From assembly GCF_014334325.1 (NCBI RefSeq), contig NZ_JACSET010000009.1, positions 1 to 64,000 on the forward strand: DNA of 64,000 nt, written 5' to 3'. Position 1 is the first letter of the stretch. Each line of letters starts with the position of its first letter. The notes under the pieces were generated by a model, which saw nothing but the letters and a program-made list of their open reading frames with translations, made no database searches and had not been told where the DNA came from. This DNA is from Treponema sp. Marseille-Q4130 (GTDB lineage: Bacteria > Spirochaetota > Spirochaetia > Treponematales > Treponemataceae). Shown here one piece after another: positions 1-64,000 of this stretch. The position numbers were made by a program, and so were the translations under genes.

Positions 1-84
1 TTAAGCAGCTTGCCCGAATGATGAACGTTTAAAACAAAAAAACGACGTTCAAAAAAATCGAAAATCGAACCTTTCACAAAAAAA

Positions 85-125
85 GGCTGTCCTTACTGCT
101 GTTGGCAATAACTTCTTGGACAGCC
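85..125. repeat. Hairpin of the GGCTGTC family
   Basis: The arms GGCTGTCC (85-92) and GGACAGCC (118-125) form a perfect 8-bp stem. Similar stems occur at 39769-39794, 42013-42051 and 46377-46414. No gene is visible in bases 1-115, so this could be the terminator of a gene outside the window or part of a dispersed palindrome family. Confidence 0.5.
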
Positions 126-187
126 CCTTAAACCATATAGTTCAGCGGCTTCCTTGCCGGACTATCTCAACAACCGAAGGTGCAGCT

Positions 188-1030
188 ATGGAATATACCC
201 ATAAACCCGTCGACGAGCTCTCCTTTACCGACGACTTTATGTTCGGTACCGTCATGAAAAACAAAGTTATATGTAAGGGTGTATTGGAGCGCTTATTGCA
301 CATCAAAGTCGGTAAAATAGAATACCCATCCCTGCAAAAAACGATAGCACCCTTTTACGAAAGCAAGGGCATACGCCTCGATGTCTATGTCTCAGAGCCC
401 GAGCGCATCTTCGATATCGAAATACAAACGTCGATCCCGCCCTCTCTTCCCAAACGCACGCGCTATTACCAAAGCCTTATGGATGTCGATAACCTCTTAC
501 GCGGACAAAGCTACGCGGAACTGAAAGAGAGCTATGTCATCTTTATCTGTACGCAGGATCCCTTCGGAGAGGGCTTGCCCGTTTATACATTCCGCAGTGT
601 GTGCAGTGAGGACGGCAGTATTCTTCTTGATGACAAATCGTATAAAGTATTTTATAATGTGGGTGCCTACGGTAAAGAGGGAGAGCCTGAATTGAGCGCC
701 TTGTTGAAGTATCTTTGCGAGAGGCGGGCGACGAGCGGTTTTACACAGCACATCGATGAGCTTGTCGAAAAAGCGAAACGGAACGAAAAGTTCAGGAGCT
801 GGTATATGTCGTTGAATATACGGGAAGATGATTTACGCATGGCAGGTGAAAAGATCGGCTTTGAGCGGGGCGTTGCTGCGGGGATACGCAGAGGCCGACG
901 CGACGGCATCGCCGCGGGATCATATCAAAAAGCACGAGAGACGGCAAAGCTGATGGCTGAACGCAAATACCCGCTCTCTGAGATCCACCTTATGACCGGT
1001 CTTTCGGAAGCGGAAATCGAAAAACTGTAG
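188..1030 (+). CDS. Rpn/PD-(D/E)XK nuclease-family protein (transposase-like)
   Basis: This 280-residue protein matches the Rpn (recombination-promoting nuclease / 'PD-(D/E)XK nuclease family transposase') proteins that are abundant in treponemes. It opens with a typical FTDDFMFG segment. A nuclease-like core follows in which RLDVYV and FDIEIQTS supply the D and E-x-Q positions of a PD-(D/E)XK active site. The C-terminus is Arg/Gly-rich with an AEREY-like '[11 protein letters not shown]' tail, usual in the family. An upstream in-frame ATG exists at 116, but the ATG at 188 has a good AAGGTG ribosome-binding site and starts at the conserved region. Family members promote DNA cleavage or RecA-independent recombination; the role here is not known. 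Confidence 0.85.
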
Positions 1031-1137
1031 TGTCATTTGCTTTTCAAAAAGCTTGACATCCGGCCTTTTAGGTAAAAATTGATTTCCGTATATCAAGGAC
1101 GGTTTTTACGGGGCAAGGATATCTGAAACCATAGTCA

Positions 1138-1173
1138 TAAAAAAACGACCGCCCTTTTCGGACGGCCGTTTTC
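1138..1173. terminator. Rho-independent terminator between rpn-like gene and nifJ
   Basis: A G/C-rich stem (ACGGCCGTCC paired with GGGCGGTCGT, partly by G-U pairs, minus-strand reading) has a GAAAA loop and a run of seven T on the minus strand. It sits about 60 bp past the nifJ stop codon. The run of A on the other side would let it also serve the converging rpn-like gene. Confidence 0.75.
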
Positions 1174-1231
1174 GTTACATTACATTCGTACGATTTTTAT
1201 GCGCTTTACGCGCACTCTGCACATACGCCGA

Positions 1232-4200
1232 TCAGAACGGGCGCTTGGCGAGGTAGTCGTACTCCTGCCACGTCCGCTTTGCGGCTGCAGTCGCTTTTTC
1301 GAGCAGGATATTCGCACGCTCGGGATTTGCGGCTTTCAGCGCTTTGAAGCGGCCTTCGGCGTACATATAGTCGGCAAGCTGATAGTTCGGTTCGCGCGAA
1401 TCGAGCTGGAAGGGATTGAGTCCCTGTTCTTTCCGGCGCGGATCGTAGCGGTACAGCGGCCACAGTCCGCATTCGACCGCCTGCTTTTGCAGCTTCAAAC
1501 CGTCGCTCATATTGATCGTGTGGTTGATACAGTGCGAATAGGCGATGATGAGAGACGGACCGTCGTAGCTTTCGGCTTCGCGGATCGCTTTGATAGTCTG
1601 AGCGGCATTTGCGCCCATCGCAACCTTTGCGACGTAAATATAGCCGTAGCTCATCGCGATCATACCCAAATCTTTTTTCGCGATGTCTTTTCCCGCCGCC
1701 GCGAATTTTGCAACCGCGCCGAAGGGCGTCGCTTTCGACATCTGACCGCCGGTATTCGAATATACTTCCGTGTCGAGACAGAGGATATTGATATTGCGTC
1801 CCTGAGCGAGTACGTGGTCGACGCCGCCGAAGCCGATATCGTAGCCCCAGCCGTCACCGCCGATGATCCAGTTGCTCTTTTTAATAAAGTGATCGGCAAG
1901 CGACAAAAGCTCTTTCGAAAGCTCGTCTTTTTTATCTTTCAAAATCGTTTTCAAAGCCGCGACGTTTTTGCGCTGCGCTTCGATCGCCGCATCGTCCGCC
2001 TGCGTATTCGAAAGGAGCGCATCGATCTCTTTTGCTGCAATGCCCTTTTCCTTCGCTTTGGCTGCAACTTCGCGCGCGTATTCGGCGAGCTTTTCCGCCG
2101 TAAGGCGCATACCGAAACCGAATTCCGCCGCATCTTCAAAGAGCGAGTTGCTCCACACGGGACCCTGTCCGTTCGCGTTCGTTGCGTACGGCGTCGTCGG
2201 CAAGTTGCCTCCGTAAATCGAAGAACAGCCGGTCGCGTTTGCGATCATTGCCCTGTCTCCGAAAAGCTGGCTCACCGTTTTGATGTACGCCGTTTCACCG
2301 CAGCCCGAGCACGCGCCGCTGAATTCGAAGAGCGGCCGCTTCATGGAAAGCCCCTTCGCCGTCGCAAGGTTGAGCGTCGAAGCGTCCACTTCGAGCAAAC
2401 CGAGGAAGTATCCCCATTTTTTGTTTTCGGCTTCTTTGTATTCGGGCGTAAAGAGTTCCATGTGCAGCGATTTTTTCGGCTGCGTCGGACACGCGTATAC
2501 GCACAATCCGCATCCGGTGCAGTCTTCGGCGGAGATAGCGAGTACGAATTTCTGTCCGGGTTTTGCAGGCTTCAGTTCGATGCTCTTGAATCCTGCCGGA
2601 GCCTTTGCCGCTTCCTCGTCGGTCATCGTTTTCATGCGGATACAGGCGTGCGGACATACGAGAGCGCAGTTGCCGCACTGGATACACGTCGCTTCGTCCC
2701 AACACGCTACCCGCTCGGCGATACCGCGTTTTTCGTACTGCGTCGTCGCCGTGGGGAAAGTACCGTCAGCGGGCAATTTGCTGACCGGCAGTTTGTCGCC
2801 TTCTTGAGCGGCCATAGCGCCGAGCACGTTTTTGATAAAGGAATCGTTCGTGTTTTTCATCGCCGATTCCATGTGGAAATTGCCGCCGACCTTTTTGCCT
2901 TTGAGATCGACTTTTTCGACGGCGGCAAGCGCCATTTCGATCGTCGAAATGTTTTTGTTGACGACGTCCTGACCTTTTTTGCCGTAGGTTTTCGCGATGA
3001 ATTTCTTCATGTATTCGACGGCGACATCTTCTTTCAAAACGCCCGAAATCTTAAAGAACGCGGCAAGCATGACGATATTGATGCGGTTGCCCATGCCGGC
3101 TTTTTCCGCGATCTTAAACGCATCGATGACGTAGAACTGCGCCTTTTTTTCGAGAATGCGCTTTTGCTGTTCGACGGGAATCTCCTCCCAAACATGCTCT
3201 TTGTCGAAACGGCTGTTGAGCAAAAAGATTCCGCCCTCTTTCAGATACTGGAGCATATCGTACACGTCCATGTATGCGAATTTGTGACAGGCGAGAAAGT
3301 CGGCGGCCGTAATCAAATACGGGCGGCGGATCGTCCGCTTGCCGAAGCGCAGGTGCGACACCGTGATGCCGCCGGATTTTTTCGAGTCGTACGAAAAATA
3401 CGCTTGAGCGTTGAGGTCGGGGCGCGCATCGCCGATGATTTTGATTGCGATTTTATTCGCGCCGACCGTACCGTCGGAACCGAGTCCGTAGAACATCGCT
3501 TCGGTCATGCCCTGTTCGGCGATGAAAAAGTCGGGATCGTATTTCAGCGACGTCTTCGATACGTCGTCGTTGATGCCGATCGTAAAGTGATTTTTCACTT
3601 TGTCTTTCGCGTCGAGATTTTCGAAACACGAAATGACCATCGCAGGCGTAAACTCTTTCGAGCCGATACCGTAGCGACCGCCGATAATCTGCGCTTTGCG
3701 TCCGGCTTCTTCGAATGCCGTGCACACGTCTTCGTACAGCGGTTCTCCCAAAGCGCCGGGTTCTTTCGTGCGGTCGAGTACGACGATCTTTTTCGCCGTT
3801 TCCGGGATCGCTGCGAGGAATTTATCCGCAGCGAAGGGACGATACAGATGCACTTTTACGACACCGACCTTTTTGCCTTTCTGCTTGCACAGATATTCGA
3901 CCGTTTCGTGAGCCGTGTCCGCGCCCGATCCCATGATGATCATAACCGATTTCGCGTCTTTTGCACCGACATAATCGTAGAGTTTGTATTTGCGTCCGGT
4001 AAGCTTTGCGAATTTCGCCATTTCGCTCTGCACGATCGCCGGGACAGCTTTGTAATAATTGTTGACCGCTTCGCGGCTCTGGAAGTATACGTCGGGGTTT
4101 TGCGAGGTACCGCGGATTTCAGGACGTTCGGGATTTAAGCCGCGAGCGCGATGTTCGCGTACGAGGTCGTCGTCCACCATGCCGCGCATCTCATCGAACG

Positions 4201-4765
4201 AAACTTCATCGTATTTTTGGATTTCGTGCGATGTGCGGAATCCGTCGAAAAAGTGCAAAAACGGAATGCGAGAACGGAGTGTCGCCGAATGCGCGATGAC
4301 CGCCATATCCTGCGCTTCCTGCACGGAGTTCGACGCGAGCATAGCCCAGCCGGTTTGACGACACGCCATAACGTCCGAATGATCGCCGAAAATCGACAGG
4401 GCGCTCGTTGCGACGGCACGTGCCGCAATATGAAATACCGTGCTCGTCAGTTCGCCCGCGATTTTGTACATATTCGGAATCATCAGGAGCAAGCCCTGAG
4501 AAGCCGTAAACGTCGAGCTCAACGCGCCCGCCGTCAGTGCACCGTGTACAGCGCCCGCAGCTCCCGCTTCCGATTGCATTTCGACAACCGTCGGCACCGT
4601 GCCCCAAATATTTTTTTCGTTCTTTGCCGACAGATCGTCGGCAACCTCACCCATCGGGCTGGACGGAGTAATCGGATAAATCGAAATTACTTCGCTCAGC
4701 GCATGTGCAACGCGTCCGACCGCAGTGTTGGCGTCGAGCGTTACTTTCTGTTCTTCTGTTGCCAT
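1232..4765 (-). CDS. nifJ: Pyruvate:ferredoxin (flavodoxin) oxidoreductase
   Basis: This 1177-residue single-chain PFOR oxidises pyruvate with CoA to acetyl-CoA and CO2 and passes electrons to ferredoxin or flavodoxin. It is the central anaerobic pyruvate enzyme. The order is: pyruvate-binding domain (YPITPSSPMGE near residue 30), CoA/transketolase-C-like domain, the gamma-type domain (GSDGTVGANK), two 4Fe-4S motifs (CIQCGNCALVCPHA and CTGCGLCVYACPT), then the TPP domain (ACSGCGE, GDGWGYDIGFGG, EVYSNTGGQ). Length is that of the family. The start is set by AGGAAGC before the ATG. A 979-codon open frame on the opposite strand is a codon-bias shadow. Confidence 0.97.
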   Translation of the reverse strand: MATEEQKVTLDANTAVGRVAHALSEVISIYPITPSSPMGEVADDLSAKNEKNIWGTVPTVVEMQSEAGAAGAVHGALTAGALSSTFTASQGLLLMIPNMYKIAGELTSTVFHIAARAVATSALSIFGDHSDVMACRQTGWAMLASNSVQEAQDMAVIAHSATLRSRIPFLHFFDGFRTSHEIQKYDEVSFDEMRGMVDDDLVREHRARGLNPERPEIRGTSQNPDVYFQSREAVNNYYKAVPAIVQSEMAKFAKLTGRKYKLYDYVGAKDAKSVMIIMGSGADTAHETVEYLCKQKGKKVGVVKVHLYRPFAADKFLAAIPETAKKIVVLDRTKEPGALGEPLYEDVCTAFEEAGRKAQIIGGRYGIGSKEFTPAMVISCFENLDAKDKVKNHFTIGINDDVSKTSLKYDPDFFIAEQGMTEAMFYGLGSDGTVGANKIAIKIIGDARPDLNAQAYFSYDSKKSGGITVSHLRFGKRTIRRPYLITAADFLACHKFAYMDVYDMLQYLKEGGIFLLNSRFDKEHVWEEIPVEQQKRILEKKAQFYVIDAFKIAEKAGMGNRINIVMLAAFFKISGVLKEDVAVEYMKKFIAKTYGKKGQDVVNKNISTIEMALAAVEKVDLKGKKVGGNFHMESAMKNTNDSFIKNVLGAMAAQEGDKLPVSKLPADGTFPTATTQYEKRGIAERVACWDEATCIQCGNCALVCPHACIRMKTMTDEEAAKAPAGFKSIELKPAKPGQKFVLAISAEDCTGCGLCVYACPTQPKKSLHMELFTPEYKEAENKKWGYFLGLLEVDASTLNLATAKGLSMKRPLFEFSGACSGCGETAYIKTVSQLFGDRAMIANATGCSSIYGGNLPTTPYATNANGQGPVWSNSLFEDAAEFGFGMRLTAEKLAEYAREVAAKAKEKGIAAKEIDALLSNTQADDAAIEAQRKNVAALKTILKDKKDELSKELLSLADHFIKKSNWIIGGDGWGYDIGFGGVDHVLAQGRNINILCLDTEVYSNTGGQMSKATPFGAVAKFAAAGKDIAKKDLGMIAMSYGYIYVAKVAMGANAAQTIKAIREAESYDGPSLIIAYSHCINHTINMSDGLKLQKQAVECGLWPLYRYDPRRKEQGLNPFQLDSREPNYQLADYMYAEGRFKALKAANPERANILLEKATAAAKRTWQEYDYLAKRPF

Positions 4766-4789
4766 GGCAGCTTCCTTTTCTTGAAATGT

Positions 4790-4812
4790 ATTGATTTGAA
4801 ACGAGTATCAAT
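4790..4812. promoter_or_regulatory. Inverted repeat in the nifJ leader
   Basis: ATTGAT (4790-4795) and ATCAAT (4807-4812) are perfect arms separated by 11 nt, between the nifJ promoter and its ribosome-binding site. The same arms with a 7-nt spacer occur at 58678-58696 before the first substrate-binding protein gene. This is a candidate operator; the regulator is unknown. Confidence 0.3.
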
Positions 4813-4823
4813 TCGCACCGTCT

Positions 4824-4852
4824 ATTTTACACCCGATGGCAGGGATTTGCAA
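4824..4852 (-). promoter_or_regulatory. Promoter of nifJ
   Basis: Reading the minus strand, TTGCAA (4852-4847) is followed by a 17-nt spacer and TAAAAT (4829-4824). This gives a leader of about 50 nt with a clear ribosome-binding site. Confidence 0.65.
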
Positions 4853-4853
4853 G

Positions 4854-4900
4854 GGCGCATACGCCGTTTATCAAAGACACGTGATATTTTCGTATGCGCC
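4854..4900. repeat. Ten-bp perfect inverted repeat with nested palindrome
   Basis: GGCGCATACG (4854-4863) pairs perfectly with CGTATGCGCC (4891-4900). The 27-nt interior holds a second pair, TATCA/TGATA. It lies between the dus stop codon and the nifJ -35 box, so it may end dus transcription or act as an upstream regulatory site. No T-run follows on the minus strand. Confidence 0.5.
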
Positions 4901-4926
4901 GCATCTTGCGTCTCGGAACAAAGGCA

Positions 4927-5925
4927 TCAGGGGCGCTTCGCATTTCCCGTATAAAGCAATACGTCGTCTGCCTGTTTTTGAAAATAATCGCGGATGCGGA
5001 CGCGGGCATCGCCGGTGTCTTTTGCGTTTTGCATCTGCGTTTGAAAATAGTGCGCAAACGAAAAACCGAGACAGTAATACGCGAAAAAACGCTGCATACG
5101 GGTTTTCCAAAATTCTTGGGGCTGATATTTTTCAAGCATATCGATAAAATCGAGGGCGAGCTTTTCGCGGTCGATCACCGCATCGAAGCTTTCGTGCCGC
5201 AAATCCGCGGCAAGTTCGGCAAAAAGCCACGGTTTTTCGATCGCTCCCCGTGCGATCATAATGCCCGAAGCGTGAGGGGAGGCGCGCAGGGCATCGCGCA
5301 TCGACGGCACATCGCGTACACCGCCGTTTAAAACGACGGAAATACCTTCTTTCGCATATCGCAGGGCAAGGCGTTCGACGTATTCCCATCTGAGAGGCGA
5401 GCGGTATTTTTCTTTACTCGTGCGCGGATGCAATGCAAAAAGCGTTACGCCTTCGGATGCGAGCATATCGCACAACGAAAAGAATCGCTCGTCGGTAAAG
5501 TGCTCATCGCCGAGGCGGAGCTTTACCGAAAGCCTTTTTCCCGAAGGCGAAAGCGCATCTTTTACGCTCCGCACCATAGCGCGAGTTTCGGAAGCATCTT
5601 TCGAAAGCCACGCCGCACCCGCTCCGCTTTTAACGATGTCCGGAGCCGAGCATCCCATATTGATATCGATCCCGATTCCCGGAAGCTTGCCGATCATCGA
5701 AGCGGCTTCCGCAAGGTGTTCGGCTTTCCGTCCGGTGATCTGCCACACCGTTTTTTCCGGCGCAGGATCGGGAATGACATAGTATTTTTCAAAGGGGCCG
5801 CCGTTGACGAAGGTAGCCGCGTTTATCATTTCGGAATAATATTCGTCGCAGCCGCCGAAGCGTTCGACGAGGGTGCGGAACGCCGCGTGCGTAACCGTCG
5901 CGACGGGCGCGCAGATCAATTTCAT
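4927..5925 (-). CDS. tRNA-dihydrouridine synthase family protein
   Basis: This 332-residue Dus-family flavoprotein reduces uridines in tRNA to dihydrouridine using FMN and NADPH. The start MKLICAPVATVTHAAFR matches the FMN-binding opening of the family. NMGCSAP near residue 90 holds the catalytic Cys; the usual GCP is GCS here. LKLR-type (VKLRLG), HPRT and NGGV segments of the TIM barrel follow, then IARGAIEKPWLF. The C-terminal helical domain is present, so it is full length. Subfamily (DusA/B/C) cannot be set by eye. The start codon lies 6 nt downstream of a -10 box, without a ribosome-binding site. Confidence 0.88.
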   Translation of the reverse strand: MKLICAPVATVTHAAFRTLVERFGGCDEYYSEMINAATFVNGGPFEKYYVIPDPAPEKTVWQITGRKAEHLAEAASMIGKLPGIGIDINMGCSAPDIVKSGAGAAWLSKDASETRAMVRSVKDALSPSGKRLSVKLRLGDEHFTDERFFSLCDMLASEGVTLFALHPRTSKEKYRSPLRWEYVERLALRYAKEGISVVLNGGVRDVPSMRDALRASPHASGIMIARGAIEKPWLFAELAADLRHESFDAVIDREKLALDFIDMLEKYQPQEFWKTRMQRFFAYYCLGFSFAHYFQTQMQNAKDTGDARVRIRDYFQKQADDVLLYTGNAKRP

Positions 5926-5931
5926 AGCGCT

Positions 5932-5960
5932 ACTATATCACGTATCAAAAATCGATAAAA
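5932..5960 (-). promoter_or_regulatory. Leaderless-type promoter of dus
   Basis: The -10 box TATAGT (5937-5932) ends 6 nt before the ATG at 5925. The -35 box is weak (TTTTAT, 5960-5955, spacer 17). Transcription should begin at or next to the start codon. Confidence 0.45.
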
Positions 5961-5972
5961 TAGCCGCAGGGA

Positions 5973-6046
5973 AACTTCGCGTTCCGCGGCCGTTGCAAGC
6001 TGCTCGGAAAACTTCGCGCTCAGCGCCCGTTGCAAGCTGTGCGGAC
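5973..6046. repeat. Tandem 37-bp repeat, two units
   Basis: Two imperfect copies start at AACTTCGCG (5973 and 6010), each ending in CCGTTGCAAGCTG plus CGGA. They lie directly upstream of the CYTH gene promoter. No function is visible. Confidence 0.6.
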
Positions 6047-6058
6047 AATGCGGGCGCT

Positions 6059-6086
6059 TTTGCAAAAGGGGCTCCCGTGCTACAAT
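6059..6086 (+). promoter_or_regulatory. Leaderless-type promoter of the CYTH gene
   Basis: TTTGCA (6059-6064), a 16-nt spacer and TACAAT (6081-6086) precede the ATG at 6092 by only 5 nt. There is no room for a ribosome-binding site on a transcript from this promoter. Confidence 0.5.
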
Positions 6087-6091
6087 GCGCT

Positions 6092-6757
6092 ATGTACGAA
6101 ATCGAACTGAAAGCGCATGTCGAAGACCGCATCGCAGTCGCGCACGCCCTCGATATTTTCGCACGGTACGAGGGTTCCCTCACAAAACGCGACACTTATT
6201 ACCGGCTGCCCCTCGCTTGCGTGCCGACCGATACGGAGAAGTCATCCTCGAAGCGCACTGACGCAAAAGTGCATTCGGAAAATACAGCGGTGCAGGACCA
6301 TATCGGCTGCCGCATACGGAAAACGGTTTTCGAAAAAACGGGCGAAACAAAAATCACGTTCACGTATAAACGGAAAGAATTGCGCAAAGATGAGAGCGGA
6401 ATCGCAATCGAAGTAAACGACGAAAAAGAATGTCTTCTCTCCGATAGTGATGCGATCGAATCGTTTATCAAAGATGCGGGAGGCGGCATTTCGCACATAA
6501 AAGAAAAAATTATTAAAGAGTGGTATGCCGAAACAGAGGCGGGAGCGGCGCACATCGAACTGTGTACGGTCCCGCCGCTCGGAGATTTTCTCGAAATAGA
6601 AATACTGGCAAAAGACGATGCGCATACGGAAGACGCGAAACGCGCGATCCTGTCTATTTTCAAAAACTGCGGTATCGATGAAAGCGCGATCGAAAATCGC
6701 TATTACAACGATATGCTCGACGAAAAAGCGCGGGCAAATACGGCAAGCGGCGGGTAA
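6092..6757 (+). CDS. CYTH-domain protein (class IV adenylate cyclase-like)
   Basis: This 221-residue protein is of the CYTH superfamily (CyaB-type class IV adenylate cyclases, thiamine triphosphatases). The signature EIELK (ExExK) is at residues 3-7, followed by RxTYYRLP-like (KRDTYYRLP), RIRKT and TFTYKRKE, which line the triphosphate tunnel. FLEIEILAK near the C-terminus supplies the second acidic strand. The upstream in-frame extension to 5873 lies outside the family fold and before the promoter, so the ATG at 6092 is preferred. Whether it makes cAMP or hydrolyses a triphosphate cannot be told from sequence. Confidence 0.85.
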   Translation: MYEIELKAHVEDRIAVAHALDIFARYEGSLTKRDTYYRLPLACVPTDTEKSSSKRTDAKVHSENTAVQDHIGCRIRKTVFEKTGETKITFTYKRKELRKDESGIAIEVNDEKECLLSDSDAIESFIKDAGGGISHIKEKIIKEWYAETEAGAAHIELCTVPPLGDFLEIEILAKDDAHTEDAKRAILSIFKNCGIDESAIENRYYNDMLDEKARANTASGG

Positions 6758-6782
6758 AACCGCACGCCCTTGATACGCTCTG

Positions 6783-6811
6783 TTGAAGAAAGGCGCATTA
6801 TCGTTTATCAT
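6783..6811 (+). promoter_or_regulatory. Promoter of the DUF975-type gene and sppA
   Basis: TTGAAG (6783-6788), a 17-nt spacer and TATCAT (6806-6811). The leader is about 12 nt with a strong GGAGGC ribosome-binding site. Confidence 0.5.
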
Positions 6812-6829
6812 CGAGCGGAGGCAGGAATC

Positions 6830-7669
6830 ATGTTCGACAGAAAAAAATATAAATCGTTTGCGCGCATCCAATTAAAAAAGCGGCGGACGGTGCCCGCGCT
6901 CATGACGCTTATCACTATGCTCGTCCTGCTGCTCTTATCGCTTCCGTCGATCAAAACGTCGATCGCGATGTACAGCGAAATTTTGCAGGCATCCGCTTTA
7001 TCGCTAAACAAAGACGTGCTCCTGCAAATCGTGCGTAAATATCAAAAAGCGACACCGCTCGATTCGTTTTTAAGCTGGGTCGTGTTTTTCGTAACGGCAA
7101 TTTGTACGATCGCACAATACTGTGTGTATTTGAAGATGTCGCGGAGTCCCGAACCCGTATCGATCGAAGATTTTTTTGCGGGTTTTGCGCATTGGCTCCG
7201 CGCGATCGGAGCGGCGCTGTGGAAGCAGATTTGGATGTTTTTGTGGTCACTCCTTTTTATCATACCCTGCATGATTATCATCTTCGCGTTCATCCGATCG
7301 CTCAATTGGCGCTTGCTCTTCTTTATCATCCCCGCTATCATCCCCTACATCGTCAAAGGCATAGCGTATTCACAGATGAATTATATCGTTGCGGAATTTC
7401 CTCACGTACCGGTAGTGCAGGCACTCGACATCAGCAAAAAAATCACTCGAGGGCATAAAGGGGAATTATTCGTTTTGTATTTGAGTTTTTTAGGATGGGC
7501 ACTGCTTTGCGTTTTGACATTCGGCATCGCATCGCTGTGGGTCATACCCTATCAAACGATGACATGCGTAAACGCGTATCACGCGCTTATGAAAGACGCG
7601 CTCGAATCGGGCGTCGTCACGCTTGAAGATATCGGAGACGTTAACGGAGAACACTATGGCAAAAAATAA
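6830..7669 (+). CDS. DUF975-family integral membrane protein
   Basis: This 279-residue membrane protein of the DUF975 type has a basic N-terminus, then about six hydrophobic segments (residues about 20-40, 85-105, 125-170, 215-250), ending with WVIPYQTMTCVNAYHAL, which is typical of the family. Function is not known. It overlaps sppA by 14 nt, so the two are co-transcribed and probably translationally coupled. The ATG at 6830 follows GGAGGCAGG. The 20-codon upstream extension to 6770 would run through the promoter. Confidence 0.75.
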   Translation: MFDRKKYKSFARIQLKKRRTVPALMTLITMLVLLLLSLPSIKTSIAMYSEILQASALSLNKDVLLQIVRKYQKATPLDSFLSWVVFFVTAICTIAQYCVYLKMSRSPEPVSIEDFFAGFAHWLRAIGAALWKQIWMFLWSLLFIIPCMIIIFAFIRSLNWRLLFFIIPAIIPYIVKGIAYSQMNYIVAEFPHVPVVQALDISKKITRGHKGELFVLYLSFLGWALLCVLTFGIASLWVIPYQTMTCVNAYHALMKDALESGVVTLEDIGDVNGEHYGKK

Positions 7670-8621
7670 AAAACGCGGCGGCATCATCGTATTCATCGTC
7701 ATTTTGCTTATTGCGGCGGGGATCGGCGTCTACACGATAGCGACGGACAAATCGCGATACGACGGCAGTACGGGATTTTTTAATAATTTTATCGTTCGGA
7801 AAAATTACATCGCATCGCTGTACATCGAAGGCGTCATCGAAGCGGAAAACAAAACGTACAATCACGAGTGGCTCATCGACACGATACGATCGCTCGAAGA
7901 CGACGAAAAAAACAAAGCGATTTTGCTGACCGTCGATTCTCCCGGAGGCGGCGTCTACGAATCGGACGAAGTGTATCTCGCCCTCCGCGATTATACGGAA
8001 CACACCGGACGGCCGGTCTACGCGTACATGACGACGCTCGCCGCTTCCGGCGGTTATTATATTTCGTGCGCCGCCGAAACGATATATGCGAACCGCAATA
8101 CGCTCACCGGTTCCATCGGCGTCATCGCAAGCCAATCGGTCGATATGACCGAACTGCTTAAAAAGCTCGGCGTAAAAGTGGAAACGATCACTGCGGGAAA
8201 AAACAAAAATATGCTCAATATCAACTCGCCGCTCACCGACGAGCAGCGGACTATCATGCAGTCGATCGCGGACGAAGCGTACGAACAGTTTACCGCCATC
8301 GTCGCAAAAAGCCGCGGCATGAAAATCGGAGAAGTGAAAAAACTTGCAGACGGCCGCATCTATACCGCGTCCCAAGCGAAAAAAAACGGACTCGTCGATG
8401 AAATCGGAACGTGGGAAGATGCGCTCGCTTCTCTTCGAAAAGAACTCGATGACGATGAAAGCGTCGTGACGACGTATCGCTACGAAAAAAAAGATTCGCT
8501 TTTAGATATACTTTCGGAAGCGACGAGCAAAGCGGGAAAAACCGACGCGCTCATCCCCGATGCGATCCGGAATGAACTCATGCTCGGCATTTCATATCCG
8601 GCGTACATTTATCGAAAGTAA
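7656..8621 (+). CDS. sppA: Signal peptide peptidase SppA, short (36K) type
   Basis: This S49 serine peptidase degrades signal peptides in the inner membrane. It has 321 residues, with a single N-terminal membrane anchor (residues about 9-30). VDSPGGGV precedes the catalytic Ser in AASGGYY near residue 130. The Lys of the Ser-Lys dyad is expected in TAGKNK about 50 residues later, as in the short Bacillus-type enzymes. The ATG at 7656 has GGAGAAC before it; a longer reading frame opens at 7623 but lacks a better start. The stop codon lies directly at the beginning of a conserved 124-bp repeat. Confidence 0.92.
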   Translation: MAKNKKRGGIIVFIVILLIAAGIGVYTIATDKSRYDGSTGFFNNFIVRKNYIASLYIEGVIEAENKTYNHEWLIDTIRSLEDDEKNKAILLTVDSPGGGVYESDEVYLALRDYTEHTGRPVYAYMTTLAASGGYYISCAAETIYANRNTLTGSIGVIASQSVDMTELLKKLGVKVETITAGKNKNMLNINSPLTDEQRTIMQSIADEAYEQFTAIVAKSRGMKIGEVKKLADGRIYTASQAKKNGLVDEIGTWEDALASLRKELDDDESVVTTYRYEKKDSLLDILSEATSKAGKTDALIPDAIRNELMLGISYPAYIYRK

Positions 8622-8744
8622 ATGCGGCAAGGATTGGAGGGGCGAAAGTTCCGAAGCGAGCATAAAGCGAGCGCAGGAATGAAGCCGAAAGGCGGAACCC
8701 CGAAAAGCCTGTTTTTTGCGATGCAATCGCAAAAAGCCGCCCTT
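8621..8744 (+). repeat. 124-bp 3'-end repeat element, copy A
   Basis: It begins at the last base of the sppA stop codon (AATGCGGCAAGGATTGGAGG) and ends in a hairpin TTTTTGCGAT-GCA-ATCGCAAAAA (8713-8735). A second 124-bp copy lies at 17179-17302 on the minus strand, in the same position relative to mutS2, and a shorter relative is at 43296-43370. The hairpin could act as terminator for sppA. The conserved body suggests a mobile or structured element. Confidence 0.75.
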
Positions 8745-8757
8745 ATGAAGCCTTGTA

Positions 8758-8880
8758 TCAATCTTTGAATACGCGGGCGACGGCGGCGTGGGAAGAGAAT
8801 CGCACGGTCTTTCTGCGCCGAGGATTGCTCGGCCGATTCAGATTTTCGGTATTGCAATCTTTATGATTAAACAGACTCCT
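8758..8880 (-). pseudogene. 3'-end remnant of a gene like the one at 63176
   Basis: Read on the minus strand, 8880-8758 encodes SLFNHKDCNTENLNRP and then an unrelated-looking tail to a stop. This matches NLFNHKDCNIEKLNWP at the C-terminus of the gene at 63176-64000, and the DNA agrees at most positions over about 50 bp. Only the last part of the gene remains, abutting the recQ stop codon, with no start or ribosome-binding site. It is best read as a deletion or insertion scar. Confidence 0.6.
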
Positions 8881-10637
8881 TATGATTTTCCGCTGCGAGG
8901 GATGCCGACTTTCCCTTTCCACGGAAACGCTTGTATGCAGATGCGGCCGCTTTTTTTCAGCTGAAAGACGAGTTCGGAAACGGTATCGTGTTCCCATGTA
9001 TTGAGTCCGCAGATTTTTTGCGAGCGCTCGTTTAAGAGCGGAAGCAGCAGCCCTTCAAGTTCGATTTTCGTGTATGCGTTCCGGTGATTTGCTATAAAAC
9101 GCAAGACGAAGTCTTCATCGCACGCAGCCGGGAAAAAACGATTTCGTACAAGACAGTATATTTTTTTATACGGCAGCATCGCTCGGAACGCTATCTTTTT
9201 TGCTTCGGCAGCCTCTTTCGCATCGCAGATATCGCAGCCGCTGCACACCGCCTCCTCCGCGCCGAGTGCGTCGAGGAGTACTTGCCTGCGGCAGTTTTTC
9301 GTTTCGGCGAATTCTTTCATCGCATATTCTCTGCTCCCTTTCGGAAAGCGTGCAAAGCGTTCGGCGTCTGTCGGGCTCCACAGCAAAATCGCGTTCGCAT
9401 CTTTTCCGTCGCGTCCGCTCCGCCCGGCTTCCTGTATGTATTGTTCGGCCGTGTTCGGCGCATCGAGGTGAACGATCGTGCGTATGTCTTTTTTGTCGAC
9501 GCCCATGCCGTAGGCGCAGGTCGCACAGAGAACGGCATCGGTTTTATCGTAAAACCATTTTTCGATTTCATCCTTTTCCGGTTTTTCCAAACCCGCGTGA
9601 TAAAATCGCGCCGCTTCTTTGCCATAGCAGAGTACAAGGTCTCGCGCGACGTCTTCGGCCTGAACGCGCGTAGGGCAGAAAATTATCATCGGTTTTTGTT
9701 CGGTATGTGCGAGCATGAGCGCCGCGTGCTTTTTGCAGCAGCTGTATTCGACGCGATAGCGGATATTCGGCCGATCGCTTTCCGAGCGCACGATACGCGC
9801 GCTTCCGTCGAAAAGCACTTCCGCTATGCGGGAAAGCACTTGAGGAGAAGCCGTCGCGGTAAAAGCGGTGACGAGGGGCGAACCGAGTTTTTTGATGATA
9901 TCCCCGAGCGTCAAATACGACGGGCGAAAACTGTCGCCCCATTCGGAAACGCAGTGAGCTTCGTCGATCGCGACGTGCGCGATGGAGCATTCGGAAAGTC
10001 GGGCAACAAGCTCCTCGTTTTGCAGCACTTCGGGATTTGCCAAAATGATCTTCGCACCCGCTTTTATTTTATTAAAATTTTCCTCACGCTCTTCGGCTGT
10101 TTGATTTCCGCGGAACGTAACATTGGTGATACCCCCTTCTTCCATGCGCCGCTTTTGATCGGCCATGAGCGCGAGGAGGGGATAGATGATGAGCGTCGGT
10201 CCGTCCAAAAGCAATGCGGGAACGAGAAAACACAAGGACTTCCCGGCTCCCGTCGGAAGGAGGACTATCTGCCTGCCGTATTCGGCAGCGTCGGTTGTGC
10301 TGCCCTCGTTCGATTTCTGAGCGCCGTCGTCGTTCGCATGGGTCGCAATGCCGCCCGCATTTGCACCGCTGCCCGCCGCTTTTGCAGCAATGTCTTCGTT
10401 CGCTTCCGAAGCATTGCCGTCACCCGCGCTTGTATTCGCAGTCGATTTTTTTTCGACCGCATTCGAAACATCCGCATTTGCCGCCGTCCTGCTGCGGTAC
10501 GCGTCGATGATATTCGCGATGACGAGGCGCTGCCACGGATAGAGATAGCTTATACCGAAAGCGCGTTTTGCCGCACCGAGCGCTTCATCGTCCAAGCCTG
10601 CTTCGCCGTCGCTGCAGATTTCTTTTTCGATTTGCAT
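8880..10637 (-). CDS. recQ: ATP-dependent DNA helicase RecQ with low-complexity insert
   Basis: This 585-residue RecQ 3'-5' helicase acts in recombination and replication-fork repair. Motif 0 (YPWQ) is near residue 33, motif I LPTGAGKS near 125, motif II IDEAHC, then TATASP, AYGMGVDK and EAGRSGRDG. A zinc-binding cluster (CRRQ, CSGCDIC) follows. The C-terminus ends without a clear HRDC domain. Residues about 52-118 are an unusual Ala/Asn/Gly/Ser/Asp-rich stretch inserted between motifs 0 and I. The ATG at 10637 follows AAAGGGGAAAC; the 15-codon extension to 10682 has no such site. Confidence 0.93.
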   Translation of the reverse strand: MQIEKEICSDGEAGLDDEALGAAKRAFGISYLYPWQRLVIANIIDAYRSRTAANADVSNAVEKKSTANTSAGDGNASEANEDIAAKAAGSGANAGGIATHANDDGAQKSNEGSTTDAAEYGRQIVLLPTGAGKSLCFLVPALLLDGPTLIIYPLLALMADQKRRMEEGGITNVTFRGNQTAEEREENFNKIKAGAKIILANPEVLQNEELVARLSECSIAHVAIDEAHCVSEWGDSFRPSYLTLGDIIKKLGSPLVTAFTATASPQVLSRIAEVLFDGSARIVRSESDRPNIRYRVEYSCCKKHAALMLAHTEQKPMIIFCPTRVQAEDVARDLVLCYGKEAARFYHAGLEKPEKDEIEKWFYDKTDAVLCATCAYGMGVDKKDIRTIVHLDAPNTAEQYIQEAGRSGRDGKDANAILLWSPTDAERFARFPKGSREYAMKEFAETKNCRRQVLLDALGAEEAVCSGCDICDAKEAAEAKKIAFRAMLPYKKIYCLVRNRFFPAACDEDFVLRFIANHRNAYTKIELEGLLLPLLNERSQKICGLNTWEHDTVSELVFQLKKSGRICIQAFPWKGKVGIPRSGKS

Positions 10638-10931
10638 AGTTTCCCCTTTTATTTTTCGTACCGGGAGAATGCCGAACTGCATTCTCCCACTGTAATAATC
10701 GGTTTAAAAAACAAATTTACGCGGAATTGCGGAGCGCTTTTTGACCCTGCCGCTTGCAAAGGGTACGAAGTTCCTCGTGCAACTTGCAACGAGCGCAAAG
10801 CGCGAAGTTCCTTGCGCAAACGGCAGGGGTGCTGCCGGGAGTGCAGCCGATTTTTATGTTACTCGCAATTTTTTTTAAATCGTATTCTCCGATGCGATTG
10901 TCCTGCACACTTGCTGTGCTTGCTCTTGCGG

Positions 10932-10960
10932 TTGAGAAAGATATCGTTTTATTATATAGT
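10932..10960 (+). promoter_or_regulatory. Leaderless-type promoter of the tatT-tatP-tatQM operon
   Basis: TTGAGA (10932-10937), a 17-nt spacer and TATAGT (10955-10960); the ATG follows after 6 nt. The rest of the 330-bp gap back to recQ (10638-10966) holds no gene, only short direct repeats around CGAAGTTCCT (near 10766 and 10801). Confidence 0.6.
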
Positions 10961-10966
10961 ATAAAT

Positions 10967-11941
10967 ATGAAGCTCATACAAAAAGCGGCGTTCGCATCGC
11001 TCGTTCTATCCGCATCGCTGTTGCTTTCGTGCAAAACGCTCGTCGGCAATGCGCTTTCCACGGCACTCGCGGGTGCAAACGACAAGGGCGTTCCTCAAAA
11101 GAAAAAAGCGTCCGCCGCCGATCCTATGATCGCGATCACCGGCGAAACGGACGTAACGCTCGTCGGAGAATTTTTCCCGACGGTGCTCAAAAGCTATGAA
11201 ATCCTGCAAGCTGCGAATCCCCGCCATATCGGTTTGATGACGATGACGGGTTCGCTCAATATCATGTATGCGAACGCGTTCGTGCAAACTCCTGCGGAAA
11301 CGCTGCCGAACGAAGAATTCGATCGCCAGCACGAAGCGTTCGAACGCGCAAAGCTGCACTACCTGCGCGGCCGCGATCTCTGCCTTAAAGCTCTCGACGG
11401 AAGACACGCGGGTTTTCGCGCCGCCGTTTTGAGCGGAGACGAAGAGGCGGTCAAAAAGGCATGCGCAAAGCTCGGCAAGTACGATGTCGAAGCTTCTTAT
11501 TGGGCGTGTGCGGGCTGGCTCGGTGCGTTCAGCCTCGATCCGCTCAGCGCCGATCTTCTCGGCACTATCCGTTCTCCCGCTCTGATCCTCGAACGCGCTG
11601 CTTTTCTCGCTCCCGATTACAATGCGGGTGCGATTTGGGAGCTTTTGTGCAATTTTTACATGAGCGCTCCTCCCGAATTCGGCGGAGATACGGAAAGGGG
11701 ACTCCGTTGTTACAACGAAGCGCTCCGCGCATCGGGCGGAAAAACGCCAGGTCCCTATGTCACTTATGCCGAGGCGATATGCGTTCCTGCGGGAGACAGG
11801 GAAGGCTTTGAAGGCTCTCTTCGTAAAGCGCTCGCGATCGATCCCGATGCGGATCCTTCGAGCCGCCTTATGACGACGATCGTGCAAAAAAAAGCGAAAC
11901 GATTGCTCGAACATGCGTCGGATTATTTTCTCGAATGGTGA
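10967..11941 (+). CDS. TatT-like TPR lipoprotein of a TRAP transporter
   Basis: This 324-residue lipoprotein has a signal peptide ending in LLLSC (Cys22). The remainder is alpha-helical, with TPR-like segments and the family pattern seen in T. pallidum TatT (TP0956): YANAFVQTPAE, KLHYLRGRDLCLKAL, and GAIWELLCNFY. In the TPAT systems described for T. pallidum, TatT forms a ring that partners the periplasmic binding protein TatP; hydrophobic ligands have been proposed. Gene order tatT-tatP-tatQM is kept here. The start ATG is 6 nt past a -10 box with no ribosome-binding site; the longer frame from 10754 crosses the promoter. Confidence 0.88.
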   Translation: MKLIQKAAFASLVLSASLLLSCKTLVGNALSTALAGANDKGVPQKKKASAADPMIAITGETDVTLVGEFFPTVLKSYEILQAANPRHIGLMTMTGSLNIMYANAFVQTPAETLPNEEFDRQHEAFERAKLHYLRGRDLCLKALDGRHAGFRAAVLSGDEEAVKKACAKLGKYDVEASYWACAGWLGAFSLDPLSADLLGTIRSPALILERAAFLAPDYNAGAIWELLCNFYMSAPPEFGGDTERGLRCYNEALRASGGKTPGPYVTYAEAICVPAGDREGFEGSLRKALAIDPDADPSSRLMTTIVQKKAKRLLEHASDYFLEW

Positions 11942-12002
11942 TCGCCGCATTCGCTTCGAATTGCGGCCGGTAATTTATTAATTTTCGATTGAGGAATACG
12001 AT

Positions 12003-13031
12003 ATGAAATTACGTTTTATTATTTTTTCGATGCTGTTTGCGTGCGTCGCCGTATTGCCGGCGCAGCAGGCAAAAACGCTTAAAATAGCGACCGTCGCGCC
12101 GAGCCGTTCCGCATGGGATGTGCAGGAGCGCATCCTCGCGCAGGATTGGGCGAAAGATACCGGAGGCGCGATCCAGCTGCAGTTTATGGGAACGAACGCG
12201 ATGGGCGGAGAGACGGGCGTCGTGCAAAAGCTCAACACGATCCGTCCCGGACAAAAAGCGCCGATCGACGGAGCGATCTTTACGAGCCTCGGTATCGCAA
12301 CGCTCGCGCCGGAAACGCATATTTTGACGACGGCCGTTCCGTTTATGTTTCGAGATCAGGACGAAGTCGATTTTGTGCTCGATACGTTCGCACCGACCTT
12401 TCAAAAAGCGATTTCCGCAAAAGGTTACGTGCTGCTCGGCTGGTTTAACGTCGGCTGGGCGTATTTTTACACGAAAAAGCCGGTACATACGCCCGCCGAT
12501 TTAAAGACGCAAAAACTTTCCGTCGCCGGCATCGGGCTGCCGCAGCTTTCCGATGCGTTCAAAGCGGCCGGTTTCCGCACCGAAGATATTTCGCCCGATA
12601 AACTTTTGCAAAGCGTAAAAACGCCCGGGGGCGTCGAAGGTTTTTATTCGATTCCGATGTATGCCTATGCGGGGCAGTATTATAAATCGCTGCCCTATAT
12701 TCTCGACGCGCCGATATGCCCCGTTATGGCAGCCCTCATCATATCGGCTCCCGTGTGGTCGGGCATTTCCGCCGCGCATAAAACGGCTATGCTGAACGGA
12801 GTCAAAAAAGCGCAGGCAAATTTTATCGCAGCTCAGCGTTCTTCCGATAAAGAATACCTCGACCGCTGCGTCGAAGACGGCTGTACCCTCGTCAAACTCA
12901 CCGCCGCGGAGCGCAAAGTCATGGAAGAGACGCTCAGCAAAGACGCCGCCGCGATGATAAAAACCGGCCTCCTCGACGAAAAATTTTATGCCGATATCGA
13001 AGCGCTTTTAAAACGCCGGCGCGGTGAATAG
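12003..13031 (+). CDS. TRAP transporter substrate-binding protein (DctP/TatP type)
   Basis: This 342-residue periplasmic solute receptor of the DctP family has a signal peptide of about 20 residues ending in VLPAQQA and no lipobox. LKIATVAPSRSAWD opens the mature domain, and FNVGWAYFYTKKPVHTPADL matches the DctP hinge region. T. pallidum TP0957 is the nearest characterised analogue by context. The usual conserved Arg that binds a carboxylate is not obvious in its normal position, as also noted for TatP-type receptors, consistent with a non-carboxylate ligand. GAGGAAT precedes the ATG. It lies 61 bp after tatT and 3 bp before the permease. Confidence 0.88.
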   Translation: MKLRFIIFSMLFACVAVLPAQQAKTLKIATVAPSRSAWDVQERILAQDWAKDTGGAIQLQFMGTNAMGGETGVVQKLNTIRPGQKAPIDGAIFTSLGIATLAPETHILTTAVPFMFRDQDEVDFVLDTFAPTFQKAISAKGYVLLGWFNVGWAYFYTKKPVHTPADLKTQKLSVAGIGLPQLSDAFKAAGFRTEDISPDKLLQSVKTPGGVEGFYSIPMYAYAGQYYKSLPYILDAPICPVMAALIISAPVWSGISAAHKTAMLNGVKKAQANFIAAQRSSDKEYLDRCVEDGCTLVKLTAAERKVMEETLSKDAAAMIKTGLLDEKFYADIEALLKRRRGE

Positions 13032-13034
13032 CCG

Positions 13035-14873
13035 GTGAATACTATGCTGCGAAAAATCGAAAACGCTTTGGCGGTCATCCTCATCGCCCTCATCGCCGCG
13101 CTCCCGCTCTTTTTTAAATTTATGCAGGGTCTGTGCCGTGTGCAAGTGCCCGGCGCCGATATCGCTTTGCTCCATTTCGTATTTTTATTCGCAAGCCTCG
13201 CAGGGCTCATAACATGGCGCGAAGAGCGGCACTTGAGTCTCGCGTCGGTAAGCGCATCCTTCGGCGAAAAGATACGCCGCCCGATCGAAGCGGTCAAAAC
13301 GGGAGGGGCAAGCTGTATCCTCTCGGCGCTCTTTATCGACGCGCTCTGCCAGCTTGTCAATCCTGCGCAGTTCGACGCGCGCTTTTGGGGCATGAGTACG
13401 CGGATTTTTTTCGCGTCTCTTCCGCTGTGCTATTTCGGCATCATTTTCGCGATCGCACGCAGAAAGGGCAATCTCATCGCCGCCGTCATCGGCATCGTAC
13501 TCGGTATCCTCATTTCAATGGGACCCTTTACCGGCATCCTGTATTATCTTTTCGGCGTACAAAACGCGCAGCCCCTGTACGCGATAAACGATGCGTGGCT
13601 TTCGTTTTCGAAAATCGCGCTTTTGCCGCTCATCATCATTTTCGCAGCTCTCGCGTTTTGCGGTATGCCGCTTTTTCTCGTGCTCGGCGGCATCGCATAC
13701 GTGCTCTTTTCCGCGAGCGGCGGCTACGTCGACGTCATCCCGCTTGAAACGTACCGCATACTCACCGATCGCAATATCGCGGCGATTCCCCTCTTTACGA
13801 TCGCGGGCTACATCCTCGCGCACGGCAGCGCGGGAAACCGCTATGTCGCCGTATTCAAATCGCTCATAGGCCCGTTCCGCGGCGGAACGGTTATCGCGGC
13901 CGTCATCGTGACGACGTTTTTCAGCACCTTTACCGGCGTTTCCGGCATAACGATCCTCGCGCTCGGCCCGCTGCTTGCCGTCGTACTCACGGGTTCGGGC
14001 TATTCCAAGGACAGAGCCGAATCTCTCGTAACCGCATCCGGCGCGATAGGTTTGCTTTTTCCGCCGAGCGCCGCGATCATCATGTATGCGACCGTCAATT
14101 ATTTTTCCGTCGACGTGTTCGAACTTTTTAAAGGCGCGATCATCCCCGGCTGCATTATGGCGGTTTCGATGATGGTGACGGGAGCCGTATTGGACAAAAA
14201 GGGAGAGCGGCCGAAGTTTTCCGTAAAAGAAGCGCGAGAGGCCGTCCTTCACTGCATCCCCGAACTGCTCATGCCGGTCTTTATTTCGGTACTGTATTTT
14301 AAAGGTGTGTTCGACCTCTTTGAAGTTGCGGCTTTCGCCGTCATCTACGCGTTTTGTCTTTCGGTGTTCGTGCGCCGCGATTTTACATTAACAAAATCGA
14401 CCCGTGTCGTCGCTTCGAGCGTTCCCGTTTCAGGCGGCGTTTTGTTTATACTCGGCGCCGCGTCCGGCATCTCCTATTTTATGCTCGATGCGAACGTCCC
14501 CGCTATCCTGACGGACTTTATCACGCAGTACGTAAAAAATCCGTACGTGTTTTTGATATTGATGAACCTCGTCCTGCTCGTCGTCGGCTGTCTCATGGAT
14601 ATGTTTTCCGCGATCCTCATCGTTTCCCCGCTTTTGCTGCCGCTCGCGGAATCTTTCGGCGTGAGTGCGGTCAGAGCCGCCGTCATATTTTTGATGAACC
14701 TTTCGATAGGATTTTTGACGCCGCCGGTCGGCATGGATCTGTTTATTTCGTCCTATACCTTCGATAAGCCGCTTTCCCGCGTCGTCAAAGGCATCGTTCC
14801 GTTTTTGATCGTACAGTTTGCCGTCCTCATGCTCGTCACTTACGTGCCGTATTTTACGGAAGCGCTTTTGTAG
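13035..14873 (+). CDS. TRAP transporter fused small/large permease (DctQM type)
   Basis: This protein of about 612 residues is a fused TRAP membrane component. The first 150 residues have the four membrane helices and HxxAxFxR-like region of the small DctQ subunit. The rest is the large DctM subunit (ITILALGPLLA, LLFPPSAAIIMYA, LNLSIGFLTPPVGMDLF). It uses a Na+ or H+ gradient to drive uptake of the TatP-delivered solute across the inner membrane. The start is GTG 13035 or ATG 13044, directly after the tatP stop, implying translational coupling. A strong terminator follows. Confidence 0.92.
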   Translation: MNTMLRKIENALAVILIALIAALPLFFKFMQGLCRVQVPGADIALLHFVFLFASLAGLITWREERHLSLASVSASFGEKIRRPIEAVKTGGASCILSALFIDALCQLVNPAQFDARFWGMSTRIFFASLPLCYFGIIFAIARRKGNLIAAVIGIVLGILISMGPFTGILYYLFGVQNAQPLYAINDAWLSFSKIALLPLIIIFAALAFCGMPLFLVLGGIAYVLFSASGGYVDVIPLETYRILTDRNIAAIPLFTIAGYILAHGSAGNRYVAVFKSLIGPFRGGTVIAAVIVTTFFSTFTGVSGITILALGPLLAVVLTGSGYSKDRAESLVTASGAIGLLFPPSAAIIMYATVNYFSVDVFELFKGAIIPGCIMAVSMMVTGAVLDKKGERPKFSVKEAREAVLHCIPELLMPVFISVLYFKGVFDLFEVAAFAVIYAFCLSVFVRRDFTLTKSTRVVASSVPVSGGVLFILGAASGISYFMLDANVPAILTDFITQYVKNPYVFLILMNLVLLVVGCLMDMFSAILIVSPLLLPLAESFGVSAVRAAVIFLMNLSIGFLTPPVGMDLFISSYTFDKPLSRVVKGIVPFLIVQFAVLMLVTYVPYFTEALL

Positions 14874-14878
14874 GCGAC

Positions 14879-14915
14879 AAAAGGTGCGCCCCGCGCAATG
14901 CGGGGCGTACCTTTT
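14879..14915. terminator. Bidirectional terminator between tatQM and the LRR gene
   Basis: A long stem AAAAGGTGCGCCCCGC / GCGGGGCGTACCTTTT has a 4-nt loop, with A-run and T-run on the outer sides. The minus-strand LRR gene stop codon (14914-14916) overlaps its arm, so it serves both converging operons. Confidence 0.85.
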
Positions 14916-16083
14916 AGATGGAGGAGTCTACTGTGATCTGTCCGTCGATAATACCGCTTTTGCTGCCTTTCAATAGAGTTTTTACCGCGCCGGTTTTTAC
15001 GGTAAAGAGGATGTCGCTTATACTGCTTTTCAAACTGAAAGCGTAATCCTTTATCGTTGCGACGTTTCCGGAGCGTATCGTTATCGATGTAATCTTTGTG
15101 CAGCCCATAAAAGCTTTTTCGCCGATAAATGTAAGATTTTCAGGGAATACGAGTTTCTCTTTTAAATTTTCGCACTGATAAAAAGCGAATCCTCCAATAT
15201 ACGTGAGCGTTGAAGGTAAAATCAAAGTCTCAAGTTTTTTACATCCGGAAAAAGCGCCTGCGTCGATTTTCGTCACACCGTCCGGTACGGTAAGCTGTCC
15301 TGTTAAATCATTACAATTTAAAAAAGCATTATATCCGATTTTCGTAATACCGCTCGGCAGGATTATATGTCCTCTCGGTTTTTCTCCCGTATATCCCGCA
15401 AGAACGATATCGCCGCCGACGGGTTCGGTTTTAAACTTCGTATAATTCGTAACGACGTAGACGGTTGTGCCGGCGGTCAATGAATCACTGTCGTCTATCG
15501 CTGCACCGTTTTCATCGTTCAGTTTCCACTCGTATACTCCGTAGTCGTCGCCTTGCCATTCGTTTTTTAGTTGCAATTTTTCGACTACATAGGATTTTAT
15601 CACTTCCCATGATGTATTTTCCGGTATTTCGACCGCAGTTTCCTCTACGCGCTCATCGCCTTTTATCGTGATGTTTTGCGCTTTTTCGAAGGCGACTGAA
15701 ATGACCGTCGGCTTTGTTATAATAAGACTGTAAGAGCTTTTTATTCCTGCTTCTATTATAGGTTCACTGCTTTGCAGCCACCCTCCAATGAGATAGTTAG
15801 GTGCAGTTTCAGTAACTTTCGCCGTAAAAGTCACGGTTTTTCCTTTTTCCACCGTATCGCCGTCATTGATTTCAGTTCCGTCGTCAAGTGCTGCAGTGAT
15901 TTCTCCGCCCTCTGTGGCGACATTAAAGTTTACCGCGTATTTCAGCGTTTCAGGCTCACCGCCGCTTCCGCCCGAACTGTCCGATGCGTTCGTACACCCG
16001 CCGAATCCGACCGCTGCGGCAAGCGCAAAAGCGGCCGCCCATGCAGCAATTTTTATGTTTGTCCGTACTTTGCAATTTTTCAT
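14914..16083 (-). CDS. BspA/TpLRR-type leucine-rich-repeat lipoprotein
   Basis: This 389-residue lipoprotein has lipobox GFGGC (Cys30). A Ser/Gly linker leads to an Ig-like 'InlB B-repeat' type region (VNFNVATEGGEITA, GKTVTFTAKVTE). Residues about 225-340 hold four to five BspA-type repeats (pattern ITKIGYNAFLNC, VTKIDAGAFSGC, LTYIGGFAFYQC, LTFIGEKAFMGC). Such proteins are surface-exposed adhesins or carbohydrate-binding proteins in oral and gut spirochaetes. The start has GAGGAAAGAG before it. The gene stands alone between a promoter at 16134-16162 and the shared terminator. Confidence 0.9.
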   Translation of the reverse strand: MKNCKVRTNIKIAAWAAAFALAAAVGFGGCTNASDSSGGSGGEPETLKYAVNFNVATEGGEITAALDDGTEINDGDTVEKGKTVTFTAKVTETAPNYLIGGWLQSSEPIIEAGIKSSYSLIITKPTVISVAFEKAQNITIKGDERVEETAVEIPENTSWEVIKSYVVEKLQLKNEWQGDDYGVYEWKLNDENGAAIDDSDSLTAGTTVYVVTNYTKFKTEPVGGDIVLAGYTGEKPRGHIILPSGITKIGYNAFLNCNDLTGQLTVPDGVTKIDAGAFSGCKKLETLILPSTLTYIGGFAFYQCENLKEKLVFPENLTFIGEKAFMGCTKITSITIRSGNVATIKDYAFSLKSSISDILFTVKTGAVKTLLKGSKSGIIDGQITVDSSI

Positions 16084-16133
16084 ACTCTTTCCTCATATAG
16101 CAAATTGTGATGCCTTTTTACGCTCACACATAC

Positions 16134-16162
16134 AGTATATAAGATTTTGGAGAAAAAAGCAA
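16134..16162 (-). promoter_or_regulatory. Promoter of the LRR lipoprotein gene
   Basis: On the minus strand TTGCTT (16162-16157), a 17-nt spacer and TATACT (16139-16134). The leader of about 45 nt ends in a good ribosome-binding site. Confidence 0.65.
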
Positions 16163-16179
16163 CTTTGGAGATATTTTTT

Positions 16180-16659
16180 TTACTCCCCTACTCTTCTATC
16201 CCCTGCTCCCTGCTTTGCATTATACGCTTCGACGCGCGCTTTTATATCGCGGTAATTTTCGGGATAATACGCATACTTACGGACGAGGCGGCGCACTCCG
16301 TCTTTTATGCCGTAAAGGCGCAGTTCGTCGAAAGGCGGGTCTGAAGCGAATACGCTCCCGTCGACGATCGACGAAAGACCGTTTATCGCTATCCAATTTT
16401 CTTTGAGATTCCGCCCTTCGCGCATCGGAGCGTCGAGCGGCACGGCGATATAATCGCTTTCGCTTCGATAGGTTCTGTGATGCGATTTTGCGCGGTATCT
16501 TTCGAGAATGAGTTTTTCGTAGCCGAGCTTATCGAGCTTTTTTGCGCCTTCATACGTTTGAATATCCGCACGCCACTTCCATTCCCAAACGTTGACGACG
16601 ACCGAAGCGGCTGCGACCGAAAAAACGAGAGCGGCGATAATGCCGAGCAGAACCGTCAC
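16180..16659 (-). CDS. Hypothetical membrane-anchored protein
   Basis: This 159-residue protein of unknown function has a hydrophobic segment at residues about 3-24 acting as signal-anchor, followed by a charged domain (KLGYEKLILERYRAKSHH, IAVPLDAPMREGRN). The start is taken as GTG at 16659, which overlaps the argR stop (GTGA), giving tight translational coupling. The 28-codon upstream extension would overlap argR deeply. No family was recognised. Confidence 0.6.
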   Translation of the reverse strand: MTVLLGIIAALVFSVAAASVVVNVWEWKWRADIQTYEGAKKLDKLGYEKLILERYRAKSHHRTYRSESDYIAVPLDAPMREGRNLKENWIAINGLSSIVDGSVFASDPPFDELRLYGIKDGVRRLVRKYAYYPENYRDIKARVEAYNAKQGAGDRRVGE

Positions 16660-17132
16660 GCTTCGAGTCCCGGAATCTTTTGCCTGAGCGATTTTAAAAA
16701 CTGCGCGCCGCTTACCCCTTCGCGAAGGCATGCAAAAAGGCAATTGTCGCCTGCAACGGTGCCGAGTATATCGTCCAAGTCCATATTGTCGAGCGCGTTG
16801 CTGACCGTATTCGCGTGACCCGGAAAAGTTTTAATGACGACGATATTGCCCGAACAGTCTATACTGATATAACCGCGCAAAAAATCCTGAATGTAAATCT
16901 TTTCCGCTTCCGTGCGCTCTTCTTCTTTTTCGAGCGTGTAGATATAGCCGCCTTTTCCGTCGCTCATTTTGCCGACTTTGAGCAGCTTCAAATCGCGCGA
17001 AAGAGTCGCCTGCGTCACATCGTACCCCGCTTTTTGCAAGTGGGCGAGCAGCGACTCCTGGCTTTCGATCCTGTTATTTTTAATAAGTTTTTCTATCGCG
17101 CTAAGCCGCGCTCTCCTCTCTTTTACAGCCAT
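16656..17132 (-). CDS. argR: Arginine repressor ArgR
   Basis: This 158-residue protein has an N-terminal winged helix (residues 1-70, with the TQATLSRDLKLL DNA-recognition segment) and a C-terminal hexamerisation and arginine-binding domain (NIVVIKTFPGHAN, GTVAGDNCLFACL). In well-studied ArgR the motif is GTIAGDDT; the second Asp of that pair binds arginine, and here it is Asn, so ligand affinity or specificity may differ. It would repress arginine biosynthesis or activate arginine catabolism, but no such genes are in the window. It is transcribed from a leaderless-type promoter and coupled to a downstream hypothetical gene. Confidence 0.92.
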   Translation of the reverse strand: MAVKERRARLSAIEKLIKNNRIESQESLLAHLQKAGYDVTQATLSRDLKLLKVGKMSDGKGGYIYTLEKEEERTEAEKIYIQDFLRGYISIDCSGNIVVIKTFPGHANTVSNALDNMDLDDILGTVAGDNCLFACLREGVSGAQFLKSLRQKIPGLEA

Positions 17133-17139
17133 CGTATAT

Positions 17140-17168
17140 TGTATACCTCATTTTCACCGAACATACAA
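17140..17168 (-). promoter_or_regulatory. Leaderless-type promoter of argR
   Basis: On the minus strand TTGTAT (17168-17163), a 17-nt spacer, TATACA (17145-17140), then 7 nt to the ATG at 17132. The AT-rich region could also hold an autoregulatory ARG box, which cannot be confirmed by eye. Confidence 0.55.
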
Positions 17169-17178
17169 TCGGATAATT

Positions 17179-17302
17179 CAGGGCGACTTTTTGCGATCGC
17201 ATCGCAAAAACCGGGCTTTGCGGGGTTCCGGCTTTCGCCTTCATTCCTCCTCTCGCCTCCGGCTCGCTTCGGAACTTTCGCCCCTCCAATCCCTGTCGCA
17301 TT
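17179..17302 (-). repeat. 124-bp 3'-end repeat element, copy B
   Basis: On the minus strand it runs from AATGCGACAGGGATTGGAGG to the hairpin TTTTTGCGAT-CGC-ATCGCAAAAA and the CGCCCTGAA end, 28 bp after the mutS2 stop. It matches copy A (8621-8744) along its length except for a variable section before AGGAATGAAG. Both copies are 124 bp. Confidence 0.75.
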
Positions 17303-17329
17303 AAAATCCGCATTCGACCGAATGCTTTT

Positions 17330-19819
17330 TCAATGCAGCTCGACGTAGGTTTTTCCCGCTCCTCCGTCTTCGGGAGGTGCAAAACGAAACGCTTTTATGC
17401 CCGCACAGTGCGAAAGATAATTTTGCACCGCCTGCTGCAGCACGCCGTTTCCCTTTCCGTGTATGACGCTGAAACGCTTAAAATCGTGAATCGTGCAGAG
17501 GTCGAGCTGCCGCTCAAGGGCGGCGATCGCTTCGGCTTCACGGAGTCCCAAAAGACGCAGTTCGAAAGCCGGATGTTCGAGCGCATCTTCGCGCTTCGTT
17601 TCGACGGTGACAAGCGGTGCGGATGAAAGCGAGAGCGAAGCGGCGGGCGTCAAATCTTTTTGCTTCATTTCGATTTTTATCGAACCGAACTGTACGAGAA
17701 ATTTTTCCTTGCCCGTGCGCGAAAGGATCGTGCCGCTCATGCGTTTTTCACCTGCAATGACGGCAGTCCCCGGCTCAAAGGACGGCGCTTTGCTTTTCGT
17801 TTCGTTTGCATTGTCGGCGCTTCGGAGCGCGCGGAGCGCTTCGGCGTTTTTCACGCGGCGTTTTGTCGGTTTCGCGCTTTTCGGGTGCGGCATCGGAGTG
17901 ATATTTTTAAATGCGTTTTGCGCATCGGAAAGTTTTTCGCCTTTTTCGTCGAGCGCTTTTTTTTGCGAGGCGACCGCTTCCGTCAATTCGTCGATATAGC
18001 GTTTTACCGCGAGCGTTTTTTCCCTCGTGATCTCGCCCTCTCTGATGACGCGAACGAGATTTTCAAGGCGCTTCCGGCTTTCCGAAAGAAAAGCTTCGGC
18101 TTTTTCGTGCGCCGCATCTTGCAGTTCCTGCTCCTTTTGCCGGTTTTCGAGCTCTTTTGCATCGAGAACGTATTGCCTTTCCGCAAGTTCTTCTTCTTTC
18201 CGACGGCAGTCTTGCAGGAGAGCATCGGCTTCGGCGTGCTTTGCCGTAAGTCCCGCGATAAGGGCGGAAATATCGGCGGTATTTCCCGCGATATACTCTC
18301 GCGCTTTTTCGACGACGGAAGGAGGGAGACCGCTTTTTTGCGCGATGTCGAGAGCGCGGCTTTCGCCCGGAACGCCCATAAGTATGCGGTAGGTCGGCGC
18401 GAGCGTTTCCCCGTCGAACTCGGCCGACGCGTTGATGCAGCTTTCGTGCGTCCATCCGTAATTTTTGAGTACGCCCTGATGCGTCGTTACGAGCGTAAAG
18501 GCTTTTTTTTCGATAAGCGCGTCGAGAACCGCCATGCCGATCGCAGCACCTTCCTGCGGATCGGTACCGCTTCCGAGTTCGTCGAGGAGGACGAGGCTTT
18601 TTTCGCCGCATTCGGCGATCGCGCGCGCGATGTTTTTCATGTGAGAGCCGAACGTCGAAAGCGACGAATCGATCGATTGTCCGTCACCTATGTCGGCGAA
18701 CACTTTATCGAAGATCGGAAGACGCGAACCTTCCGCTGCGGGAATCGGAAAACCGCTTTGGTTCAAAAGCGAAAAGAGCGCTATCGTTTTGAGCGTAACC
18801 GTTTTGCCGCCGGTATTCGGCCCCGTGATTATTAAAACTCTTTTTCCGCTCATAAAGCGCACGTCTATCGGCACCGCTTTTTCTCCGAGCAGGGGATGGC
18901 GCGCCCCGAGCAGCGTGAGCGCATCATCCTTTCCGCAGGGAAGCGCATAGGCCGCGCGGTGTTCGCCGCCCCATTTCGCCCTCGCATAAGCTTCGTCGAT
19001 CGCGATCATAGAAGGAAGAGCCGTTTCGAACAGGGGCACATAAGGCGCAAGCGATGCGGTAAGCTTTTTTAAAATCGCTTTGACCGCGATTTGGAGATTC
19101 GCCTCTTCTTCGAGCAGTTCGTTTCCCGTCCGTACCGATTCTTCGGGCTCTATGTACACGGTTTGCCCCGACTGCGACACTTCGTGCACGATACCCGCAA
19201 TACGGTTTCTGTGAGAAGCTTTAACTGCAAGCACTTGATGACCCGAGCGAAGAGCGGGCACCGTCGATTCGAGGGCGGAGGAAAGCTTTTGGTTTGCCGT
19301 ATACGAGCGCATAATGCTTTGAATTTTTTTATTGAGGTTTGCGATTTTCGTTTTTATTTCCCGGAGTTCGGGAAGATCTTTCAGCTCTCCGTCGACAGCG
19401 ACGACCCGTGCGATCTCGGACGCGGGCTTCGTTAAATCGGGAAGGCGTCGGACGGTTTCGGAAAGCGTTTCTATCGAAAGCTCTTTTTCGGCTTCCTCGA
19501 TGGATGACGAAAGTTTTTTGACCGAAGCGCAAAAGAGCGAAAGCGCCTGAAACTCTTCGACGGAAAGAGAAGAACCCGGAACGCTTATACGAGAAAAAAG
19601 GGAGGCGACCGGAGGCCACGAAAAAAGCGCGATTCCGAACGAAGATGCGTTGTATGCGCTCCAATCGCGGCTTATATTTTTAAGCGCTTCGATTTTCGCT
19701 TCGTCCGTAAGCGGAAGCCGTTCGCAAAAACTCTTTTTCCCTTCTTCGCTTACGCAGTAGGCGGCCGCTTCGTCTCTGATACGGAAATAGTCAAGCTCGG
19801 AAAGTGCTGATGCGTCCAT
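17330..19819 (-). CDS. mutS2: Endonuclease MutS2
   Basis: This 829-residue MutS2 lacks the mismatch-binding domain of MutS. It has a core/lever region, ATPase (Walker A GPNTGGKT near residue 330; Walker B with LLDELGSGTDP), a long coiled-coil and charged region (residues about 510-640), a KOW-like section (FEPGTAVIAGEKRMSG) and a C-terminal Smr nuclease domain with HGKGNG. Family members suppress recombination or rescue collided ribosomes. The first Smr motif is LRLLGLREAEA where LDLRG is usual, so nuclease activity may be altered. It begins 1 nt after the rsgA stop and is therefore co-transcribed with it. Confidence 0.95.
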   Translation of the reverse strand: MDASALSELDYFRIRDEAAAYCVSEEGKKSFCERLPLTDEAKIEALKNISRDWSAYNASSFGIALFSWPPVASLFSRISVPGSSLSVEEFQALSLFCASVKKLSSSIEEAEKELSIETLSETVRRLPDLTKPASEIARVVAVDGELKDLPELREIKTKIANLNKKIQSIMRSYTANQKLSSALESTVPALRSGHQVLAVKASHRNRIAGIVHEVSQSGQTVYIEPEESVRTGNELLEEEANLQIAVKAILKKLTASLAPYVPLFETALPSMIAIDEAYARAKWGGEHRAAYALPCGKDDALTLLGARHPLLGEKAVPIDVRFMSGKRVLIITGPNTGGKTVTLKTIALFSLLNQSGFPIPAAEGSRLPIFDKVFADIGDGQSIDSSLSTFGSHMKNIARAIAECGEKSLVLLDELGSGTDPQEGAAIGMAVLDALIEKKAFTLVTTHQGVLKNYGWTHESCINASAEFDGETLAPTYRILMGVPGESRALDIAQKSGLPPSVVEKAREYIAGNTADISALIAGLTAKHAEADALLQDCRRKEEELAERQYVLDAKELENRQKEQELQDAAHEKAEAFLSESRKRLENLVRVIREGEITREKTLAVKRYIDELTEAVASQKKALDEKGEKLSDAQNAFKNITPMPHPKSAKPTKRRVKNAEALRALRSADNANETKSKAPSFEPGTAVIAGEKRMSGTILSRTGKEKFLVQFGSIKIEMKQKDLTPAASLSLSSAPLVTVETKREDALEHPAFELRLLGLREAEAIAALERQLDLCTIHDFKRFSVIHGKGNGVLQQAVQNYLSHCAGIKAFRFAPPEDGGAGKTYVELH

Positions 19820-19820
19820 G

Positions 19821-20780
19821 CTAATCTTCCCAGCTTTGCGATTTCATTTCATCCTTTATGCGCATCCAGCTTTCATAGCGTTCTTCGGTGATCACGCCCG
19901 CGTACACGGCTTCGAGGATTTTGCAGCCGGGCTCCGCCGTATGCGTACAGCTCATGCCGAAAGTACAGCTGCCGACGATCGGTTTGAACTCGCGGAAATA
20001 AAGCGCCAAATCTTCCGCTGCAATGTCGTGCAGCACAAAGCGGCGGATACCCGGCGTATCGATGATCGAAGCCTCATCTCCCTCTCGTCCGGTAAAGCGC
20101 TTATCGATGACGATCGTATTGAGCGAACCTTTCGTCGTCGTATGAGCGCCGCGCTCGTATTTTCGGCTTAAATCTCCCGTGCGGAGCGCTTCGTTTCCCG
20201 CAAGCGCGTTTATAAGGCTCGACTTTCCGACGCCCGACTGCCCGACAAAGGCTGCGACGTGCCCTGAAAGCGTGCGCGCCAATGCATCGAGACCCGTACC
20301 CGTTTTTGCCGAAACATACAATACCGCATATCCGAGGTCTTCCCATATTTTTGTACGCGCTTGAAAATCGATGTCGTCACCGGCTGCGAGGTCGCATTTA
20401 TTGCACACGATAATCGGTTCGAGATTTTGACATTCGGCTTGTGCGAGTTCGCGGTCGATAAAGCGCGGGCGGAACGGCGGTTCAGCGGGAGTCGTCACCA
20501 AAACGATAAAATCGAGATTCGCCGCAAGAAGCTGCGGACATTTGCGTTTGACGTTCCAGCGCACAAACGAGTTTTTGCGCGGCACGAGCGACAGTATCTG
20601 CCCCTTCGAAGAATCGAGCTTATCGGCTTCGACTTCCACGATATCGCCCGGAGCGAGCGGATTGTAAAACCTGTCTTCGCTTTTTAATATTTTTCCTTTG
20701 AGCGAACACGAGCGCATCGCCCCGTCGGTGCAGCGCACCGTAAAAAAATTATTCGTTCCGTCGAAGACCGTTCCCTGCAT
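19821..20780 (-). CDS. rsgA: Ribosome small-subunit-dependent GTPase RsgA
   Basis: This 319-residue circularly permuted GTPase matures the 30S subunit. An N-terminal OB fold (MQGTVFDGTNNFFTVR) is followed by G4 CNKCDL, G1 GQSGVGKSSL and G3 DTPGIR, then a zinc-binding tail (CTFGMSCTHTAEPGC). The ATG at 20780 is chosen because it begins the OB fold and lies 7 nt after a -10 box; the 15-codon extension to 20825 passes through that promoter. Operon with mutS2. Confidence 0.94.
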   Translation of the reverse strand: MQGTVFDGTNNFFTVRCTDGAMRSCSLKGKILKSEDRFYNPLAPGDIVEVEADKLDSSKGQILSLVPRKNSFVRWNVKRKCPQLLAANLDFIVLVTTPAEPPFRPRFIDRELAQAECQNLEPIIVCNKCDLAAGDDIDFQARTKIWEDLGYAVLYVSAKTGTGLDALARTLSGHVAAFVGQSGVGKSSLINALAGNEALRTGDLSRKYERGAHTTTKGSLNTIVIDKRFTGREGDEASIIDTPGIRRFVLHDIAAEDLALYFREFKPIVGSCTFGMSCTHTAEPGCKILEAVYAGVITEERYESWMRIKDEMKSQSWED

Positions 20781-20787
20781 AAAAAAT

Positions 20788-20816
20788 ATCGTAATAAAAA
20801 GAACGCGATTTTGCAA
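20788..20816 (-). promoter_or_regulatory. Leaderless-type promoter of rsgA-mutS2
   Basis: On the minus strand TTGCAA (20816-20811), a 17-nt spacer, TACGAT (20793-20788), then 7 nt of A/T to the ATG. No ribosome-binding site. Confidence 0.55.
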
Positions 20817-20873
20817 GCGGCGCATTCGATCCGGCGCTTTCGCTGCAAGTGCCTTATAAGAGCGGCAAGCCTT

Positions 20874-21461
20874 TCACAAAAACACGATGCCGAACACGGC
20901 TCCGAGCAGCATGACGAATACGGGATGGATTTTCGTCCTCATCAAAACGATAAGGGCTGCGGTATAAAACGCAAGACTCGGCCACACGAAAAGATTTTTC
21001 CAACCTTCGAGCGTCAAAAGCGAGACGAGGGAAAAAGGCCGGTTCAAGAGCGCGACGATAAAAACCTGAGCCGCAGCTACGAGGATGATTCCCGTAGTCG
21101 CAGGTCTAAGCGTCGAAAAAGCTGCTTTTACGAGCGGCGTATCGTGAAATTTCATAAAAAAATGCGCGATTATTAAAATGCAGATAACGGACGGCAGCAT
21201 TTGGCCGAGCGTCGTAACGATGCCGCCGAAAACGCCGTACTGCGAATAGCCGATATATGTCGCCATATTGATGCCGATCGGTCCCGGCGTCGATTCGGAA
21301 ATCGCGACCATATTGTAAAACTGTTCGGCGGAGATGACACCCTTGTCGACGAGGGTCTGCTGCATGAGCGTTATGGCGACAAGCCCTCCTCCGATCGTAA
21401 ACGCACCGATATAAAAGAAAATCAAAAAAAGCTGAAAAAGCGAATACGTCGTTTCCATCAC
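20874..21461 (-). CDS. chrA: Chromate transporter, half-size ChrA subunit
   Basis: This 195-residue membrane protein carries one chromate-transporter (CHR) domain with FTIGGGLVAI and STPGPIGINMATYIGY, the signature of the N-terminal half of CHR proteins. Short-chain CHR proteins work as pairs. The partner is the upstream gene, which overlaps it by 4 nt (ATGA). The family exports chromate or imports related oxyanions; the true substrate here is unknown. Confidence 0.9.
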   Translation of the reverse strand: MMETTYSLFQLFLIFFYIGAFTIGGGLVAITLMQQTLVDKGVISAEQFYNMVAISESTPGPIGINMATYIGYSQYGVFGGIVTTLGQMLPSVICILIIAHFFMKFHDTPLVKAAFSTLRPATTGIILVAAAQVFIVALLNRPFSLVSLLTLEGWKNLFVWPSLAFYTAALIVLMRTKIHPVFVMLLGAVFGIVFL

Positions 21462-22111
21462 TTATCCTCCATGCCGCTTTCCGTTTTCTCGCTATCGTTC
21501 GATTTCGTTTTGTCGGAAAACGCACCGGACGCTTCCGTTTTACCGGACGCGCTCGAAGCGAATTCTTTTTTTCGGGAAAGCACCGAAACGATGACGCCCG
21601 TCGCAGCTCCCGCGATGATCATCCAATACGAGGGCACTTTGAAAAACCAAATCGCCGCAAACGAAACTGCGAGGCACAAAAATCCCAAAATCGATTTTAC
21701 GGTCTTTTTTGAAAATTGAAACACGACCGACGTCAAAAGCGCCGCGACCGACACGTTGATGCCGCGAAGCGCTTTTTGCGCAAGCGGCAAGTGATCAACC
21801 GAACTGATAAAGCGCGCGATAAGCGAAATAATAACGACGGACGGAGTAACTATACCGAGCGTCGCGACAATGCCGCCTGCTATCCCCGCCTGCTTAAAGC
21901 CGACAAAGGTTGCGACATTTACCGCTATGATGCCCGGAGTCGATTGCCCTATCGCATAATAATCGAGCAGTTCGTCCTCGGTCATCCACTTCTTTTTTTC
22001 GATGAGGTCGCGCTGCAAAATCGGCATCATCGCCATACCGCCGCCGAATGTAACCGAACCTATCTTGGCAAGGGAAAGATATAAATCAATCAGTATCGGA
22101 ATCTTTTTCAT
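21458..22111 (-). CDS. chrA: Chromate transporter, half-size ChrA subunit
   Basis: This 217-residue partner half of the pair carries VTFGGGMAMMPIL and STPGIIAVNVATFVGF. About five membrane helices are followed by a hydrophilic Ser/Lys/Glu-rich tail of about 35 residues not seen in the other half. AAGGATACG precedes the ATG. The two genes form an operon without other members, as is usual for short-chain ChrA pairs. Confidence 0.9.
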   Translation of the reverse strand: MKKIPILIDLYLSLAKIGSVTFGGGMAMMPILQRDLIEKKKWMTEDELLDYYAIGQSTPGIIAVNVATFVGFKQAGIAGGIVATLGIVTPSVVIISLIARFISSVDHLPLAQKALRGINVSVAALLTSVVFQFSKKTVKSILGFLCLAVSFAAIWFFKVPSYWMIIAGAATGVIVSVLSRKKEFASSASGKTEASGAFSDKTKSNDSEKTESGMEDK

Positions 22112-22135
22112 ACGTATCCTTATTAATTTACAATA

Positions 22136-22963
22136 TTAGTTTTCGTTCGCTCGAATATCGGCTTCACATCCGTAAACCGAAGCATAGCAGTCGCGCCACG
22201 CTTTCGCCGCCCTATCCATCGCAAAAGCGGCGTTCTCTTTACGCGAAAGCGTTTTATCGGGATAGATCGGTGAAAGGATATGGAGCGTCGCAATCTTTTT
22301 TTTACTGAAAAGCGAGCGGAGTTTTGAAGGCGCGGAAAAGGTGATAAACATCGGAATGACGGGCACTTTGTTTGCGGCGGCGATGTGAAACATACCGCTA
22401 TGAAAAGGGCGCGGTTTTTCGTAGCGAAGCCACAGCGACTGCTCCGGATAGCCGAGCACGGCGCAGCCCTTTGCGAGCAAAAGTGAAAGCGTTTTTTGCA
22501 GCTTGTTCATCGCTTTCACATTTCCGCTGAACGGCAACGTCCCCGCCCCGCGCATGATGCTTCCGATGGGTCCTCTCATATTGTTAAATTCCGCAACCGT
22601 GATGTACAGCGTATGCCCGAAAACCGCCTCGCGCACGATCATGTTGTCGAGCGAATGCACGTGATTGCACACGGCGACAAAGCCTTTGATACCGCGGAGA
22701 TTTTTGCGCCCTTCGACGCGGGCGCCGAGCACGAGTTTTGTCAAAACCGGGCCTAAAACGGAAGCCGTCGTGCGTATAAAGACGCGCCACAAAAAAAACG
22801 AAACCGTACGCGGAAGAAAAACATAATCGTCGGTTACCCGGATCATCGCATCATAGTCGATCGGCTGAACGTTTCCGTCGAACTCGCCTTTTTTTTCAAG
22901 CTCTGCGATGCGATTTTGTATTTCGCGCTGCGTATCGCCCTTGATGCCGCCGATATCCGTCAT
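22136..22963 (-). CDS. plsC: 1-acyl-sn-glycerol-3-phosphate acyltransferase (PlsC family)
   Basis: This 275-residue lysophosphatidic-acid acyltransferase-type enzyme has the HX4D catalytic motif as HVHSLD near residue 105, and block II/III equivalents GAGTLPFSG and GYPEQSLW, where the usual EGTR is PEQS. It probably acylates lysophosphatidate or a related glycolipid at the inner membrane. Its ATG overlaps the stop of the upstream glycosyltransferase (ATGA), which suggests the pair makes a membrane glycolipid. The EGTR-to-PEQS change hints at a non-standard acceptor. Confidence 0.82.
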   Translation of the reverse strand: MTDIGGIKGDTQREIQNRIAELEKKGEFDGNVQPIDYDAMIRVTDDYVFLPRTVSFFLWRVFIRTTASVLGPVLTKLVLGARVEGRKNLRGIKGFVAVCNHVHSLDNMIVREAVFGHTLYITVAEFNNMRGPIGSIMRGAGTLPFSGNVKAMNKLQKTLSLLLAKGCAVLGYPEQSLWLRYEKPRPFHSGMFHIAAANKVPVIPMFITFSAPSKLRSLFSKKKIATLHILSPIYPDKTLSRKENAAFAMDRAAKAWRDCYASVYGCEADIRANEN

Positions 22964-24306
22964 TCCGCTTCCTTCATCACCGTTTCAATGCGCTCGATCT
23001 GCTGCCACGCTGCGCCTTCGCCGTAATGCGGATTCCGAAGCAGCGTAAAAAATGCCGCAACGTAAAAATATGCGTATTCGGCTATAAAAAAGGGATTGTA
23101 CAAAAGCACGGCGAGCTTTTCGCCGAACGTAATCTTGAGCGCTTTCGGATCGATTATGAGCGCGATAAACGTATAGAAGACGAGTACGCCGTAGAGTATG
23201 AGCATGATGATCATGCCGTATTTTAAAGCGGTAAAATTAATAAATCCGCACTTAAAATAATCGACAGCTGAAGCGATCATGTATAGCACAAAACAAACGG
23301 CGGTATTGCCGAAGAACAAAAAGAGCGGGCCGAAGCCGTACAAAAAATCGAAATTTCTTACACGGATGCCGCGTATCTTTTGCACAAACGAAAGCGAGCG
23401 ATCGCGAAGAGATGCATAGGTTTGTTTTACGATTTTATTGCGGTATTTAAATGAAATCTGCATATAGCCGATGAGCCAACGCTCACGGCGCCGATCCAAC
23501 GCTTTATGCGAAAGCGCTTCTTCGGTGTAGACGACCGCGTATTCGTAAAAACACGACGACCAGCCGTGAAGAATCGCATTGATCGTCATTTCAAGGTCTT
23601 CGGTAAAACTGCGGTACGGCCACCCGCCGATCTCTTCGATGACGTCGCCCCTGACCATAACGCCCGTCCCGCACATCGTACAGGGAACGCCTGCCTTCGC
23701 TCTGAACGCATTTCCCATCTTGTCGAGAAAGGTATACGTAAGCGCGCTGCAGTTCGTCGCAAGCGAACGGAGCTTTTTACCGCCGAGGAGATAATTTTTT
23801 ACTTCGCGCTTACCGAGCACGATCTGAGCGTCCGACGCGAGAGCGTTGTTCATCTCTTCGATAAAATTGTCCGAAGCGATATTGTCTCCGTCGATGATGA
23901 TATATGCGTCATAGCTTCCGTGCGAGCCGGAAAGCAATTCTTTGAGGGAACCGTCGAGCGCCATACCCTTGCACGTTTGATTTTTGACAATCTGCACATA
24001 GGTACCCTCGTATTTTTCCGCTATGGCGCAAGTCGGATCGTCTTCCGAATCGACGATGACGAAGGTATCGAATTTTTTGCGGTCGTAACTTTGGCGCGCA
24101 AGGCTGTCGAGTAAGAGTCCGATACCGGCGCTTTCGTCCCGCGCGGGGATAAGGACGGCAAATCGATTTTGCACGCGGTTTATTAAATGCTCGGGCTTTT
24201 TAAAACCGCTGACGTAATACAATAAGCGCGGTATGTATAGAACGAAGGCGATCAACGAAATAACGCCGTACATATGGAAGAGAGATACGGCTTGTATATC
24301 AGTCAT
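22960..24306 (-). CDS. Family 2 glycosyltransferase, membrane-bound
   Basis: This 448-residue processive-type GT2 enzyme has an N-terminal membrane helix (residues about 10-30), the catalytic domain with VLIPARDES, VDSEDD, IIDGDN and the RRRERWLIGY (Q/RxxRW-like) motif, then three to four membrane helices at the C-terminus. It resembles enzymes that make glycolipids or polysaccharides. The ATG at 24306 is set by a consensus promoter whose -10 box ends 6 nt before it; a longer frame to 24408 crosses that promoter. Coupled to plsC. Confidence 0.85.
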   Translation of the reverse strand: MTDIQAVSLFHMYGVISLIAFVLYIPRLLYYVSGFKKPEHLINRVQNRFAVLIPARDESAGIGLLLDSLARQSYDRKKFDTFVIVDSEDDPTCAIAEKYEGTYVQIVKNQTCKGMALDGSLKELLSGSHGSYDAYIIIDGDNIASDNFIEEMNNALASDAQIVLGKREVKNYLLGGKKLRSLATNCSALTYTFLDKMGNAFRAKAGVPCTMCGTGVMVRGDVIEEIGGWPYRSFTEDLEMTINAILHGWSSCFYEYAVVYTEEALSHKALDRRRERWLIGYMQISFKYRNKIVKQTYASLRDRSLSFVQKIRGIRVRNFDFLYGFGPLFLFFGNTAVCFVLYMIASAVDYFKCGFINFTALKYGMIIMLILYGVLVFYTFIALIIDPKALKITFGEKLAVLLYNPFFIAEYAYFYVAAFFTLLRNPHYGEGAAWQQIERIETVMKEAE

Positions 24307-24312
24307 ACGCGA

Positions 24313-24341
24313 ATGATAGGAAGTAAACGGGTAAATGTCAA
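24313..24341 (-). promoter_or_regulatory. Leaderless-type consensus promoter of the GT2-plsC operon
   Basis: On the minus strand a perfect TTGACA (24341-24336), a 17-nt spacer, TATCAT (24318-24313), then 6 nt to the ATG. This is one of the clearest leaderless arrangements in the window. Confidence 0.7.
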
Positions 24342-24506
24342 TTGCGCGCGTAGGGGTTCGGTATACGCGAAATCCGTGTATATACCGACATACACAACCA
24401 ACGCACATATGTGCAAATGAATATATTTTCGCTTGCCGTGGTCATCACGACAATCACGACAACACACCCGCGATACGGATACCCCGTCAAACGGATATAT
24501 TCACGC

Positions 24507-24535
24507 TTGCTTTTTTACGGTAATATGGATATATT
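24507..24535 (+). promoter_or_regulatory. Promoter of the suf operon
   Basis: TTGCTT (24507-24512), a 17-nt spacer and TATATT (24530-24535). Transcription should start near 24542, about 70 nt before sufC. The rest of the gap from 24342 is AT-rich with no gene seen. Confidence 0.55.
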
Positions 24536-24547
24536 AAAGGCGTGGTA

Positions 24548-24572
24548 ATTACCTACTTTTTTCGTAGATAAT
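24548..24572. promoter_or_regulatory. 25-bp palindromic operator candidate for suf
   Basis: ATTACCTAC (24548-24556) and GTAGATAAT (24564-24572) are inverted with one mismatch around a 7-nt centre. The site lies just after the predicted transcription start. The 25-bp size and position fit an Rrf2-type (IscR/SufR-like) repressor site. No such regulator gene is in the window. Confidence 0.45.
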
Positions 24573-24612
24573 TCAGCTTTTGTCCCTTACATAATCAGGA
24601 GTTCTATTATTT

Positions 24613-25365
24613 ATGAGTGATCTGCTGCTCGACGTCCGACATGTGTCGGTCGATATAAACGAAAAGCCCGTGCTGCACGGCATCGATTTGAAAATCAATA
24701 AAGGCGAAACGCACGTATTTATGGGGCCGAACGGCGCGGGAAAATCTACGCTCGGCAACACGCTTATGGGAAATCCCGTCTACACGCTTACCGAAGGAAA
24801 GATCATCTTCGACGGCAAAGACGTAACCGAAGAAAAGACGGACGTGCGCGCGAAAGCCGGTATGTTTTTATCCTTTCAAAATCCGCTCGAAGTGCCGGGC
24901 ATTTCCCTCGAAACTTTTATCAGAAGCGCGCTCCAGCAGCGCACGGGCGAGCGGATAAAACTTTTCCAATTTCAAAAAGATCTGCAGGCGGCGATGCAAT
25001 TGTTAAATATGGACGCATCGTACGCTTCGCGCGATTTGAATGTCGGCTTTTCAGGGGGTGAGCGGAAAAAAAGCGAAATCCTGCAGCTGCTTATGCTCAA
25101 GCCCAAATTTGCCATACTCGACGAAACCGATTCGGGACTCGACGTGGACGCGGTACGCACCGTATCGAAAGGCATCGAAGCGTATAAACAAAACGGCGGC
25201 ACGCTGCTCATCATCACGCATTCGACGAAGATACTCGAAAGCCTTGCCGTCGATTTTACGCACGTGCTTGTCAAAGGCAAAATCGTCAAAACGGGAGATG
25301 CATCCCTCGTCGATGAAATCAACAAAAACGGATTCGAACGCTTTGAAAAGGACGGCGGACAATGA
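24613..25365 (+). CDS. sufC: Fe-S assembly ATPase SufC
   Basis: This 250-residue ABC-type ATPase of the SufBCD scaffold complex has Walker A GPNGAGKS, signature FSGGERKK and Walker B FAILDETDSGLD. The latter Asp-Glu arrangement is typical of SufC. It acts in the cytosol with SufB and SufD. AGGAG lies 12 nt before the ATG. First gene of sufCBDSU; its stop overlaps the sufB start (ATGA). Confidence 0.96.
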   Translation: MSDLLLDVRHVSVDINEKPVLHGIDLKINKGETHVFMGPNGAGKSTLGNTLMGNPVYTLTEGKIIFDGKDVTEEKTDVRAKAGMFLSFQNPLEVPGISLETFIRSALQQRTGERIKLFQFQKDLQAAMQLLNMDASYASRDLNVGFSGGERKKSEILQLLMLKPKFAILDETDSGLDVDAVRTVSKGIEAYKQNGGTLLIITHSTKILESLAVDFTHVLVKGKIVKTGDASLVDEINKNGFERFEKDGGQ

Positions 25366-26780
25366 GCGAAGTCATCGACAGAAACTCCGCCGCAAAAATC
25401 GATATCGATACGTCGATGTACGATTTCCGTTACAACGAAAAAGATTTTTATCGTAACGATCCCGGTCTGACCGAAGAAATCGTTTTAAAGCTTTCGAAAG
25501 ACAAAAACGATCCCGAATGGATGAGGGACTTCCGCCTCGCATCTCTTAAAATCTACAACGAAATGCCCGTGCCGAACTGGGGACCGGATATAAGCGGACT
25601 GCACATCGAACACATTGCGACCTACGTGCGCCCGAATACGAAAATGCAAAACAACTGGGAAAACGTTCCCAAAGACATTAAAGAAACCTTCGAAAAGCTC
25701 GGTATTCCCGAAGCGGAGCGCACGTCCCTCGCAGGCGTCGGCGCACAGTACGACAGCGAACTCGTCTACCACAATATACGCGACGAAGTTGCAAAGCAGG
25801 GCGTCGTTTATTCCGATTTCGAAAGCGCGCTCAGGGGCGAATACGCGGACATGATCAAAGAACATTTTATGCGCTTGATTTCCCCGCGCGCTCACAAATT
25901 CGCAGCCCTTCACGGAGCGGTATGGTCGGGCGGTTCGTTCGTATACGTGCCCAAAGGCGTTCACCTCTCCTTTCCGCTGCAGTCGTATTTCCGTTTAAAC
26001 GCTAAAGGGGCCGGTCAATTCGAACACACGCTCATCATCGTCGACGAAGGAGCGGATTTGCACTTTATCGAAGGGTGTTCCGCACCGAAATACAATGTCG
26101 CAAACCTGCACGCGGGAGCCGTCGAACTCTACGTTGCAAAAAACGCGCGGCTCCGTTATTCGACGATCGAAAACTGGTCGAAAAACATGTACAATTTAAA
26201 CACGAAGCGCGCGCGGGTCGAAGCAGGAGGATCGGTCGAATGGGTGTCAGGTTCGTTCGGCTCGCACATTTCGTATCTCTACCCCGAAAGCGATTTGGTC
26301 GGCGAACGGGCAAGAGCCGAATTCACGGGCGTCACCTTTGCCGGAAGCGGCCAGAACCTCGACACGGGAGCGAAGATGGTGCACAGCGCACCCAATACGT
26401 CGAGCGTCATTACGACAAAATCGATTTCAAAAGGCGGAGGTATCAGTACTTACCGCTCGGCAATCTACATCGATAAAAAAGCGCACGGCAGCAAAGCTTC
26501 CGTTTCGTGTGAATCGCTCATGCTCGACGAAAAATCCAGAAGCGATACGGTGCCCGCTATGGAAATCCGTACCGACGACGTCGATGTCGGACACGAAGCG
26601 AAAATCGGACGCATATCGGGAGAGGCGATCTTTTACCTCATGTCGCGCGGCATCGCCGAAGACGAAGCGAGGAGCATGATCGTCAGCGGGTTTGCAAATC
26701 CCGTGAGCAAAGAGCTGCCGCTCGAATACGCCGTCGAAATGAATAATCTCATCCGCCTCGAAATGAAAGGCACTCTTTAA
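25362..26780 (+). CDS. sufB: Fe-S assembly scaffold SufB
   Basis: This 472-residue SufB is of usual length. Conserved segments include GVHLSFPLQSYFR, the beta-helix core with ENWSKNMYNL and HSAPNTSS, and the C-terminal SRGIAEDEARSMIV. SufB holds the nascent cluster and receives sulfur from SufS/SufU. It overlaps sufC by 4 nt and is followed by sufD after 9 nt. Confidence 0.96.
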   Translation: MSEVIDRNSAAKIDIDTSMYDFRYNEKDFYRNDPGLTEEIVLKLSKDKNDPEWMRDFRLASLKIYNEMPVPNWGPDISGLHIEHIATYVRPNTKMQNNWENVPKDIKETFEKLGIPEAERTSLAGVGAQYDSELVYHNIRDEVAKQGVVYSDFESALRGEYADMIKEHFMRLISPRAHKFAALHGAVWSGGSFVYVPKGVHLSFPLQSYFRLNAKGAGQFEHTLIIVDEGADLHFIEGCSAPKYNVANLHAGAVELYVAKNARLRYSTIENWSKNMYNLNTKRARVEAGGSVEWVSGSFGSHISYLYPESDLVGERARAEFTGVTFAGSGQNLDTGAKMVHSAPNTSSVITTKSISKGGGISTYRSAIYIDKKAHGSKASVSCESLMLDEKSRSDTVPAMEIRTDDVDVGHEAKIGRISGEAIFYLMSRGIAEDEARSMIVSGFANPVSKELPLEYAVEMNNLIRLEMKGTL

Positions 26781-26789
26781 GGATCGCGT

Positions 26790-27863
26790 ATGGCTGAAAT
26801 ATTAACAATTAATAATTTACCGACGCTTACGTGGAATTGGCTGAAGATAAATTCGACGCCTTTTTCAACCGATGCTCTTTTTTCGGGCGACGGAGATCCC
26901 CGTATAAGCGCCCTCCCCCAAGGTGTCGAATATGAGCGGCACGCAAACGCGGATGCCTATCGCGATCTCGAAACGGGCTGCGGCAAAGCGTTCGGCTCGC
27001 ATTTTTTTAAAGATGCGAGCGCTTCGCTCCTCACCGTAAAAAAAGGCGTCCGTGCTAAAGAGCCCGTCCGTATCGATTTCGATTTGAGCGATAAAAGCGC
27101 GACAGAGGCATTCCACATCATCAAAGCCGAAGAAGGAGCGGAGATCACGGTTATCATGAGATACGAATCGGCGCGAGCTTCATCGGGTACGCAAATTCTT
27201 CGTACGATATGCGACGCGGGAAAAGACGCGTTCATTCACTTGATAAAAGTGCAGCTTTTGGGAAAAGGTTTTATGCAGGCCGACGATATCGGCACAACTT
27301 GCGCGGAAGGCGGCCGCGTCGAAGTGACGCACGTGATCCTCGGCGGAAAAGAAACGTACACGGGAGCTGCGGGGGCGCTTCCGGCTTTCGGAAGTGCTTT
27401 CAAAGCCGACACGGCGTACTTTTGCCGCGGAGAGCAAAAACTCGATTTGAATTACGTCGTGCGCCTCAGCGGAAAAAAGACCGACTGCCAAATGACAGCC
27501 CGGGGAACGCTGCAGGACAAAGCCGCGAAAACCTACCGCGGTTCGATCGATTTTATAAAGGGCGCGGCGGGGGCTGCGGGAAACGAGTACGAAGAAGTGT
27601 TACTGCTCTCTCCGACCGTCGTCAATAAATCGATCCCGCTCATTCTGTGCGGCGAAGAAGATATCGCAGGCGAACACGGCTCGACGATCGGAAAGCTCGG
27701 AGACGACACGCTCTTTTACATGCAGTCGCGCGGCATCGCAAAATCGGAAGCGGAAATGCTCATGGCTCGCGCAAAAATCGTACGCATCGCCGCTCTTATC
27801 CCCGACGAAGCGACGGTTGAAAAAATCAACGCTTACTTGGACGAGGTATTTTCACATGACTGA
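26790..27863 (+). CDS. sufD: Fe-S assembly protein SufD
   Basis: This 357-residue SufB paralogue completes the SufBC2D complex. LNYVVRLSGKKTDC and EDIAGEHGSTIGKLGDDTLFYMQSRG-type features (here split as GEHGSTIG, FYMQSRGI) are those of SufD. The N-terminal 60 residues are variable. AAGGATCG precedes the ATG. It overlaps sufS by 8 nt. Confidence 0.94.
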   Translation: MAEILTINNLPTLTWNWLKINSTPFSTDALFSGDGDPRISALPQGVEYERHANADAYRDLETGCGKAFGSHFFKDASASLLTVKKGVRAKEPVRIDFDLSDKSATEAFHIIKAEEGAEITVIMRYESARASSGTQILRTICDAGKDAFIHLIKVQLLGKGFMQADDIGTTCAEGGRVEVTHVILGGKETYTGAAGALPAFGSAFKADTAYFCRGEQKLDLNYVVRLSGKKTDCQMTARGTLQDKAAKTYRGSIDFIKGAAGAAGNEYEEVLLLSPTVVNKSIPLILCGEEDIAGEHGSTIGKLGDDTLFYMQSRGIAKSEAEMLMARAKIVRIAALIPDEATVEKINAYLDEVFSHD

Positions 27864-29079
27864 TTTCCGAAGCGACTTTCCGTTTTTTTCGAATGAAAAA
27901 AATAAGGGTTTAATCTATTTCGACAACGCGGCGACGACGCAGCGGCCGCACCAAGTCATCGATGCGATAAGGCATTTTTACGAAGAAAACAATGCGAATC
28001 CCCTGCGCGGCCTCTACGATTTAAGCGTACGTGCGACCGAAGCGTACGAAAATGCGCGGCATACCGTCGCCCGTTTTATCAACGCGGCAGAAGATTGTGA
28101 AGTGATTTTTACGCGGAACGCAAGCGAATCGCTGAACCTCATCGCTTATACCTACGGCATGACGAATATACGCGAGGGCGACGAAATCGCCGTTTCGATT
28201 ATGGAACACCATTCGAACATCCTTCCGTGGCAGATGGTAACAAAAGCGAAGGGCGCAAAGCTCGTCTATTTGGAATGCGATAGGGAAAGCGGCGTCATTT
28301 CCGACGAAGAGATTGCGGCAAAGATAGGAAGCCGTACAAAGATCGTGGCCGTTGCGCATGTAAGCAATGTGCTCGGTATCACAAACGATATCGAAAAAAT
28401 CGCGAAGGCGGCGCACAAAGCGGGAGCGGTCGTCGTTGTAGACGGCGCACAAGCCGTGCCGCACATCAAAACCGACGTGAGAGCCCTCGATGCGGACTTT
28501 TACGCGTTCAGCGCCCATAAGCTCACCGGTCCCACAGGATGCGGTGTTTTGTACGGAAAAAAATCGCTTCTTGAAAATATGCCGCCTTTTTTACGCGGCG
28601 GTGAAATGATCGAATACGTTACGCGGGAAGAGGCGACATGGGCGCCGCTCCCTGCCAAATTCGAAGCGGGCACGGTAAACGCAGGAGGTGCGGTCGCTCT
28701 TGAAGCCGCCGTCAAATACATCGAATCGATCGGCTTCGATTACATAACGAAGCACGACAACTCACTCGCCTCGCGCCTCATCGAAGGCATGAAAAAAATC
28801 CCGCACGTAAGCGTTATCGGAAACTCCGACGGAAACCGGCACTGCGGCATCGTTACGTTTACGATAGACGGAGTGCACCCGCACGACATCGCGACCGTAC
28901 TCGACACGGAGCGCATTGCGATCAGGGCGGGACACCACTGCGCCCAGCCGCTCGGAAGCTACCTCGGCGTTCCTGCGACGGCGCGGGCAAGTGTCTATTT
29001 TTACAACACCGAAGAAGAAGTCGACGTTTTTTTGAGTAAAGTAAAAAATATCCGATCGTGGATGGGATTTAAAGATTAG
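27856..29079 (+). CDS. sufS: Cysteine desulfurase SufS
   Basis: This 407-residue PLP enzyme of the SufS/CsdA group removes sulfur from cysteine. The PLP Lys is in FSAHKLTGPTG and the active-site Cys in RAGHHCAQPLG. The ATG at 27856 lies inside the end of sufD and starts the usual TDFRSDFP segment; the in-frame ATG at 27817 would add 13 residues encoded within sufD and is less likely. Followed by sufU after 81 nt. Confidence 0.95.
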   Translation: MTDFRSDFPFFSNEKNKGLIYFDNAATTQRPHQVIDAIRHFYEENNANPLRGLYDLSVRATEAYENARHTVARFINAAEDCEVIFTRNASESLNLIAYTYGMTNIREGDEIAVSIMEHHSNILPWQMVTKAKGAKLVYLECDRESGVISDEEIAAKIGSRTKIVAVAHVSNVLGITNDIEKIAKAAHKAGAVVVVDGAQAVPHIKTDVRALDADFYAFSAHKLTGPTGCGVLYGKKSLLENMPPFLRGGEMIEYVTREEATWAPLPAKFEAGTVNAGGAVALEAAVKYIESIGFDYITKHDNSLASRLIEGMKKIPHVSVIGNSDGNRHCGIVTFTIDGVHPHDIATVLDTERIAIRAGHHCAQPLGSYLGVPATARASVYFYNTEEEVDVFLSKVKNIRSWMGFKD

Positions 29080-29160
29080 GGAAAACGCTTTCGGCTGCGG
29101 AACAAAAAAGCTCGGACGAAAGAGACGGCGCATAAACGCGAATACAAGGACGGCATTGTT

Positions 29161-29658
29161 ATGGAAACGAAAGAACTGTATCGGGAAATCCTCAACGAAC
29201 ACAATTTGAATCCCTCTCATAAAAAACCGATGGCTCGTCCCTCCCTCGTTTTAAACGGCGTCAATCCGAGCTGCGGAGACAATATCACGCTCAGTTTACA
29301 GATCGATGATGACGGCACGATCACCGACGGCTCTTTTACCGGAAGCGGCTGCGCCATCTCCCAGGCGTCGGTCGATATGATGCTCGACCTCGTCGTCGGG
29401 AAAAATAAAACCGAAGCGCTGCACCTTGCAGACATCTTTATGAACATGATAAAAGGCGATGCGGCCGCATCCGATATCGAACAGCTCGACGAAGCGGCCG
29501 CCCTCGAAGACGTTTCGAAAATGCCCGCGCGCGTCAAATGCGCCGTACTCGGCTGGCGGACGATGATGGAAATGTTCGACAAAAACAAATCGGTCGGAAG
29601 CGGCAGCGCGACGCACTGCGACAACTGCACGCAAAAAGCCGTGTGCACGAAAAGCTAA
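29161..29658 (+). CDS. sufU: Zinc-dependent sulfurtransferase SufU
   Basis: This 165-residue SufU of the Gram-positive-type Suf pathway accepts persulfide sulfur from SufS. Zinc ligands are visible: Cys and Asp in NPSCGD, Cys in GSGCAISQAS and Cys in RVKCAVLGW. An extra C-terminal tail carries three more cysteines (HCDNCTQKAVC), which may bind metal or be redox-active. Last gene of the suf operon, converging on rnhB, whose stop is only bases away. Confidence 0.93.
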   Translation: METKELYREILNEHNLNPSHKKPMARPSLVLNGVNPSCGDNITLSLQIDDDGTITDGSFTGSGCAISQASVDMMLDLVVGKNKTEALHLADIFMNMIKGDAAASDIEQLDEAAALEDVSKMPARVKCAVLGWRTMMEMFDKNKSVGSGSATHCDNCTQKAVCTKS

Positions 29659-30293
29659 TACCGAAAGGTCAATCGCTGAATCGGAGAGGGGCCGATCTCC
29701 CGGCAAATACGCCTGTGCTCCGCAGTCGGATAGCCTTTGTGCCGCGCGTATCCGTAAGCGGGATATCGTTTATCCATTTCGATCATAATCGCATCCCGGC
29801 AGGTTTTTGCGAGTATGCTCGCCGCCATGACGGGAGCGTATTTTGCATCCGCTTTCACTTCCGATCGGCACTCACATCCGATATCGGGACAAAACGTTCC
29901 GTCGGCGACGGCGTATATCGTTTTTGCGGAAACACCTGCCCCCTCAGCCCACACGTTGAATTTTATCGAAAGCGCTTCGTACGCTTTTTTCATTGCGAGG
30001 AGACTCGCTTCGAGAATATTGATCTCGTCGATGACCGTGTGAGAGACGATGCCGATACCCCAGCACGCTTTTTCTTTAATAATTTTTTCGGCAAGTTCCC
30101 GCTTTTTTACGGAAAGTCTTTTCGAATCGTTTAAAATCGCCGGAGGAAAATCGTTCGGCAAAATCACCGCGGAAGCGACGACGGGTCCCGCAAGCGGTCC
30201 CCTTCCCGCTTCGTCGAGCCCGCACAAAAGGGGAGCCGACGCATCACCCGCACAAAACGCCGACATTATCGAGCGGTCGGAAAACTCATGCAT
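29655..30293 (-). CDS. rnhB: Ribonuclease HII
   Basis: This 212-residue RNase HII removes ribonucleotides from DNA and RNA primers. GLDEAGRGPLAGPV holds the first two acidic catalytic residues (DEAGRGP signature). AVADGTF and the MAASILAKTCRD segment supply the remaining ones, and the C-terminal HKGYPTAEH is typical. The ATG at 30293 has AGGTG before it; the longer open frame to 30599 is inside the upstream gene. Its end overlaps sufU by 4 nt on the opposite strand. Confidence 0.94.
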   Translation of the reverse strand: MHEFSDRSIMSAFCAGDASAPLLCGLDEAGRGPLAGPVVASAVILPNDFPPAILNDSKRLSVKKRELAEKIIKEKACWGIGIVSHTVIDEINILEASLLAMKKAYEALSIKFNVWAEGAGVSAKTIYAVADGTFCPDIGCECRSEVKADAKYAPVMAASILAKTCRDAIMIEMDKRYPAYGYARHKGYPTAEHRRICREIGPSPIQRLTFRY

Positions 30294-30304
30294 CCGCGCA
30301 TCAC

Positions 30305-32392
30305 CTAATAGCCGCTTTCGGTATTGCCGTCGTATTCGAGGGAAATATTTTTTGCATCGGTATAGACCGCATCGAGCGATGTTCCCGAATGACGCAGGTC
30401 GGCAGCGAAGGAATTCCCGGTGATTTTGCTTTTTCCGCCGAAAAGTTCGACCGCCCTGCCGTAGCCTCCGGTAACGCGGCACGAAGACGAACGCAATTCG
30501 AATTCGCCGTCCTGCACGGAAAAGTTGACCGCGGTCTGCGCTATCGTCGAAATGCGCGAATCGATTATTTTTAATTTGGAGCCGACCGCCGATATACACG
30601 ACGAATAGCGCTCCGCGGAAGAGGTAATGCCGCAGCCGCTTATCAAAACGACCGACGTATCCGCGCTTATGACGCTGCCGCTTTCGACAAAGGTCGCCCC
30701 TATTTCACAGTTTTCCGAAACGAGCACCGAGTGTTCCAAGCGTATGAGCGCATTATTGATTTTTCCCTTTGCGTCGCCGTCATCCCGTCTGACGATGAGA
30801 TTCAAAAGCGCAAGGCTTGCGCTCCGCACGGTAAGGAAAGAACCCGTACCGAAAACAAGGCGCGCATCGCTTTCGCCGCGTATCGAACAGTTCGATGCGA
30901 TGATCGTCTCCCCTTTCGGCATAGCGAGCGCACCCGAAATCGTGATGTTCGCAAATCGATTTTTTTCTACCGCGGCGAGGCAATCGGCAAGAGAAGCATA
31001 GGGATCGTCCCGCGTTCCGTCCGCGCGCGCTTTATCGGCCGACGCATCGACATAATAGTCGTATTTATCAACGACGACGTGGTATAGGGTATACGCGCTT
31101 TTGTTGCCGCTTCGGTCGGCGGCGTACGCGCAGATTTTATAATAGACGGGATCTTCGGACGGCGAATCGAGCGTAAGCGGAGAAGTAAACGGTGTAAACA
31201 CATCCGCATGCACGACATCGATAAGGGATGCCGCATCTTTTTTTGTCATCGTTCCGGAAAGAGTCACCGGATCACTCACAGCGATAAAGAGATCGGAGTT
31301 CTCCTCTCCCGAAAGAAAAAGCTTCACCGCCTTTCTCGAATAAAAAGATTCTGCCGACGAAATGAAAACCGGAACCGAAGGAGGGCGGCGGTCGACTGCG
31401 TACGGAACGGAAATCGTCCCCTGATACACCCCGTCGTAATAGATGCCTGCCGTAAAGAGGCCCGACACTTCGTCGCCGAAAAACGTATCGATCTCCGCCG
31501 TTTCGAAAAACACCTTTCCCTGTCCTCTTTCGGGTTCGATACCGAATCGGAAACCCGCTCCGCCGTCCAGCGCAATGGCAAGCGAACCGTCTTCACGGCG
31601 CTCGGCGTCCGCTTGGGGTTTCGGCGGAAGCACAAAAGAGCTGACGGGATTGCCGGGAGCGACGGCGACGCTTTGCCACGAAATCGTGTGCGCGACTGTC
31701 CTGTCAAGGGTGACGCGATCTTTTCCGCCCGTCCAATACGCGTTATCGACCCTGTAAATGAGCGCGGCATTTGTAAAAGTCAATGTATTCCAATCGGTGA
31801 TTTGAAAGGGAACGTCACGCATGCCGAAGGAACCGGACAGAGCCGGTTTTGTTTTTATGATAAAACGCCACTTCGCCGTACCGTCGGTAAGCACACACGG
31901 AATGCAGCGAGAGAGGATGCAGCCGGCGCCGTACGAAATCGAACGTCCCTCTTGAAAGAATTCGGATATGCCGCCGAGAGCGTAATCGAGTTCGGGAGGA
32001 AGGGAAAGCACGTCTCCCGCCGTGTAGCCGATAATACCGTTTGCGACGGCGTCTCCGATCGCACTCGCCGAATGCGATGTCGGAAACGGGACAGGTGCGA
32101 CGGTATACGAAACGCGGTATTCGCTCAAGACGCCGCTTGCATCGACGGACGCGATGCGGAGTTCGACATCGCCTGAAACATCGAGCATGACCGGGCCGTC
32201 GTAGGCGAAACCGGATTCGCGCGGATCGGAACCGTTGAGCGAATAATACGCGTTTTCGCCTTCGGAAAGTTCAAGCATGAGCAGCTGTTTGTTTGCCCAT
32301 ACGCCCTTTACGGGATTAATAATTTTTACATCCGCCGAAACGGCTGCAAAAACCAGAGCCGCAAGTCCTATAAGGCATACGCGTTTTTTCAT
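30305..32392 (-). CDS. Secreted beta-helix protein with chitobiase-C-like domains
   Basis: This 695-residue exported protein has signal peptide MKKRVCLIGLAALVFAAVSA. The N-terminal 100 residues resemble an FN3-associated/CHB_HEX_C domain (YYSLNGSDPRESGFAYDGP). A long middle beta-rich region follows, with a second Ig-like stretch ending in VDKYDYYVDASA. Residues about 475-690 look like a right-handed parallel beta-helix (ITISGALAMPKG, SVLVSENCEIG, KLKIIDSRIST). It is likely periplasmic or surface-exposed; the ligand is unknown. AGGAAAA lies before the ATG. rnhB follows after 11 nt, so the two are co-transcribed. Confidence 0.75.
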   Translation of the reverse strand: MKKRVCLIGLAALVFAAVSADVKIINPVKGVWANKQLLMLELSEGENAYYSLNGSDPRESGFAYDGPVMLDVSGDVELRIASVDASGVLSEYRVSYTVAPVPFPTSHSASAIGDAVANGIIGYTAGDVLSLPPELDYALGGISEFFQEGRSISYGAGCILSRCIPCVLTDGTAKWRFIIKTKPALSGSFGMRDVPFQITDWNTLTFTNAALIYRVDNAYWTGGKDRVTLDRTVAHTISWQSVAVAPGNPVSSFVLPPKPQADAERREDGSLAIALDGGAGFRFGIEPERGQGKVFFETAEIDTFFGDEVSGLFTAGIYYDGVYQGTISVPYAVDRRPPSVPVFISSAESFYSRKAVKLFLSGEENSDLFIAVSDPVTLSGTMTKKDAASLIDVVHADVFTPFTSPLTLDSPSEDPVYYKICAYAADRSGNKSAYTLYHVVVDKYDYYVDASADKARADGTRDDPYASLADCLAAVEKNRFANITISGALAMPKGETIIASNCSIRGESDARLVFGTGSFLTVRSASLALLNLIVRRDDGDAKGKINNALIRLEHSVLVSENCEIGATFVESGSVISADTSVVLISGCGITSSAERYSSCISAVGSKLKIIDSRISTIAQTAVNFSVQDGEFELRSSSCRVTGGYGRAVELFGGKSKITGNSFAADLRHSGTSLDAVYTDAKNISLEYDGNTESGY

Positions 32393-32410
32393 CGCGGTTT
32401 TCCTGAAGAT

Positions 32411-33022
32411 TTAGACTTTTCCCAAAATCGGTTCGAGCACGGGACGCAGTTCGGGATCGTCTTTAAAATAATACTCTTCGAGCTCATCCTTTGAAAGCCC
32501 GACGAGTTCATGGCTCAAATAGTGAATCCACCGGTCGTCTTCCGGTTTTGTGATTTCCAAAAGCCTGCACCAATAGTCGGGCTGAATGGACTGCTGTTCT
32601 TTGTGATAGGTAAAGCGCTTATAATCGTGCACGACGATTTTTATATTGCTGCGGGGTACCCCTCTCTGCAAAAATATTTCGACGAGCGAATTTATCGTTC
32701 GTCCGGAATCGAAGATATCGTCGACGAGCATGATCTTATCGCCGGGACGGAGATATTCGGGTGCATACGTCCATCCGTCGACGTACACTTTTTCGTGCTG
32801 CTGAACGTCGGTATACGACCTCGCGACGACCGATGCGTACAAAACGGGATGATGATCCTTCCGCACGAGTTTGTAATATTCGCTGATAACGTTCGCCATG
32901 TACGCTCCACCGCGCAGCGAACAATAGATCACATCCGGCACAAATCCGTCGGAGTACATTTTATGCGCAATTTTAAGCGCATCGTTTCGCACAACGTCGA
33001 ACGGAAGAAATTCCTTTATCAT
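32411..33022 (-). CDS. Phosphoribosyltransferase-domain protein
   Basis: This 203-residue type I phosphoribosyltransferase has the PRPP-binding motif MLVDDIFDSGRT near residue 115 and the upstream SLRGGAYMA loop. The C-terminal part (WIHYLSHELVGLSKDELEEYYF) is not in standard HPRT. It may be a purine or xanthine salvage enzyme; the substrate cannot be read from sequence. The ATG at 33022 is preferred because a consensus promoter (33044-33072) and a GAGG site lie just before it. An open frame extends to 33169 but crosses that promoter. Confidence 0.75.
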   Translation of the reverse strand: MIKEFLPFDVVRNDALKIAHKMYSDGFVPDVIYCSLRGGAYMANVISEYYKLVRKDHHPVLYASVVARSYTDVQQHEKVYVDGWTYAPEYLRPGDKIMLVDDIFDSGRTINSLVEIFLQRGVPRSNIKIVVHDYKRFTYHKEQQSIQPDYWCRLLEITKPEDDRWIHYLSHELVGLSKDELEEYYFKDDPELRPVLEPILGKV

Positions 33023-33043
33023 CGCTATAACCTCGTTCGCGTC

Positions 33044-33072
33044 ATTATAATCGTAATCGTCGGAATGCTCAA
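33044..33072 (-). promoter_or_regulatory. Promoter of the phosphoribosyltransferase gene
   Basis: On the minus strand TTGAGC (33072-33067), a 17-nt spacer and a perfect TATAAT (33049-33044). GAGG follows 10 nt before the ATG at 33022. This decides the start. Confidence 0.6.
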
Positions 33073-33177
33073 CACACATTGCGCGCTCTATCGGGGACAC
33101 GTGATATTTTCGCGCGACGTACGACCGCACATCCCCTGCATCATACGAATGCGCCGCACACGGAGACACAGCCCTGG

Positions 33178-34863
33178 TTATGTGTGGAGATTTTCCTTTG
33201 CGAACGTGCGCGCGTCGACAGGCCGGCTGAACAGATAGCCTTGAAATTTATCGGGGCCGAAAGGCAGCAGTTTTTCCACGTTGCCGTATGATTCAATGCC
33301 TTCCATACACACCGTCATGCCGAGCGCGTGCGCCATGCCGACGATAAATTCGATTATCTTCAAATCTTTCATATCGCCCGTGAGCGCTTTTTGAATAAAC
33401 GTATAATCGAGCTTGAGCGTATTCGCGTGAATGTCCTGCAGATAGCGCAGGTTTGAAAATCCCGTACCGAAATCGTCGATATCGATTTTTACGCCGAGCG
33501 CCAAAAGTTCGGCGAGTACCGATTGAATTTCTTCATCGTCGATATTGCCGCTTTCGGTTATTTCCAGAACAATATTTTTCGGATTGACTTTCGTACGCTC
33601 GAGCGCGATCTGCACTTCGCTGACGAGGTTCGACTGCAAAATCTGCACAAAGGAAATATTGACGCTCACATAGAGTTCGGGAAAGAGCGTATTCCACGCG
33701 GCACACTGAGCAAACGCTTTTATCAATACCCAACGGCCGACGGGCACGATGAGTCCGCTCCGTTCAAGAATAGGGATGAACTCTCCCGCGCCGACCGTGC
33801 CGAAGCGTTCGTTTTTCCATCTCAAAAGCGATTCCGCGCCGACGACGATTTTTGACAATTTTTCACTGTTGCTCTTCCCTACGGCCTTTGCATTTACGAT
33901 GGGCTGGAACAAAAGTGTAAATCCTTCGAATTTGTTTTTTATGGAATCCCTCATCGCGCTTTCGATTTCGAGAGCGCGAAGATAGTTTGCATATTCGCGG
34001 GCATTGAACAGCTCGAGCATATCTTTGCCGTCCTTTCTTGCGAAGTCTACGGTAAACACGAGCTTTGCAAGTATTTCCGTAAGCGTACTCGTATCGTTGA
34101 TAAACGCGATACCGCCTGCGGAAATGGTAAACACGCGCTTATAGCCCGACGCGTATTCGGCATCCCGAATGCTTTGCTTTATGCCGCTGTATCTGCGGCG
34201 TATTTCGTCCACGCTTCCGCCGCTGAAATTTATCAAAAGAAATTTGCCGCCGGAAAACAGATAAGCTTTCGTGTCATCTACGCATTGCCGCTTGCATGCA
34301 TCCGCGACGATGGACAATATTTCGTTGCCTGCTTCAAAGCCCACGCGCTCGCTTATCGAAATAAGATTGTCGACTTCGATCTGCATCGCAAAACCGCTCA
34401 GCGCTCCCGCATCCATGCGCGCCGTATCGAAATCGAACTGAGCGTCCCGTTCCGAACCGAGATTTTCGTCTTCAAAGAAAGGATGCTTTTCTGCGGGATC
34501 AATGGACCCGGCGACGATATCGCGTGAAGAAACGGACAAGTGCAACATACGGATCTCAACGGAAACATATTCGCCGTATCTGTTGCGAATGTGGTACGTC
34601 GCTTTGATCCGGTTTTTTTTATTTGAAATAATGGATTCGATATCGCCGGAACAACGGACGCGTTCGTCCTCATGCACAAAGGTGATGATTGTCCGCGCCG
34701 CGCCCGAGAATTGTGCGCCGGGTAAATCGTAATGAGCCAATGTGCGCTCCGAAATAAAAAATGTATCGGCTGCGATATCGTACACGAATGCAAACGACTC
34801 GGTACAGGTTTCAAGAAGCGAGATAATATTTTTTACGATGCTCGAATCAACTTTGTTTTGCAA
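33178..34863 (-). CDS. PAS-GGDEF(degenerate)-EAL cyclic-di-GMP protein
   Basis: This protein of about 561 residues has three domains. A PAS/PAC sensor (VYDIAADTFFISER to VSSRDIVAG) is followed by a GGDEF-like domain whose signature is replaced by YLFSGGKF, so it cannot be a normal cyclase. A C-terminal EAL phosphodiesterase domain has GAESLLRW (EAL as ESL), LEITES, DDFGTGFSNL and QGYLFSRP. It probably degrades or senses c-di-GMP. The open frame reaches 34929, but a promoter lies at 34886-34914. The TTG at 34863, with GGAACGAG before it and just ahead of the PAS domain, is the likely start. Confidence 0.82.
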   Translation of the reverse strand: MQNKVDSSIVKNIISLLETCTESFAFVYDIAADTFFISERTLAHYDLPGAQFSGAARTIITFVHEDERVRCSGDIESIISNKKNRIKATYHIRNRYGEYVSVEIRMLHLSVSSRDIVAGSIDPAEKHPFFEDENLGSERDAQFDFDTARMDAGALSGFAMQIEVDNLISISERVGFEAGNEILSIVADACKRQCVDDTKAYLFSGGKFLLINFSGGSVDEIRRRYSGIKQSIRDAEYASGYKRVFTISAGGIAFINDTSTLTEILAKLVFTVDFARKDGKDMLELFNAREYANYLRALEIESAMRDSIKNKFEGFTLLFQPIVNAKAVGKSNSEKLSKIVVGAESLLRWKNERFGTVGAGEFIPILERSGLIVPVGRWVLIKAFAQCAAWNTLFPELYVSVNISFVQILQSNLVSEVQIALERTKVNPKNIVLEITESGNIDDEEIQSVLAELLALGVKIDIDDFGTGFSNLRYLQDIHANTLKLDYTFIQKALTGDMKDLKIIEFIVGMAHALGMTVCMEGIESYGNVEKLLPFGPDKFQGYLFSRPVDARTFAKENLHT

Positions 34864-34885
34864 ATTTCTCGTTCCGCTGCAGTAC

Positions 34886-34914
34886 AGTATACAATACTCG
34901 ATACGATATTGCAA
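34886..34914 (-). promoter_or_regulatory. Promoter of the PAS-GGDEF-EAL gene
   Basis: On the minus strand TTGCAA (34914-34909), a 17-nt spacer and TATACT (34891-34886). It lies inside the longest possible reading frame, which argues for the downstream TTG start at 34863. Confidence 0.55.
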
Positions 34915-34981
34915 TTGCATTGTACACATTATTTTTCACCCGCAAAGTGCGAGCCGAATATTTTCTACACCAAATATTTTC

Positions 34982-35009
34982 TTGCTTTTCCGACAGGATG
35001 GTTTATAAT
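34982..35009 (+). promoter_or_regulatory. Leaderless-type promoter of a methyltransferase gene
   Basis: TTGCTT (34982-34987), a 16-nt spacer and a perfect TATAAT (35004-35009), then 6 nt (GGGCGT) to the ATG at 35016. No ribosome-binding site is possible on the transcript. Confidence 0.65.
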
Positions 35010-35015
35010 GGGCGT

Positions 35016-35747
35016 ATGACTTTTATACAAAATGTAGCCGAATATTACGACGAATTGTATCCCGTCGCAGAAGAACAAAAAAAATTTTACAGCCGTATGA
35101 GAGAATCCTATCCGTCTCCGGCACGATTTTTGCAGATAGGATGCGGAACCGGAGCACTTGAGCACGCGCTCGCCAAAAACGGCGCGGACGTAACGGGTCT
35201 TGAAGTTGCAAAAGAACTCATCGAAATAGCCGCCCTGCGCCGAAGAACGCAGCTCATGCCCATACGTTTTTTCCAGCTTTCAACCCTCGACATGACACGC
35301 TTTCTCGGAAAAAACTTCTATAACGTCATCTCGTGTCTGAACAGCCGTATCGTCTTCGTCAGAGATAAAACGCTCCTGCGTAAATTTTTTTTCGACTGCA
35401 AAGGGCTGCTCTCAGAAGGCGGCACACTCATCCTCCATCTGTATAATTTTTCGCGCGCGCTGCAAAGCGGAAGGACGGAACTCCGTACACGCAGCAGCAT
35501 CCGCGTCAAACTTTTATCGACGCTTGCGCCGGGAAAAGAGGGAGCTTTTTTTATGAATCAAACGCTCGAAACGGGCGCCGGCAAAATTCTTCCGGTCATG
35601 GAAAACGAAGCGTTCTACCCTCTTTCAAAAGACGAAATCGTTTCGTTCGCAGAAGAAGCGGGTTTTACGGATTTTTCGTTTTACGGTTCATACGCTATGG
35701 AAGCGTTCACCGATCAGAGCGAAGATCTCATCTGCACCATACGATAG
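35016..35747 (+). CDS. Class I SAM-dependent methyltransferase
   Basis: This 243-residue methyltransferase has the SAM-binding motif I LQIGCGTGALE near residue 40, motif II GLEVAKE, then NVISCLNSR and LLSEGGTLILHLYNF (motif for the post-III strand). The substrate is unknown. The longer frame to 34920 would include the promoter and has no ribosome-binding site, so the ATG directly after TATAAT is taken as the start. It is divergent from the PAS-GGDEF-EAL gene. Confidence 0.8.
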   Translation: MTFIQNVAEYYDELYPVAEEQKKFYSRMRESYPSPARFLQIGCGTGALEHALAKNGADVTGLEVAKELIEIAALRRRTQLMPIRFFQLSTLDMTRFLGKNFYNVISCLNSRIVFVRDKTLLRKFFFDCKGLLSEGGTLILHLYNFSRALQSGRTELRTRSSIRVKLLSTLAPGKEGAFFMNQTLETGAGKILPVMENEAFYPLSKDEIVSFAEEAGFTDFSFYGSYAMEAFTDQSEDLICTIR

Positions 35748-35876
35748 GCGCAGCATTTATCCGCACGATACAGCATTCGACGTAAGCTCTTGCCGAGTCC
35801 GGCCATCTGCACTATACGATAAAGCGGGGCATTCTAAGGTAAACTTTTTCCGACGCGGGCGATCGGTACTATGCGC
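35733..35876. repeat. Decayed tandem repeat after the methyltransferase gene
   Basis: CATCTGCAC(C/T)ATACGATA occurs at about 35728 and 35804, and a third diverged form (ATCGGTACTATGCG) lies near 35860. GCATTC plus a TAAGCT/TAAACT-like stretch follows each. It fills the gap between the methyltransferase and ricT genes. Confidence 0.45.
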
Positions 35877-35877
35877 G

Positions 35878-36804
35878 TCAGCCGATGCGCCAGCGGCTGC
35901 CTGAATCTTTGGCAAAGCGCTTGGCGTTCACTTCGAGCAGGCGGCCGTCTTCTCCGAGCATCTTTACCGTCGAGGTAATCGGATTTACTTCGGTGATTTT
36001 AAAATTCGTTCCGTCGTAAAAAAGGTGAATGCCTTCCGACGGCAGATTTTTCCGCGCTTCGCTGTACCAATCGAATTCGTACGAGAGACAGCACAAAAGC
36101 CTTCCGCACTGCCCCGAAATCTTCATCGAATTGAGCGAAAGATTTTGATCCTTTGCCATGCGGATCGACACCGGCTTGATCTTATCCGAAACGGCGTGGC
36201 AGCAGTAAGAACGGCCGCAAACGCCGAGACCTCCGGTGATTCGCGCTTCGTCGCGCACACCGATTTGCCTGAGTTCTATGCGCATTTTAAATACGGAAAC
36301 CAAATCTTTGACGAGTTCGCGGAAATCGACGCGGTTATCCGAGCTGAAAAAAAACAGCGCTTTTTGCTCGGCGACGAGAAAATGCACTTGAATCAATTTC
36401 ATGTCGAGACGATGATAGGCGACTTTTTCTTTAAAGACTTTCACCGCATCGCTTTCTTTTGCTTTCAGTTCTTCCGCGCGCTTTGCATCTTCTTTCGATA
36501 CGATGCGGTCTATGTCGACGATGTCGCTCCGGCGCACGCCGCGCGGCTTTTTCGTTTCGCCGAGCACGACTGCGATATCGTGTCCGTACCGCGTCGGCAC
36601 GATGACGCGCACCCCTGCTTCGATGCCTTGCACCCCGCCCGCCGTCGCAAAAATACTTTCGCGCGAATATTCGAGTTTTAAGTGATAGAGAGGTTCGTCG
36701 GGCGTAAAGTCCGTATCTCCCTGATCGCTTTCATCCGCAGCATCTTCAAGCGCTTCGAGATTTTCTCTCTCGTCATCTATATCGTTTTCAAAAATATCGC
36801 TCAT
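35878..36804 (-). CDS. ricT: PSP1-domain protein RicT (YaaT)
   Basis: This 308-residue protein has a PSP1 C-terminal domain. An acidic N-terminal tail (residues 1-45) precedes GVRVIVPTRYGHDIAVV, then two conserved cysteine clusters GVCGRSYCC and GQCGRLLCC, which bind Fe-S clusters in the Bacillus RicAFT complex that promotes mRNA processing. RicA/RicF partners are not in the window. Two adjacent ATGs (36807, 36804) are possible; the second has better spacing from GAGG. It lies downstream of yaaR, echoing the yaaR-holB-yaaT order of Firmicutes. Confidence 0.9.
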   Translation of the reverse strand: MSDIFENDIDDERENLEALEDAADESDQGDTDFTPDEPLYHLKLEYSRESIFATAGGVQGIEAGVRVIVPTRYGHDIAVVLGETKKPRGVRRSDIVDIDRIVSKEDAKRAEELKAKESDAVKVFKEKVAYHRLDMKLIQVHFLVAEQKALFFFSSDNRVDFRELVKDLVSVFKMRIELRQIGVRDEARITGGLGVCGRSYCCHAVSDKIKPVSIRMAKDQNLSLNSMKISGQCGRLLCCLSYEFDWYSEARKNLPSEGIHLFYDGTNFKITEVNPITSTVKMLGEDGRLLEVNAKRFAKDSGSRWRIG

Positions 36805-36914
36805 CATCGCCTCTTACGCGCCTCTGCGCGTTTTTCGGTTTTAATAATCGGAAACCCGAACAAAATTACAAGTTCCGGAAATTTTCTTCGAATTTATTAA
36901 TTTTTATTTTAGCA

Positions 36915-37451
36915 TCAAGAAGCAAACACGTCTACGAGCAAACCGCGGATCTCTTCGACGCGTTTCAAAAGCAAAAATTTATCGGCTTGATTTGCAAGAA
37001 TTTCCGCCGCAAGATTGTTGAGCTTTTCGTCGATGATCCGCACTTGCACGAATATACGCTCTTTATTTGTCCGCCGATTGCGCCGCCCTTTGAGTTCTTC
37101 AATCTCGAAGCTGTACTTTACGACGTATTTCATAAGCTGACTCACCGCGCGCCGATATTCGACAAAGGCATCTTCCGACATCGAATCGATGAGCTTATCG
37201 CCGGCAGTCGTCACGCGGTCTTTCAAAAAAACGACGGCGTCTTCGACCGACATCCCCGCGATTTCAGCCGGAAGCCCCGCCGACGCAAGTTCGTTCGCTT
37301 CTTCGTTTTTTTTCAGCATCGCGGAAAAGATCCCCGCCGTTTGTCGGGTATCCGCTTTTTTCCCTTTTTTTGCTTCTTTCGCCGCTTCCCCCGAAGCCGA
37401 GGACAGCGCAGTAAAATAAAGCGCCTGCCCCAGCGGATCGACCGTGTTCAT
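36915..37451 (-). CDS. YaaR/DUF327-family protein
   Basis: This 178-residue protein has SEDAFVEYRRAVSQLMKYVVK and RTNKERIFVQVRIID, typical of DUF327 (YaaR). Function is not established. It overlaps the bactofilin gene by 4 nt. Gene neighbourhood with ricT is conserved with Bacillus yaaR-holB-yaaT, although holB is absent here, which supports a functional link. Confidence 0.8.
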   Translation of the reverse strand: MNTVDPLGQALYFTALSSASGEAAKEAKKGKKADTRQTAGIFSAMLKKNEEANELASAGLPAEIAGMSVEDAVVFLKDRVTTAGDKLIDSMSEDAFVEYRRAVSQLMKYVVKYSFEIEELKGRRNRRTNKERIFVQVRIIDEKLNNLAAEILANQADKFLLLKRVEEIRGLLVDVFAS

Positions 37452-37861
37452 GCAAACGCCGCCTTCGTACGGATGGCTTTCGCTTCGAGATACCGCTCCG
37501 ATGCCGAAAGGTATTTTGCTTCGTCTTCGATGGAAATGCAGTGTCCGTGAAAGATCACCTTTTCTTCGATCCGGACTTTTTGCGAAATGATGTCGCCGAT
37601 AACGGCAGCCGATGAAAGCAGCGTTACGCTTTCCTTTGCGATGATGTCGCCGAGCACGATGCCGCCGATGATCGCGGACTTCGCCGTAAGATTGCCGCAG
37701 AGCCGCGCACGCTCGCCGATCTGCACGTTGCCGTCGGTTTCGAGATCGCCGCGTACGTCGCCGTCCAAGCGAACGGAGCCGTTTATCCGAAGATCACCGG
37801 AAACGGCAGAACCTTCACCGATAACCGTATTGATCGAAAAGTCGTCGGAACGCAGCGCCAT
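37448..37861 (-). CDS. Bactofilin (polymer-forming cytoskeletal protein)
   Basis: This 137-residue bactofilin is a single DUF583 beta-helix with the repeating GDLRINGSVRLDGDVRGDL and GDIIAKESVTL patterns. Bactofilins polymerise without nucleotide and position cell-wall enzymes. It lies 3 nt after an M23 peptidase gene and overlaps yaaR. The M23-bactofilin pairing is common and points to a role in cell shape or peptidoglycan remodelling. Confidence 0.92.
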   Translation of the reverse strand: MALRSDDFSINTVIGEGSAVSGDLRINGSVRLDGDVRGDLETDGNVQIGERARLCGNLTAKSAIIGGIVLGDIIAKESVTLLSSAAVIGDIISQKVRIEEKVIFHGHCISIEDEAKYLSASERYLEAKAIRTKAAFA

Positions 37862-37864
37862 AAG

Positions 37865-38887
37865 TCAATTCGAAAGTTTTACGTTAATGTATTTTGCAGG
37901 GTCTACGACATCCGAACCGATGTGCACTTCGTAATGCAGATGCGGTCCCGTGGTAACGCCGGTGTTGCCGACATAGCCGATGACGTCGCGCTGAGAGACG
38001 AACTGCCCCTTCGTTACGCGCGAAGACATGAGGTGCGCGAAACGCGTATAGATGCCGTGCTTATGTTTAATAATGATGTAATTGCCGTAGCTTGCATCGT
38101 AACCGACCGTAACGACCTGCCCGCTCGCCGTCGCGATGACCGGATCGCCGGAACGGTAGGTCGAAAAATCGATGCCCTTGTGAATGTACCATTGCCCCGA
38201 AATCGGGTGCACGTTCGGACCGAAAGCCATGGAAATATGAGCGTTGACATTTTTCAGCGGCCAGATACTCGGTATCTCCGTAAAGAGCGTATTTTGATTT
38301 TCGAGCATTTTACCGATCTGCTCGACCGGCTGCACCGCATTTTCGAGGTAGGTTGCAAGCTGCTTCACGTCTTCCGTTTCGCGCATGGAACCCTTTACCG
38401 TTTCCTGCGTACCGAAAAGAGAAGAAAGATCGCTGTTTGAAAGCGAGGCGCGAGCGACGTTTGAGCTGTCCGTAATGCCGAGCAGCGCGAGCGACTGGGA
38501 CAGGGACGTTTGAAAGCGTTTTGCCGCCTGCATGAGATTCATATTTTCGTCGCGGAGTTCGTCGAGACTCGCCTGCGTCAAACGATTCTGCGATGAAAGA
38601 CGCGATATTTCGGCTCGCGAACCGATCGCTTTGCGATCAAAGTAAAAAAAAGATGCGACGATGCCGAAAACAAGCACGACGCCGAGACCGAGCGCAAAAA
38701 CGTTTGTCTGAAAATTAACAACTTTGCTTTGCGAATGCGGAACGATCATTATCGTCAGCTTGCCGTCGAGGATTTTAAATATCCGCTGCGCACCGTTTTT
38801 TATGTAAGCTAAAAAAGAAAAAAACGCGCCGCTCGTTTTCGAAGCAACTTTTTTTTCAAACTTTTTATATTTTTGCGTCCGAGCCAC
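37865..38887 (-). CDS. M23-family peptidoglycan endopeptidase
   Basis: This 340-residue membrane-anchored metallopeptidase has a basic N-terminus, a transmembrane segment (residues about 60-85), a coiled coil (residues about 90-145), then a LytM/M23 domain with zinc ligands in HKGIDFS and HLHYEVH. It cuts peptide cross-bridges in periplasmic peptidoglycan. The start is GTG at 38887 with GGAG/GAGG before it. First gene of the M23-bactofilin-yaaR block; bactofilin probably localises it. Confidence 0.93.
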   Translation of the reverse strand: MARTQKYKKFEKKVASKTSGAFFSFLAYIKNGAQRIFKILDGKLTIMIVPHSQSKVVNFQTNVFALGLGVVLVFGIVASFFYFDRKAIGSRAEISRLSSQNRLTQASLDELRDENMNLMQAAKRFQTSLSQSLALLGITDSSNVARASLSNSDLSSLFGTQETVKGSMRETEDVKQLATYLENAVQPVEQIGKMLENQNTLFTEIPSIWPLKNVNAHISMAFGPNVHPISGQWYIHKGIDFSTYRSGDPVIATASGQVVTVGYDASYGNYIIIKHKHGIYTRFAHLMSSRVTKGQFVSQRDVIGYVGNTGVTTGPHLHYEVHIGSDVVDPAKYINVKLSN

Positions 38888-39005
38888 AACCTCGCTCCTG
38901 TTTTATCCGAAATAGCCCCGCTGCCGAAACGCGGTCTTAACGGTGTATTGTAGCACATTCCGCGCCTGTATGTCAAATAGTAAAAATCTCCAATTCCAGT
39001 GCAAA

Positions 39006-39034
39006 TTGCAATATTATCACAATTATGCTAAATT
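39006..39034 (+). promoter_or_regulatory. Promoter of the toxin-antitoxin operon
   Basis: TTGCAA (39006-39011), a 17-nt spacer and TAAATT (39029-39034). AATTG/CAATT arms inside it may be the antitoxin operator. Confidence 0.5.
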
Positions 39035-39060
39035 ACATCGAGGAACAAAGAGAGGCTTTT

Positions 39061-39327
39061 ATGAAAACAATACGACCCGTTTCCGACTTGCGCAACAATT
39101 TTGCCGATATTTCAAAAACCGTACACCAAACGCGGCAACCGGTATTTTTGACAAAAAACGGTTACGGCGATATGGTTGTCATGAGTATGGAAGCGTTCGA
39201 AGATATGCAGTTTGAAAGCGAAATCTACTGCAAATTGCAGGACGCGGAAAAGCAGGCCGATCTAACCGGAAATCGTTTTTCTTCTAAAGAAGTTCTTAAA
39301 GAGCTCCAAAAGATAACTGCGGAATGA
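39061..39327 (+). CDS. Type II antitoxin, Phd/YefM family
   Basis: This 88-residue antitoxin begins MKTIRPVSDLRNNFADISK and has FLTKNGYGDMVVMSMEAFE, the Phd/YefM DNA-binding fold. The C-terminal tail (SSKEVLKELQKI) would wrap the toxin. GAGAGG precedes the ATG at 39061; the in-frame ATG at 39025 overlaps the promoter. It overlaps the toxin gene by 4 nt (ATGA). Confidence 0.9.
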   Translation: MKTIRPVSDLRNNFADISKTVHQTRQPVFLTKNGYGDMVVMSMEAFEDMQFESEIYCKLQDAEKQADLTGNRFSSKEVLKELQKITAE

Positions 39328-39644
39328 AATACGCAATCGAATATCTGCCGGCGGCACTGGAGGATTTAAAAGAGATCGTCCGCTATATCGCGCGTACATT
39401 GCAAAATCCGAAAGCGGCCGAAAATTTGGCGCATGAAATTATTAAAAAAGTCGACTTGCTTGCCGACTTTCCCTATTCGGCACCGCGCTATACGCCGATA
39501 AAACCCCTCGAATACGAATACCGCAAATTATTGGTAAAAAATTACTTTGCGTTTTATCGCATAGATGAAATGAAAAAAACGATAACCGTTGTTCGCATTA
39601 TCTATGCAAAGCGGAATACCGCTTTGCTGCACGAAAAGGCATAA
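39324..39644 (+). CDS. Type II toxin, RelE/ParE family
   Basis: This 106-residue toxin has the RelE/ParE fold: YAIEYLPAALEDLKEIVRYIA, then AENLAHEIIKKVDLLADFP, YRKLLVKNYFAFYRID and VVRIIYAKRN. It is likely an mRNA interferase or gyrase inhibitor; ParE-like by length and pattern. Paired with the upstream Phd-type antitoxin. Confidence 0.9.
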   Translation: MKYAIEYLPAALEDLKEIVRYIARTLQNPKAAENLAHEIIKKVDLLADFPYSAPRYTPIKPLEYEYRKLLVKNYFAFYRIDEMKKTITVVRIIYAKRNTALLHEKA

Positions 39645-39768
39645 ACCGTATCCCATTTTCTGCAAGCATTTTTTGCGCTTTCTCTCGCTTTCCGTATGCT
39701 TTGATTTTATACGCGATAAACGCGTGCGAATTTTTCCGTTTCGCAGTATACTGGAACAGCAAGGAAAG

Positions 39769-39794
39769 CGTCCAAAAACCGAAGTTTTTGGACG
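39769..39794. repeat. Perfect 11-bp hairpin between toxin and merR genes
   Basis: CGTCCAAAAAC pairs with GTTTTTGGACG across a CGAA loop (39769-39794), followed by GCTCACC. It belongs to the same loose family as the hairpins at 85-125, 42013-42051 and 46377-46414. It could end toxin-antitoxin transcription. No gene was seen in 39645-39872. Confidence 0.55.
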
Positions 39795-39872
39795 GCTCAC
39801 CCCTATTGTTTTGACGGCTCGTCGCATACCGCTTTACCGAAGAATTGTACAAAATTTTTACGGGAGACAAGT

Positions 39873-40709
39873 ATGGAAAACTATTTGACGATCGGGCAAA
39901 TGGCAAAGCTCAACCGCATTTCCGAACAAACGCTGCGCCTGTACGAAAAAAAAGGACTTTTGCCGCCTGCGGCGAAAGACGAATCGACCGGCTACCGCTT
40001 TTACGACATACGCCAAAGCGCCGTTTTGGATATGATCCGCTATATGAAAGCGCTCGGCATGAATCTCAAAGAAATTAAAATGCAGCTCGATGAAAGCGAT
40101 ACGTACTATATACATGAAATTCTTTTGCAACGACAAAATCAAATCGACAAAGCCATCGCGGACTTAAAATGCCGGCGCAGAGCCGTCCAGCGTACGATCG
40201 AAAGTTTCGAACGCTACCGCTGCGCACCGCCGGACGGTACGATCATCCTCGAGTATATCGGCAAACGCTTTTTGTACTGTACCGATTCGGGCATCAACGT
40301 GTACGATCACGATTTGGGCACATACGAAAAAATGCTGCGAGATTTGAAAAACAAATTGGAAACGCATTGCCTGCCGCAAACGTATTTTTACAACGCCGGC
40401 ACTATTTTGCGCAAAGAAAACCTTGTGAAAAAAAATTTTTATTCTACCGAAGCATTCGTCTTTGTCGATCGGCAATTTGTTCCTGAGGATCTCATCACCG
40501 TTTTGTATCCGAGCATGTATCTGTGCATTTACTGCGATAATTTTTATAAAGAAAAAGAGTATATCGGCCGGCTGCTTGCCGAAATACGCAAACGCCGTTA
40601 CGTTATCGCGGGCGATTATCTGTGCGAAGAAATTTCGGACATCGCGATGGCGTGGAAAAGCGAACGCGATCTCTTTTTACGTTTGCAAATTCCGATCACT
40701 TTCAAATAG
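39873..40709 (+). CDS. MerR-family transcriptional regulator
   Basis: This 278-residue activator has an N-terminal MerR helix-turn-helix (YLTIGQMAKLNRISEQTLRL, YRFYDIRQ), a long dimerisation helix (residues about 80-120), and a GyrI-like effector-binding C-terminal half (residues about 125-278), as in BmrR/TipA-type multidrug sensors. GGGAG precedes the ATG. A terminator follows at 40816-40855, and then a promoter with a 19-bp spacer (40857-40887) which is the expected target of this protein. Confidence 0.88.
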   Translation: MENYLTIGQMAKLNRISEQTLRLYEKKGLLPPAAKDESTGYRFYDIRQSAVLDMIRYMKALGMNLKEIKMQLDESDTYYIHEILLQRQNQIDKAIADLKCRRRAVQRTIESFERYRCAPPDGTIILEYIGKRFLYCTDSGINVYDHDLGTYEKMLRDLKNKLETHCLPQTYFYNAGTILRKENLVKKNFYSTEAFVFVDRQFVPEDLITVLYPSMYLCIYCDNFYKEKEYIGRLLAEIRKRRYVIAGDYLCEEISDIAMAWKSERDLFLRLQIPITFK

Positions 40710-40815
40710 ACGGCGGTGTAAACATATCGGGGCACCTCGAAAAACTGAATTTTTTAGAGGCGTCAGCGTCAATTGATAAAAACGTATACAACCGGTTTCC
40801 GACGCATACAATAAT

Positions 40816-40855
40816 TTTACCGATATTTCAATACTGAACGCATCGGTAAATTTTT
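40816..40855 (+). terminator. Rho-independent terminator of merR
   Basis: TTTACCGAT (40816-40824) pairs with ATCGGTAAA (40842-40850), followed by TTTTT. Confidence 0.7.
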
Positions 40856-40856
40856 C

Positions 40857-40887
40857 TTGACCTTATACCAAGTATAAACTTTACAAT
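40857..40887 (+). promoter_or_regulatory. MerR-type promoter with 19-bp spacer and operator
   Basis: TTGACC (40857-40862) and TACAAT (40882-40887) are separated by 19 bp, longer than the 17 bp of the other promoters here. The spacer contains the perfect palindrome TTATAC-CAA-GTATAA (40863-40877). This is the classic arrangement of promoters that MerR proteins activate by DNA distortion. Confidence 0.75.
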
Positions 40888-40964
40888 ACTATCCGATGGG
40901 CGGCGCCATGTACAAAGAGCCGAAGATCGATTCTGCGACAGTCCGCCGTCCGCAAGGAGGTAGT

Positions 40965-41999
40965 ATGGGTCAACAAAAAATTCGTGTCGTACAGTACGGA
41001 TGCGGCAAAATGAGCAAGTGGACGCTGCGCTACTTGTATGAAAGCGGCGCTGAAATCGTAGGTGCTATCGACGTCAATCCCGCCGTCGTCGGAAAAGACG
41101 TAGGCGAATACGCGGGCTTGGGATTTCCGATCGGGGTGGTTATCAGCGACAATGCCGACAAAGTGCTCGACGAATGCGACGCCGACATCGCCGTTATGAC
41201 GCTGTTCAGCTTTATGCGCGATATGTATCCGCACATGGAAAAATGCGCAAAACGCGGCATAAACGTCATTACAACCTGTGAAGAAGCGATTTATCCGTGG
41301 ACGACCGCTTCCGCAATCACCAATAAGCTCGATAAACTGGCAAAAGAAAACGGCTGTACGATAGTCGGAGCGGGTATGCAGGACATTTATTGGATAAACA
41401 TGATCGCCTGTGTTGCAGGCGGCGTTCATACAATCAAAAAGATCGAAGGCGCCGTAAGCTATAACGTGGAAGATTACGGTCTTGCCCTCGCAAAAGCGCA
41501 CGGGGTCGGATTGACGACCGACGAATTCGAAGCACAGATAGCGCATCCTGAAACGCTTGAGCCGTCGTACGTATGGAATTCGAACGAATGTCTGTGCAAT
41601 AAAATGGGCTGGACGATCAAATCGCAGTCGCAAAAATGTGTGCCGTATTTTTACGATACCGATCTGTATTCCGATACGCTCGGAAAGACGATCCCGAAAG
41701 GTAACTGCATCGGCATGAGTGCAGTCGTAACGACGGAAACTTTCCAAGGCCCGATCATCGAAACGCAGTGCATCGGCAAAGTGTACGGAAAAGACGACGG
41801 CGATATGTGCGACTGGAAAATACTCGGCGAACCGGACACGACGTTCTTTGTCAAAAAACCTGCGACGGTCGAACACACGTGCGCTACGATCGTAAACAGA
41901 ATTCCGAGCGTGCTTGAAGCGCCGCCCGGCTACGTGACGGCAGATCTGCTGCGTCCGCTTGAATATCTGTCATACCCGATGCATTGGTATGTCAGATAG
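40965..41999 (+). CDS. DapB-like NAD(P)-dependent dehydrogenase
   Basis: This 344-residue Rossmann-fold oxidoreductase has [17 protein letters not shown], a G-x-G-x-x-x-type NAD(P) site, then [17 protein letters not shown]. Overall it resembles the 'NADPH-dependent amine dehydrogenase' group that includes 2,4-diaminopentanoate dehydrogenase of the ornithine pathway. No other ornithine-degradation gene is near, so substrate remains open. The ATG at 40965 has AGGAGG; a frame to 40896 is longer but unsupported. Its promoter suggests induction by the MerR-bound ligand, which may be its substrate. Confidence 0.65.
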
Positions 42000-42012
42000 G
42001 TCGATAGGTGCA

Positions 42013-42057
42013 GGGGCCGTCGAAAAAGTAACCGACTTTTGAGACGGCTCCGAGTTT
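42013..42057 (+). terminator. Terminator after the DapB-like gene (GGCTGTC-family hairpin)
   Basis: GGGCCGTC and GACGGCTC form the outer stem, AAAGT/ACTTT the inner one, followed by GAGTTTTTTG. The inner sequence AAAAGTCGGTTACTTT (minus strand) recurs at 46377-46414, so this is also a member of a dispersed repeat family. Confidence 0.7.
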
Positions 42058-42085
42058 TTTGAGTTTACGGTATGACGTCCCTTAT

Positions 42086-42220
42086 AATGCGGCATTGCAG
42101 AAAATGTCAATTTTCGAAAAAGCTGCATTCGTGCGCGAAAGCGTACACGTATATCCGCGAGTTTTCGATGAGAAAACTCGAAATTAAACGAGACGCGCTA
42201 TTTCAGCGTTTCGTTTAAAC
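42086..42220 (+). repeat. 135-bp multi-hairpin repeat, copy 1
   Basis: Starts AATGCGGCATTGCAGAAAAT and ends in AAACGAGACGC-GCTATTTCA-GCGTTTCGTTT. It contains four successive hairpins, including GTGCGC-GAAA-GCGTAC and CGAGTTTTC/GAAAACTCG. The 135-bp copy 3 at 45303-45437 is nearly collinear; copy 2 (45142-45293) and a partial minus-strand copy (61607-61682) are more diverged. It fills most of the gap before the pflX-like gene. Confidence 0.8.
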
Positions 42221-42296
42221 GTTCGGCAAAAACGGCACCGATGCAACAAGCGAAACCGGATGCAGCGCAGCCGCATGAAAAAACATACGCGCCGTG

Positions 42297-43406
42297 CTAC
42301 ACTGCAAAACCCGTTTTCCAATGCCACACGGGTTTTGCGAGCGCGTTTGAAAAGGGCTGCGTACGATTGAAATCGGGGAGCCAGCTCGTATCGTCGGAAA
42401 GTTCCTGATAAAAAAGGTATTCGAAACCGTGAGCGTCGATGAGGTCGCGGATGTCCGCGTCTTCGGCCGGACTCACGAGACGGTTTTCGATCGCCGACAG
42501 GGCGTCCAGCCGCTTTGCACGCACGCTTTCGCTTTCTTCAAAGGGTACGGGCGTGTATTGCGACATGAGCGAAACGAGCGCTTTGCCGTCGGCATAACGC
42601 TTGAGCCATGCAAGCACATCCGCCGTTTCGGAAAAGCGTCCGGGCAAAAAGAGGTGGCGCACGATGACGCCGCGCTCGATCTTTTCTTTTTCGTTTCCGT
42701 CTTTTGTCTTTTGCACGAGAGAAAGCGGAAAACGCTCGATCATCCATCGGACGGCGCGAGCGGCAGCTTCGGGGTAATTTTCGGCACCGAAGAGATGCTT
42801 TGCAAGTTCGGGTGAAAGCGTTTTCAGATCGGGCAGCCATACGGACACGAGGTCTTCGAGCATTTCGAGCGTTTCGACCGATTCGTATGCCGACGAATTC
42901 CAGCAAAACGGAATCGACAGGCCGTCTTCGCGCGCAGTTTTCAAATACGAAGCGATGAGCGGGATCGCGTGGCTTCCGGTAACGAGGTTTATGTTTTCAG
43001 CGCCCGCATCTTCGAGCGTCCGGCAGATTTTAATAAATTCGGTTCTGTCGACGGCGCGCCCCATGCCGTTTTGCGAAATCTGATAATTTTGGCAAAAAGC
43101 GCAGCGGAGCGTACAGCCCGTAAAAAAAATCGTACCGCTTCCGCCGAACACGGTAACAGGCGGCTCTTCGCCGAAGTGCAGACACGCGGACGCGATGCGG
43201 AGGGCATCTCCTTCGCCGCACAATCCGCGTGCGGCTTTTCTGTCGACTGCGCATTTTCTGGGACACTGCACGCACGGAGCATACGCGCTTACGCCCGATT
43301 GTAAGGGCGGCGGAACGCCGTTGCGGAGCGAAGCGGAGCAATGAAGCGAAGCGGAACCCTGCAAAGCGGGTTCTTCGATCCGCTCCGTCCGAAAAGGCAA
43401 TGACAT
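42297..43406 (-). CDS. PflX-type radical SAM protein
   Basis: This 369-residue protein is of the COG1313/PflX group related to pyruvate formate-lyase activating enzyme. The N-terminal cysteines CVQCPRKC and GLCGEG precede the radical-SAM motif CTLRCAFC (CX3CX2C), then QNYQISQ. The target is unknown. The ATG at 43406 lies 4 nt after the stop of an upstream hypothetical gene. Longer open frame to 43775 overlaps that gene. The codons for about residues 13-37 come from a copy of a dispersed DNA repeat (43296-43370), giving the odd GSASLHCSASLRNG segment. Confidence 0.85.
   Translation of the reverse strand: MSLPFRTERIEEPALQGSASLHCSASLRNGVPPPLQSGVSAYAPCVQCPRKCAVDRKAARGLCGEGDALRIASACLHFGEEPPVTVFGGSGTIFFTGCTLRCAFCQNYQISQNGMGRAVDRTEFIKICRTLEDAGAENINLVTGSHAIPLIASYLKTAREDGLSIPFCWNSSAYESVETLEMLEDLVSVWLPDLKTLSPELAKHLFGAENYPEAAARAVRWMIERFPLSLVQKTKDGNEKEKIERGVIVRHLFLPGRFSETADVLAWLKRYADGKALVSLMSQYTPVPFEESESVRAKRLDALSAIENRLVSPAEDADIRDLIDAHGFEYLFYQELSDDTSWLPDFNRTQPFSNALAKPVWHWKTGFAV
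43296..43370 (+). repeat. Third, shorter relative of the 124-bp element, inside a gene
   Basis: GATTGTAAGGGC, then AGCAATGAAGC and GCGGAACCCTGCAAAGCGGG follow the order of GATTGGAGGGGC, AGGAATGAAGC and GCGGAACCCCG-AAAGC in the elements at 8621-8744 and 17179-17302. It lacks the terminal hairpin. It lies antisense within the start of the radical SAM gene. Confidence 0.5.
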
Positions 43407-43410
43407 AGGG

Positions 43411-43812
43411 CTACACCGCTTTTTGCTCGACGAGAGAAGCCATGAGTGACGAAAGCGATTCGATCGGAAGCGTTTCGGCTTCATCCTGCACGAGAGAGGC
43501 AAGATTTTTCCAATCGCCGGGAGAGAGGCTTGTCGTGTCGCCTTCCCCGCACAAAAACGAAAGCATCGCGGCAAGTTTTTCGGCGTGTTCCCTTGTCGGC
43601 TCGTTTTCGATATCGGACGACGAGTCGATGTATTCGCTAAGCCAATAGTCACCGACCGAGCGGGGAAGATCGCCGAGACCGCGGATCGCGTTTTCGAGGG
43701 AGCGCGCAATTTTTTCGCACGTTTTTTTCGCATCATAGCGGGCACCGTTTTCCGCCCGTTCGCGCTTGACCGCACGCATGATATCGCTCAGGAATTTTTC
43801 CGTATAGGTCAT
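43411..43812 (-). CDS. Hypothetical cytosolic protein
   Basis: This 133-residue, acidic, mostly helical protein has no recognised family and no signal peptide or membrane helix. The ATG at 43812 is preferred over 43866 because a promoter's -10 box ends 8 nt before it. It precedes the radical SAM gene by 4 nt and so is likely co-expressed; it could be a partner or substrate of that enzyme, but nothing in the sequence shows this. Confidence 0.6.
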   Translation of the reverse strand: MTYTEKFLSDIMRAVKRERAENGARYDAKKTCEKIARSLENAIRGLGDLPRSVGDYWLSEYIDSSSDIENEPTREHAEKLAAMLSFLCGEGDTTSLSPGDWKNLASLVQDEAETLPIESLSSLMASLVEQKAV

Positions 43813-43820
43813 AGACTCAC

Positions 43821-43849
43821 GGTATACCGCGAATGCCGATTTTTGTAAA
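43821..43849 (-). promoter_or_regulatory. Near-leaderless promoter of the hypothetical-pflX operon
   Basis: On the minus strand TTTACA (43849-43844), a 17-nt spacer and TATACC (43826-43821), then 8 nt to the ATG at 43812. Confidence 0.45.
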
Positions 43850-43946
43850 TTACCCGACGGATGCACGGGGAGTTTTTAATGTAACGGCTTACGACTCTAC
43901 GCTTTCGGCGAGAACTTCGTTGCCGCCCGGAGTGCGGATTTTCTCC

Positions 43947-43975
43947 TTGACAAGAAGTCAATCTCGTCATACACT
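43947..43975 (+). promoter_or_regulatory. Leaderless-type promoter of ptsN
   Basis: A perfect TTGACA (43947-43952), a 17-nt spacer, TACACT (43970-43975), then 6 nt to the ATG at 43982. No ribosome-binding site. Confidence 0.65.
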
Positions 43976-43981
43976 GTCGGT

Positions 43982-44428
43982 ATGGACTTAAGAACAGTTT
44001 TAACGACCGATACCGTAGATCTCCATCTCAAGGGAACGACAAAGGAAGCGATTATCGACGAGATGCTCGAATTGCTCGTAAAGGCCGGTAAAGTTACGGA
44101 TAAAGCGGCCGCCCGCGAATGCGTACTCGACCGAGAACGCAAAATGTCTACCGGCATGAAGCACGGCATCGCGATCCCTCACGGAAAAACGGACACGGTG
44201 AGCGACCTCGTCGCGTGCATCGGCATTTCCGACAATCCCGTCGATTTCGATTCTCTCGATCAGGAGCCGTGCCGCATCTTTATCATGACGCTTTCTCCGG
44301 TAAACAAAACCGGTCCGCATCTTCAGTTCCTCGCGGAAGTAAGTCTTCTGTTTAAGAGCCCGGAAAAACGGCAGCTCATCCTCGAAACGCAGGACAAAGC
44401 GGAAGTCATCAGAATACTCACCGAATAG
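43982..44428 (+). CDS. ptsN: PTS EIIA component, PtsN (EIIA-Ntr) type
   Basis: This 148-residue EIIA of the fructose/Ntr family has the phospho-accepting His in MKHGIAIPHGKT near residue 65 and GPHLQFLAEVSLLF further on. With no EIIB/EIIC gene near, it is probably regulatory, sensing nitrogen or carbon state by phosphate from HPr/NPr, as in other treponemes. It is transcribed from a leaderless-type promoter and ended by a hairpin at 44459-44490. Confidence 0.88.
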   Translation: MDLRTVLTTDTVDLHLKGTTKEAIIDEMLELLVKAGKVTDKAAARECVLDRERKMSTGMKHGIAIPHGKTDTVSDLVACIGISDNPVDFDSLDQEPCRIFIMTLSPVNKTGPHLQFLAEVSLLFKSPEKRQLILETQDKAEVIRILTE

Positions 44429-44458
44429 CGTTTTTATTTTTTGTAAAACGGTCAAAGG

Positions 44459-44490
44459 CGGTCTTTATGTATTGCATGAAGACCGTTTTT
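44459..44490 (+). terminator. Terminator of ptsN, overlapping the next promoter
   Basis: CGGTCTT (44459-44465) pairs with AAGACCG (44479-44485), followed by TTTTTATTTT. The -35 box of the next gene (44472-44477) lies in the loop. Confidence 0.6.
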
Positions 44491-44500
44491 ATTTTAAACT
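44472..44500 (+). promoter_or_regulatory. Leaderless-type promoter of the 44507 gene
   Basis: TTGCAT (44472-44477), a 17-nt spacer, TAAACT (44495-44500), then 6 nt to the ATG at 44507. Confidence 0.5.
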
Positions 44501-44506
44501 CACGGC

Positions 44507-45046
44507 ATGAAACTCGACGCGCGCTTCGAATCGAAAAACGGAAAACTCTATGCGCTCAAAACGGGCGAGGAAGCCGATACGGGCGCTTTGATTCCGTTCG
44601 ACTCGAGCGTTCTTTCAGGCGCTTCGTCCGAAAGTGCGGAAGCGGAAGCACAAACATTTTCGCATGATGCGGGTAAAATCCTCGCCGTATACGTTCCGCT
44701 CCGCGCCGCAGAAATTTCTGAAAATACGTACGATGAAATGTATCTTGCAGCTCTCCGCATGTTTTTAAAAGGTATCGAAGCGTGCGGCGCGTATGCTGTC
44801 GTCGTACCGATTTCGGACTGCAGCGCGGAGCGGTTAACGCAAGCGATGTGCCATACGGCGCGGAGGATCAAAGACTGCGCAGCCGTCATCGGTTTTGCGC
44901 TCCCCGATGCACTGACGGAAAGCGAAGCGACAGCCTTTATCGACGCGATGAGCGCAAAGCACGCGCACTACGTCTATTTTTCGAACCGGCATAGGCTCTC
45001 GTCTTTCGTCGCGTACGCCGTCGAGAGCGGACGCGGGCAATCGTAA
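44507..45046 (+). CDS. Hypothetical protein
   Basis: This 179-residue soluble protein has no recognised family. A mixed N-terminal region precedes an alpha/beta stretch (DEMYLAALRMFLKGIEACGAYAVVVPIS, read in parts) and AAVIGFALPDA. It has no signal peptide or membrane helix. Codon use resembles neighbours, and the frame is supported by a promoter immediately before the ATG. Confidence 0.6.
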   Translation: MKLDARFESKNGKLYALKTGEEADTGALIPFDSSVLSGASSESAEAEAQTFSHDAGKILAVYVPLRAAEISENTYDEMYLAALRMFLKGIEACGAYAVVVPISDCSAERLTQAMCHTARRIKDCAAVIGFALPDALTESEATAFIDAMSAKHAHYVYFSNRHRLSSFVAYAVESGRGQS

Positions 45047-45141
45047 GCTTTCGCCGCAGGCGGAAAAGCGGCCGCATGCAGACGTAAGCTTTCGCCGTAA
45101 ACACATCGAATATTTCGCTCACTGTACTTTTATTCTGCCTT

Positions 45142-45293
45142 AAAATTATGCAGCGAGTAAATCTTCAGATTTAGGAACTGGGCAATTCGTGCGCGCAAGC
45201 GCACACGTGTATCAGCGAGTTTTCTTTTGAAAACGGTTTGCCCTGCAAACTTGAAGTTAAACGAAACGCGCTATTTCAGCGTCTCGTTTAAAC
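45142..45293 (+). repeat. Multi-hairpin repeat, copy 2 (diverged)
   Basis: Contains AAATCT/AGATTT, GTGCGC-GCAA-GCGCAC, CGAGTTTTC with GAAAAC, and AAACGAAACGC-GCTATTTCA-GCGTCTCGTTT, matching the order of hairpins in copies 1 and 3 with changed stem bases and a 20-bp insertion. Copies 2 and 3 stand in tandem and fill the 473-bp gap 45047-45519 together. Confidence 0.65.
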
Positions 45294-45302
45294 CTTCCTT
45301 AA

Positions 45303-45437
45303 AATGCGGCATTGCAGAAAATGTCAATTTTCGAAAATGCCGCAGCCGTGTGCGGGAGCGCACAAGTACATCAGCGAGTTTTCTGCAAGAAAACTCGATA
45401 TTAAACGAAACGCGCTATTTCAGCGTTTCGTTTAAAC
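45303..45437 (+). repeat. 135-bp multi-hairpin repeat, copy 3
   Basis: AATGCGGCATTGCAG to GCGTTTCGTTTAAAC, exactly 135 bp like copy 1. The outer stem GCGGCATT/AATGCCGC is perfect here while copy 1 has a weaker version. It stands at the edge of the AT-rich island. Confidence 0.8.
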
Positions 45438-45519
45438 CTTCGTATTATTCCGAAAGCTTTCCGTTTTTTATATTTTCTAATTTATATGCACTATTATCCA
45501 AGTGAATGATTAAATAATT

Positions 45520-45885
45520 TTATTTTAATAATTTATATTTTTCAAAAATATCAGTGTCGATTTTTTCTTGATTCATGTGAATTAATTTTAATACCAAAGG
45601 TTTCATTATTTCCTCATTTATTTTTTTAATTTCTTTTTCGAAAACATTTGTTTCCGCTTTTGAAAGTGTGTTTTCAGAATTACCGATATTTAAACAACCG
45701 AATTCATCAAATGAAATTCTTTCCAAATAAATCAAATTATTTTTTTTATTAAAATCAATAAAAACGCTTCCTTCATAACAACCCAAACAATATTTTGCAG
45801 TTCTTGATTTCGGCATTTTATAAGTATAAAAATTCAATCGATTACCGATCTCTTCCGCTTTTGTATTTCGCTTATTCTTTTTCAT
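45520..45885 (-). CDS. Hypothetical protein of the AT-rich island
   Basis: This 121-residue Lys/Asn-rich protein has no recognised family, signal peptide or membrane helix. It includes KYCLGCYEGSVFIDF and FDEFGCLNIGN. Its base composition is far more AT-rich than genes outside 45.5-50.7 kb, suggesting acquisition. It is 21 nt downstream of the next gene and on the same strand. Confidence 0.55.
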   Translation of the reverse strand: MKKNKRNTKAEEIGNRLNFYTYKMPKSRTAKYCLGCYEGSVFIDFNKKNNLIYLERISFDEFGCLNIGNSENTLSKAETNVFEKEIKKINEEIMKPLVLKLIHMNQEKIDTDIFEKYKLLK

Positions 45886-45906
45886 TGTAATCAGACGCTT
45901 CCGACT

Positions 45907-46311
45907 TTATTTTTGAAAATATTTTAATATAAACATTAAAATAAGACTGAAAAATAGAACGATCCTTATAATTAAACTGAATTTGGACATTTTTAATTTT
46001 ACATTTTCAATTTCATAGTTTATTTTTAAATATTTGAATGGATTTGCCCAAGGATTAAAACCGAACTGAAACGTTTCTTTTTCAGTTTGCAGTTCAAGAA
46101 CATTTACAGGAACAAACATTTGTTTTGTCTTGTAAAGTTTAGCAATTTTTATTTCAGAAAACAATATTTTCCAATTCCCACATTCTATACAGTCTTCAAA
46201 AACAGAAAATACTCCTCTTCTTGCAACAATCCAATTTGCAGAATATTTGGGATTACCATTTTCATTTTTTGTGGCTTTTGTAATACAACTATATATTTTT
46301 TTATTTCCCAT
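45907..46311 (-). CDS. Hypothetical protein with C-terminal membrane helix
   Basis: This 134-residue protein has a soluble N-terminal part with WIVARRGVFSVFEDCIECGNW, possibly a PH-like fold. It ends in one membrane helix (residues about 112-131). Function is unknown. AT-rich like its neighbours. Confidence 0.55.
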   Translation of the reverse strand: MGNKKIYSCITKATKNENGNPKYSANWIVARRGVFSVFEDCIECGNWKILFSEIKIAKLYKTKQMFVPVNVLELQTEKETFQFGFNPWANPFKYLKINYEIENVKLKMSKFSLIIRIVLFFSLILMFILKYFQK

Positions 46312-46376
46312 AAAAAACCTCTAAAATTTTATTAGAAATCAATTTTCGTCTTTCGCAGAATATATACTCTATAAAT

Positions 46377-46414
46377 GGGGCTGTCTCAAAAGTCGGTTAC
46401 TTTCTCGACAGCCC
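46377..46414. repeat. Hairpin of the GGCTGTC family
   Basis: GGGGCTGTC and GACAGCCC flank the inner sequence AAAAGTCGGTTACTTT, matching the terminator at 42013-42051 in the opposite orientation. It lies between two genes of the island. Confidence 0.6.
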
Positions 46415-46441
46415 GTCGAGTTTAAAATTAAGTCTTTGCTA

Positions 46442-46879
46442 TTACTCTGCATTCTCTTTCCAGATTTCTAAATTATATTTTAAAGAATTTATTTGTTGAA
46501 ATATCTGCATGGTTTCGATCTCATTTTTCCATTCTTCAAGTGTTTTTTTATTTTCGAACGAATTATACCATTCTTCATATGATTCTATTGTTGAAAATTT
46601 TTCTTCAAATGGGATTGTCAATGTAATATGTATTTGTATTATATCTTCATCTTTTAGCAGTTGTCGAACAAAATCAATTTTCAAATTCTTGCCATTACCC
46701 CAATCGTAAACACCATATTGGAAAAGTAACATATCTGCATCTTCCCAGCGGTTATATTTTTTACTTTCCTTTAAATAATTTTCAATAAAAACTTTTACTA
46801 TATTTTTCACAGAATTATCAGTTTTTAACTTGTTTTTATATTCTTTTAATATCGTATCTTCAAATTTACTAAAAATCAT
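46442..46879 (-). CDS. Hypothetical acidic protein
   Basis: This 145-residue protein has no recognised family. It has WEDADMLLFQYGVYDWGNGK followed by a beta-strand (IIQIHITLTIPFE) and a helical end. The ATG at 46879 follows TTGGAG directly after the upstream gene's stop; six codons of extension to 46897 lack a ribosome-binding site. This size and layout is common among immunity-type or cassette-borne proteins, but nothing proves such a role. Confidence 0.55.
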   Translation of the reverse strand: MIFSKFEDTILKEYKNKLKTDNSVKNIVKVFIENYLKESKKYNRWEDADMLLFQYGVYDWGNGKNLKIDFVRQLLKDEDIIQIHITLTIPFEEKFSTIESYEEWYNSFENKKTLEEWKNEIETMQIFQQINSLKYNLEIWKENAE

Positions 46880-46905
46880 ATATTCTCCAAATTGCACCGC
46901 ACGGT

Positions 46906-47412
46906 TTATTCCTCTAATAATTTCATTACGTTCTTGGCATCTTTTATTTTGTAAAACCCCGGAACGCTTAATTCAGAGGATAATCCGTATGACGTAAATC
47001 CGGATCGGTGAAAAAAACTCGGCTGTTCGGCGAACAGAATAGTTCCTGTTCCGTTTGCATATTCTATCAGTCTTAATGTAGTCCATTTCCCCTTCGGTAT
47101 GCTTTCGATTCTTTTGTATTTTACAATTATTACTCTTTTATCCGTAACAAAATATTCTGTATTTTTTCTATTTAAGTAATCATGTATAAAGCGTCCTATC
47201 GTAATGTAAATTCCCGCTAAAATAAAAGGTATGCCCCACAACGTAAAAAAAATAGGAGCATCCTTTATTCGTAATACGTTTATTTCCCAAAAAACAACAA
47301 ATCCTGCCCATAATACAGAAAAAGGGATCATAAAAATATCTGATTTTGTAAATACAATGCCTTGCTTGGGTTTTCCTTTCCAAAGCAAACTTTCATCAAT
47401 ATCAAATTTCAT
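46906..47412 (-). CDS. PH-domain (YdbS/bPH-like) membrane protein
   Basis: This 168-residue protein has two membrane helices (residues about 28-50 and 55-80) and a bacterial PH-like domain with TEYFVTDKRVIIV and KWTTLRLIEY. Function is unknown. The leader of this gene (GGACGCTCCGCC...GCTGGGAG) abuts a repeated cassette-like junction. Confidence 0.65.
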   Translation of the reverse strand: MKFDIDESLLWKGKPKQGIVFTKSDIFMIPFSVLWAGFVVFWEINVLRIKDAPIFFTLWGIPFILAGIYITIGRFIHDYLNRKNTEYFVTDKRVIIVKYKRIESIPKGKWTTLRLIEYANGTGTILFAEQPSFFHRSGFTSYGLSSELSVPGFYKIKDAKNVMKLLEE

Positions 47413-47436
47413 AATTACTCCCAGCTCTTCGCCTCG

Positions 47437-47488
47437 GCGGAGCGTCCGTATAACATACGCTTTACCTGTTATTGATAATTAAATACGG
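47437..47488 (-). repeat. Cassette-like junction with duplicated gene tail
   Basis: On the minus strand this reads GGAAAAGCCGTATTTAATTA, TCAATAACAGGTAAAGCG, TATGTTATACGGACGC. It is nearly identical to 49676-49728, where the first part is the coding end (GKAIFNYQ-stop) of a small gene. Here the same tail (GKAVFNYQ-stop) has no gene body. ATAACA/TGTTAT form a short stem. Confidence 0.6.
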
Positions 47489-47507
47489 CTTTTCCAATAC
47501 TCACTAT

Positions 47508-47912
47508 TTATTTCTCGGTCTTTTTTGTCAATGCTATGCGTAACATCAGCAGACTTAAACATAAAGTTACCGGCGTAAATATTATTTTTTCAAAAAGTGT
47601 TTTTGCAAGTATATTTCCAACAGTATTAAAAGAAAATATTATAAACAAAATCCACGCAATAACTTTACCGGTTGTTTTTTCTGAGAAATATTTTTTATAT
47701 AAGAGCACATATAGAAGACAAATTGTTTGTACTAAAATTGAAATTAATTCAAATATAAAAAGTTCACCTTTTGTTTTCAGTTGTCCGCCCCATAAGTAGT
47801 CTACAGGTATAATATCCAAAAATATTATTGAAATTATTATAGCAATATGGAAAACCATAAAAACAGAAAAAACAATTTTCAATATCCTTAATGTCTTTTG
47901 AATAGAAATCAT
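47508..47912 (-). CDS. Four-helix membrane protein
   Basis: This 134-residue integral membrane protein has about four helices and the motif PVDYLWGGQLKTKGEL in the first loop, seen in a family of small uncharacterised membrane proteins. GGAGG precedes the ATG. AT-rich and cassette-like in setting. Confidence 0.6.
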   Translation of the reverse strand: MISIQKTLRILKIVFSVFMVFHIAIIISIIFLDIIPVDYLWGGQLKTKGELFIFELISILVQTICLLYVLLYKKYFSEKTTGKVIAWILFIIFSFNTVGNILAKTLFEKIIFTPVTLCLSLLMLRIALTKKTEK

Positions 47913-48262
47913 AGAACCTCCTCCATATTATATTAATTGAATAATATGGATTTTTATAGATAGTATACGATAAGACAATGCAAATTTTACTTTCTCCCCT
48001 GCGCGGAGCGTCCGCCTGACATTTACTTAACCTGCATTTGCGGCTTGTCCGCGTGTCGACTTTGAACCTGTGTTATACGAATACAGCTTTTTTGTGTTAA
48101 TACACCATGTTCTTTTTCTGGATTCTTTGCAAGAAGATATACACAACATTGGTTCATACTTACTTTCCGTTTATAGTATATATCTTCTGTACTTTAATCT
48201 TTTTATCAGGCCAATATGTATACTTTACTTTTTGAACAGATTGCTCTATAAGTTCTTCATTT
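47913..48262. other. 350-bp gap with cassette-like junction and gene fragment
   Basis: On the minus strand, GTATAACACAGG to GCAGGTTAAGTAAATGTCAGGC (about 48085-48012), then GGACGCTCCGCG, repeats the junction seen at 47437-47488 and 49676-49728. A 44-codon frame (48157-48023) and a +1-frame coding-like stretch ending at 48160 (VKYTYWPDKKIKVQK) are present, with no convincing gene. Confidence 0.4.
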
Positions 48263-49258
48263 TCAGTCTGATTTTGCCTCAAGCGTATCGCGTTGATACT
48301 CTATAGTTTTTACTTCCAGCGTCTCCAAAATTGAAGGAATAATTTTTTCCAATTCAGAATCTTTAATTTTCCTGTCAATTGCGATATATAGAATTTTTCC
48401 GTTACAAGGAAACAGATATACTTCTCTGAATGAATTTGATCCGGTCTTTACAGTCTCCTTTACACCCTCAAGGCCGTTTGCAGTTTTCACTTTTACAACA
48501 TCCGATTTTTTTACCGAATGTGTTTCCTTTAGAAAATCCCCGAAAGCAATCAAAAAATCCGTCCATGTATCGTAATATGTCGAAAATTCAATAAGTTGAA
48601 ATGAGCCTATTGAAAAAAATTCCTTAAAAGGTTTTTTAAGTGAAAAACCTGCCCAATAAGAATAATCGACCGTTGAATATACTTTTGCAAAGTTTTTCTG
48701 AGCAGGAAAAAGTTTGTTTTGGAGTGCGGTAAATTCTTTATATCCGGCCGGTAAAATAAATGAAAAATCATCCTCTTCTATTTTTATTTTACCGCGAATT
48801 TCAAAATTGTAATTGCCGGTATAACCGATGTTTTCATCATCAAACATCGCACCGATACACAAGTAATTATCCTCGTAGATATATTCGGAACCGTCTTCAA
48901 AAATTATTTTTAGATGAATTAACCATTCATATTCAGAACCGTAATATTCCTCATATAATTCTCTTGTAATTCCCCCAATTCTACCCGACGGAATTTTCTT
49001 AAGAACATATTTACATTTATTGTTTTTTATTTGAACCGGCATTTCGTAACATACGGTTTCATTATTGTTCTTATCGAGAAATAAAAGTTTTGCCGTTCCT
49101 TCAACAGCTTTTTCTTTCGGTATTGTAAACGTTATTTTTTCAATAGCATCTTTATAGTACATCTGCGAGTATTTATACGATGAACTGAAATTTTGCTGAG
49201 CATTACAATCGAATAGAAAGATATTAAACAAAACTAAAAATACATAAGTTTTTTTCAT
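48263..49258 (-). CDS. Hypothetical exported protein
   Basis: This 331-residue protein has a signal peptide (MKKTYVFLVLFNIFLFDCNA). Two parts follow: a beta-rich region with GRIGGITRELYEEYYG, and a C-terminal region (FSFILPAGYKEFTALQNKLFP, SYWAGFSLKKPFKEFF) like proteins that resemble phospholipid or protease-associated 'PsbP-like' folds, although this is not certain. A coding-like stretch continues in the +1 frame past its stop to 48160, so the end may be frameshifted. Confidence 0.6.
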   Translation of the reverse strand: MKKTYVFLVLFNIFLFDCNAQQNFSSSYKYSQMYYKDAIEKITFTIPKEKAVEGTAKLLFLDKNNNETVCYEMPVQIKNNKCKYVLKKIPSGRIGGITRELYEEYYGSEYEWLIHLKIIFEDGSEYIYEDNYLCIGAMFDDENIGYTGNYNFEIRGKIKIEEDDFSFILPAGYKEFTALQNKLFPAQKNFAKVYSTVDYSYWAGFSLKKPFKEFFSIGSFQLIEFSTYYDTWTDFLIAFGDFLKETHSVKKSDVVKVKTANGLEGVKETVKTGSNSFREVYLFPCNGKILYIAIDRKIKDSELEKIIPSILETLEVKTIEYQRDTLEAKSD

Positions 49259-49328
49259 TTCCCAACCTTCACACTATCGGCGTGTGCGCCTAATATTGTT
49301 TTAAAATGCAAACGGGCGATGCTCGTTC

Positions 49329-49367
49329 TTAGTCGCCTTTTTCGGGAACATAATTTGATTTTACCAT
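49329..49367 (-). pseudogene. mazF remnant (first 12 codons only)
   Basis: Overlapping the mazE-like stop, ATG at 49367 opens MVKSNYVPEKGD and then stops at TAA (49331-49329). This matches the start of MazF toxins (MV...YVPxxGD), and the 4-to-5-nt overlap with the antitoxin is that of a mazEF operon. The rest of the toxin gene is missing, replaced by a cassette-like junction. Confidence 0.65.
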
Positions 49368-49594
49368 TCTTCTTTACCCGCCGCATAACCTGTTGAAACT
49401 TCCGAATGAATGTTATCAGGTGTAACAAGAGCCAGCATATCATCAAGCGATTTTTTCTGAGGAAGAATTACCATTTTGCCCTTTTCAGCAATTACTTCGA
49501 TTTTACTGCCGCTTCTTACATTATTATCTTTTGCCCAAAAAGAAGGAATCCTAAAACCGAGGCTGTTACCCCATTTCTGAACTACTACCTGCAT
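49361..49594 (-). CDS. mazE: MazE-like antitoxin (AbrB/SpoVT fold)
   Basis: This 77-residue antitoxin has QKWGNSLGFRIPSFWAKDNN and SKIEVIAEKGKMVIL, the swapped-hairpin DNA-binding fold, and an acidic C-terminal tail that would bind MazF. GGAGGTG precedes the ATG at 49594; the long open frame to 50065 is a merger with the upstream frameshifted gene. It is an orphan, since only a stub of mazF remains. Confidence 0.85.
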   Translation of the reverse strand: MQVVVQKWGNSLGFRIPSFWAKDNNVRSGSKIEVIAEKGKMVILPQKKSLDDMLALVTPDNIHSEVSTGYAAGKEEW

Positions 49595-49675
49595 AACACA
49601 CCTCCATATAGTGAGAATGTCGGTTTTGAAAGGCGGTACTTTTTTCATTTTATATCCAATGTGCGCCCCAATGCG

Positions 49676-49728
49676 GGCATCCGTATAACATTCGCTTAAC
49701 CTGTTATTGATAATTAAATATGGCTTTT
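49676..49728 (-). repeat. Cassette-like junction, intact-gene copy
   Basis: On the minus strand GGAAAAGCCATATTTAATTA, TCAATAACAGGTTAAGCG, AATGTTATACGGATGC. It starts inside the last codons of the lipoprotein gene at 49704 and matches 47437-47488 over about 50 bp. Confidence 0.6.
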
Positions 49729-50005
49729 CCGTATGTACACAGTACATAGTTATTTCCGTCGGAATCTTTTTTAAATACAAACAGTTCCGTATCTTTTTTC
49801 GAGATACGTTCAAATCTGTGATTAACGATTTCATCTTCGTTCCACGCAAAAACCGCATCGGAGCTTTTATGCAATTGAATAAAATCCCGTATCTTCCGAA
49901 CGATCGCGCTTCTGTTTTTCGCAGGCAAATCTTCACAAGATTTTTTTTGCAGGAAATAGAAATCGGCAATAACAAAAACAATACAAACAGTAATTTCGCC
50001 GTCAT
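49704..50005 (-). pseudogene. Small lipoprotein gene with frameshift in an A8 tract
   Basis: ATG at 50005 opens a lipoprotein signal MTAKLLFVLFLLLPISISC-KK. A run of eight A (49931-49938) follows the lipobox. The frame then runs out, while the rest (AKNRSAIVRKIRDFIQ, FVFKKDSDGNNYVLCTYGK, FNYQ-stop) is in the next frame. Nine A would join the two parts into one protein of about 100 residues. It is either inactivated or phase-variable. Confidence 0.65.
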
Positions 50006-50110
50006 ATCGTTTACATCGCGCAGCTTAGCTTTTCCGTCCGTCGGCAAGGAGTTTAAACTTCGCAAATATGCGTCGCCTCATGTTTGAAAATCGCGTGCGG
50101 CAAAGTACAC

Positions 50111-50674
50111 TTACAAATCTTTCGCATCTTGAAAATATTCCGCGTAGATTTGCAGATGAACGTCTTCGTTGTCTTCAGTCGTTACAAAAATATCGTACAC
50201 CTGCACATTCCTCAGTCGGGAAAACATTTCAGGATTCGGAGCTTCCTGCGTTCCGTGCATTTGGGCATCAAGATCTTTTTCATCGATTACGTCGAGTAGT
50301 TTTGAAAATCGTATACGATTCTTTTTTATCGCGTTATTCAATTTTTTCAGTGCCGCATCTTTTATATTGTACAAAGTGACCATATACGCGAGTTCACCGC
50401 CGCTGTCGTCAAGCGCCTGCACCATCGAAGTGCATTTTAATCCCGTAATGTGAAATTTTTTATTATTCGCCGAAGCGATTAATAAATCGGCATCTTCATT
50501 CGGAATGCCGTTCGTTTGAACGGCGGTAACTCCCATGTCTTTTATGACCATGTTTAAAAAAAACAGGGCGACATTGTTGTTTACTTCCGTAACCGTTTTT
50601 TCAGGTTCGTATTCATTGGCAAACACGCCGCTGAATCCCATTACCAATAAAATCAACAAGAAAAGCTTTTTCAT
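50111..50674 (-). CDS. Hypothetical exported protein
   Basis: This 187-residue protein has a cleavable signal peptide (MKKLFLLILLVMGFSGVFA) and a soluble domain with VALFFLNMVIKDMGV and VYDIFVTTEDNEDVHLQIYAEYF. No family was recognised. Promoter TTGAAA-17-TACACT lies upstream with a leader and GGAGG. Its composition is nearer that of the core genome than the rest of the island. Confidence 0.6.
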   Translation of the reverse strand: MKKLFLLILLVMGFSGVFANEYEPEKTVTEVNNNVALFFLNMVIKDMGVTAVQTNGIPNEDADLLIASANNKKFHITGLKCTSMVQALDDSGGELAYMVTLYNIKDAALKKLNNAIKKNRIRFSKLLDVIDEKDLDAQMHGTQEAPNPEMFSRLRNVQVYDIFVTTEDNEDVHLQIYAEYFQDAKDL

Positions 50675-50826
50675 TTTTCCTCCGAATTGCTTCCTGCCGC
50701 AAGTGTATAGTCGTTCCGCATCGTTTTCAAGTCTTCTTACCGATTCAAAAATCTCACGCGATTTATATTAAAAATAAATCAATACGCATTATGAACACGC
50801 GTCTTCGATAAACACGTCTCCATATC

Positions 50827-50855
50827 TTGGTTTTTGTCCGCCTTTGTGCTACACT
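50827..50855 (+). promoter_or_regulatory. Leaderless-type promoter of queD
   Basis: TTGGTT (50827-50832), a 17-nt spacer, TACACT (50850-50855), then 7 nt to the ATG at 50863. Confidence 0.55.
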
Positions 50856-50862
50856 CGGTTTC

Positions 50863-51264
50863 ATGTTTGAAATACGTGTCGAAGCGAATTTTTCCGCAGC
50901 GCATTTTCTCCGCGATTACAACGGAAAGTGCGAAAGCCTGCACGGCCACAATTATACCGTACGCGCTCATGTAAAAGGAAGTACGCTCGGAAGCGGCGGT
51001 ATGCTCATCGATTTTGCAAAGCTGAAAGCGGCGCTCAGAGCAGTATGCGCAGAGCTCGATCATACGAACTTAAACGATCATGCCGTCTTTTTGCAAAATC
51101 CGAGCGCCGAGCGCATTGCAAAATACATCTACGATGCGCTCATCGACAAAATGCGCCATACAGGCATCGATCTGTCGTACGCGAACGGAAAGGTGACCGC
51201 TTTTTTGGCAGCCGTCGACGTATTTGAAACCGATACGAGCCGTGCCCGCTACAGTCCTGAATGA
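50863..51264 (+). CDS. queD: 6-carboxytetrahydropterin synthase QueD
   Basis: This 133-residue PTPS-family enzyme makes carboxytetrahydropterin for queuosine. Zinc His residues are in FSAAHFL and LHGHNY, and the catalytic Cys in GKCESLHGH. LDHTNLND and the Glu near the C-terminus (VFETDT) complete the fold. QueC/QueE are not near. The ATG at 50863 begins the conserved MFEIRVEANFSAAH; the frame to 50827 crosses the promoter. Confidence 0.92.
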   Translation: MFEIRVEANFSAAHFLRDYNGKCESLHGHNYTVRAHVKGSTLGSGGMLIDFAKLKAALRAVCAELDHTNLNDHAVFLQNPSAERIAKYIYDALIDKMRHTGIDLSYANGKVTAFLAAVDVFETDTSRARYSPE

Positions 51265-51280
51265 AGTACGTGACTTTTTT

Positions 51281-52030
51281 TTAATAATACAGTTCGCTTT
51301 CAAAGCACGTCGCGTCTTTTTGTTTTCCGACAACGGTTATCTTTTTCGCCTCATCGTCAAAGGCTGCAAACATCGTTATCGTGTCGCCTTTTTTCGCTTC
51401 GTGCGAATAATTTATGCGGAAATCGGTAAAGGTTTTTCGCTGATACTCTTCCGGTAAACAGTCGATCGCGAACGCGCCGTAGCGGGAATTGTTCATGTGA
51501 CCGTTCGCGTCTATGTCCGACCAGCAGATGGGACGGCTCGCGCATTCGACGAGGTTTTCGGGGATCGCGATTTTTCCCGGCGCCATGCAATCGTGTTCTT
51601 CTTTTCGTACCGGTTCGGGACGCAGCGTAAAATCCTTCGTGCGGATGATGCGGTGCGATGCGTAATCGGCGACGAACCACGAACTCGAACCGCTTACGAG
51701 GGGCATGCCGTCTCGGTCTGCTATTTCGTATGCTCTCATGAGTTGCAGCGCTTCGGGTTTTTCTTCCCACGTGGCGATCGTGACGACGTCGTTTGCTTTC
51801 GGCATTTTATGAAAACGGAAAGCGATGCGCGAAAGGAGGATCGCATAATTTCGTTCGGCGAGAAACGTAAACGAAATGCCGCGCTCGTAGTAATCTTCGA
51901 TCGCCGTATCGGTCGTGAGCCGCAGCAGTTCTGAAAAATTGAGATTTGAAAGCATATTGCATTGACAAAAATGCAGCTTCATTTCGCTGTAAAAAGTTCC
52001 CTTATCGTCATAGCGTTGATGATAATCCAT
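51281..52030 (-). CDS. Acyl-ACP thioesterase (FatA/FatB type)
   Basis: This 249-residue double-hotdog thioesterase has DTAIEDYYERGISFTFLAERNY-type features (parts TTDTAIEDYYERG, FTFLAERNYAI) and WSDIDANGHMNNSRYG, which holds the catalytic Asp/Asn-His positions. It releases fatty acids from acyl carrier protein. The ATG at 52030 overlaps the hisF stop by one base (TAATG), and the pairing with his genes is not obviously functional. The longer frame to 52321 is inside hisF. Confidence 0.88.
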   Translation of the reverse strand: MDYHQRYDDKGTFYSEMKLHFCQCNMLSNLNFSELLRLTTDTAIEDYYERGISFTFLAERNYAILLSRIAFRFHKMPKANDVVTIATWEEKPEALQLMRAYEIADRDGMPLVSGSSSWFVADYASHRIIRTKDFTLRPEPVRKEEHDCMAPGKIAIPENLVECASRPICWSDIDANGHMNNSRYGAFAIDCLPEEYQRKTFTDFRINYSHEAKKGDTITMFAAFDDEAKKITVVGKQKDATCFESELYY

Positions 52031-52794
52031 TACAACCTCACCGGAATATGCTGTGCGTTGAGTTCCTGTTTGATGCGGGCGATCGTATAGTTTCCCGAAT
52101 GTACCATCGTTGCGATGAGCGCCGCGTCTGCTTTTCCTTCCGTAAACGCATCGGCGATGTGCTGCACGCATCCCGCTCCTCCCGAAGCGATGACCGGAAC
52201 GGAAACGCTTTCGGAAATCATGCGCGTGAGAGAAAGTTCGTAACCGTTTTGCACACCGTCGGTATCGATCGCATTTAAAACGATTTCGCCCGCTCCGAGT
52301 GAAACCGCTTTTTGCGCCCATTCTTTCGCATCCAAATTCGTCTGCGTCCTTCCGCCGTTGATGAATACGCGGTAGCCGCTCGGCATCGCTTCATCGCGCG
52401 AAGCATCCATGCCGAGGACGATACATTGATTTCCGAAAACGCGGGCGCCCTCTCGGATAAGGTCGGGATTTTTTACCGCTTGCGAATTGAGGCTCACTTT
52501 TTCCGCGCCTGCAAGGATTGTCGAGCGTATATCGTCGATCGTCGCGATGCCGCCTCCGACACAAAAGGGAATAAACACTTCGCGAGCGACGCGTGCGACG
52601 AGGTCGAGTATGGGGCCTCTCCCGTTTGCCGACGCCATGATATCGTAAAAGACGAGTTCGTCCACGCCTTGCCGCCAGTATTCTGCGGCCATCGCAACGG
52701 GGTCTCCGATATCGCGGTTGTTTTGAAATCTGATTCCTTTTGTCGTGCGTCCGTCTTTGACGTCGAGGCAGACGATGATCCTTTTTTTCAGCAT
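52030..52794 (-). CDS. hisF: Imidazole glycerol phosphate synthase subunit HisF
   Basis: This 254-residue cyclase subunit has KRIIVCLDVKDGRTTKG with the catalytic Asp11 equivalent, FCVGGGIATIDDI, VLGMDAS with the second catalytic Asp, and IASGGAG phosphate-binding loops. It makes IGP and AICAR from PRFAR using ammonia from HisH. It overlaps hisH by 7 nt. No other his genes are near, so this may feed histidine or purine metabolism from scattered loci. Confidence 0.94.
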   Translation of the reverse strand: MLKKRIIVCLDVKDGRTTKGIRFQNNRDIGDPVAMAAEYWRQGVDELVFYDIMASANGRGPILDLVARVAREVFIPFCVGGGIATIDDIRSTILAGAEKVSLNSQAVKNPDLIREGARVFGNQCIVLGMDASRDEAMPSGYRVFINGGRTQTNLDAKEWAQKAVSLGAGEIVLNAIDTDGVQNGYELSLTRMISESVSVPVIASGGAGCVQHIADAFTEGKADAALIATMVHSGNYTIARIKQELNAQHIPVRL

Positions 52795-53429
52795 ACCGCT
52801 TCTCCGCGGCAGTAATTTGCAAGGAGTTTAAGACCCTTCGATCCGGATTTTTCCGGATGAAATTGAAAAGCCGCGACGCTGCCGCTTTCGATGACTGCCG
52901 GAACGATGCCTCCGTAGTTCGTGTAAGCTTTGACGACGGAAGCATCCTCAGGCTGCATGACGTAAGAGTGCACGAAGTAAAAATCGGAATGCTCATCGAC
53001 ACCGGCAAAGAGGGGAGAAGAGCCGTTCGCATACGTCAAATCGTTCCATCCCATGTGCGGCACTTTGAGGCGAAGCGTTTCGTCGTGCGAGGCTTGCCAC
53101 AGCGATGAAAATTTAATAATTTTTCCTTTGACGAGACCGAGACAGGCGGTATCCCCCTCTTCGGAATAATCGAAGATGATCTGCGAGCCGAGACAAATGC
53201 CGAGAATGGGTTTTTTCGCACCGCTCCAATCTTTTAAAAACGAATCGAAGCCCGTGCGCGAAAGCTGTTCCATCGCATAAGCGGCTTCTCCGACTCCCGG
53301 AACGATGAGACGGCTGCAGTGCGCGAGTTCATTCGGGCGCTTGGAAACCGTAAACGGAAAGCCCAGCGATTCGAGGGCGTGCTCGACGCTTTTTATATTG
53401 CCTGCGTTGTAATCGACGATTCCGATCAT
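52788..53429 (-). CDS. hisH: Imidazole glycerol phosphate synthase subunit HisH
   Basis: This 213-residue glutamine amidotransferase has the nucleophile Cys in LGICLGSQ and His-Glu in FQFHPEKSG, with IVPGVGE as the oxyanion region. It starts MIGIVDYNAGN at 53429, 6 nt after a -10 box. The frame to 53492 crosses the promoter. Operon hisH-hisF-thioesterase. Confidence 0.94.
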   Translation of the reverse strand: MIGIVDYNAGNIKSVEHALESLGFPFTVSKRPNELAHCSRLIVPGVGEAAYAMEQLSRTGFDSFLKDWSGAKKPILGICLGSQIIFDYSEEGDTACLGLVKGKIIKFSSLWQASHDETLRLKVPHMGWNDLTYANGSSPLFAGVDEHSDFYFVHSYVMQPEDASVVKAYTNYGGIVPAVIESGSVAAFQFHPEKSGSKGLKLLANYCRGEAVC

Positions 53430-53435
53430 AGGAGC

Positions 53436-53464
53436 ATAGTAGTATGAACGGCGGATTTTGTAAA
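53436..53464 (-). promoter_or_regulatory. Leaderless-type promoter of hisH-hisF
   Basis: On the minus strand TTTACA (53464-53459), a 17-nt spacer, TACTAT (53441-53436), then 6 nt to the ATG at 53429. Confidence 0.5.
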
Positions 53465-53521
53465 TTACCTTGACACCGATCAAAAGCAGCACGCGAAGCG
53501 GTCGAAAGTTTTGACATTACC

Positions 53522-53550
53522 TTGACAAAAAACGTATGCGGGGGAATAGT
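53522..53550 (+). promoter_or_regulatory. Promoter of the 53571 methyltransferase gene
   Basis: TTGACA (53522-53527), a 17-nt spacer and AATAGT (53545-53550). The leader contains GCGAGG 7 nt before the ATG. This gene is normally leadered, unlike several others here. Confidence 0.5.
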
Positions 53551-53570
53551 ATATCAAGCGAGGTTGCCGT

Positions 53571-54173
53571 ATGTTTTGGGATCGTGTAGCGGGAGTATAT
53601 GATATTTTTGCGAACGTTATCAACGTAAAGGTGCACCGCGAGCTGTGCGAAAAAGTCGCCGCCCTCATCGCTGCCGATGACGAAGTGTTGGAATGCGCCT
53701 GCGGTACGGGCATGTTGAGCGCGCACATCGCACCCGAGTGCAAATCGCTCGTTGCGACGGATTTTTCTTCCGGTATGCTGAAAAGGGCGCGCGCAAAGTG
53801 CCGGAAGTATGCGAACGTCGAATTCAAGCTTGCAAATATTTCAGCGCTCGATTTCGCGGACAATACTTTCGACGTTGTCGTTGCGGGAAATGTCATACAT
53901 CTTTTGGATGAACCGGAGGCGGCGCTGGGCGAGCTGAACCGGGTCTGCAAAACCGGCGGAAAGTTGATAATTCCGACATATATGAATAAGCGTGCGCTCG
54001 ACGGCACGAGCGGATTTATAAAAGCGCTCGGAAAAGCGGGCGCGGATTTTAAAAAGCAGTTTACGTTTTCATCTTATAAACGCTTTTTCGCCGACGCGGG
54101 TTATACCGATGCGGCATACACTATGATCGAAGGGCGAGTTCCGTGTGCGATTGCAGTGCTCCAAAAACGTTAG
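53571..54173 (+). CDS. Class I SAM-dependent methyltransferase
   Basis: This 200-residue Methyltransf_11-type enzyme has motif I VLECACGTGMLSAHI near residue 40, ATDFSSGML, then FDVVVAGNVIHLLDEPEAAL and GGKLIIPTYM. The substrate is unknown; small cytosolic enzymes of this kind often act on metalloids or quinones. GCGAGG precedes the ATG. Confidence 0.82.
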   Translation: MFWDRVAGVYDIFANVINVKVHRELCEKVAALIAADDEVLECACGTGMLSAHIAPECKSLVATDFSSGMLKRARAKCRKYANVEFKLANISALDFADNTFDVVVAGNVIHLLDEPEAALGELNRVCKTGGKLIIPTYMNKRALDGTSGFIKALGKAGADFKKQFTFSSYKRFFADAGYTDAAYTMIEGRVPCAIAVLQKR

Positions 54174-54266
54174 GCAAAGCGTCGCCGTTATAAAACAGTA
54201 AGCGCGGCAGGTATTGCGAAAATCGATTTCGGACGCGATATTTTCGGTTTTGCTTTTATAAGATTT

Positions 54267-55163
54267 TTAAAACAGCTCTTTCATTAGGCAAAAATTGTCG
54301 TACATCTTTTGCCAGCGCGGATTATTTTGATGCGGAACGCAGTCTTCCTGCCAGCACCACCAAAAATATCCGCCGACATAGCGGTCGTTATACGGAGTCA
54401 TGAGGTAATATGCATCGGCTCGTTTGTTAAAATTGGTTCCCGCCTTGTGCGCAGATGCAAAGCCGCATTCGCCGAAGGCGAGCAGCGAATTGGGAAAAAG
54501 CCGGTACAGGTTTTCGAATACGGTGTTCCAGTCTTCGTGTTCGCCGTCGTTATCTTCGTCGTAATAGCTGACAAGCACGTAATCGAGCGCAGCTTTCATA
54601 TCCGCGGGAACGTACTTTGCAAGCCACGCTTCCATCGTCATGCTCTGATCGCCCTGCTTGAACATATATGCCGTAAGCGCCGTCTTATATCCGCGCGAAT
54701 GCAAATATGCCCACGCCGCGTAGACTTTTTGCGCATTCAATGCGTTCGTACCGCCGAGCCATCCTTCACCGTTGATTTCGTTGCCGACTTCCCAAATATC
54801 GACATACGGAGCGAGGTGCAAAGCGCAGTCGGCAAAACGCGCGCTATACGCTTTGACGGTTTTATAGCGTTTCATATCTTCGGAATCGCAGGGACATAAC
54901 ATGATGTATGCGACTTCGTGCAGTCGGGAAAGAAGCGGAATAAAATCTGCCGGCTTTATATCGGCATCGACGACGACGCGTGCGGCGGGTTTTACGGGAA
55001 GCGCCCGTACGGCATCCGTAACGGCATCGATTGAAGAGGATGAAAGCGCATCGAGCGTTATGCCGTACAGCGGCGCGGATTTTTTTTGCAGCTCCTCTGC
55101 GGCTGTCGGATAAGCGCAAAGGCTTAGCGCCGCGATAATCGAAAACAGCGTATGTCGTATCAT
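54267..55163 (-). CDS. Exported glycoside-hydrolase-like TIM-barrel protein
   Basis: This 298-residue protein has a signal peptide (SIIAALSLCAYPTAA). DIWEVGNEINGEGW holds the acid/base Glu and LLAFGECGF the nucleophile Glu of a clan GH-A (GH5/GH53-like) active site. The Trp-rich YFWWCWQEDCVP end is usual in such barrels. It probably acts on a polysaccharide in the periplasm. The exact family is uncertain. It is divergent from the nitrogenase-like operon. Confidence 0.75.
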   Translation of the reverse strand: MIRHTLFSIIAALSLCAYPTAAEELQKKSAPLYGITLDALSSSSIDAVTDAVRALPVKPAARVVVDADIKPADFIPLLSRLHEVAYIMLCPCDSEDMKRYKTVKAYSARFADCALHLAPYVDIWEVGNEINGEGWLGGTNALNAQKVYAAWAYLHSRGYKTALTAYMFKQGDQSMTMEAWLAKYVPADMKAALDYVLVSYYDEDNDGEHEDWNTVFENLYRLFPNSLLAFGECGFASAHKAGTNFNKRADAYYLMTPYNDRYVGGYFWWCWQEDCVPHQNNPRWQKMYDNFCLMKELF

Positions 55164-55256
55164 AATTTTCCGCCCTAATTAAAAAAAATAGTACGGATAA
55201 AAGATACAAGAACAATCATCATCTGTACAATCATACATCAGCAAGCAATCATCGGC

Positions 55257-55285
55257 TTGACAGGATCGGCGGAAAAGAATATCGT
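55257..55285 (+). promoter_or_regulatory. Promoter of the nitrogenase-like operon
   Basis: A perfect TTGACA (55257-55262), a 17-nt spacer and TATCGT (55280-55285). The expected start of transcription is near 55292, inside the palindrome at 55285-55298. Confidence 0.65.
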
Positions 55286-55298
55286 TAGCAACTGCTAA
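55285..55298. promoter_or_regulatory. Operator candidate over the nitrogenase-like operon start
   Basis: TTAGC-AACT-GCTAA is a perfect inverted repeat that overlaps the end of the -10 box and the transcription start. Its TTAGC/GCTAA arms resemble sites of DtxR/TroR-type metal-dependent repressors; that identification is by likeness only. Confidence 0.45.
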
Positions 55299-55323
55299 TT
55301 ATTTACACTGGTGGAGTATGTTC

Positions 55324-56106
55324 ATGAGAAGAATTGCAATTTACGGAAAAGGCGGTATCGGAAAATCGACGACAACGTCGAATCTGTCTGCCGCGCTGAG
55401 TACGATGGGATATAAAGTGATGCAGATCGGCTGCGATCCGAAATCCGATTCCGTAAAAAACCTTATGGGCGGAAAAAAGATCGTGACGGTACTCGATCGG
55501 CTGCGCGAAGACGAAGAAGCCGAACTGCACCTTGACGATATCGTGTTTAAGGGCTTTAACGGCATTCTGTGTGTGGAAGCGGGAGGACCCACTCCGGGCA
55601 TCGGCTGCGCGGGACGTGGCATCATCACCGCATTCGATAAATTGGAAGAACTCGGAGCGTATACGACATACCGGCCGGATATCGTATTTTACGACGTTCT
55701 CGGAGATGTCGTATGCGGCGGCTTTGCGATGCCGATCCGAAACGGCTATGCGCGCGACGTGTTTATCGTTACCTCAGGCGAGATGATGTCGCTGTATGCG
55801 GCTTCGAACATCGCACACGCTATTTCGAATTTCGGCTCTCGCGGTTATGCACGGTATTCCGGCGTCATCCTCAATTCGCGTAACGTTGAAAACGAACTCG
55901 AAACCGTAAACGAAGCGCTGAAAGAAATCGGCGGCAGTGTCGTTTCCGTCATTCCGCGCGACGGCGTCGTACAGCAAGCCGAAGATCAGGGCAAGACGGT
56001 GATCGAAGCCTTTCCGGAATCGCATCAGGCCGATTGTTATCGAAAGCTCGCCGAAGAAATCCTTGCGCGAAGTGAAGACGTCGCTCTTGAAAACGGAGTC
56101 GCGTAA
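55324..56106 (+). CDS. NifH-like Fe protein (nitrogenase-like reductase component)
   Basis: This 260-residue protein of the NifH/BchL/CfbC superfamily has P-loop GKGGIGKST (residues 8-16), GCDPKSDS switch region, and the two cysteines that bind a bridging [4Fe-4S] cluster: Cys95 in [10 protein letters not shown] and Cys131 in [11 protein letters not shown]. The Arg in CAGRG is kept. It would hydrolyse ATP and pass low-potential electrons to the next two proteins. The second ATG (55324) has GGAG at proper spacing; the ATG at 55318 is too close. The stop overlaps the next start (TAATG). It is not true NifH by context, since no nifENB or other nif genes are present. Confidence 0.9.
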
Positions 56107-57392
56107 TGGAGTGCCGTTCAGCCTGTTTTACGACGACGCTGCACTACGAATCCCCCGCTCACGGCGGCTGGGGCGTCATCCGCGTCGCCGCCCTCGTACC
56201 GGAAGTGTATATGCTTTTCGTTTCTCCCTTCGCCTGCGGCAGACACGGCGCGCTCGGAGGAATCATCAACGGTGTAAAGGATAAAGTATCCTATCTTTTT
56301 ATCGGCGAAAAAGAGATCGTCTCCGGCGATTACGAAGCACAGGTTTTCAGCGCAATCGAAGAACTTTTTGCGTTTTTGAAAAAAAAGCCGCGCGTGTTGT
56401 TTTTATTCGTGTCCTGTCTTGACGATATGCTCGGCACCGATCATGCGGCGCTCGATGAAAAACTTGAGCAAACATATCCGGACGTCCTTTTCCGTTCCTG
56501 CCACATGAATCCGATTCAATCGGATACGCCGCTTCCGCCGCTCGTGTCGCTGAATCGAAATATGTACAGTCTGCTCTCTTCTCCCGACGGAAAAGAAGCC
56601 GAACACTTTAAAAACTATGTAAATCTCATCGGAAACAATGTGCTTCCGGTAGCCGGTTCCGAACTCTACCGCATCATGGGCGACAACGGTATCCGCGTAC
56701 GCCATATAAGCGAATGCAAAACATTCGACGAATACTATGCGATGCGGACGAGCGGTATGAATATCGTACTCTCTCCCGCCGCGGCTTTTGCCGCCCGCGA
56801 TATGGAAAAAAATCCGGGCATTCCGTATTTTTTGTCGTACGTCACCTACGATCCCGACGGCATAAAAGATATGTACGGAGAGCTCGCGAAAAAACTTTCC
56901 GATGCGGGTATGAACGTATCGTTTGACATCGAGCGCGATTATGAAAATGCAAAAGCATCTCTCCGTGAAACCGCGGCTTTTTTAGACGGTACGCCCGTCG
57001 CGATCGATTTTCAAGCGGTAAAGCAGCCGTGTGCGCTCGCGAAGACGCTCATCTCTTACGGGTTTACGGTAAAGCTGCTCGCCGTCGATAAAATCCTTCC
57101 GTTTGAAAAAGAAAGTTTCGAGTGGCTTAAAACGCACGCTCCTCATTTGGAAATTGCAAGTCCGCTGCATCACGACTCTCCGAAATTCGCGTACCGATCG
57201 TACTCCGACTGTTTGTGCATCGGTTTCGACTGCGGCTATATGACCGGATCGGAAAAGGTCGTCAACATCATGGACGACGAGGGCAATTTCGGTTTTTCAG
57301 GCGTCGTCCGCCTTATGGAAATGATGCGGAGCGCAAATGCCCGCCGAGCCGATGTCGCCGAAATGATCAGGGAGGCAAAGCTTATTATATGA
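56106..57392 (+). CDS. Nitrogenase component 1-like subunit A (NifD/K family)
   Basis: This 428-residue protein of the oxidoreductase/nitrogenase component 1 family is shorter than NifD or NifK. Cys44 in SPFACGRHG aligns with the HGPxGC cysteine, and Cys104 in FVSCLDDMLGTD with the TCxxxxIGDD cysteine. The first P-cluster cysteine of NifD is not seen, and neither are the FeMo-cofactor ligands. With subunit B it probably forms the heterodimer that holds a simple Fe-S cluster and the substrate site. It overlaps subunit B by 4 nt. No characterised subfamily could be assigned. Confidence 0.82.
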   Translation: MECRSACFTTTLHYESPAHGGWGVIRVAALVPEVYMLFVSPFACGRHGALGGIINGVKDKVSYLFIGEKEIVSGDYEAQVFSAIEELFAFLKKKPRVLFLFVSCLDDMLGTDHAALDEKLEQTYPDVLFRSCHMNPIQSDTPLPPLVSLNRNMYSLLSSPDGKEAEHFKNYVNLIGNNVLPVAGSELYRIMGDNGIRVRHISECKTFDEYYAMRTSGMNIVLSPAAAFAARDMEKNPGIPYFLSYVTYDPDGIKDMYGELAKKLSDAGMNVSFDIERDYENAKASLRETAAFLDGTPVAIDFQAVKQPCALAKTLISYGFTVKLLAVDKILPFEKESFEWLKTHAPHLEIASPLHHDSPKFAYRSYSDCLCIGFDCGYMTGSEKVVNIMDDEGNFGFSGVVRLMEMMRSANARRADVAEMIREAKLII

Positions 57393-58579
57393 ATAATTTG
57401 TGTTTGGTTTTGCCGCCCTTCGCGCCCGATTATTCGGGAGTCGCTTCTTCGCTCTTTGAGCTCGGAGGTATGATCGTTATCCACGATGCGTCCGGCTGCA
57501 CGGGAAATTATTTGGGATACGATGAACCTCGCTGGATGAATTCGAAATCGATCGTGTTTTGCTCGGGGCTGCGCCATATGGACGCGGTACTCGGAAACGA
57601 TAAAAAACTTGTCAAACGGATGATTGAAGCCGCCGAAAGTTTACAACCCGCTTTTATCGCGCTGCTCGGAAGTCCCGTTCCCATGGTCATCGGTACGGAT
57701 TACGACGGCATCGCTTCGGAAGTGGAAAAAGCGACGGGGATCCCGTCGTTCGGCTTCGACACGAAGGGTACGGTGTTTTACGATAAAGGCGTCTCCATGG
57801 GGACGATCGCGCTTTTAAAGCGTTTCGCTCCGGCTTCAAAGCGCTGTGAAAAGCAAAACAATGCGATCAATCTCCTCGGCTTGACGCCGCTCGATTTCGG
57901 CAACAGCGGAAACGCAGAAGCTGTACGCGCCCTGTTTGAAAAAAGCGGTATTGAAATCATTGCAAGCCTTTCGATGGGACTTTCGCTCGACGATTTGAAA
58001 CGCAGCCCCTCTGCGGCCTTGAACGTCGCGCTTTCGTATGCGGGGATCGAAATCGCAAAATATATGGAAAGGGTGTATCGCATTCCCTACATTGCGGGCG
58101 TTCCGCTCGGAGACGGAAAGGCGATGCTTACGGCCGTACGGCGCTTTCTTTCCGGCGAAAAAAGCGATTCGGGGAGCGTATGGGAAATCGCTTCGAAAGC
58201 GAATGCGGCGCAAACCTCGCACAAACGGATTTTGATTGCGGGAGAGCAGGTTACGGCATGTTCGATTCGAAACGAACTCAGGCGTATTTCTCGAACGGCG
58301 GACATAGAAGCGGCATACCTTTTCAATTCGTTTCCGGAATACGCCGAAACATGCGATCATAAAGCCGTGTGCGAACGGGAACTCATGGATCTTGTAAACG
58401 GCGGTTCGTACACCGATATCGTAGCCGATCCGCTTGTCGGAGAATTGATAAAAGATTCTTCCGTCAGGTTTCACGGTTTGCCGCACGTAGCCGTTTCGAG
58501 CAAAGTGTGCTGGGACGACACGAAGTGCGTCATAGGCGATGACATGACGCGCTTTCTTTTTGAAATCGCCGAAGGATGA
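57389..58579 (+). CDS. Nitrogenase component 1-like subunit B (NifK/BchB-like)
   Basis: This 396-residue second component-1 protein has Cys37 in VIHDASGCTGNYLGYDEPRW, matching the HGxxGC region, Cys58 in FCSGLRHMDAVLG, which corresponds to the SxxLxExDAVFGG segment, and ALLGSPVPMVIGTD, where the third canonical cysteine is Ser95. Later parts carry GDGKAMLTAVRRFL and a C-terminal Rossmann-like domain (RILIAGEQVTACSIRNEL, DIVADPLVGELI). The ATG at 57389 overlaps the subunit A stop; the longer frame to 57215 lies inside that gene. Confidence 0.82.
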   Translation: MNNLCLVLPPFAPDYSGVASSLFELGGMIVIHDASGCTGNYLGYDEPRWMNSKSIVFCSGLRHMDAVLGNDKKLVKRMIEAAESLQPAFIALLGSPVPMVIGTDYDGIASEVEKATGIPSFGFDTKGTVFYDKGVSMGTIALLKRFAPASKRCEKQNNAINLLGLTPLDFGNSGNAEAVRALFEKSGIEIIASLSMGLSLDDLKRSPSAALNVALSYAGIEIAKYMERVYRIPYIAGVPLGDGKAMLTAVRRFLSGEKSDSGSVWEIASKANAAQTSHKRILIAGEQVTACSIRNELRRISRTADIEAAYLFNSFPEYAETCDHKAVCERELMDLVNGGSYTDIVADPLVGELIKDSSVRFHGLPHVAVSSKVCWDDTKCVIGDDMTRFLFEIAEG

Positions 58580-58597
58580 TCGGTAATCGGTGAAGAG

Positions 58598-58696
58598 AAA
58601 ATTATTAATTGTTAATGGGTAATTGATAATTTTACGGTAGAGAGCATTATCGGTTTTTATTTTTGAGTAAACTGAGAATTGATACATAAAATCAAT
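58598..58696 (+). promoter_or_regulatory. Gap with hairpin and palindrome before the first SBP gene
   Basis: AAAATTATTAATT (58598-58610) and AATTGATAATTTT (58621-58633) form a hairpin. Further on, ATTGAT-ACATAAA-ATCAAT (58678-58696) is a perfect palindrome just before AGGAGG. TTGAGT with a 17-nt spacer and ATAAAA near 58686 could be an internal promoter. The importer genes may thus be separately controlled. Confidence 0.4.
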
Positions 58697-58706
58697 AGGA
58701 GGATAT

Positions 58707-59789
58707 ATGAAAAAGATGATCATAAAAGTCTGTGCCGTACTCTGTCTCTTTACGGCATCGCGTGCTTTTGCCGCGCCGAAAACGCATACCGTTGTCGACC
58801 ACGCGGGCAATACCGTTGAAGTACCGAATAAAATCAACAGAATTGTTATCGCAAGTCTCTATCCGCTGCCTTCGGTCTATTGTCTGTATGCGGATTCCGC
58901 AAAAAAACTCGTCGGAATTCCTGCCAGTTCCATGGCGGCTGCAAAAGCATCGTTTCTTGTAAAAGCGTATCCCGAAATTGCAAACGCGAAGACGGGATTC
59001 GAAAAGGGCGGCGTCATCAACGCGGAAGAATTAATGGCGCTCAAACCCGATGTCATTTTTTACAATGCCGGAGCGAAATCGTCAAAAGCGATTTTCGATA
59101 AAACGGGAATCCCCGCCGTCGGCTTTTCAACGTCGATTGCGAAGTTCAATACGATCGAAACCTATGCGGCGTGGATCGATCTTTTGGCAAAAGTGCTCGG
59201 TGAAACGGATCGTTCGAAAAAGCTTATCGAGTACGGAAGAAAAATCGAACGCGACGTCAAAGCGCGTATCGCTTCGATCCCCGAAGAAAAAAAGCCGAGT
59301 GCGATGATCATCTATTCGTACGATAACGGAAAGATTACGACCTACGGAAAAAAGATGTTTCCTGAATATTGGATTACGACGGCAGGCGGGATCAATGCTG
59401 CGAAGTCGGAAGGCGGAGTGGTGGAACTCAATATGGAACAGATTTACGCATGGAATCCCGATATCGTGATTTTAACAAATTTCAATACCAAACTTCCCGA
59501 AGATTTCGACGACGGCATTGTCGACGGCAACGACTGGTCGAGCGTGAGCGCTGTACAAAAAAAACAAGTGTATAAATTTCCGCTCGGCATGTACCGCTGG
59601 TGTCCGCCGTCGTCCGATTCGCCGCTTTCGCTCGTATTCCTTGCAAAGACGATCCAGCCGAAATTATTTGAAGACTACGACCTCGATAAAATCATCGTCG
59701 ATTATTATAAGGATTTCTACGGAATAACGCTCACTTCCGGCGACCTCCATACGATTTATCATCCGTCGAGATCCGCCGCAGGTTTGTAA
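58707..59789 (+). CDS. Periplasmic binding protein, FecB/BtuF type (soluble)
   Basis: This 360-residue substrate-binding protein of the iron-complex/B12 (PeripBP_2) class has a cleavable signal peptide ending in SRAFA-APK and no lipobox. VVDHAGNTVEVPNKINRIVI opens the domain. NMEQIYAWNPDIVIL is the conserved C-lobe entry, and PLGMYRWCPPSSDSPL the family end motif. It presents a metal complex to the adjacent FecCD-type permease. AGGAGG precedes the ATG. It is paralogous to the lipoprotein at 61693. Confidence 0.88.
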   Translation: MKKMIIKVCAVLCLFTASRAFAAPKTHTVVDHAGNTVEVPNKINRIVIASLYPLPSVYCLYADSAKKLVGIPASSMAAAKASFLVKAYPEIANAKTGFEKGGVINAEELMALKPDVIFYNAGAKSSKAIFDKTGIPAVGFSTSIAKFNTIETYAAWIDLLAKVLGETDRSKKLIEYGRKIERDVKARIASIPEEKKPSAMIIYSYDNGKITTYGKKMFPEYWITTAGGINAAKSEGGVVELNMEQIYAWNPDIVILTNFNTKLPEDFDDGIVDGNDWSSVSAVQKKQVYKFPLGMYRWCPPSSDSPLSLVFLAKTIQPKLFEDYDLDKIIVDYYKDFYGITLTSGDLHTIYHPSRSAAGL

Positions 59790-59809
59790 ACGAAAAGGAA
59801 AACGCAATT

Positions 59810-60823
59810 ATGAATTATACTGCAGGGCAGCGCAAAATCATCTTTGCAGCTCTCGCCGTGCTGCCGCTTTTTACCGCCCTCATCTGTCTCGGATTCGGGC
59901 GCTATGCGCTCGGCGTTTTCGATACGGTGCGCATCCTCTTTTCCGGCGTGACGAAGGCGGAGATAACTGCGGTTGAACGCTCCGTCATCTTCAGCGTCCG
60001 CTTGCCGCGCATCATTTTGGCGGCTTTTGTCGGAGCGGGTTTAAGCTGCGCGGGTGCCGCGTTTCAGGGTTTATTTACGAATCCGCTCGCGACGCCCGAC
60101 ACGCTCGGAGTGGCAAGCGGCGCATCCTTCGGTGCGGTATCGGCACTTCTTTTTCGAAGCAATTTGATCGTCGTGCAGCTTTCAGCTCTTGTATTCGGAC
60201 TCGTCGCCTGCGCCGTCACGTATTCGGTGGGACGATTCCGCGGACGCAGTTCGGTCGTCATGATCGTGCTTTCGGGCATGGTCGTCTCGGCACTCTTCCA
60301 AGCCTTTGTGTCGCTCGTCAAATACGCCGCCGATCCGCAGGATATTTTGCCGTCGATCACGTATTGGCTTATGGGCAGTATGTCGGGCGCAAGCTATAAA
60401 ACGCTTTTGCTCGGTCTTCCGTTTATCGTTACGGGAACGCTCATCATCTTTTTGCTGCGCTGGCGGCTCAATATTTTATCGCTGAACGAAGACGAAGCGC
60501 GTTCGATGGGAATGAATATCCGCGTGATGCGCCTGCTCGTCATCGTCGCCTCATCTCTTATCACCGCGTCCGCCGTGTCGATGTGCGGTTCGATCGGCTG
60601 GGTTGGCTTGCTCGTTCCGCACATGGCGCGTATGCTCATGGGCAGCAACAATCGCACCGTAATTCCCATAAGCATCAGTTTGGGTTCGGTCTTCGTTATC
60701 GTTATCGATACATTTGCAAGAAGCATGAGTGCGGCCGAAATCCCGATTTCGATTTTGACGGCGGTTATCGGCGCGCCGTTTTTTATCGCGCTATTACGAA
60801 AAACGGGAGGTTCGTGGACATGA
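59810..60823 (+). CDS. FecCD/BtuC-type ABC transporter permease
   Basis: This 337-residue permease has about nine to ten membrane helices. LSCAGAAFQGLFTNPLATPDTLGVASGASFGA and SIGWVGLLVPHMARML (given in parts) are hallmarks of the FecCD family, which transports ferric siderophores, haem or cobalamin. It functions as a homodimer since only one permease gene is present. It overlaps the ATPase gene by 4 nt. Confidence 0.94.
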   Translation: MNYTAGQRKIIFAALAVLPLFTALICLGFGRYALGVFDTVRILFSGVTKAEITAVERSVIFSVRLPRIILAAFVGAGLSCAGAAFQGLFTNPLATPDTLGVASGASFGAVSALLFRSNLIVVQLSALVFGLVACAVTYSVGRFRGRSSVVMIVLSGMVVSALFQAFVSLVKYAADPQDILPSITYWLMGSMSGASYKTLLLGLPFIVTGTLIIFLLRWRLNILSLNEDEARSMGMNIRVMRLLVIVASSLITASAVSMCGSIGWVGLLVPHMARMLMGSNNRTVIPISISLGSVFVIVIDTFARSMSAAEIPISILTAVIGAPFFIALLRKTGGSWT

Positions 60824-61605
60824 CTTTTTCCGTACGGGGCGGCTCGTTCGCCTACGGTACCGAGCGCGTGCTCGATCGCATTTCGTTTTCCGTCGAAAGC
60901 GGAGAAGTGTTGTGCATACTCGGTCCGAACGGTGTCGGTAAAACGACGCTGCTCAAATGCATGATGGGATTATTAAAATGGGATGAGGGCGAAACCCTTA
61001 TCGACGGGAGAGCGCTTGAAAGCTGGAGACAAAAAGATCTGTGGCGGCGCATCGCATACGTTCCGCAGGCGAAAGGTGTCGCGTTCGGTTTTACCGCCTT
61101 CGACATGGTGCTGCTCGGCAGAAGCGCTCACCTCGGCACTTTCGAACAGCCGGATGAAAAAGACAAACGCATTGCCCTTCGCGCAATGGAAGACACGGGT
61201 ATCGCATCTCTCCGCGATAAGCTCTGCACCGAAATGAGCGGAGGTGAACTGCAGATGGTACTTATCGCGCGCGCTCTTGCGGTAGAACCCGAAATGCTCG
61301 TATTCGACGAGCCTGAATCGAATTTGGATTTTAAAAATCAATTGATAATTTTAAATACGATTTACCGTCTTGCAAAAGAGCGGCATATTTCGGCTGTCGT
61401 GAACACGCACTATCCCGCTCATGCGATGAAGATCGCCGACAAAGCGCTCATTCTGAACAGGGACGGTGAAAGCACGAGCGGCGCGATCGAAAAAGTCATC
61501 ACCGAAGATTCGATGAAAAAGACGTTCAGCGTGCAAGTACACATCAACGAGTTCGAATATCAAAACACAAAATACAAGGACGTCGTCCCGCTGTATTTAG
61601 TGTGA
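60820..61605 (+). CDS. FecE/BtuD-type ABC transporter ATPase
   Basis: This 261-residue ATPase of the importer has Walker A GPNGVGKTT, signature MSGGELQMV, Walker B LVFDEPESNLD and the switch His in VNTHYPAHA. The ATG at 60820 overlaps the permease stop (ATGA); the longer frame to 60583 lies inside the permease gene. It powers import of the metal complex. Confidence 0.94.
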   Translation: MTFSVRGGSFAYGTERVLDRISFSVESGEVLCILGPNGVGKTTLLKCMMGLLKWDEGETLIDGRALESWRQKDLWRRIAYVPQAKGVAFGFTAFDMVLLGRSAHLGTFEQPDEKDKRIALRAMEDTGIASLRDKLCTEMSGGELQMVLIARALAVEPEMLVFDEPESNLDFKNQLIILNTIYRLAKERHISAVVNTHYPAHAMKIADKALILNRDGESTSGAIEKVITEDSMKKTFSVQVHINEFEYQNTKYKDVVPLYLV

Positions 61606-61606
61606 A

Positions 61607-61682
61607 TTATGGAAAAACGCGTGCGCTTTCGCGCACTGCTAAAAACTTTTTCGAAAGTTGTAACTTTCCGCAAAAGTTTTTT
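61607..61682 (-). repeat. Partial multi-hairpin repeat, intergenic in the importer operon
   Basis: On the minus strand AAACTTTTGCGGAAAGTTAC, AACTTTCGAAAAAGTTTTT, AGCA, GTGCGC-GAAA-GCGCAC match the first half of the repeats at 42086 and 45303, with stem bases replaced but pairing kept. On the plus strand it forms two hairpins after the ATPase gene, ending in seven T, then GGAGG for the next gene. Confidence 0.65.
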
Positions 61683-61692
61683 TGGAGGAATT

Positions 61693-62823
61693 ATGAAAAA
61701 GAATATTGTCCGTATCGGAACGCTTTTCGCGTGCCTGGCGCTTTCGACCTTCGCCATTTCCTGCTCGAAGTCGGGCGCTGCGAAAGAGGCGGCAACGCGC
61801 ACCGTTATCGATCACGACGACGAAAGCGTCGTCATCCCCGCAAAGGTCAATCGCGCCGTCGTTGTCGGCGTGTGGCCGCTTCCGTCCGTCATCACGGTAT
61901 TTTTGGGAAGTCCCGACCGCCTCGTCGGCATTCCGCCCGCATCGATAGGGGCTGCAAAAGCGGGACTGCTCGGAGAACTTTTCCCGTCGTATTTGAATAT
62001 CGATTCGCACTTTCTTGCAAACGATACGCTGAACGTCGAAGAAGTGCTCGCGCTCAAACCCGACGTCGTCTTTACAACGGCGCACCGTTCGCAGCAAAAA
62101 GAGGAAATCAAAAAGGCGGGACTCGCCGCCGTCGCCGTCAGTGTCAACAAATGGAATTACAATATTCTCGATACCTACGACGGATGGATCGACGTACTCA
62201 GTCAGGTTTTTCCGGAAAACGATAAAAAAGACGCGGTGAGCGCATACAGCCGAAAAGTCTACGAAACGATTCAGTCCCGCGTTTCGTCCATCCCCGAAAA
62301 CGACCGCAAAAAAGTGCTGTTTTTGTTTATGTGTAATGAAAAAACTATCGTGACGAGCGGCAAACGTTTTTTCGGACAGTTTTGGTGCGACGCCGTCGGT
62401 GCGAAAAACGTTGCGGAAGAAGTAGGCGCTGAAAACAGCAACGCCGTCATCAATATGGAACAGATATACAAGTGGAATCCCGATATCATTTTAATAACCA
62501 ATTTTACCTCCCAGACGGCCGACGATCTGTATAACAACAGGACGGCGAATTATGATTGGTCGCCGATCAAAGCGGTACAAAACCGAACCGTATACAAAAT
62601 GCCGCTCGGAACGTACCGCAGTTATACGCCGAGTGCGGACACGCCGGTAACGCTGTACTGGATCGCAAAAAAAGTGTACCCCGAACTCTTCGGCGATATC
62701 GACGTCGAAAAGGAAGTGAAGTCGTATTTTAAAGATATGTATAATATCGATTTGACCGACGAGCAGATAAACCGTATGTACAATCAGGATTCGAAGGGTG
62801 CGGCAGGAACGAGAGGCGCCTAA
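61693..62823 (+). CDS. Substrate-binding lipoprotein, FecB/BtuF type
   Basis: This 376-residue paralogue of the soluble binding protein has a lipobox FAISC (Cys24), VIDHDDESVVIPAKVNRAV, NMEQIYKWNPDIILI and PLGTYRSYTPSADTPV. Being lipidated, it is tethered to a membrane, whereas its partner is free in the periplasm. GGAGG precedes the ATG at 61693; an in-frame ATG at 61609 would run through the hairpins. The hairpin and T-run before it may lower or separate its expression from the upstream genes. Confidence 0.88.
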   Translation: MKKNIVRIGTLFACLALSTFAISCSKSGAAKEAATRTVIDHDDESVVIPAKVNRAVVVGVWPLPSVITVFLGSPDRLVGIPPASIGAAKAGLLGELFPSYLNIDSHFLANDTLNVEEVLALKPDVVFTTAHRSQQKEEIKKAGLAAVAVSVNKWNYNILDTYDGWIDVLSQVFPENDKKDAVSAYSRKVYETIQSRVSSIPENDRKKVLFLFMCNEKTIVTSGKRFFGQFWCDAVGAKNVAEEVGAENSNAVINMEQIYKWNPDIILITNFTSQTADDLYNNRTANYDWSPIKAVQNRTVYKMPLGTYRSYTPSADTPVTLYWIAKKVYPELFGDIDVEKEVKSYFKDMYNIDLTDEQINRMYNQDSKGAAGTRGA

Positions 62824-62865
62824 GGATCGATCATCCTGTGCACGGAAAGCGCCGATAATTGCAGT

Positions 62866-63099
62866 ATGAGAGATATTTTTTCGACGCTTTCACTCGCTAA
62901 ATCCGTGCTCACCGACGCGCGCGTCATAGGCACGGCGATCGCCGTATTTTTGGTGATGGACTTCGCAGTCTTTGTCGCAAATTATACGAAAAAGCCCAAG
63001 CGGAAAAAGAAGCGGCGAGTCGAAGCGGCACCGGTAAATCAAAACGCGGAAGCGGCTCCTGCTCCCGAATCGGGCGAGGCGGAAACCGAAACCGCATAA
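62866..63099 (+). CDS. Hypothetical small membrane protein
   Basis: This 77-residue protein has one membrane helix (residues about 20-40), a basic KKPKRKKKRR stop-transfer stretch and an Ala/Glu/Pro-rich tail. No family was recognised. A GATAAT box (62854-62859) lies 6 nt before the ATG, with no clear -35 box. It follows the importer operon but has no evident link to it. Confidence 0.55.
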   Translation: MRDIFSTLSLAKSVLTDARVIGTAIAVFLVMDFAVFVANYTKKPKRKKKRRVEAAPVNQNAEAAPAPESGEAETETA

Positions 63100-63175
63100 T
63101 ACCGGTTGCGGCGCGTAAAAATGCTGCAGCGTTTGCCGGATTGCGATCGCTTGAACGAAAGCGTACGTTGCCGGA

Positions 63176-64000
63176 TTACAGCCGCGCCTCCGTTTCCCGA
63201 TCGCCGCTGCCGTCGGCGTGGCGCGGCCAATTCAGTTTTTCGATATTACAATCTTTATGATTAAACAGATTTATAAGCTGCGCCTCTACATCGTCGGATA
63301 TTTTTACATAGGTGATTAAATCTTTTTTTTGATTTTCGCTGTAAATGCGTATAAAATCGCCGTCGATTTTCAAAATCAACGATTCATATTCATTTGAATC
63401 TATTTGATCATACGAAAAATATGAATCCCAGTCAGCCTCGTCTATTAAATCTCTGCTGTATGAAGGAACACCGTATCCCGTACAACGATATACGGTGTCG
63501 GATATTTTTTCAATTTTATTGAACAAAAAAGAATTGTCGTTATGGAATCTCAGCCCCATATTGCTGATAACGACATAAAACCGATCTTCTTCTAAAGCCA
63601 ATGCTATATATTCTTCAGTTTCTTCCTGTATATCGGGATTTTGATTTTCCAATGCATATTTGTAATCATATTTTTTTATTATTGACGGGTCTTTATTTTT
63701 TAATACTTCAAGAAAATATGAAGGCACATATTTTTTCGCTATGCCGATTTCCTCTGCTGAAATTATCGATTCAGGGAGAACTTCGTTACAATCTTTTATC
63801 TTGAGATTTTTTATTGGAATAAATCCTTCGTATATAGTACTGTCATACACAAGGGAAAGTAATTTGTTTTGATTATTTTTATCGGTTAATCGAATTCTGC
63901 ACTTTTCGCAATCTAAATTCACTACCGTATCTTTTCTTATTATTTTTTTATTATCTAACGACAGCATTAAATCTTCATCTCGAAAAAATACGGCAACGTT
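63176..64000 (-). CDS. Hypothetical protein, probably running off the window
   Basis: The open frame ends at 63176 and continues through the window edge without a stop, so the start is probably outside; an internal ATG lies at 63967. About 274 residues are visible: a beta-rich part (DCEKCRIRLTDKNNQNKLLS, YEGFIPIKNLKI) that may be SH3-like, then a longer domain with VISNMGLRFHNDNSF and YRCTGYGVPSY. AT-rich relative to its neighbours. Its C-terminal NLFNHKDCNIEKLNWP recurs as a remnant beside recQ (8758-8880). Confidence 0.6.
   Translation of the reverse strand, partial: NVAVFFRDEDLMLSLDNKKIIRKDTVVNLDCEKCRIRLTDKNNQNKLLSLVYDSTIYEGFIPIKNLKIKDCNEVLPESIISAEEIGIAKKYVPSYFLEVLKNKDPSIIKKYDYKYALENQNPDIQEETEEYIALALEEDRFYVVISNMGLRFHNDNSFLFNKIEKISDTVYRCTGYGVPSYSRDLIDEADWDSYFSYDQIDSNEYESLILKIDGDFIRIYSENQKKDLITYVKISDDVEAQLINLFNHKDCNIEKLNWPRHADGSGDRETEARL

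Follow-up and report, generated by a model that had tools for sequence, protein, structure and literature searches.

Relatives of nitrogenase are known from nitrogen fixation, from tetrapyrrole reduction and from the breakage of C-S bonds. To our knowledge, the acquisition of iron by strict anaerobes from haem or from very stable chelates is poorly understood. DPOR (BchLNB) and COR (BchXYZ) each combine a NifH-like donor with two component-1 subunits, as does the locus described here. MarBHDK and IsrBHDK are likewise non-nitrogen-fixing NifHDK-like reductases, and the accessible part of PMC11423573 places Isr next to an importer. In the accessible part of Dos Santos 2012 (PMC3464626), some nitrogenase-like genes are noted to adjoin ABC transporters, and several pairs (Mlab_1040/1039, Dhaf_1539/1540 and those of Coprococcus catus and Dorea) are described with two cysteines in D and one in K, the pattern found here, the match being one of description. 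The original prediction knew of no characterised member with the present layout; this must be qualified by that 2012 record of nitrogenase-like genes beside ABC transporters. The same part of the paper reports no iron operator for its pairs, and the transporter type and the conservation across phyla are shown here.

The window, a stretch of 64 kb from Treponema sp. Marseille-Q4130, contains the following features.

55257..55285, + strand: promoter-like site TTGACA-N17-TATCGT upstream of the operon, agreeing with the consensus at 10 of 12 positions.
55284..55299, no strand assigned: palindromic operator GTTAGCAACTGCTAAT, one mismatch to GTTAG-N6-CTAAC, overlapping the -10 hexamer.
55318..56106, + strand: H, NifH-like ATP-dependent reductase component, 262 aa (Fer4_NifH, E 1.7e-97; C97 and C133).
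56106..57392, + strand: D, first component-1-like subunit, 428 aa (Oxidored_nitro, 2.4e-18).
57389..58579, + strand: K, second component-1-like subunit, 396 aa (Oxidored_nitro, 1.2e-25).
58707..59789, + strand: SBP1, substrate-binding protein, 360 aa (Peripla_BP_2, 1.5e-24), with a signal peptide lacking a lipobox when read by eye.
59810..60823, + strand: FecCD/BtuC-type permease (FecCD, 2e-85).
60820..61605, + strand: FecE/BtuD-type ATPase (ABC_tran, 4e-31).
61693..62823, + strand: SBP2, substrate-binding protein, 376 aa (Peripla_BP_2, 1.1e-23), with a lipoprotein-like N terminus when read by eye.

Downstream of the H-D-K genes (55318-58579) lies a FecBCD-type importer that includes two binding proteins (58707-62823). 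All seven genes lie on the + strand, with a one-base overlap between H and D and a four-base overlap between D and K. Pfam domains recover each component named in the original prediction: the NifH-like protein, two component-1-like subunits, the importer and the second binding protein, on one strand. The cluster cysteines given there as Cys95 and Cys131 correspond to C97 and C133 when counting starts at the first ATG; numbering from the third residue gives 95 and 131. The term fused, applied there to the operon, is too strong because a gap of 127 bp separates K from SBP1.

The genome collection holds at least 556 relatives of K, and neighbourhoods were covered for 80 loci at most. Of the 41 relatives' loci flanked by 6 kb on either side, 40 have a FecCD permease; of the 80 loci examined, 72 could be evaluated and 71 have it, with one to several binding proteins per conserved operon. 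The importer adjoins H-D-K in 14 of the 19 spirochaete relatives fetched; the other five have H-D-K without this importer. Since relatives pair the importer with H-D-K at these frequencies, both among the spirochaetes and in the 41 flanked loci, the layout is not a matter of chance. The linkage of enzyme and importer proposed from the sequence is thus borne out by the permease counts, and the importer is far from absent in all relatives. The carriers belong mostly to the Bacillota, Spirochaetota and Synergistota, and those seen are, by their record titles, mostly gut, rumen and oral anaerobes.

The enzyme's scores remain under the NCBIfam cut-offs for nifH (353 vs 394), nifE (D 37 and K 73 vs 505), nifD (K 52 vs 654), BchL (203 vs 345), BchX (197 vs 331) and BchB (48 vs 490), as well as under those of the CfbC model (H 352.6 vs 402) and the CfbD model (K 26 vs 268, D without a match). 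The D/K tree, a quick one, sampled Nif and Bch proteins and the NifX-linked pairs L187 and L191 as stand-ins for Mar and Isr. In it D and K each form their own clade (SH-aLRT 100) outside NifDK/EN, BchNB/YZ and the two NifX-linked pairs, the long branches of the Bch rows calling for caution on their placement. These clades support the ATP-driven two-component reductase of the original prediction, and grouping inside a known clade, which would have told against it, is not seen for Nif and Bch, the known clades that this tree sampled.

The H cluster cysteines are present in 20/20 sequences compared. Three cysteines, two in D and one in K, align with P-cluster ligand positions of nitrogenase, whereas Mo nitrogenase and NifEN have six P-cluster cysteines, three per subunit. 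C44 and C104 of D, together with C37 and D14 of K, are invariant in 63/63 sequences, and C3 of D is found in 19 of an initial set of 20. D C44 and C104 share columns with two BchN cysteines, and K C37 shares one with a BchB aspartate, positions which we take to be the DPOR cluster ligands C51, C112 and D36; the segment of D that corresponds to the first BchN ligand is without cysteine. DPOR and COR differ from the window proteins, which lie far under their NCBIfam cut-offs and in separate clades, and no photosynthesis genes occur in the window's operon. CfbCD is similar in its two component-1 cysteines, as described for NflD in the accessible text of PMC3464626 and as found in D, but it has one kind of component-1 subunit where the window has two dissimilar ones, and the window proteins score under its cut-offs. 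MarBHDK and IsrBHDK are distinguished by a radical SAM B protein, another importer type and a sulfur physiology, as far as the accessible part of PMC11423573 describes them.

The latter systems suggest that the enzyme might be a reductase for sulfur or nitrogen scavenging, comparable to Mar or Isr and lying by chance beside an iron importer. Group IV Mar and Isr serve sulfur assimilation, Isr adjoining SsuABC genes (PMC11423573, accessible part), and H shares 54-55% identity with two NifX-linked NifH-like proteins. This reading is nevertheless very unlikely. The radical SAM partner that Mar and Isr include, according to the same part of that source, is missing among the seven genes of the window's operon; the statement covers these genes and a NifB profile search of the window's own genome, which gave no match at E 0.001 and which an IsrB-like protein would escape. 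In addition, the importer is of the FecBCD type and conserved, and D and K fall outside the two NifX-linked pairs.

The cofactor cysteine (NifD C275 column, alignment column 333) is not conserved among the new D proteins. With three invariant cluster cysteines, with this residue not conserved and with no NifB match in the genome, D-K is likely a [4Fe-4S]-only reductase. The second-cluster ligands are also absent from D/K, and the window's genome contains no component-1 proteins beyond the operon's pair. These observations bear on the proposal that H-D-K is a NifEN-like scaffold, the importer supplying metal and D-K building or repairing a metallocluster for other enzymes. Metal transport has been suggested to be coupled to the assembly of cofactors (PMC3464626, in its accessible part), and the best solved-structure matches of the D and K profiles are NifE and a NifD. 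Moreover, 8 of the 85 loci compared encode a CobW/HypB/UreG-type GTPase, accompanied by a soluble protein with an ABC ATPase domain and by an SBP_bac_6 protein that lacks a signal sequence, these accessory clusters being named by Pfam from one or two members each. The scaffold is still judged unlikely, given the lack of NifB and of second-cluster ligands. Seven of nine carrier genomes searched, of unstated completeness, have just two component-1 matches and therefore no client pair there, and induction at iron shortage, if true, would suit scavenging better.

In the importer, the Peripla_BP_2, FecCD and ABC_tran domains are all above cut-off, indicating a FecBCD/BtuFCD-type system. SBP2 is 37% identical to SBP1. 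Against solved structures, the binding-protein profile matches 4ovk with 324 bits, HI_1472, presumably a molybdate protein, with 152, a nickel/iron-named protein with 92 and BtuF with 38. The top-scoring models of the permease and the ATPase are BtuC and corrinoid models, all under cut-off, and the relatives DPOR, COR and CfbCD use tetrapyrroles (PMC7242693, in its accessible part). An imported corrinoid or other tetrapyrrole could accordingly be reduced for cofactor salvage and not for iron, which is unlikely. No Rfam family, and hence no cobalamin riboswitch, reaches the gathering score in the window; seven relatives (of 80) yielded tRNA alone, and the B12-box pattern has no match in the 80 loci. 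With the match to BtuF so weak beside that to 4ovk, the corrinoid option of the original prediction is left without support. The operator common to iron genes in relatives also argues against salvage.

The palindrome GTTAG-N6-CTAAC, with one mismatch at most, is present in 41 of the 75 regions upstream of the operon, compared with a mean of 0.37 and a maximum of 3 in 200 rounds of shuffling. It is exact in 25 regions and in none of the shuffles, and no other spacing has more than one exact match. The remaining 34 regions are without it, although in L106, L127 and L130 one sits farther upstream, before a Crp-like gene. TTGAC precedes the site by 18-40 bp in 28 of the 41 cases (random placement: mean 6.4, maximum 14), while the promoter scan as a whole gave 9 sites vs a shuffle mean of 7.3. 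The operator is thus positioned like a repressor site, on the promoter or directly behind it.

What is new here is this palindrome ahead of the operon; in related carriers it is found at feoAB, flavodoxin and iron-chelate transporter genes as well. Two Bacillota carriers have 15 and 18 exact sites, and the reversed pattern has 1 in each. Sites lie at feoA/feoB (L172, L180), at a DtxR-family gene (L170), at DUF3793 and flavodoxin genes (L175) and, in L182, upstream of a ferritin-like protein encoded by the second gene; others are at ABC half-transporter, ECF, FecB-type and NikA-like genes. FeoA/FeoB also adjoin sites in the spirochaete genomes G283 and G382, and G374 shows no excess over the control (3 vs 3 sites). 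Several sites adjoin genes without an evident iron link. Because feoAB and other iron genes of relatives carry this operator too, the metal-complex cargo of the original prediction is supported by an independent line of evidence.

In the window's genome, the pattern has 6 matches vs 41 for the reversed pattern, which is no excess, and feoAB is at none of the six sites. The five besides the operon's own include a TonB-dependent receptor downstream of tonB, ABC half-transporters, an NMT1-type transporter and an MMPL exporter. The motifs FRAP and NPNL are typical of haem receptors; neither is found in this TonB-dependent receptor. The iron link is thus thinner here than in the relatives, and depends on what sorts of genes adjoin the sites.

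Another metal is possible because, of the binding proteins' relatives, the better-known ones are HI_1472 and nickel/iron-named proteins. Importer and enzyme could then serve molybdenum, tungsten, nickel or cobalt, with an operator answering several metals, and the NikA-like gene within the regulon would fit. Iron is favoured instead by the FeoA/FeoB, flavodoxin, ferritin-like and DtxR-family genes that share this operator, and the reading is considered improbable.

As for the regulator, operator sites are found at DtxR-, Fur-like and Crp-like genes. A Crp/Fnr-type protein came into consideration because sites of that type have this spacing and a group of similar Crp-like genes, with one member run through Pfam, occurs in 14 loci, mostly near H and in one (L126) far off. 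An iron sensor appears likelier, since DtxR- and Fur-like genes carry sites and the regulon includes iron genes. The one DtxR-family locus checked in the window's genome (L146) is without an operator site.

Because the operator is placed in this way and is common to iron genes in relatives, the operon is expected to be on at iron shortage. On the available sequence evidence, there is about an even chance that it is an iron-starvation system in which the uptake of an iron complex is coupled to its intracellular reduction, the enzyme probably being an ATP-driven reductase that acts on the imported complex. The binding proteins would capture an iron chelate, either an iron porphyrin-like ring or a siderophore, and the FecBCD-type importer would carry it into the cell. 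Spending ATP, the NifH-like dimer would pass electrons singly to a [4Fe-4S] cluster lodged between the two subunits D and K; reduction of the chelate would take place in the D-K cavity. Either the macrocycle or ligand would be reduced, loosening its grip so that iron is released to the cell, or Fe(III) of a very stable siderophore, which demands a very low potential, would be reduced and iron released. An iron-sulphur enzyme is costly to build under iron shortage, which speaks against an iron-starvation role.

In the literature searched, with most subscription journals and bioRxiv outside its scope, no report of the iron regulation of a nitrogenase-like operon was found. The genes of the operon are named, its regulator site is measurable and growth tests on it would be simple. 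It is conceivable, at somewhat less than even chances, that this is a physiologically new branch of the nitrogenase family, which carries out an ATP-driven, oxygen-independent reductive stripping of iron from an imported chelate, be it an iron porphyrin or a ferric siderophore. If true, anaerobes would possess an iron route that needs neither an oxygen-dependent haem oxygenase nor siderophore hydrolysis, and iron scavenging would be a new role for nitrogenase relatives, with many carriers, as the number of K relatives (at least 556) indicates.

The operon lies in a spirochaete genome of 2.79 Mb (completeness 99.8%), and its K protein shares 97% identity with the one from Treponema socranskii subsp. 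paredis. The original prediction described a NifH-like protein with its cluster cysteines, followed by two component-1-like subunits and an importer with a second binding protein, all on one strand. H carries all of the cluster cysteines, and the seven genes are arranged as described, each product having a Pfam match over the cut-off.

Genes of the operon
55318-56106, + strand: H, NifH-like component
56106-57392, + strand: D, component-1-like subunit
57389-58579, + strand: K, component-1-like subunit
58707-59789, + strand: SBP1, binding protein
59810-60823, + strand: importer permease
60820-61605, + strand: importer ATPase
61693-62823, + strand: SBP2, second binding protein

Among the matches listed, which for the ATPase were the top 25 out of 185, no NCBIfam model was reached at cut-off by any of the seven proteins. 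D and K are the only two component-1 matches of the genome, in which no NifH-family protein besides H scored above 38 bits. Elsewhere in the window, the GC content of 46000-50000 is 0.29-0.35 against about 0.5 across most of the stretch, and this segment may be foreign DNA.

The phylogeny of component 1 was examined with a quick maximum-likelihood tree of 62 proteins, which lacked CfbD and MarDK and held several long-branched reference rows. In line with the original prediction as far as Nif and Bch are concerned, D and K form their own clades in this tree (17 rows each, three from importer-less loci; SH-aLRT 100 each), on long stems (1.66 and 1.55 changes per site). Both clades are separate from NifD, NifK, NifE, NifN, the alternative pairs, BchN, BchB, BchY and BchZ, and also from two NifX-linked pairs (T. 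saccharophilum and Chlorohelix); closest to them is a spirochaete pair on long branches (L027). H shares 56% identity with a NifH and 39% with a BchL. The system is filed as an uncharacterised nitrogenase-like reductase apart from Nif, Bch, Cfb and Mar, on a tree without CfbD and MarDK.

Cluster ligands were judged by alignment with the known enzymes. D C44 and C104 align with two NifD cysteines (C88 and C154) and two BchN cysteines (C51 and C112), and K C37 shares its column with a NifK cysteine (C95) and a BchB aspartate (D36). D C44, D C104, K C37 and K D14 are each invariant in 63/63 sequences. The column of NifK C153 holds a proline in K (P96, invariant in 63/63), that of NifD C62 a proline in D (P17; 16/16 new D proteins aligned, at least 90% of 63), and that of the cofactor cysteine NifD C275 is unconserved among the new D proteins. 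K D14 adjoins the NifK C70 column and, judged from the alignment, could be a candidate fourth ligand. With NifB searched for in the genome and not found, the likeliest build of component 1 would resemble that of protochlorophyllide reductase, which has a single [4Fe-4S] cluster and a substrate cavity that is open.

K matches of some kind were detected in 62 of 392 genomes sampled from the phylum. Importer genes stand beside H-D-K in 14 of 19 fetched relatives' loci and are missing from five (L051-L055). A K-profile scan of the genome collection gave at least 594 pattern matches, at least 556 of them encoding relatives, of which the best 80 loci were kept; since the remaining relatives fall outside this sample, the counts are weighted to close kin, and they ignore relatedness. 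According to record titles, these loci belong to Bacillota (46), Spirochaetota (25), Synergistota (5) and others (4). The expected co-occurrence of the component-1 pair with the importer was borne out: a FecCD permease is present in 40/41 loci flanked by 6 kb or more on each side, and in 71/72 once shorter loci showing one are added (8/80 were too short to judge). The sole evaluable locus without it is that of Lactococcus hodotermopsidis (L078). Permease, ATPase and binding protein occur together in 67 of the 71 permease loci, 70 of which have one to four binding proteins; the other, on a short contig, has none. In at least 58/69 loci, in a survey that missed a few genes, the permease follows on the same strand no more than 6 kb downstream; it is upstream or on the opposite strand in some (e.g., L061, L104, L132), and L085-L087, L113 and L115 have a more distant FecBCD-type importer, with a permease 41-49% identical.

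Several observations accompany this survey. In L053-L055, which have no FecBCD importer, K is shortened. The 424 kb plasmid pTS1 of Treponema saccharophilum bears the same operon, and on its second plasmid, pTS2, there is another nitrogenase-like set, linked to NifX and accompanied by an ABC transporter of its own. Positions 5035-6168 of MT836848.1, an 8.5 kb record from human faeces filed as 'Bacteriophage sp.', encode a K relative (43% identical); our guess is that a bacterial fragment is more likely than a phage. Companion genes recur beside the operon (L059, L065, L067, L083, L081, L094, L106, L130): 8 loci have a GTPase of the CobW/HypB/UreG type, 7 have a soluble protein with an ABC ATPase domain, and SBP_bac_6 proteins that lack a signal peptide form two clusters of 4 loci each. 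Their families were assigned by Pfam from a member or two of each kind, and the group may be a cytosolic module for handling metals.

A profile of 40 binding proteins scored 324 bits against the solved structure 4ovk, 152 against HI_1472, 92 against a protein named as nickel- or iron-binding and 38 against BtuF, scores that do not tell the ligand. The invariant residues include W156, W249, W277, Y296 and R297.

Regulation is suggested by a palindromic operator, GTTAG-N6-CTAAC, ahead of H. In 250 bp upstream regions of the window and 74 loci with complete H, it occurs with at most one mismatch in 41/75 and exactly in 25/75; 200 dinucleotide shuffles averaged 0.37, never exceeded 3 and gave no exact match. 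Alternative spacings from 0 to 14 never gave more than one exact match, or more than 12 with one mismatch. The 1.21 Mb of locus DNA contains 66 exact sites, and 35 of them fall in the 18.75 kb of upstream regions. A TTGAC starts 18-40 bp ahead of the site in 28/41 (random positions: mean 6.4, maximum 14), which puts the site over or after the -10 box, like a repressor site. In the window, TTGACA-N17-TATCGT spans 55257-55285 and the operator, with one mismatch, 55284-55299, so that the two overlap. Four of five importer-less spirochaete loci lack a site, while L051 contains two; the importer-less L078 also has none upstream of H.

The window's genome contains six copies of TTAGYNNNNRCTAA and 41 of the reversed pattern, a control that is itself another palindrome, so the count alone indicates no excess. 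Apart from this operon, the sites precede a TonB-dependent receptor gene, itself downstream of a tonB gene (L145); a pair of ABC half-transporters (L144); in L142, an MMPL exporter and an NMT1-type transporter whose gene diverges from a Crp-like gene; and one gene of unknown kind (L143). None of the six is at feoAB. MMPL-family exporters near the operator were seen in several treponemes (L142:9195-11585, L248, L255), the one in L255 being near the nitrogenase-like operon.

In four other carriers, exact sites number 2, 15, 8 and 18, while the reversed pattern gives 0, 1, 0 and 1. Sites were viewed in Clostridium sporosphaeroides (G393, 13/15) and genome G395 (15/18); four of the five left out are at the operon itself. 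Gene labels come from family searches on one or two members per kind, and the rest by eye.

Genes at operator sites in G393 and G395 (locus handles first)
L172, L180: feoA-feoB
L170: DtxR-family gene
L175: DUF3793 and flavodoxin
L182: ferritin-like gene, second in order after the site
L168, L169, L179, L183: ABC half-transporters and Trep_Strep ECF transporters
L173: FecB-type transporter
L178: NikA-like gene
L174, L177, L181, L184 (examples): genes without evident iron link

Five spirochaete carriers (G191, G283, G273, G374, G382) have 7, 37, 10, 3 and 14 sites versus 2, 3, 1, 3 and 3 reversed. Those fetched (G191, 6/7; G283, 19/37; G382, 12/14; none from G273 and none further from G374) were labelled by BLAST to proteins named in G393, G395 and the window's genome. 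feoA or feoB is at sites in G283 (L253, L256) and G382 (L247), and not among the six fetched from G191; further FeoA-like proteins, and a Fur-like gene in G191 (L250), were identified by eye only. Other sites adjoin genes for ABC half-transporters, ECF transporters, flavodoxin, DUF3793, NikA-like and MMPL proteins, and several unlabelled genes. Because of the genes found at sites in these carriers, the regulator is probably an iron sensor of DtxR or Fur type; sites are found at Crp-like genes too. As judged by eye, sites also precede an enolase-like gene (L248, L253) and a xylose isomerase-like gene (L255), hinting that the iron regulon extends into sugar metabolism.

The original prediction knew of no characterised member with this layout. 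In the portions of literature searched, no mention was found of the iron operator, the specific importer or cross-phylum counts, and to that extent the statement stands. Dos Santos et al. 2012 (PMC3464626) note ABC transporters adjoining nitrogenase-like genes and suggest a link between metal transport and cofactor assembly. The same paper describes nitrogenase-like pairs whose D has two cysteines and whose K has one, a pattern equal to that of the window's D (C44, C104) and K (C37).

As predicted from sequence, repression would be lifted under iron shortage, and the binding proteins and importer would bring an iron complex into the cell. The NifH-like protein would then pass low-potential electrons to D-K at the expense of ATP and, as linkage and enzyme type suggest, D-K would reduce the imported complex and set the iron free. 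Known chemistry allows two forms of this step. Reduction of Fe(III) would fit because ferric catecholates require very low potentials to be reduced. Reduction of the ring or ligand would fit as well because nitrogenase relatives reduce tetrapyrroles, as stated in PMC7242693.
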